A stretch of 16,463 bases of DNA, taken from positions 1-16,463 of the forward strand of contig JAQUDY010000005.1 of the NCBI GenBank assembly GCA_028685445.1, in the 5' to 3' direction. The notes below the pieces were generated by a model. That model saw only the letters and a list, made by a program, of their open reading frames with translations. It searched no databases and was not told the DNA's origin. Position 1 is the first letter of the stretch, and each line of letters starts with the position of its first letter. Below, piece by piece: positions 1 through 16,463 of this stretch. The position numbers and the translations under genes are program-made. The stretch is from Bacilli bacterium. GTDB lineage: Bacteria; Bacillota_I; Bacilli_A; RF39; UBA660.

Positions 1-544
1 AACCAAAACCAGATTTTTTATAACTATTTGTTGGAATTCGGCAATTCTTATTTTCAGTACAACTAATAGATGACATAGTTCCACTATTTGCACCATTTCC
101 ATTGAAAGCTAAAGTATAATTTACATTTTGCTCTATTAAACTGCTAGTTGCTGTTTTAGTATCAAGGTCAAACACAACTGTTATTTTCTCAGCACTTATA
201 TCTGATTTATCAACAGGGTTTTCAATGGTTTTTTTATCTTTATCATCATAGGCAAAAAAACCATCTTCAGCTAATTTTCCAATACTAATTTTAACACTCA
301 TCATGCTTAAATTGCTTGCTATATAATCTAAAAAAGAACATGATTTACTCGGAGTAAAACAATGTTGATGTTGGTCAGCCCAAAGAATAGCACCTTGTTT
401 TGCTAGCTCATACTTTTCAGCCAATTGTTTTTCTTTAATGCGATTACTTATTGCTATAGAAGAAGGAACGGCTATTGCTAGTAATAAAGTAATAATAATA
501 ATTACTGTTAAAAGCTCGACAATAGTAAATCCTTTTGTTTTCAT
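1..544 (-). CDS. Type IV prepilin-like protein (pseudopilin), 3' end cut by window edge
   Basis: The reading frame starts at ATG 544-542 and stays open for 181 codons to the left edge, so the C-terminus is missing. The start has a Shine-Dalgarno site (AGGTGA) six bases upstream. The N-terminus MKTKGFTIVELL is a class III prepilin signal: a short basic leader, cleavage expected between Gly5 and Phe6, and the conserved Glu at mature position +5. A hydrophobic stretch to about residue 30 follows and would form the pilin membrane/assembly helix. The rest is a soluble, probably extracytoplasmic domain with four cysteines in two close pairs (about residues 62/69 and 161/167), which could form disulfides. 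Known family members are subunits of type IV pili, competence pseudopili or type II-like secretion fibres. No assembly ATPase, platform protein or prepilin peptidase lies in the window, so its machine is unknown. Which pilin subfamily it belongs to cannot be told. Confidence 0.85.
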   Translation of the reverse strand, partial: MKTKGFTIVELLTVIIIITLLLAIAVPSSIAISNRIKEKQLAEKYELAKQGAILWADQHQHCFTPSKSCSFLDYIASNLSMMSVKISIGKLAEDGFFAYDDKDKKTIENPVDKSDISAEKITVVFDLDTKTATSSLIEQNVNYTLAFNGNGANSGTMSSISCTENKNCRIPTNSYKKSGFG

Positions 545-577
545 AAAGTATCACCTATCCTATTATAAATTATAGCA

Positions 578-603
578 TATAAAAAGAGTATTTAACTACT
601 CTT
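578..603 (-). terminator. Rho-independent terminator of engB
   Basis: A 7-bp perfect stem (AAGAGTA 584-590 with TACTCTT 597-603, 6-base loop) overlaps the engB stop codon. Read on the minus strand it is followed by a run of T. It separates engB from the prepilin gene, which has its own ribosome site 40 bases further on. Confidence 0.7.
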
Positions 604-1185
604 ATTTAGGTGTTTTTCAATAATACTGTAAATCTCCTCGCGCCCTTTTTTAGTTATGCTAGAAAAATATACTAGTTTGTCTGAGTCAGCTAGCTTCATG
701 CTTGATTCAATAGCTTTTAATGTTTTATCTCGATCTTTTGCTTTTACTTTATCATATTTAGTTGCAACTACGGTAACTGGAATATTAAAATGTTTTAAAT
801 AATTATACATAATAAGGTCATTTTCTGTTGCTTTCATTCGAGAGTCTATTAACATAAAAACACTTTTTAAATTTGTTCTATTTTGCAAGTATTCTTCTAT
901 CATTAATCCGAATTTTTTTTGAGTTAATTTGTCTACTGCAGCATATCCATATCCCGGAACATCTACTAAATAAAATTCTTCATTGCATAAATAAAAGTTT
1001 AAAGTTTGGGTCTTTCCGGGTTTACTACTAGTTTTTGCATAATTTTTTCTTCCTAATAAAGAATTTATAAAACTGCTTTTTCCTACATTACTTCTACCTA
1101 CTAATAAAAACTCTGGAAGTAAATCTTCAGGATATTGACTTCTTCTAACAGCAATTACACTTAATATAGAATTATCTATTTTCAT
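592..1185 (-). CDS. engB: Ribosome-assembly GTPase EngB/YsxC (YihA)
   Basis: A 197-residue TRAFAC-class GTPase of the usual EngB length. It acts in the cytoplasm in late assembly of the large ribosomal subunit. All GTP-binding motifs are visible in order: G1 GRSNVGKSS (residues 30-38), G2 region PGKTQ (56-60) with the family's TQT context, G3 DVPGYG (75-80), G4 TKYDK (142-146) and G5 SSI (175-177). The start ATG is preceded by an AGAGGAGA ribosome site. In Bacillus the homologue (YsxC) usually follows clpX/lonA; here it is a single gene, divergent from recU and closed by its own hairpin terminator. Identification is secure from the motif set and length. Confidence 0.97.
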   Translation of the reverse strand: MKIDNSILSVIAVRRSQYPEDLLPEFLLVGRSNVGKSSFINSLLGRKNYAKTSSKPGKTQTLNFYLCNEEFYLVDVPGYGYAAVDKLTQKKFGLMIEEYLQNRTNLKSVFMLIDSRMKATENDLIMYNYLKHFNIPVTVVATKYDKVKAKDRDKTLKAIESSMKLADSDKLVYFSSITKKGREEIYSIIEKHLNKSS

Positions 1186-1295
1186 ATGTGTCTCCTCTTT
1201 AGTATTATATATAAATGTGTCAAAAAATGCAAATTATATGGCATTATATGGAATTATTTATGAATATAATATATAATTATATAAGGTGATTTGTT
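1186..1295. promoter_or_regulatory. Divergent engB/recU intergenic region with promoter candidates
   Basis: For engB, a TATAAT hexamer (minus strand, 1209-1204) sits 17 bases from TTGCAT (1232-1227), a partial match to the -35 consensus. For recU, TATAAT at 1265-1270 lies about 25 bases before the start, with no convincing -35 box. Two tandem copies of ATTATATGG (1233-1241 and 1243-1251) lie between them. In DNA this AT-rich, -10 matches are common by chance, so these are candidates only. Confidence 0.4.
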
Positions 1296-1844
1296 TTGTT
1301 ATATCCAAATAATCTTAAAAAAGAATATAAGAAAAACATTTCTTATGCTAATAGAGGTATGGATTTAGAAGCTATTATTAATGATGCAAATAAATTCTAT
1401 GAAATAAATGATTTAGCTATTATTTATAAAAAGCCTACTCCAGTGTGTATTACAAAAGTTACTTATGATAAAAATAAAGCTCTTACAAAAGGCTTATTAC
1501 AAAGTAAATCGACTTTAGATTATGTTGGAATATATAAAGGTAAATATTTAGATTTTGATGCTAAAAGCACGAATAGTAAGACTTCTTTTCCTCTTAACAA
1601 CATATCAAATCATCAACTAAAACATATCGAAAAAATATTACAGCATGGAGGAATAACTTTTTTAATATTGGAAATAAATAAAGAGGTGTTTTTATTTCCA
1701 GGTGAAAACTTAATTTATTTTATTAAACACAATACACGAAAAAGCATTCCTTATGAGTATATAAAAGAAAATGGACATTTAATTAATATGACATATAATC
1801 CTGTTTTGGATTATTTAAAAATTATAGAAGAAATTTATTTTTAG
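1296..1844 (+). CDS. recU: Holliday junction resolvase RecU
   Basis: RecU cuts four-way DNA junctions in recombination repair and chromosome segregation of Gram-positive bacteria. The 182-residue product follows the Bacillus RecU pattern: N-terminal YPN, SYANRGMDLE (residues 16-25), KKPTPV (45-50), LDYVGIYKGKYLDFDAKST (74-92) and TSFPL (96-100). Probable metal-binding/catalytic residues are Asp75, Asp88 and Lys90; the usual DFEAK is DFDAK here, a conservative change. The start is TTG 1296: AAGGTGA at 1283-1289 is correctly spaced from it, and the conserved YPN would be lost if the next in-frame ATG (residue 22) were used. The stop codon overlaps the ribosome site of the following pbp gene, so the two form an operon, as in B. 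subtilis. The protein is slightly shorter than the Bacillus one (about 200 residues). Confidence 0.95.
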   Translation: MLYPNNLKKEYKKNISYANRGMDLEAIINDANKFYEINDLAIIYKKPTPVCITKVTYDKNKALTKGLLQSKSTLDYVGIYKGKYLDFDAKSTNSKTSFPLNNISNHQLKHIEKILQHGGITFLILEINKEVFLFPGENLIYFIKHNTRKSIPYEYIKENGHLINMTYNPVLDYLKIIEEIYF

Positions 1845-1853
1845 GAGGAAAAT

Positions 1854-4610
1854 ATGAAAAAAAGACAAACTAAAAAAACAAGTACTAGTAAAAAAAACAA
1901 GATAATAAAAAATAAACATTTAAAAAAGTTTCAAGAGAAAATTAAAAAAGGAAGTATTGGAGAAAAGATTTTAGCACTAATTATGTTAGGTCTAATTAGC
2001 ATTACTTTAATAATAGTTATCTTCTTTATTTATATTATTATAAGTGCTCCTAATTTTACAGAGGATGGATTATATGCATCTGATGCATCTATAATTTATT
2101 ATGCTAATGGTGATGAAATGGCCAGGGTTGGTAGTAAAAATAGAGAAAAAGTATCATATGATGATATTCCAGAAGTTTTTATAGATGCTCTGCTTGCTAC
2201 CGAAGATTCTAGGTTTTTAGAGCACAGCGGAATAGATATGGCTAGATTTTTAAAAGCTTCAATAGGTCAAGTATTAGGAAACAGCAGTGCTGGTGGTGGT
2301 TCTACTTTAACTATGCAAGTTGTTAAACAAACCTTTACTGATGATATAGCATCTGGAATTAAAGGAATTATTCGTAAATTCACTGATATTTATATGGCAG
2401 TCTTTAAAATAGAAAAAAAATATACTAAAGAACAAATAATTGAATTTTATGTAAATATTCCTTATTTAGGATCAGGAACTTATGGTATCGAGCAAGCAGC
2501 TCAAACATATTTTGGAAAAACAATTGGTGAGGTATCTTTACCAGAAGCAGCTACTCTAGCAGGATTATTCCAAGCACCAGATGCATTTGATCCTTATATT
2601 TCTCCAGAAAAAGCTGAGGCAAGAAGAAATCAAGTTTTAACACTGATGAAAAGACATCACTATATAACAGATGAGGAATGGGAAATCGCAAAAAATATTT
2701 CGGTAGAAAGTTTATTAGTTAATATAGATAGTGTCGCAATGGATAATCAAGGAATGATTGATACAGTTATTAGAGAAGTAAAACAAAGAACTAATCAAGA
2801 TCCACATTTAGTGGCAATGAAAATATACTCTACTTTTATGAAAGAAAAACAAGAAGTTATTAATAAAATAAATAATGGAACAGATTATAATTGGCCAAAT
2901 GATGTAATTCAAACTGGGATAGCAGTTATCGACGTTGATACTGGAGGTATTTCAGCTATAGGAGCTGGCCGTAATAAAAAGTCGAAACTTGGGTTTAATT
3001 ATGCTACTCAATCAGACCGTCATCCTGGTTCTACATCAAAACCAATGTTTGATTTTGGACCTGCAATTGAATATTTAAACTGGGGGACTGGCCAAATGAT
3101 AATTGATGATGTTCACGGTTATAGTGGTGGTGGAAGCGTTCGAAATTGGGATGGTGGATATAAAGGTATAATGACAATTAAAACCGCTCTTGCTGCATCT
3201 CGTAATACAACTGCACTTCAAGCTTTTCAAGCGACTCCTAACAAAAAAATTAATGAATTTGTAACTGGACTTAATTTAAATCCCGAGTATGATGCAAATA
3301 ACTTTTTACATGAAGCACATAGTATAGGAGCTTACAACGGAGAAAGCCCACTTACAACGGCAGCAGCTTATGCTACTTTTGCAAGAGGCGGAATATATAT
3401 TGAACCACATTCATTTACTAAGATAGAATTTGTTGATACTGGTGATATTTATACTGTTACTCCAGAAAAAAGAACTGTTATGAAAGACTCTACTGCTTAT
3501 CTTATTAATATGATTTTAAGATACGCTGTTACTGGAGGACATATTTCAGCGGGAAGTAAAAGCGGTACAGATGTAGCTAGTAAAACAGGTACATCAAGTC
3601 TTGATAGGTCTGTGATAAGAAATTTAAAACTTAGCGGTGATGCTATTGGTGATTCATGGCAAGTAGTTTATTCCCCAGATTATGTCTGTGCTACTTGGAT
3701 TGGTTATCCAGAGACTACTAAAGAATATTACTTAAGAAACTCTGTTGGAGGCACTATAAGAAGAGCAGTCTCAAGATTGTTAACAGCTGGTATTTTAGAG
3801 CATAATTCTAGGTTTAAAAGACCATCTAGCGTTGTTACAGCAACAATAGAACTAGAAACGAACCCACTACAATTAGCAAGTGAATTTACTCCTGCAAGTT
3901 TAAAGAGCACTGAGTATTTTAGAAAAGGTACAGCACCTTCAGAAACATCTGTAAGGTTTGCTAAACTAATGAATCCTACTAATTTAGAGATTGATCAATC
4001 AGGTGGAGGAATAAACTTAAGCTGGAACGGTGTTTCAGTGCCTGATGCAATAAGTACGGATTATCTAACTGAATATTTTAACCAAGGATACGGCAAATGG
4101 GCTAAAAAATATTTAAATAAACGTTTTGCATATAATAACTCAAATATCGGTTCAGTCGGTTATCAAGTTTATCTAAATAATAATGGTTCTTTAACTGACT
4201 TAGGATGGACTTCTAATACTAGTTTTAAATACAATGGTTATGTTCCACCAAATGCTTCTTTTATAGTAAAAACAAGTTATTCTATCTTTAAAGCAAATAT
4301 GAGTGATGGAATTTCAGTTCATGCTACAACAAATGAAGTAGCTTGGAAAGTTGAATTAAATGGTTCTAACTGCTTAAATATTAACGAGTTTAATGCTATG
4401 CTTAACATTAATCAAAAGTTTGTTACTGTTACTGAAGATGGCTTAGATGTCACAAATGAGGCAACTATTAATACAACGTGTAAAGATAGTAGTAATAATA
4501 CTATAAATTGTTCTTCATTAAGTAATGAATATAACTATACAGTTAATCATACAATACTATATAAAGGAACAAGTAAAAAGATAACAAGAGATATTAAAAA
4601 AACATGCTAA
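1854..4610 (+). CDS. ponA: Class A penicillin-binding protein (PBP1A-type transglycosylase/transpeptidase)
   Basis: This bifunctional enzyme polymerises and cross-links peptidoglycan outside the membrane. The 918-residue product has a Lys-rich cytoplasmic N-tail, one membrane anchor (about residues 40-66), a GT51 glycosyltransferase domain and a penicillin-binding transpeptidase domain. GT51 motifs: EDSRFLEHSG with catalytic Glu117, GGGSTLTMQ, and YLGSGTYGIEQAA. The transpeptidase has Ser393-Thr-Ser-Lys396 (PGSTSKP), Ser449-Arg-Asn and Lys577-Thr-Gly. From about residue 705 there is a fibronectin-III-like segment (PTNLEI, LSW, VGYQVYL), then a Ser/Asn/Thr-rich tail with four cysteines, the last being the C-terminal residue. 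The STLTMQ form, with Met where many PBP1A proteins have Gln, is also known from PBP1C proteins. Start: ATG 1854 after an AGGAGG site overlapping the recU stop. The gene ends at a bidirectional terminator. Confidence 0.95.
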   Translation: MKKRQTKKTSTSKKNKIIKNKHLKKFQEKIKKGSIGEKILALIMLGLISITLIIVIFFIYIIISAPNFTEDGLYASDASIIYYANGDEMARVGSKNREKVSYDDIPEVFIDALLATEDSRFLEHSGIDMARFLKASIGQVLGNSSAGGGSTLTMQVVKQTFTDDIASGIKGIIRKFTDIYMAVFKIEKKYTKEQIIEFYVNIPYLGSGTYGIEQAAQTYFGKTIGEVSLPEAATLAGLFQAPDAFDPYISPEKAEARRNQVLTLMKRHHYITDEEWEIAKNISVESLLVNIDSVAMDNQGMIDTVIREVKQRTNQDPHLVAMKIYSTFMKEKQEVINKINNGTDYNWPNDVIQTGIAVIDVDTGGISAIGAGRNKKSKLGFNYATQSDRHPGSTSKPMFDFGPAIEYLNWGTGQMIIDDVHGYSGGGSVRNWDGGYKGIMTIKTALAASRNTTALQAFQATPNKKINEFVTGLNLNPEYDANNFLHEAHSIGAYNGESPLTTAAAYATFARGGIYIEPHSFTKIEFVDTGDIYTVTPEKRTVMKDSTAYLINMILRYAVTGGHISAGSKSGTDVASKTGTSSLDRSVIRNLKLSGDAIGDSWQVVYSPDYVCATWIGYPETTKEYYLRNSVGGTIRRAVSRLLTAGILEHNSRFKRPSSVVTATIELETNPLQLASEFTPASLKSTEYFRKGTAPSETSVRFAKLMNPTNLEIDQSGGGINLSWNGVSVPDAISTDYLTEYFNQGYGKWAKKYLNKRFAYNNSNIGSVGYQVYLNNNGSLTDLGWTSNTSFKYNGYVPPNASFIVKTSYSIFKANMSDGISVHATTNEVAWKVELNGSNCLNINEFNAMLNINQKFVTVTEDGLDVTNEATINTTCKDSSNNTINCSSLSNEYNYTVNHTILYKGTSKKITRDIKKTC

Positions 4611-4637
4611 AAAAAGACGGTTTTAATCGTCTTTTTT
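4608..4637. terminator. Bidirectional terminator between pbp1A and nth
   Basis: AAAAAAGACG (4610-4619) pairs with CGTCTTTTTT (4628-4637) around an 8-base loop. A-runs and T-runs flank it on both sides, so it can end transcripts from either strand. The nth stop codon lies inside the loop, and the pbp stop is at its left foot. Confidence 0.85.
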
Positions 4638-5234
4638 ACATCTTTCTTTAAATGGACAAGATAAGCATTCAGGGTTTCTACTTTTACAATAATAGCGTCC
4701 AAATAATAAAATTTGATCTCCTACTCTATTCCATTTTTCTATCGGAATAATTTTCATTAATTCTTCTTCTACTTCTTTTACATTGGCTGTTTTTGGAACT
4801 AATCCTAAACGTTTAGAAACTCTTTCGACATGAGTATCAACTGGAATAGCTGGTACATTAAATAAAATCTTTAAAACTACATTAGCTGTTTTTCTACCTA
4901 CTCCTGGCAAACTTTCTAAATATTCTCGATCATTTGGAACGATACCATCAAAGTTATCTATGAGAGAATTAGCAATTTTATTTATATAAACTGCTTTTTT
5001 ATTAAAACTCCCAACACTTCTAATAATTTGTTTTATATCATCTAAGCTTGCTTTTGCAAGAGCAATTAAATCATACTTAGTAAATAAGACTTTAGTCACT
5101 TTATTAACTCTTCTATCCGTAGACTGAGCGCTTAAAACTGTAGCAATTAATAATTCATAATCTTTATTAAAATCAAGTTCGCAAACAGGGTTTGGTATTA
5201 AAATATCTAATAATTCGTATATTTCATTCATCAT
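4623..5234 (-). CDS. nth: Endonuclease III (DNA glycosylase/AP lyase)
   Basis: Base-excision repair enzyme that removes oxidised pyrimidines and nicks abasic sites. The 203-residue protein has the usual length. It shows the helix-hairpin-helix LPGVGRKTA (residues 109-117) with catalytic Lys115, the catalytic Asp133 in PVDTHVERV, and a complete iron-sulfur cluster signature C-x6-C-x2-C-x5-C (Cys183, 190, 193, 199). The start region reads ATGATGAATGA and overlaps the last codons of dnaD by 11 bases, with only a weak ribosome site, which suggests translational coupling. The order dnaD-nth is the same as in B. subtilis. Confidence 0.97.
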   Translation of the reverse strand: MMNEIYELLDILIPNPVCELDFNKDYELLIATVLSAQSTDRRVNKVTKVLFTKYDLIALAKASLDDIKQIIRSVGSFNKKAVYINKIANSLIDNFDGIVPNDREYLESLPGVGRKTANVVLKILFNVPAIPVDTHVERVSKRLGLVPKTANVKEVEEELMKIIPIEKWNRVGDQILLFGRYYCKSRNPECLSCPFKERCKKDD

Positions 5235-5862
5235 CTAACCAATTATAATCAAATAAAACTACTGATTCTTTATCATCTTTCTTCTTTAAATGATTCGCTA
5301 CGTCTTCTTCTTTTTTGAAACCTTTTTTATTCCATTCAAATAGAATTTTATCAATGTACCTTAAATTGCTAACTCCATTAAATGTAGCCTCTTTTAACGC
5401 TGCTACAATCAATTCTTCATTAGTTCCTGATTTTAACCAGGCATTTATTATTTCAAACTCTATAGGACTAAGTGTTCTTCCAAATTCTTTTTCAAAAATC
5501 GAGAAGATATTTTCTTTGGTCTTTTCTTTTATATCTGTATTTATATCACTTACCATAGCTCTATAAACACTACTAAGATCTAAAACTTCATTTATCTTAC
5601 CATCTGCTTTTTTAACTACATTTACTGATATTAACCCTTTAACTGTTAGTGAAGTGAAGCTTTCCATAATTTGATTATCTTTTAATGATGTAATTTCTTT
5701 TATATTTTTTAAATCTAAACTAGGAGCATCTTGATTTAAGAAATAAATAAGTAACAGCAATTCTTCTAAAATTAAATTATGATCAAGAGAAACTTTAAAT
5801 AAATGTTTTTTAAAATAAAAGTCTTTTTCTTTTACTAAACCTTCTAATATAGAATTACTCAT
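5224..5862 (-). CDS. dnaD: DNA replication initiation/primosome protein DnaD
   Basis: DnaD helps load the replicative helicase at oriC and at restarted forks in low-GC Gram-positives. The 212-residue protein has an N-terminal winged-helix-like part (about 1-100) and a C-terminal DnaD/DnaB_2 domain (about 115-185). The latter carries the family YxxxIxxxW motif as Tyr169-Ile173-Trp177, preceded by SPIEFEIINAWL. A short charged tail follows, as is usual. Start ATG 5862 has GGAAGTGA, which lies in the last codons of cca; cca ends only four bases upstream. Together with the overlap into nth, this makes cca-dnaD-nth a compact operon. It ends in TGA, showing that TGA is a stop in this genome. Confidence 0.92.
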   Translation of the reverse strand: MSNSILEGLVKEKDFYFKKHLFKVSLDHNLILEELLLLIYFLNQDAPSLDLKNIKEITSLKDNQIMESFTSLTVKGLISVNVVKKADGKINEVLDLSSVYRAMVSDINTDIKEKTKENIFSIFEKEFGRTLSPIEFEIINAWLKSGTNEELIVAALKEATFNGVSNLRYIDKILFEWNKKGFKKEEDVANHLKKKDDKESVVLFDYNWLDDE

Positions 5863-5866
5863 GCTA

Positions 5867-6946
5867 TCACTTCCATTTATTTAATATATATTTTTTTAAA
5901 AATGTATTATTATTTTTTAATTCTAAATTCAAAATTTTTATAACTAAATCCTCATAAATTAAACCAAGCTTTTTAGACGGTTTTATATTTAAAAGTTTTA
6001 GAATTTCTGTAGATTTTATTTTTATATCTTCAATATTCTTAATAGGCAGATTAGAATACATTCTAGTTATCTCTTTTCTGGAATAACCTAGTATTTCTCC
6101 TGCTACTATTAAAACATACAAATCATTTTTAAACAAAGTAATTTTATTAATTTTTCCAGTTGATATTATTTTTCTGATTTTTTTTATTACATCTAAACTG
6201 CTTTTAGTAAAAGGATACTTTTCATCAAAATCAATCTGAGCCCATACTCCTAAAATATCCGGAACTGCATTCACATATGAATAATTAATTCCTAAATATT
6301 CTAATAAGTCTAATTCTTTTAATAATTTTAATCCATACTCGGCTCTTTTAGATGAAAATATTTTATTTAATTCTTCTTCTTTTTTAGTATAACTTAGAGT
6401 ATTTATTAAATGTTTATTTGATTTAATAAAATCAATAATCTCTTTATCTAGCGAAAAATCAAGAGTTACTGAAAACCTTATCGCTCTTAATATTCGAAGA
6501 GGATCTTCTGTTAACTTTTGATTTAAATCACCTATTACTTTAATTATTCTATTGTTAATATCTTCTTTACCATTTAAAATATCTATTATTTGTCCTCTAG
6601 AATTCATGCATAAAGAGTTTATTGTAAAATCTCTTCTTTTAATATCAGTAATTAAATTATCAACATATTCTACTTGTTGTGGTCTTCTATTTTTATAATC
6701 TGATTCACTTCTATATGTTGTTATATCAAAAAGATATTTTCCATCATTTATAGAAAATGAACCATATTTAGGTTTTACGATTACTTTGAATATCTTAATT
6801 ATATCTTTAGGTAAAGCATTCGTACAAATATCAATGTCTGTAGATTCTATACCTAAGATATAATCTCTAACAAAACCGCCTACTATATAGGCTTCAAAAC
6901 CGTTTTCTTCTAATTTTTTTAAAACTTTTCGAAGTTTATTATTCAT
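5867..6946 (-). CDS. cca: CCA tRNA nucleotidyltransferase (class II)
   Basis: Adds or repairs the 3' CCA end of tRNAs without a template, using CTP and ATP. The 359-residue product shows the class II head-domain motifs: VGGFVRDYILG (residues 22-32), the metal-binding DID (37-39), RRDFTINSL (104-112) and EDPLRILRAIRF (147-158). The head/neck part is clear. The neck segment that normally carries a conserved Glu-Arg pair before an Arg/Glu-rich helix reads SYTKKEEELNK here, so nucleotide-selection residues may have drifted. It is somewhat shorter than the B. subtilis enzyme (about 400 residues), mainly at the C-terminus. The ribosome site is weak (GTGGGTG). The preceding gene on this strand is the second bacteriocin peptide, 44 bases away, with no convincing promoter between. 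A poly(A) polymerase is the alternative, but is less usual in this phylum. Confidence 0.9.
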   Translation of the reverse strand: MNNKLRKVLKKLEENGFEAYIVGGFVRDYILGIESTDIDICTNALPKDIIKIFKVIVKPKYGSFSINDGKYLFDITTYRSESDYKNRRPQQVEYVDNLITDIKRRDFTINSLCMNSRGQIIDILNGKEDINNRIIKVIGDLNQKLTEDPLRILRAIRFSVTLDFSLDKEIIDFIKSNKHLINTLSYTKKEEELNKIFSSKRAEYGLKLLKELDLLEYLGINYSYVNAVPDILGVWAQIDFDEKYPFTKSSLDVIKKIRKIISTGKINKITLFKNDLYVLIVAGEILGYSRKEITRMYSNLPIKNIEDIKIKSTEILKLLNIKPSKKLGLIYEDLVIKILNLELKNNNTFLKKYILNKWK

Positions 6947-6965
6947 AAAACACCCACAACAAGTA

Positions 6966-6990
6966 TATCATTAAAAGCTCTTTTTTGATA
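6966..6990 (-). terminator. Weak AT-rich hairpin after the second bacteriocin peptide gene
   Basis: TATCA (6966-6970) pairs with TGATA (6986-6990), and AAAAG pairs with CTTTT inside, with a mismatched collar. The hairpin begins at the base after the peptide stop codon. No T-run follows on the minus strand, so it is at best a leaky terminator, a processing site or an mRNA-stabilising 3' hairpin. Confidence 0.35.
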
Positions 6991-7149
6991 CTAACATTTC
7001 TTTTTTGATTGACTCATACTTATCGCTGAACCAATAGCTCTACCTATATCAAAAACTGTAGTTATTAACTTTGCTATAGCATTAAGTAACGTCCCCGAAA
7101 TCGCAGCACCACCTTTAATTTCATGCAATTCATATTTATTTAAAATCAT
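6991..7149 (-). CDS. Double-glycine-leader bacteriocin precursor, peptide B
   Basis: A 52-codon gene. The product begins MILNKYELHEIKGG, a consensus double-glycine leader: Leu(-12), Glu(-8), Leu(-7), Ile(-4), Gly(-2), Gly(-1). Cleavage would release a 38-residue cationic peptide starting AAISGTLLN. It has a hydrophobic/amphipathic core, a GxxxG motif (mature residues 22-26, DIGRAIGSAI), and a tail SQSKKKC ending in its only cysteine. GxxxG motifs and a basic tail are typical of one partner of class IIb two-peptide bacteriocins, which act together in the target membrane. The start lies one base after the stop of peptide A, with no clear ribosome site, so translation is probably coupled. The exporter/protease that would process it is encoded just upstream. 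I do not recognise a named close relative; a peptide pheromone is an alternative, less likely given the length and the paired gene. Confidence 0.85.
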   Translation of the reverse strand: MILNKYELHEIKGGAAISGTLLNAIAKLITTVFDIGRAIGSAISMSQSKKKC

Positions 7150-7150
7150 T

Positions 7151-7285
7151 TTAATTACATTTTAAAGGTCTTAAATATCCATCAATAATACCCGAGATAA
7201 AAGTTATTACTCCACCAATTAAACCAATTAATCCCCAAGATATTTGACCTCCTTCTATGTTTAACATTTCACTATCCGTTAACAT
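7151..7285 (-). CDS. Double-glycine-leader bacteriocin precursor, peptide A
   Basis: A 44-codon gene with a good ribosome site (AGAAAGGA, five bases before ATG 7285). The product begins MLTDSEMLNIEGG, again with Leu(-12), Glu(-8), Ile(-4) and Gly-Gly at the cleavage site. The predicted mature peptide has 31 residues, starts QISWGLIGLIGG, is very hydrophobic, and has GxxxG motifs at mature residues 8-12 and 19-23. Its only cysteine is the second-last residue (PLKCN). The gene overlaps the end of the exporter gene by 14 bases and is followed after one base by peptide B, so exporter and both peptides are on one transcript. Hydrophobic peptide A and cationic peptide B fit a two-peptide class IIb bacteriocin. 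No motif for lanthionine, circular or sactipeptide modification enzymes is present nearby. Confidence 0.87.
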   Translation of the reverse strand: MLTDSEMLNIEGGQISWGLIGLIGGVITFISGIIDGYLRPLKCN

Positions 7286-9227
7286 ATTTTTCCTTTCTAG
7301 CAGTTAAATCAATAATTTGATCGTAATTCAGATTATCTTTATGATGACTTATATAAATAATTGTTTTTAATTTATAATGTTTGAATAAGTTTTTTAATAT
7401 TAGTTTTCTTTCATCTTTAGCAATCTCATTTAAAGATTCATCTAATAAAAGAATATTAAAGTCATTGTATAATGCTCTTGCTAAAATAATTTTTTGTTTT
7501 TCACCACCACTTAAGTTACTTAAATTAGTAATAGTGAAATTTACTCCATTAAGTTTACTATTAATTAGTTTATCTAATAATAAGACCTTGCTTATAAGAA
7601 GGATCTTTTTTGCATCATACTTTTTTCCTAAGGTGATATTATCTATTATAGATCCTTGAAAGATTTCAGCATCTTGATGAATATAACTTATCTTATTATT
7701 ATAAGTAGCTAAACCTTCATAGTCAGTAATATTTCCATATATGATATCTAATAAAGTACTTTTACCTGAACCGTTAGTACCTTTTATTAAGACTTTATTA
7801 CCTATCGGAATTTTTAAAGTAATATTTTCTAATACATAATCTATATTATTATAAGTATAACTAATATTATTTAAGTAAATATTTTTATCTAGTTTCTTTT
7901 TTGGAATTTCAATTTCGATATCATAAATGCTTTTTATTCGATGAAAGATGTCTTTAAAGTACATAATCATAGGTAGTAGATTAATATAGTATTTAATACC
8001 ATCAAAATAATAATTAAATATCATTAAATATAATAATATAAATTCTACTTTAATACTATAATTATAGAAATATATAAGAATTAAAACCATAACTATTTCT
8101 TCAAAAAGACTACTAATAAATTCAAATTTATTAGTCTTTTTTTCTAAATCTAGTTTTTTTATATTAGAATCTTTTATTAAGAAAGAAATATTATTTTTAA
8201 AAAATAAACTCCTATTTGTCTTAATAGTTAAAACCTTATTTAAGTACTCAACAATTTTATCTATTAAATTATTGTCACTTTCAATACTAAAAATAATTTT
8301 ATTGTAGATCGTTTTATTTAATATATATAAAACAATAATATAAACTAATGAAATAAAAAATAATAATATAGTTAAACGAAATTCAATAATAAAAAGTAAA
8401 ATCGCACTAAATATTACTAATAAAGTAATAATTATTACATCTAAAATAGTTTTAGAAAATAAGCTTTTTACACTATCTAAATCTTTTATTCTATTTAAAA
8501 AGTCACCTGGCATTTTTAACTGCAAATATTTCAAAGGAAGATTAAAAATCCGTTCTAAATAATTTTCTAATAAACTTATGTTAACTTCTTTGTTTAAGTG
8601 AGATATTAAATTATTTTTAACATAAGTAAGTGAAATCTTTATTAACGAGATAATTATAATTAAAGGGATTAACTTTGTGTTTTTTAATAATAATGGATTA
8701 AACCCAGTGATTAAAGATAATGCTACTACGGTCAACATAATAAAAAATATCATAATTATTTTTTTTAAGTGTCTTTTATATATATCTATTAAAATCTTTT
8801 GAAAGATTTGATTTTTTTCATATTTAATAATCTTTCCAGCTGGGATTAATTCTAAAATATAACCAGTAAACATTTGATTAAATTCATTTAATGGAACTTT
8901 ATGAATCCCGCTAGCAGGGTCAATATAAGTTATATTTTCATTAATTTCGTAAATCGTAATAAAATGGCAAAAATTATTAATTTTAATTTGAGCAATGCAA
9001 GGTAATCTTATGTTTTTAAGATTAGTAGTTTTGAAACCAGTAGCAGTAAATCCATACTTGATACTAGCCATTTTTAAATTATAAAAGTTTGTTCCTTCAC
9101 TACTGGTTAAAGTATCAATTTTTATTACTTCTAAAGGAATATAACCTTTATAATATTTTATTATTGATAAAAGAGCACATGCACCACAGTCAGCATTATC
9201 TTCTTGTTTTATTATATATTTTTTCAT
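7272..9227 (-). CDS. Peptidase-containing ABC exporter (PCAT) for double-glycine peptides
   Basis: Bacteriocin ABC transporter that cuts off the leader on the cytoplasmic side and exports the mature peptide. The 651-residue protein has three parts. First, an N-terminal C39 cysteine protease (1-about 130) with KQEDNADCGACALL placing catalytic Cys14, His88 in FCHFITIYE, and Asp103 in YIDPASG. Second, a membrane domain (about 150-420). Third, an ATPase with Walker A GTNGSGKST (483-491), Q-loop Gln518, signature LSGGEKQ (572-578), Walker B ILLLDES (592-598) and H-loop His in YISHH (about 628). All catalytic residues are present, so it looks functional. It is a little shorter than typical 700-plus-residue relatives. 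Ribosome site AAAGGAAGG precedes ATG 9227. Its natural substrates are evidently the two leader peptides encoded at its 3' end. No HlyD-like accessory protein is nearby. Confidence 0.95.
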   Translation of the reverse strand: MKKYIIKQEDNADCGACALLSIIKYYKGYIPLEVIKIDTLTSSEGTNFYNLKMASIKYGFTATGFKTTNLKNIRLPCIAQIKINNFCHFITIYEINENITYIDPASGIHKVPLNEFNQMFTGYILELIPAGKIIKYEKNQIFQKILIDIYKRHLKKIIMIFFIMLTVVALSLITGFNPLLLKNTKLIPLIIIISLIKISLTYVKNNLISHLNKEVNISLLENYLERIFNLPLKYLQLKMPGDFLNRIKDLDSVKSLFSKTILDVIIITLLVIFSAILLFIIEFRLTILLFFISLVYIIVLYILNKTIYNKIIFSIESDNNLIDKIVEYLNKVLTIKTNRSLFFKNNISFLIKDSNIKKLDLEKKTNKFEFISSLFEEIVMVLILIYFYNYSIKVEFILLYLMIFNYYFDGIKYYINLLPMIMYFKDIFHRIKSIYDIEIEIPKKKLDKNIYLNNISYTYNNIDYVLENITLKIPIGNKVLIKGTNGSGKSTLLDIIYGNITDYEGLATYNNKISYIHQDAEIFQGSIIDNITLGKKYDAKKILLISKVLLLDKLINSKLNGVNFTITNLSNLSGGEKQKIILARALYNDFNILLLDESLNEIAKDERKLILKNLFKHYKLKTIIYISHHKDNLNYDQIIDLTARKEKYVNG

Positions 9228-9277
9228 AACCTTCCTTTCACTTATATTTGTTATAAATGAAGAAAGTTTTTCCTTTT

Positions 9278-9940
9278 TTATTTATCTTGTTTTTTTGATT
9301 TTAAATTTATTATTTTTTCAATTAACTCTTCATTATTTTTTATTAAATAAGGATATGCTTTTAATAGTCTTGTTTTAATACTGTTTAAAATTTTCTTATG
9401 AGTTAAGTTTATTTTAGTAGTTAATTTAGAAATATTTTTACTTGTTTTATATGCAGCTATGCTGCTATTGATAAAGTCTATAAGAAATATAGCTAGAAAT
9501 AATACTGCAGTTATAATTTTAACTTTATAATCTAAGTTAGTTAAAACGGAATTAATAATTGGAGAAATTATATAAATAATTATAATGCAGCCTATTCCAA
9601 ATAGTAGTGAGTTTTTAAGGGCTATTCTACCGTTGATATTATACTTTAAATAAGAATAATCCCACCACCTTTTATTAAATAGTTTTTCCATGATATAACT
9701 TGTAATATATTCTAAGACTGAACATATTAACATTCCTATAAAAAATACAATTATTATATTTTCTTGATATTCTGTTAAACAAATAATTGTCAAAACACTC
9801 CCAAAACCATAAATAGGAATATAAGGCCCATTTAAAAATCCACGGTTGATTAATTTTTTACTACCAATATAAACATATATAACTTCTACAATATATCCTA
9901 TTATTGAAAATAGCATGAACATTAAAATAATATTTAACAA
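9278..9940 (-). CDS. Putative ABC-transporter type IV (CmpB-like) membrane protein
   Basis: A multispanning membrane protein of the CmpB/putative ABC-transporter type IV family. Visible family features are the first helix ending in GYIVEVIYVY, the NRGFLNGPYIPIYGFG loop, FNKRWWDYS followed by NINGRIALKNSLLFG, and about five to six hydrophobic segments. A basic/polar cytoplasmic tail closes it. Start choice: an ORF can begin at GTG 9949, but that codon overlaps the AGGTGA ribosome site. TTG 9940, five bases downstream of the site, is the better start (the same architecture as the recU TTG start) and gives 220 residues. It is the first gene of the operon, 50 bases before the exporter. The biochemical role of the family is not well defined. 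Its position suggests accessory transport or producer immunity; that is inference only. Confidence 0.75.
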   Translation of the reverse strand: MLNIILMFMLFSIIGYIVEVIYVYIGSKKLINRGFLNGPYIPIYGFGSVLTIICLTEYQENIIIVFFIGMLICSVLEYITSYIMEKLFNKRWWDYSYLKYNINGRIALKNSLLFGIGCIIIIYIISPIINSVLTNLDYKVKIITAVLFLAIFLIDFINSSIAAYKTSKNISKLTTKINLTHKKILNSIKTRLLKAYPYLIKNNEELIEKIINLKSKKQDK

Positions 9941-10169
9941 TGAAATCACCTACTTACATTGTAACAAATTAATATTTTAAAATCTAGAAAAGGAAAACAA
10001 CATTTTATTACAACAAGTAATTATGAGAGGTTCTCTCAGTGAGATATTATAAGGAGGTTTAAGATGTTTAAGATTATTATTAAAATAGTAATATACGCTA
10101 TTGGGTTATTGTTATAAAATGTAATAATTAAAAATAAAAGAAATATAATATACAAATGGAGGATTTTAA
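9941..10169. promoter_or_regulatory. Divergent intergenic region between bacteriocin operon and sporulation cluster
   Basis: About 230 bases that must hold the minus-strand promoter of the bacteriocin operon and a plus-strand promoter for the sporulation genes. It contains an alternating set of half-sites, TGAGAG (10024-10029), CTCTCA (10033-10038) and TGAGA (10040-10044), which makes two overlapping palindromes (operator-like). It also contains the micro-ORF at 10064-10117. TATAAT-like hexamers occur on both strands, but none has a convincing -35 partner. Confidence 0.45.
10064..10117 (+). CDS. Possible 17-residue hydrophobic micropeptide
   Basis: ATG 10064 is preceded by AAGGAGG at 10051-10057 with six bases between, the strongest ribosome site in the window. 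The frame encodes MFKIIIKIVIYAIGLLL and then TAA. The peptide is a single hydrophobic segment with two lysines near the N-terminus, as in membrane-associated micropeptides. It lies 52 bases before the spoIIIAH-like gene on the same strand. I recognise no family. It could be a small sporulation membrane peptide, a leader peptide controlling spoIIIAH, or a type I toxin-like peptide. The near-consensus ribosome site is the main support; an ORF this short can occur by chance. Confidence 0.5.
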   Translation: MFKIIIKIVIYAIGLLL

Positions 10170-10664
10170 ATGATTAATAAACAAAACTTATGGTTTTTAA
10201 CTTTATTTAGTATAATTTTAGTTCTATCAGTATACTATATTGCCTTACCAGGAGAAACATTGACTTCTTTAATTTCAGCAGATCAAACAAAAAGCGATAA
10301 GATTAATACTGGAATTAATGAAAGTGATTTTCTAGCTAGCTTAAGAATAGAAAATGATGAGACTGTTTTAAAAGAAATGTCTGATCTTCAAAAATCACTT
10401 CTAGATAGTGCGGTTAGTGCTGAGGATAAAAATAATGCTTATGAAAAACTGTTAAATATCAATTTAAATAAAGGAAAAGAAAGTTCTTTAGAATCATTAA
10501 TTTTAAAAAGTTATAATTTAAAAAGTTTTATTAAAATTAATGATGATAAAATAAGCGTAATTATTTCTTCAAATGATGGTTCGTACGAAAAAGCCAACAA
10601 TATAATTAGAACTATTCAAAAAGAATTTGCTGAAAAGATGTATATTACTGTTAAGTTCCAATAA
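10170..10664 (+). CDS. spoIIIAH: SpoIIIAH-like stage III sporulation protein
   Basis: In spore formers SpoIIIAH sits in the mother-cell membrane and meets SpoIIQ from the forespore, forming part of the channel that feeds the engulfed forespore. The 164-residue protein has the family start (MINKQNLWFLTLFSIILVLSVYYI), where residues 8-27 are the membrane anchor. A polar linker follows, then a C-terminal ring-building-type domain (about 68-164) with the helix-sheet pattern of SpoIIIAH/EscJ proteins (ESSLESLILKSYNLKSFIKI, then IIRTIQKEFAEKMYITVKF). It is shorter than B. subtilis SpoIIIAH (218 residues), mainly in the linker. A TGGAGG ribosome site precedes ATG 10170. The rest of the spoIIIA operon (AA-AG) is not upstream, so the gene stands apart here. 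Regulation by a mother-cell sigma factor is likely from the family, but no clear promoter was found. Confidence 0.85.
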   Translation: MINKQNLWFLTLFSIILVLSVYYIALPGETLTSLISADQTKSDKINTGINESDFLASLRIENDETVLKEMSDLQKSLLDSAVSAEDKNNAYEKLLNINLNKGKESSLESLILKSYNLKSFIKINDDKISVIISSNDGSYEKANNIIRTIQKEFAEKMYITVKFQ

Positions 10665-10665
10665 T

Positions 10666-10730
10666 AAACTTTAAAACTCACTTTAAAATAGTTTTTTCAT
10701 AAAATATTATGAAGGGATAATGAAAGTGAG
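10666..10730 (+). promoter_or_regulatory. gerE leader: nested inverted repeats and sigma-K-like promoter
   Basis: The outer arms CTCACTTT (10677-10684) and AAAGTGAG (10723-10730) are perfect complements; the right arm runs into the gerE ribosome site (GAGGG). Inside is a perfect 7-bp hairpin, TTCATAA (10696-10702) with TTATGAA (10707-10713). CATAAAATA at 10698-10706 fits the sigma-K -10 pattern CATANNNTA, with AC (10680-10681) 16 bases upstream as the minimal -35. AAAC/GTTT plus TTTAAA pairs before a T-run (10666-10697) could also act as a weak terminator for spoIIIAH. These readings partly exclude each other. Confidence 0.45.
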
Positions 10731-10739
10731 GGAACATAA

Positions 10740-10946
10740 ATGAAAAGTAGTATCTTGACACTTAGAGAGAAAGAAGTTTTCGAGCTTTTAGTTTTAAATA
10801 AAACCACTAAAGAAATAAGTGAATTTTTAGGAATTAGTGAAAAAACTGTTAGAAACCATATTTCTAATGCTATGCAAAAATTAAATGTTAAAGGACGTTC
10901 TGGTGCAATTATTGAATTATTAAAACTAGGAGAATTAACACTATAA
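10740..10946 (+). CDS. gerE: Late sporulation transcription regulator GerE
   Basis: GerE is the small LuxR/NarL-type DNA-binding regulator that, in Bacillus, switches mother-cell sigma-K genes for spore coat formation late in sporulation. The 68-residue product is essentially only the helix-turn-helix domain, as in GerE (74 residues in B. subtilis). The match along TLREKEVFELLV, NKTTKEISEFLGISEKTVRNHISNAMQKL (residues 20-48), VKGRSGAIIELL and GELTL is very close to the Bacillus protein, including the recognition helix. There is no receiver or ligand domain, consistent with GerE rather than a response regulator. Ribosome site GAGGG precedes ATG 10740; the leader contains nested inverted repeats and a sigma-K-like -10. 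A strong terminator follows directly, so gerE may form its own transcript. Confidence 0.95.
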   Translation: MKSSILTLREKEVFELLVLNKTTKEISEFLGISEKTVRNHISNAMQKLNVKGRSGAIIELLKLGELTL

Positions 10947-10970
10947 AAGTCACTATTGTGACTTTTTTTT
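10945..10970 (+). terminator. Rho-independent terminator of gerE
   Basis: AAAAGTCAC (10945-10953) pairs perfectly with GTGACTTTT (10958-10966) around TATT, followed by T to 10970. The left foot overlaps the gerE stop codon. This is the clearest terminator in the window. Confidence 0.92.
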
Positions 10971-11002
10971 AATTATTATCATATATTTTAATGAGGTGTT
11001 TT

Positions 11003-11935
11003 ATGTTAAAAAAAAGTTTGTTAAAAAGAATTTTTTTAGTTTTCTCTACCCTTTTTATTCTTTTTATTTTATATTTGTTTCCTACGAATGAGAATAACAA
11101 CAATATAATTAAAGATAATAAAGAAGCTGTTAACCAAACTACTATTTATTTAATCGACAATATGAATTTTGTCTCTAGAGTTAATGTTGTAATAAACAAT
11201 AAGAACAAAATAGAAAAAGTAAAAGAGATAATCAATTATTTAACAATTAACAGTGCTAGTTCTAACTATATTAAAGAAGGGTTTACTGGCATTATACCTA
11301 AAAACACTAAATTATTATCAGTTGATATTGATGATTCTTTAGTCAAGCTAAATTTTAGCAAAGAATTTTATGATATTGATGAGGGCTTAGAAGAAAAAAT
11401 GATTAGTGCTATAATTTATTCTATTACAGGAATAGACGGAATAGATAAGATTAGCATATATGTAGATGACAGCCTTTTAGTAGAGATGCCAAAATCTAAA
11501 ACACCGATGCCGCCTGCATTAGACAGAGGATTTGGTATTAATAAAATCTATGACTTAACATCTATTAAAGGTTCAACGAGTACAACAATATATTATTTAA
11601 GTAAATATAAAGACTATTATTATTATGTTCCAGTAACAATGATTAGTAATTCAGTTAAAGATAAAATAGAAATAATCATAGAAGAATTGACTAGTAAAAC
11701 AATATATCAAACGAATCTTATTAGTTATTTAAATGATGCTAAAAAAATTAGTTATGAAATTACAGACGACTATTTATTAATAAAGTTAAATAGTGAGTTA
11801 TATTATGATTTACACCACAATAATCTAATTGAAACTGTCATTTATTCTATGAATTTATCTATTAAAGAAAATTATAATATTAAAAGTGTTATCTATTTAA
11901 AAGAAGATACTGTTATTAAAAGTTTTATTATTTAA
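11003..11935 (+). CDS. gerM: Sporulation/germination protein GerM (two GerMN domains)
   Basis: GerM in B. subtilis is a mother-cell membrane protein needed for sporulation and germination that helps place the SpoIIIA-SpoIIQ complex. The 310-residue product has one N-terminal membrane anchor (about residues 8-26), no lipobox, and two GerMN-type repeats. The first repeat is about residues 43-160 (TTIYLIDN to KISIYVDDSLL), the second about 190-305 (TTIYYLSK to VIYLKEDTVI). Start choice: an in-frame ATG at 10991 is itself part of the GAGGTG ribosome site, so ATG 11003, six bases after that site, is the real start. In B. subtilis gerM lies two genes after gerE, so the pairing here is conserved synteny without racE. 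It functionally matches the SpoIIIAH-like protein upstream. Confidence 0.88.
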   Translation: MLKKSLLKRIFLVFSTLFILFILYLFPTNENNNNIIKDNKEAVNQTTIYLIDNMNFVSRVNVVINNKNKIEKVKEIINYLTINSASSNYIKEGFTGIIPKNTKLLSVDIDDSLVKLNFSKEFYDIDEGLEEKMISAIIYSITGIDGIDKISIYVDDSLLVEMPKSKTPMPPALDRGFGINKIYDLTSIKGSTSTTIYYLSKYKDYYYYVPVTMISNSVKDKIEIIIEELTSKTIYQTNLISYLNDAKKISYEITDDYLLIKLNSELYYDLHHNNLIETVIYSMNLSIKENYNIKSVIYLKEDTVIKSFII

Positions 11936-11937
11936 GA

Positions 11938-11959
11938 AAAAAGATCTTACGATCTTTTT
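11938..11959. terminator. Bidirectional terminator between gerM and ppdK
   Basis: AAAAAGATC (11938-11946) pairs with GATCTTTTT (11951-11959) around a TTAC loop. A/T runs on both sides serve the two converging genes; the ppdK stop codon begins in the loop. Confidence 0.85.
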
Positions 11960-14571
11960 ATTTTAGCTTGAGCTGCAGCTAATTTTGCTATTGGGACTCT
12001 ATAGGGAGAACATGATACATAATTCATTCCTATTTTATAACAAAATTCAATACTAGTAGCTTCCCCGCCATGTTCACCACATATTCCTATTTCAAGATTT
12101 GGTTTAATTGACTTTCCTTTTTTGACCCCTAGTTCAATTAAAGCTCCTACTCCATTAATATCAATCTTTTCAAATGGATCAAATTCAAAAATATTTTTTT
12201 TATAATAATCATTTAAAAACTTGCCGGCATCATCTCTTGAGAAACCATATGTCATTTGGGTCAAGTCATTTGTACCAAATGAGAAGAAATCAGCATACTC
12301 TGCTATTTCATCTGCCAGAACACAAGCTCTAGGTATTTCTATCATTGTTCCTACTATATATTCTAATTTAACATTTGCTTTTTCTATTGCTTTATCAGCT
12401 GTTGCTTTTACTATATCTACAATATACTTAAGTTCATTTTTATCGCCAATTAGAGGAATCATTATTTCTGGAATTACTTTTTTTCCTTCTTTAGTAACAG
12501 TTATAGCAGCTTCTATAACAGCTTTTGTTTGCATTATAGCTATTTCAGGATAAGTAATTGCTAGTCTGCAACCACGATGTCCCATCATAGGATTAAATTC
12601 TTTTAGATCTTCTATTCTGTTTTTTAAAATATCAATATCTACATTAAAATCTTTAGCAAGTTTTTGTATTTCTATTTCTTCTTTCGGTAAAAATTCATGT
12701 AATGGAGGATCTAAATACCTGATAACAACAGGATATGATTCCATTTCTCTAAATAATTCTTCAAAGTCTTTTTGTTGATATGGTAGGATTATTCCTAATG
12801 CTACTTCTCTTTCTTTTTGATTATCTGATAAAATCATTTTTCGAAAAGCCTCTATTCTTTTTTCTTCAAAAAACATATGTTCAGTTCTACACAAACCAAT
12901 TCCTTCAGCTCCGAACTCTTTTGCTATTTTAGCATCATTAGGAGAGTCAGCATTAGCTCTAATACTAAAGTCTCTTATTTCATCAACCCATGACATAAAG
13001 GTCTTAAAATCGCCACTAATTTCTGCTTTGGTTGTTTTGATTTTTCCAGAGTATACATTTCCAGTACTTCCATCTAAACTTATGTAGTCCCCTTCTTTAA
13101 AAATTTGACCATCTTTAGTTTTTATTGTTTTATTATCTTCATTAAGTGATAAATCGCCGCTACCACATACCGCACTTTTTCCCATTCCTCTTGCCACAAC
13201 TGCGGCATGAGATGTCATACCACCTCTAAGAGTTAATATCCCTACAGCAACATTCATTCCTTCAATATCTTCAGGGCTAGTTTCAAGTCTAGTGAGAATA
13301 ATATTTTTTTCACCTTTTTCATATGCTGCTATAGCATCTGATGCAGTAAAAAATATTTTTCCAGTTGCAGCACCAGGTGATGCTGCGAGTCCAGTTGATA
13401 TTATATTTCCTTGTTTTAGTGAGTCTAGCTCAAATGTTGGATGAAGTAAACTATCTAATTGATTTGGATTTACTAACATGATAGCTTCTTCTTTAGTAAT
13501 CTTTTTCTCATTAAATAAATCGACCGCGATTTTTATAGCTGCATTTGCTGTTCTTTTGCCACTTCTAGTCTGCAGCATATAAAGCTTTCCTTTTTCAACA
13601 GTAAACTCCATATCTTGCATATCTAGATAATGGTTTTCTAATCTTTTAGCATATATATAAAATTCATTATATACTTCTGGCATTATCTTTTTTAAAACGC
13701 GAATTTCTTCTGGCGTTCTAATTCCCGCTACTACATCTTCTCCTTGGGCATTAATTAAATATTCGCCGTATAATTCATCTTCACCCGTTGCTGGATTTCT
13801 AGTAAATGCAACACCAGAACCAGAAGTTTCTCCCATGTTTCCATAAACCATCTCTTGAATGTTAACAGCTGTTCCCCAGCTTGAAGGGATATTATTTAAT
13901 CTTCTATATACAATAGCTCGGTCATTATTCCAGCTTCTAAATACTGCTTTAATAGCCTCTATTAATTGCTCTTTAGCATCAGTTGGAAAATCTTTTCCAG
14001 CAAGCTTTCGATAATTTTCTTTATAATGTTTGACAACTTCTTTTAGATCATCAGTAGTTAAATCATTGTCATTTTTAATTCCTTTTTTTTCTTTTAATTC
14101 TTCAAAGAAATGCTCAAAATTTTCTTTTGGATATTCCATTACTACGTCAGCAAACATTTGAATAAACCTGCGATAAGAATCATAAGCAAACCTTGGGTTA
14201 TTAGTCATTTTTGCTAAACCTTCTGTCACTTCATCATTTATTCCTAGATTTAAAACAGTATCCATCATTCCTGGCATGCTAGCTCTTGAACCACTACGCA
14301 CTGATACTAGTAATGGGTTTTTAGCGTTTCCAAACTCTTTACCTGAAATGTTCTCCAGGTTTTTAATAGCTTGATTTATTTGGTTTATTAAGTTTTTGTT
14401 AATTTTTTCATCATTTTCATAATAACTAATACATGCTTCAGTTGTAACAATAAAACCTTGTGGAACTGGTAAACCTAACTTTGTCATTTCTGCTAAGTTA
14501 GCACCTTTACCTCCAAGTAAATCCCGCATATTCTTATTTCCTTCTTTAAAAAGGTATATATATTTTGCCAT
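11947..14571 (-). CDS. ppdK: Pyruvate, phosphate dikinase
   Basis: Cytoplasmic enzyme that interconverts pyruvate + ATP + phosphate and phosphoenolpyruvate + AMP + pyrophosphate; in anaerobes it often works in glycolysis. The 874-residue length equals that of the classic Clostridium symbiosum enzyme. It has an N-terminal ATP-grasp domain (KGANLAEM near residue 23; VSVRSGSRASMPGMMDTVLNLG near 90-110), a swivelling phosphohistidine domain with GGMTSHAAVVARG placing phospho-acceptor His455, and a C-terminal PEP/pyruvate barrel with SFGTNDLTQM and ICGEHGGE, where Cys831 is the expected acid/base. His455 and Cys831 fall at the same numbers as in the Clostridium enzyme. Ribosome site AAGGAG precedes ATG 14571, 13 bases after the upstream gene, so the two are probably co-transcribed. 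No PPDK regulatory kinase gene is in view. Confidence 0.97.
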   Translation of the reverse strand: MAKYIYLFKEGNKNMRDLLGGKGANLAEMTKLGLPVPQGFIVTTEACISYYENDEKINKNLINQINQAIKNLENISGKEFGNAKNPLLVSVRSGSRASMPGMMDTVLNLGINDEVTEGLAKMTNNPRFAYDSYRRFIQMFADVVMEYPKENFEHFFEELKEKKGIKNDNDLTTDDLKEVVKHYKENYRKLAGKDFPTDAKEQLIEAIKAVFRSWNNDRAIVYRRLNNIPSSWGTAVNIQEMVYGNMGETSGSGVAFTRNPATGEDELYGEYLINAQGEDVVAGIRTPEEIRVLKKIMPEVYNEFYIYAKRLENHYLDMQDMEFTVEKGKLYMLQTRSGKRTANAAIKIAVDLFNEKKITKEEAIMLVNPNQLDSLLHPTFELDSLKQGNIISTGLAASPGAATGKIFFTASDAIAAYEKGEKNIILTRLETSPEDIEGMNVAVGILTLRGGMTSHAAVVARGMGKSAVCGSGDLSLNEDNKTIKTKDGQIFKEGDYISLDGSTGNVYSGKIKTTKAEISGDFKTFMSWVDEIRDFSIRANADSPNDAKIAKEFGAEGIGLCRTEHMFFEEKRIEAFRKMILSDNQKEREVALGIILPYQQKDFEELFREMESYPVVIRYLDPPLHEFLPKEEIEIQKLAKDFNVDIDILKNRIEDLKEFNPMMGHRGCRLAITYPEIAIMQTKAVIEAAITVTKEGKKVIPEIMIPLIGDKNELKYIVDIVKATADKAIEKANVKLEYIVGTMIEIPRACVLADEIAEYADFFSFGTNDLTQMTYGFSRDDAGKFLNDYYKKNIFEFDPFEKIDINGVGALIELGVKKGKSIKPNLEIGICGEHGGEATSIEFCYKIGMNYVSCSPYRVPIAKLAAAQAKIKRS

Positions 14572-14584
14572 TTTTATTCTCCTT

Positions 14585-15238
14585 CTATTTAATAACTATA
14601 AATGAATTTAAAATATATAATTCATCTTTTTTATTATAATTAATTTTAATTTTATGTATGATGTCTTCTTCTTTATAATTATAATTTTCAGTGGCACATA
14701 AAGTTTTATCTTTTTTTATCATATCCAGTAACAAGTTATTATCTTTCTCTAATATTGCTTTTAAACAATAACTAGTATCATTATCTAAATATTCATAAAA
14801 ATAGTTACCATCTTTATAATAATTATCAATATTTTCTTTTAATATATTTGTTTGAAAAAACATATTGCTATAATTATTAATCAGGTCTAAATCGATTTTT
14901 TTAAAAGAGTCATTTAATTTTAAATAAGTATATATAAATTTAAACTTACTTGATTCTTTTTCTAATAAATTGATATTTTTTATATTAAAATTATTATCCA
15001 AAGCATTATTTAAAGATTTTAAAATTCTATCATTATTAAAGTATCGATTTAATTCTTCTTTGGTATCTTTGGGAATGGTTTTATAACCTACATTATATGG
15101 TTTTGAAGTAGTAGTAATTATTTCTTTTGAATCATCTTTTATATTAAATAAATAAGTAATAAAATATATTGCCAATATCAAAATTACGACTAAGACTATC
15201 CCTGAGAGAATTAAACCAAGTTTTTTAGTATTGTCCAT
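14585..15238 (-). CDS. Membrane-anchored protein of unknown function
   Basis: I do not recognise a family. The 217-residue product has a short cytoplasmic start (MDNTKKLG), one strong membrane segment (about residues 9-31), and a polar Lys/Asn/Asp-rich region that should be outside the cell (no lipobox, no obvious signal-peptidase site). The outer part is predicted to be mostly helical in the middle (about 60-150) with a short beta-rich end, and it contains two cysteines, CLKA and LCATEN. Ribosome site AAGGTGA precedes ATG 15238. It ends 13 bases before ppdK, so it is probably the first gene of that operon, although nothing in it suggests a metabolic role. Confidence 0.75.
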   Translation of the reverse strand: MDNTKKLGLILSGIVLVVILILAIYFITYLFNIKDDSKEIITTTSKPYNVGYKTIPKDTKEELNRYFNNDRILKSLNNALDNNFNIKNINLLEKESSKFKFIYTYLKLNDSFKKIDLDLINNYSNMFFQTNILKENIDNYYKDGNYFYEYLDNDTSYCLKAILEKDNNLLLDMIKKDKTLCATENYNYKEEDIIHKIKINYNKKDELYILNSFIVIK

Positions 15239-15317
15239 CTACTATCACCTTATAAATATTTTATCATAATTATTTCTATTTTTATCTTATAAATTGTTTT
15301 TATACTTGATTTGACAA

Positions 15318-16208
15318 TTATTTTTGTCCTCTAGGATGTGATTTTAAATATGCTTTTCTTACTTCTTCATTAGTTAAGTGAGTATAAATACTTGTTGTAT
15401 TTAGATTAGAGTGTCCTAAAAGTTCAGCTACACTCTTAATATTACATCCTTCATTTAACATCATAGTAGCAAAACTGTGTCTAAAAGTATGAGGTGATAC
15501 TTTAAAATGGATTTCAGCTTTTTTAATAATTTTATTTATTATACTTCTAACTCCACGGTCAGTTAATTTAGTACCAAGGTGATTAACTAATAAATAATCT
15601 GTTTCTTTATTTTTTAGTAGTAAACGGCGATCTTCATTTAAATATTTATTAAGAATATCATTACAATAAGATCCGTAGAATACAAATCTTTCCTTATTAC
15701 CTTTTCCACATATTTTAATCTTTCTTTTATTAAATTCTATATCTTCAATCTTTATGTTTACTAGTTCACTTACTCTAACACCTGTTGCGAATAATAATTC
15801 TAAAATTAGTTTGTTTCGATTATTAAGTGGTTTTTCTTCTTTTAGAGAATCAATCATTACTTTGAAATCTTTATATTTAAAGTAATTAGGTAGTCTTTTT
15901 TCTTCTTTCATTCCTTTCACTAAATCAAAAGGGTTGTTTTTGATTATTTGTTCATTAACTAAAAACTTATAAAAACTTCTTAAGGTACTTAAAGCTCTAT
16001 TTATTGTTTTAGGTTTATAATTACTTTTTTTTAAGAAAATTATATAATCACTTATATCTTTATATTCCATCTTTAAATAATCTAGCTTTTTTTCTTTTAA
16101 ATATAATTCGTATTTTGATAAATCAAGTTCATAGTTTGTTTTAGTATGATCAGAGTATTTTTTTTCTAAAGAAATATAATCTAAAAATTTATATATATAA
16201 TCTTGCAT
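15318..16208 (-). CDS. xerD: Tyrosine recombinase of the XerC/XerD type
   Basis: Site-specific recombinase that resolves chromosome dimers at dif together with a partner recombinase. The 296-residue protein has the XerC/XerD length, an N-terminal SAM-like core-binding domain (about 1-90), and a catalytic domain with the full set: Arg145 (ATGVRVSEL), Lys169 (GKGNKER), His240 and Arg243 (HTFRHSFA), His266 (LLGHSNL), and nucleophile Tyr275 (TSIYTH). The C-terminal end HPRG also suits this family. XerC and XerD cannot be separated with certainty by eye, so the symbol is provisional. It has no mobile-element neighbours, att-like repeats or excisionase, so a chromosomal housekeeping role is more likely than an integrase. 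Ribosome site AGGTAGG precedes ATG 16208. Confidence 0.88.
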   Translation of the reverse strand: MQDYIYKFLDYISLEKKYSDHTKTNYELDLSKYELYLKEKKLDYLKMEYKDISDYIIFLKKSNYKPKTINRALSTLRSFYKFLVNEQIIKNNPFDLVKGMKEEKRLPNYFKYKDFKVMIDSLKEEKPLNNRNKLILELLFATGVRVSELVNIKIEDIEFNKRKIKICGKGNKERFVFYGSYCNDILNKYLNEDRRLLLKNKETDYLLVNHLGTKLTDRGVRSIINKIIKKAEIHFKVSPHTFRHSFATMMLNEGCNIKSVAELLGHSNLNTTSIYTHLTNEEVRKAYLKSHPRGQK

Positions 16209-16225
16209 ATTACCTACCTTTTTTT

Positions 16226-16234
16226 ATTATAGCA
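16226..16234 (-). promoter_or_regulatory. Extended -10 promoter candidate for the Xer recombinase
   Basis: On the minus strand this reads TGCTATAAT, a perfect extended -10 element (TGN plus TATAAT), about 18 bases before the xer start. A -35 box is not recognisable, which is acceptable for extended -10 promoters. It lies just after the terminator of the preceding gene. Confidence 0.4.
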
Positions 16235-16242
16235 TTAATACT

Positions 16243-16276
16243 ATAAAAAAGTTTCATTTTATTATCTTTGAAACTT
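16243..16276 (-). terminator. Rho-independent terminator of the Pro/Lys-rich protein gene
   Basis: AAGTTTCA (16249-16256) pairs perfectly with TGAAACTT (16269-16276) around a 12-base loop. On the minus strand the hairpin is followed by a run of six T, ending the transcript entering from the right edge. Confidence 0.75.
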
Positions 16277-16290
16277 CTTATTTATTAAAA

Positions 16291-16463
16291 CTAAATATCT
16301 AATACTTCTACTTGACTTTTTGGATCAGGTGGCAAAGATGTTGGTTCAGAAACCGATTTAGGAATAGACTTAGGCGCTGCAGCCGGAACTTTTTTTATCG
16401 GCGCCTTTGATTTTGTTTTTACTGGTTTAGTCGGTTTAGTTGGTTTTTTCTTAGATTTATTAA
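16291..16463 (-). CDS. C-terminal tail of a Pro/Lys-rich protein, 5' end beyond the window
   Basis: The minus-strand frame is open from the right edge to TAG at 16293-16291, giving 56 residues. It is low-complexity: KKKPTKPTKPVKTKSK, then alternating Pro/Ala/Ser/Lys, then a more acidic end (PPDPKSQVEVLDI). Codon choice and a following terminator support a real gene. Such tails are disordered linkers or wall-spanning/ribosome-associated extensions of many proteins, so the identity cannot be inferred from this end alone. Confidence 0.7.
   Translation of the reverse strand, partial: NKSKKKPTKPTKPVKTKSKAPIKKVPAAAPKSIPKSVSEPTSLPPDPKSQVEVLDI

Follow-up and report, generated by a model that had tools for sequence, protein, structure and literature searches.

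A Probable Class IIb-Like Two-Peptide System beside a C39-Peptidase Exporter, with Relatives across a Family of Bacilli

Introduction

Bacteriocins are usually thought of as strain-variable accessory weapons, and a GxxxG motif in both cores is the hallmark of the class IIb two-peptide bacteriocins. In a genome assembly of a Bacilli bacterium of the GTDB family UBA660 (GCA_028685445.1), two small consecutive genes lie at the 3′ end of a gene for a C39-peptidase ABC exporter, and the first-pass annotation had read them as a complete class IIb-like operon whose peptides may be new. The locus raises two questions: what the two peptides are likely to do, and whether they form a singleton or belong to a wider family. 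Throughout, the window means the whole stretch analyzed, 16,463 nucleotides of contig JAQUDY010000005.1.

Organization of the Locus

The exporter, beta and alpha genes, with the features predicted within them and the next gene beyond the exporter, are as follows:

7272..9227, reverse strand: gene for the C39-peptidase ABC exporter, 651 aa (open reading frame, Pfam)
8841..9221, reverse strand: C39 peptidase domain of the exporter, residues 3–129 (Pfam match)
7431..7832, reverse strand: ATP-binding domain of the exporter, residues 466–599 (Pfam match)
7151..7285, reverse strand: beta precursor gene, 44 aa, 13-residue double-glycine leader
7154..7246, reverse strand: predicted mature beta, 31 residues, hydrophobic, GIIDG motif, one Cys near the C-terminus
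6991..7149, reverse strand: alpha precursor gene, 52 aa, 14-residue double-glycine leader
6994..7107, reverse strand: predicted mature alpha, 38 residues, cationic, GRAIG motif, C-terminal Cys
9278–9949: gene for a PF06541 membrane protein, beyond the exporter 5′ end

The exporter matched the Pfam models Peptidase_C39 (E 2.4e-25), ABC_tran (6.1e-20) and ABC_membrane (5.5e-8), and its DCGACALLS and CHFITIYEI...DPASG stretches belong to what we take to be an intact C39 active site. Both precursors are likely cleaved and exported by this protein. The 3′ end of the exporter gene is overlapped by 14 nt by the beta gene, and the alpha gene starts 1 nt past the beta stop codon, in line with the arrangement first described. 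Purine-rich stretches were found 5′ of the ATG of the exporter and beta genes, and none in front of alpha, which suggests translational coupling.

The PF06541 gene was considered as a part of the operon and rejected, since it is not conserved beside the exporter: within the genus of the window it adjoins the exporter in the window and in genomes G002 and G003, and not in G001 or G004–G007, and a match anywhere in the locus was obtained for 7 of 67 loci, window included. The range originally drawn for the operon, up to 9940, includes this gene, which does not travel with the exporter, and was thus too long. The window also encodes a 68-aa LuxR/GerE-type protein.

Precursor Peptides

The double-glycine leader consensus comprises L-12, E-8, I-4, G-2 and G-1, and all five residues are present in the leaders of the two precursors, MILNKYELHEIKGG and MLTDSEMLNIEGG. 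Both cores contain GxxxG (GRAIG in alpha; GLIGG and GIIDG in beta) and a single Cys. The alpha core is cationic, with a calculated net charge at pH 7 of +3.8 (beta, +0.7), and the beta core is the more hydrophobic (GRAVY 0.93, as compared with 0.60 for alpha). For the mature peptides the calculated monoisotopic masses are 3877.15 (alpha) and 3315.84 (beta). The near-ideal leaders, the mature lengths, the GxxxG motifs and the contrast between a hydrophobic and a cationic peptide had all been given correctly in the first-pass annotation. A helix at residues 19–48 of the alpha precursor was predicted by AlphaFold2 (mean pLDDT 77.4). When the alpha and beta alignments were compared by hhalign, only columns 1–35, corresponding to the leader and the start of the core, could be aligned, so that these are two different peptides.

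In the alignment of 42 alpha sequences (A1) residues G36, G40 and C52 were invariant, and in that of 43 beta sequences (A2) the double glycine, G36 and C43. GxxxG is retained in nearly all cores, as is a Cys close to the C-terminus: 117 of the 119 alpha cores and 113 of the 116 beta cores contained the motif, and there was a single core Cys in 110/117 alphas and 102/112 betas. Across relatives the cores are more conserved than the leaders, and the cores are under purifying selection; within the genus of the window the median dN/dS of the alpha core was 0.14 (22 usable of 28 pairs). The corresponding values for beta were 0.18 for the leader and 0.27 for the core; the beta leader is thus no less constrained than the core within the genus, which counts against a bacteriocin. 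The first-pass annotation had missed the C-terminal Cys of each core, the stronger conservation of cores than of leaders and, in relatives, a third gene imitating alpha.

Distribution across the Family and Genomic Context

A match to the alpha profile (any match at E ≤ 0.001) was obtained in 357 of 386 genomes, representing 144 of the 150 sampled genera of the family, and among the matches listed with coordinates nearly the whole profile was spanned. Outside the family there were partial matches only (16 of 330 genomes), ending before GxxxG is complete. Profile scanning of 127 fetched loci gave alpha in 119, with beta in 115 of these; beta was upstream of alpha on the same strand in all 115 paired loci, at a gap of ≤100 nt in 113. 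This pairing is far beyond chance. Relatives of the exporter were found in 65 of 117 related genomes, its own included (E ≤ 1e-40), and exporter distances track RpoB distances. A lone new pair was accordingly rejected as a description, and the pair is best read as a class IIb-like two-peptide system of long standing, part of the core genome of the family and not a weapon that varies between strains. fabF, a gene of fatty-acid synthesis, is nearly always absent from the lineage.

Within the sequence fetched around the exporter, a gene for SpoIIIAH was present in the window and also in 17 of the 66 other loci; in the genus of the window it is divergent and accompanied by GerE-like and germane-domain genes. 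An rpsU-like motif (regular expression) was found no more than 1.3 kb downstream of alpha in 52 of 106 loci, which indicates that the operon often lies in a housekeeping region. These neighbors would suit peptides acting on the producer itself, for example in sporulation, in remodelling of the envelope or in the killing of siblings, with the small protein C of relatives (see below) tuning their action. Such a role appears improbable, since SpoIIIAH was absent from the fetched stretch in 49 of 67 loci (some of them cut by contig ends), the neighbors vary between genera, and a dedicated exporter with an accessory protein suggests that the peptides leave the cell.

Comparison with Known Bacteriocin Families

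Side-by-side genes encoding two distinct small peptides, double-glycine leaders beside a C39 exporter and a GxxxG-type motif in both cores are traits of class IIb systems present in the window; an accessory transport gene was not found in it, and no dedicated immunity gene was recognised in or near the operon. No profile model reached its curated cut-off with the window peptides, beta scoring 29.2 bits against NF038034 (lactococcin G-beta/enterocin 1071B; cut-off 37) and 19.5 bits against TIGR03949 (class IIb lactobin A/cerein 7B; cut-off 21.5). When ten relatives were rescanned, 8 of 10 betas passed the TIGR03949 cut-off, among them that of L037, from the genus of the window (24.3 bits), which supports the class IIb assignment and lowers the claim that the peptides are unrecognised. 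TIGR03949 touches 40 and NF038034 31 of the 43 aligned betas, and NF038035 touches 14 betas and 12 alphas (E ≤ 0.1). A single alpha out of ten passed a class IIb cut-off (L095, 24.8 bits with TIGR03949), by a match confined to residues 2–25, mostly leader, and this counts against a class IIb bacteriocin.

The pair could also be an ordinary class IIb bacteriocin of the lactobin A/cerein 7B or lactococcin G type that is merely unannotated. The relatives' betas above the TIGR03949 cut-off and the standard gene set of many relatives are in its favor, and such precursors may already have been listed by mining of the IIBacFinder type, described for about 280,000 gut genomes (PMC12648078). The layout is indeed shared with lactococcin G/enterocin 1071; however, the window peptides and all 20 rescanned peptides of relatives fall below the cut-offs of the corresponding models (NF038034, NF038035), the best NF038034 score among the ten relatives' betas being 31.9. 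As to lactobin A/cerein 7B, the beta of the window, unlike most of those rescanned in relatives, does not reach the cut-off, the ending differs, with a GYxRPxxC motif, and alpha is matched through its leader at best. To our knowledge, neither of these peptide families shows cores more conserved than leaders or fixation throughout a bacterial family. We therefore give this possibility little credence. Novelty of the pair as a singleton is not supported, as it belongs to a family represented in nearly all sampled genera.

Protein C and the Accessory Protein of Relatives

Many relatives, for example those with loci L062 and L067, have a five-gene operon encoding the exporter, an accessory protein, beta, alpha and protein C. 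The genus of the window lost, or never had, the last-named protein and the accessory protein, so that the description of its operon as complete was wrong. No match to protein C was obtained in the genome to which the window belongs, although this is 87.9% complete and the absence is thus not proven.

The accessory protein has one transmembrane segment and a barrel fold, and a candidate (D) was found in 67 of 110 loci. Protein C (29–70 aa) is leaderless, has one transmembrane segment, and its gene overlaps the end of the alpha gene. Of 115 alpha loci, 62 had a candidate for C and 53 lacked one by the position rule; four of the 119 alpha loci, with <200 nt downstream, were left out. GxxxG occurred in 59 of the 62 position-picked proteins, as compared with 5 of 485 control ORFs. 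The exceptions were L060, L116 and L152, the first two of which were scored as lacking C when D and C were tabulated over 110 loci.

Protein C resembles alpha. A first alignment (A3, 9 rows; hhalign P 4.7e-7 over the last 29 columns of alpha) was dropped as main evidence because its rows had surfaced through alpha/beta profile matches, and was replaced by one picked by position only (A4), which gave P 4e-9 in a match spanning nearly the full length, to which shared hydrophobicity may contribute. Cleaner evidence is provided by the register table, in which the last ~17 residues of alpha recur in C, in register (G0, G+4 and partly +5 being fixed by the alignment procedure). Beta was rejected as the model for C, since it gave no hhalign match with the first C set. 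The shared segment has the form GxxxG...R...C, and its imitation of the C-terminal motif of alpha suggests that C confers immunity as a mimic, in the way proposed for gallocin A. Beyond RpoB, C distances were uncorrelated with those of alpha and beta (partial Mantel r of 0.09 with alpha and 0.12 with beta, at permutation fractions of 0.21 and 0.16, respectively; n 24), which counts against this explanation.

In the account given for gallocin A (GllA1/GllA2/GIP) of Streptococcus gallolyticus, two double-glycine peptides are accompanied by a small immunity peptide from a third gene, GIP, which resembles the gallocin peptides and is proposed to act by intercalating between them, a low-confidence structural model (PMC10100652). 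Two double-glycine peptides with cysteines, and in relatives a third gene in the order beta, alpha, C, are likewise present here. In contrast to the gallocin peptides, described there as having two cysteines each in an intramolecular disulfide hairpin, most cores here have one; the imitation is visible in the sequence, in register and across many genera; and the third gene was not found in the window itself. In size and hydrophobic membrane character C is also like the short one-transmembrane class IIb immunity proteins CbnZ (42 aa), BrcI (53), EnkIaz (52) and AbpIM (55), the mechanism of two-peptide immunity proteins being called a mystery in that source (PMC6957408).

Proposed Function

Two helical, GxxxG-bearing, partly cationic peptides do not have the form expected of a short pheromone, and on this ground, among others, we regard it as unlikely that they are secreted signals or kin-recognition molecules, with C as a membrane receptor or co-factor recognising beta by imitation of alpha. 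Near-universal, vertically inherited, core-conserved peptides would fit a communal or housekeeping role; they are kept without C in 54 of 110 loci, and the Pfam model of the pheromone ComC touches 4 of 42 alphas (E ≤ 0.1), probably through the leader. Nevertheless, no histidine kinase/response regulator pair was named when 16 ORFs of the window were scanned with profiles, the five-gene set with its membrane-fusion-like accessory protein corresponds to the one used for class IIb export, and a class IIb model is passed by most of the betas checked in relatives.

The exporter and the alpha/beta pair probably constitute a class IIb-like, membrane-permeabilising two-peptide bacteriocin. Mature alpha and beta would pair through their GxxxG helices, form a pore, permeabilise the membrane and kill. 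In relatives, C would sit in the membrane of the producer, replacing alpha beside beta, and in that place would give immunity, by analogy with the role proposed for GIP. Awkward for a self-toxic bacteriocin are the window, with no immunity gene, and the nearly half of alpha loci in which C was not picked; core conservation and near-universality are, moreover, unlike a diversifying, strain-variable weapon.

As a core gene pair of the family, the system would serve a constant need, which, speculatively, is most simply the opening of neighbors' membranes in a lineage nearly always without fabF. A fuller scenario, which we hold to be a long shot, is an ancestral, vertically inherited core-genome toxin, a heterodimer joined by a C-terminal disulfide, by which a family that cannot make fatty acids feeds on lipids and metabolites of its neighbors, its immunity protein, derived from the helix of alpha, being a membrane-tethered decoy that blocks beta.

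Alpha and beta provide a marker peptide family for a group represented here by genome assemblies alone. The third gene imitating alpha makes the mechanism of class IIb immunity directly testable through the shared motif of ~17 residues, and a near-universal two-peptide system with cores better conserved than leaders raises the question of what constant job it performs in these bacteria.

Organization of the Operon

On the minus strand of the window the genes follow each other in the order exporter, beta, alpha:

9227-7272, minus strand: exporter gene, 651 aa, C39 peptidase domain at the N-terminus
7285-7151, minus strand: beta precursor gene, 44 aa, 14-nt overlap with the end of the exporter gene
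7149-6991, minus strand: alpha precursor gene, 52 aa, start 1 nt past the beta stop

The window is one contig of a 917-kb genome assembly in 126 contigs, 87.9% complete. Both precursors contain the double-glycine leader with the residues named in the first-pass annotation, and its mature lengths of 38 (alpha) and 31 residues (beta), the GxxxG motif in both cores and the contrast between a cationic alpha and a hydrophobic beta were confirmed. Since a purine-rich stretch precedes the ATG of beta and of the exporter gene and is missing before that of alpha, translation of alpha is probably coupled to that of beta.

In many relatives the order is exporter, D, beta, alpha, C, where D is a one-TM barrel accessory protein and C a leaderless one-TM protein of 29-70 aa repeating the C-terminal motif of alpha. 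The description of the operon as complete had to be abandoned, because both D and C are absent from the window, with only 44 nt between the alpha stop and cca. A profile search for C in the window's own genome gave nothing convincing (best E 0.13, none at E ≤ 0.05), nor was a C picked next to alpha in any of the seven other genomes of the genus.

On one side the operon is flanked by cca, a dnaD-domain gene, nth, PBP1A, recU and ysxC, and on the other by PF06541, SpoIIIAH, a 68-aa GerE/LuxR-type protein, a germane-domain protein, PPDK and a XerC/D-type recombinase; most of these are housekeeping genes. Near the exporter, at 10170-11935, the genes for SpoIIIAH, the 68-aa HTH protein and the germane-domain protein make up a small cluster of sporulation type; among 67 loci, 18 showed SpoIIIAH within the fetched stretch.

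Distribution of Alpha and Beta

Single-sequence protein searches yielded, besides the window's own, 11 alpha and three beta relatives, and exporter matches (E ≤ 1e-40) were obtained in 65 of 117 related genomes, a count that includes the window's own genome. When about 6 kb around these matches was read, a beta-alpha pair was found behind most exporters, even at only 25-37% exporter identity. An alignment of 42 alphas (A1), with GG, G36, G40 and C52 invariant, was used for a profile search, which detected alpha in 357 of the 386 genomes sampled from the window's family (241 of the 251 of high quality). With alpha in 144 of 150 genera, the pair is not a new singleton bacteriocin but part of a conserved, family-wide class IIb-like system.

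In a draw over the class, alpha was present in 35 of 38 family genomes, and in a draw over the phylum in 14 of 14. Outside the family, matches occurred in 7 of 258 genomes (class), all inside profile positions 1-32 of 55, and in 16 of 330 (phylum), none past position 40; they thus ended short of the second GxxxG glycine (41) and of the Cys (53), and no full alpha match was found in the non-family genomes of either draw. Alpha is therefore close to universal in one family. Among about 5.8 billion proteins 528 matched the profile at E ≤ 1e-3; no Pfam domain was present in any of the 120 matches listed, and the few named ones among these were "hypothetical protein" from Bacilli or Mollicutes bacteria. 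Alpha-leader-like segments in another family with small genomes (e.g., G072:C1:578344-578430) lie in open frames of 76-141 aa and possibly represent a different double-glycine substrate family.

A beta gene precedes alpha, on the same strand, in 115 of 119 alpha loci (gap within 100 nt in 113); in the remaining four none was found. Several loci depart from the common arrangement. In L061 (genome G022, ~5449-5568 and beyond) a gene on the opposite strand, recombinase-like by eye, directly follows an early-stopping beta, which looks like insertion of a mobile element; at other places in that genome both alpha and C are matched. In L063 (G023, 8682-9393) a 227-aa ORF, methyltransferase-like by eye, separates beta from alpha, and in L044 (G051, 5030-5603) a run of four genes for double-glycine peptides looks like a tandem second pair.

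Comparison with Class IIb Models

The window's beta scored under the cut-offs of two class IIb models, NF038034 (29.2 vs 37 bits) and TIGR03949 (19.5 vs 21.5 bits). At E ≤ 0.1, 40 of 43 betas matched TIGR03949 (lactobin A/cerein 7B) and 31 of 43 NF038034. Scanned singly, eight of ten relatives' betas passed the TIGR03949 cut-off (23.6 to 32.8 bits), with matches reaching into the core, and none passed that of NF038034 (best 31.9). Only one of ten relatives' alphas exceeded the TIGR03949 cut-off (L095, 24.8 bits), through residues 2-25, mostly leader. Judged by this curated model, beta in relatives is therefore part of the wider class IIb world and alpha is not.

Conservation and Inheritance

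Mean pairwise identity of leader (GG excluded) and core was 0.32 and 0.40 for 117 alphas, and 0.31 and 0.42 for 110 betas. Within the window's genus, median dN/dS of alpha was 0.78 in the leader (23 usable of 28 pairs) and 0.14 in the core (22); for beta the values were 0.18 (20 usable pairs) and 0.27 (23), so that in this genus beta is not less constrained in its leader than in its core. GxxxG was present behind the leader of 117 alphas (n = 119) and 113 betas (n = 116), and a Cys among the last six residues of 117 and 112, respectively. The two alphas without such a Cys are an atypical copy and a fragment at a contig end; the four betas are one shortened gene and three with longer tails still holding the Cys. 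Since each peptide usually has one Cys (single in the core of 110/117 alphas and 102/112 betas), near the C-terminus, an alpha-beta disulfide would be possible.

Exporter tree distances tracked those of RpoB (Spearman Mantel 0.47 vs ≤ 0.19 in 500 permutations, 52 genomes), the RpoB nearest neighbour having a median rank of 3.5 of 51, and alpha and beta distances were correlated beyond RpoB (r 0.37, exceeding all 1000 permutations, n = 48). Distances of this kind are expected if an interacting pair is inherited mainly vertically.

Proposed Mechanism and Immunity

We read the system as a class IIb-like, membrane-permeabilising two-peptide system. The C39 domain would cleave the precursors after GG in the course of export, and alpha (predicted helix, residues 19-48) and beta would pair through their GxxxG faces inside the target membrane. 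C, where encoded, would sit in the producer's membrane, holding beta in the stead of alpha. Gallocin A is the precedent: a third gene, gip, confers immunity there, and GIP has been suggested, from modelling, to intercalate between both peptides (PMC10100652). For C the corresponding proposal of immunity by mimicry is supported by sequence over many genera; with RpoB taken into account, C distances (n = 24) showed no correlation with those of alpha or beta. What tells most against the toxin reading is that 53 of 115 loci have no C to account for self-protection.

What was noticed at first pass holds as an observation, and its interpretation holds in part: the class IIb-like character stands, the complete operon and the singleton do not. 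The system is class IIb-like and conserved across the family, and in relatives it includes a gene that probably confers immunity by mimicry.

Retention in the Family

The fatty-acid synthesis gene fabF turned up in a single one of 69 genomes of the family vs 24 of 45 others, in line with the RF39 order, for which nearly all genomes are reported to be without fatty-acid synthesis (PMC6784871). The sole fabF-bearing family genome among these 69 (G014, locus L043) has an alpha match among the weaker ones (E 5.9e-9). It may be speculated that tapping the membranes of neighbours would be a constant benefit and a reason why a whole family retains the pair.
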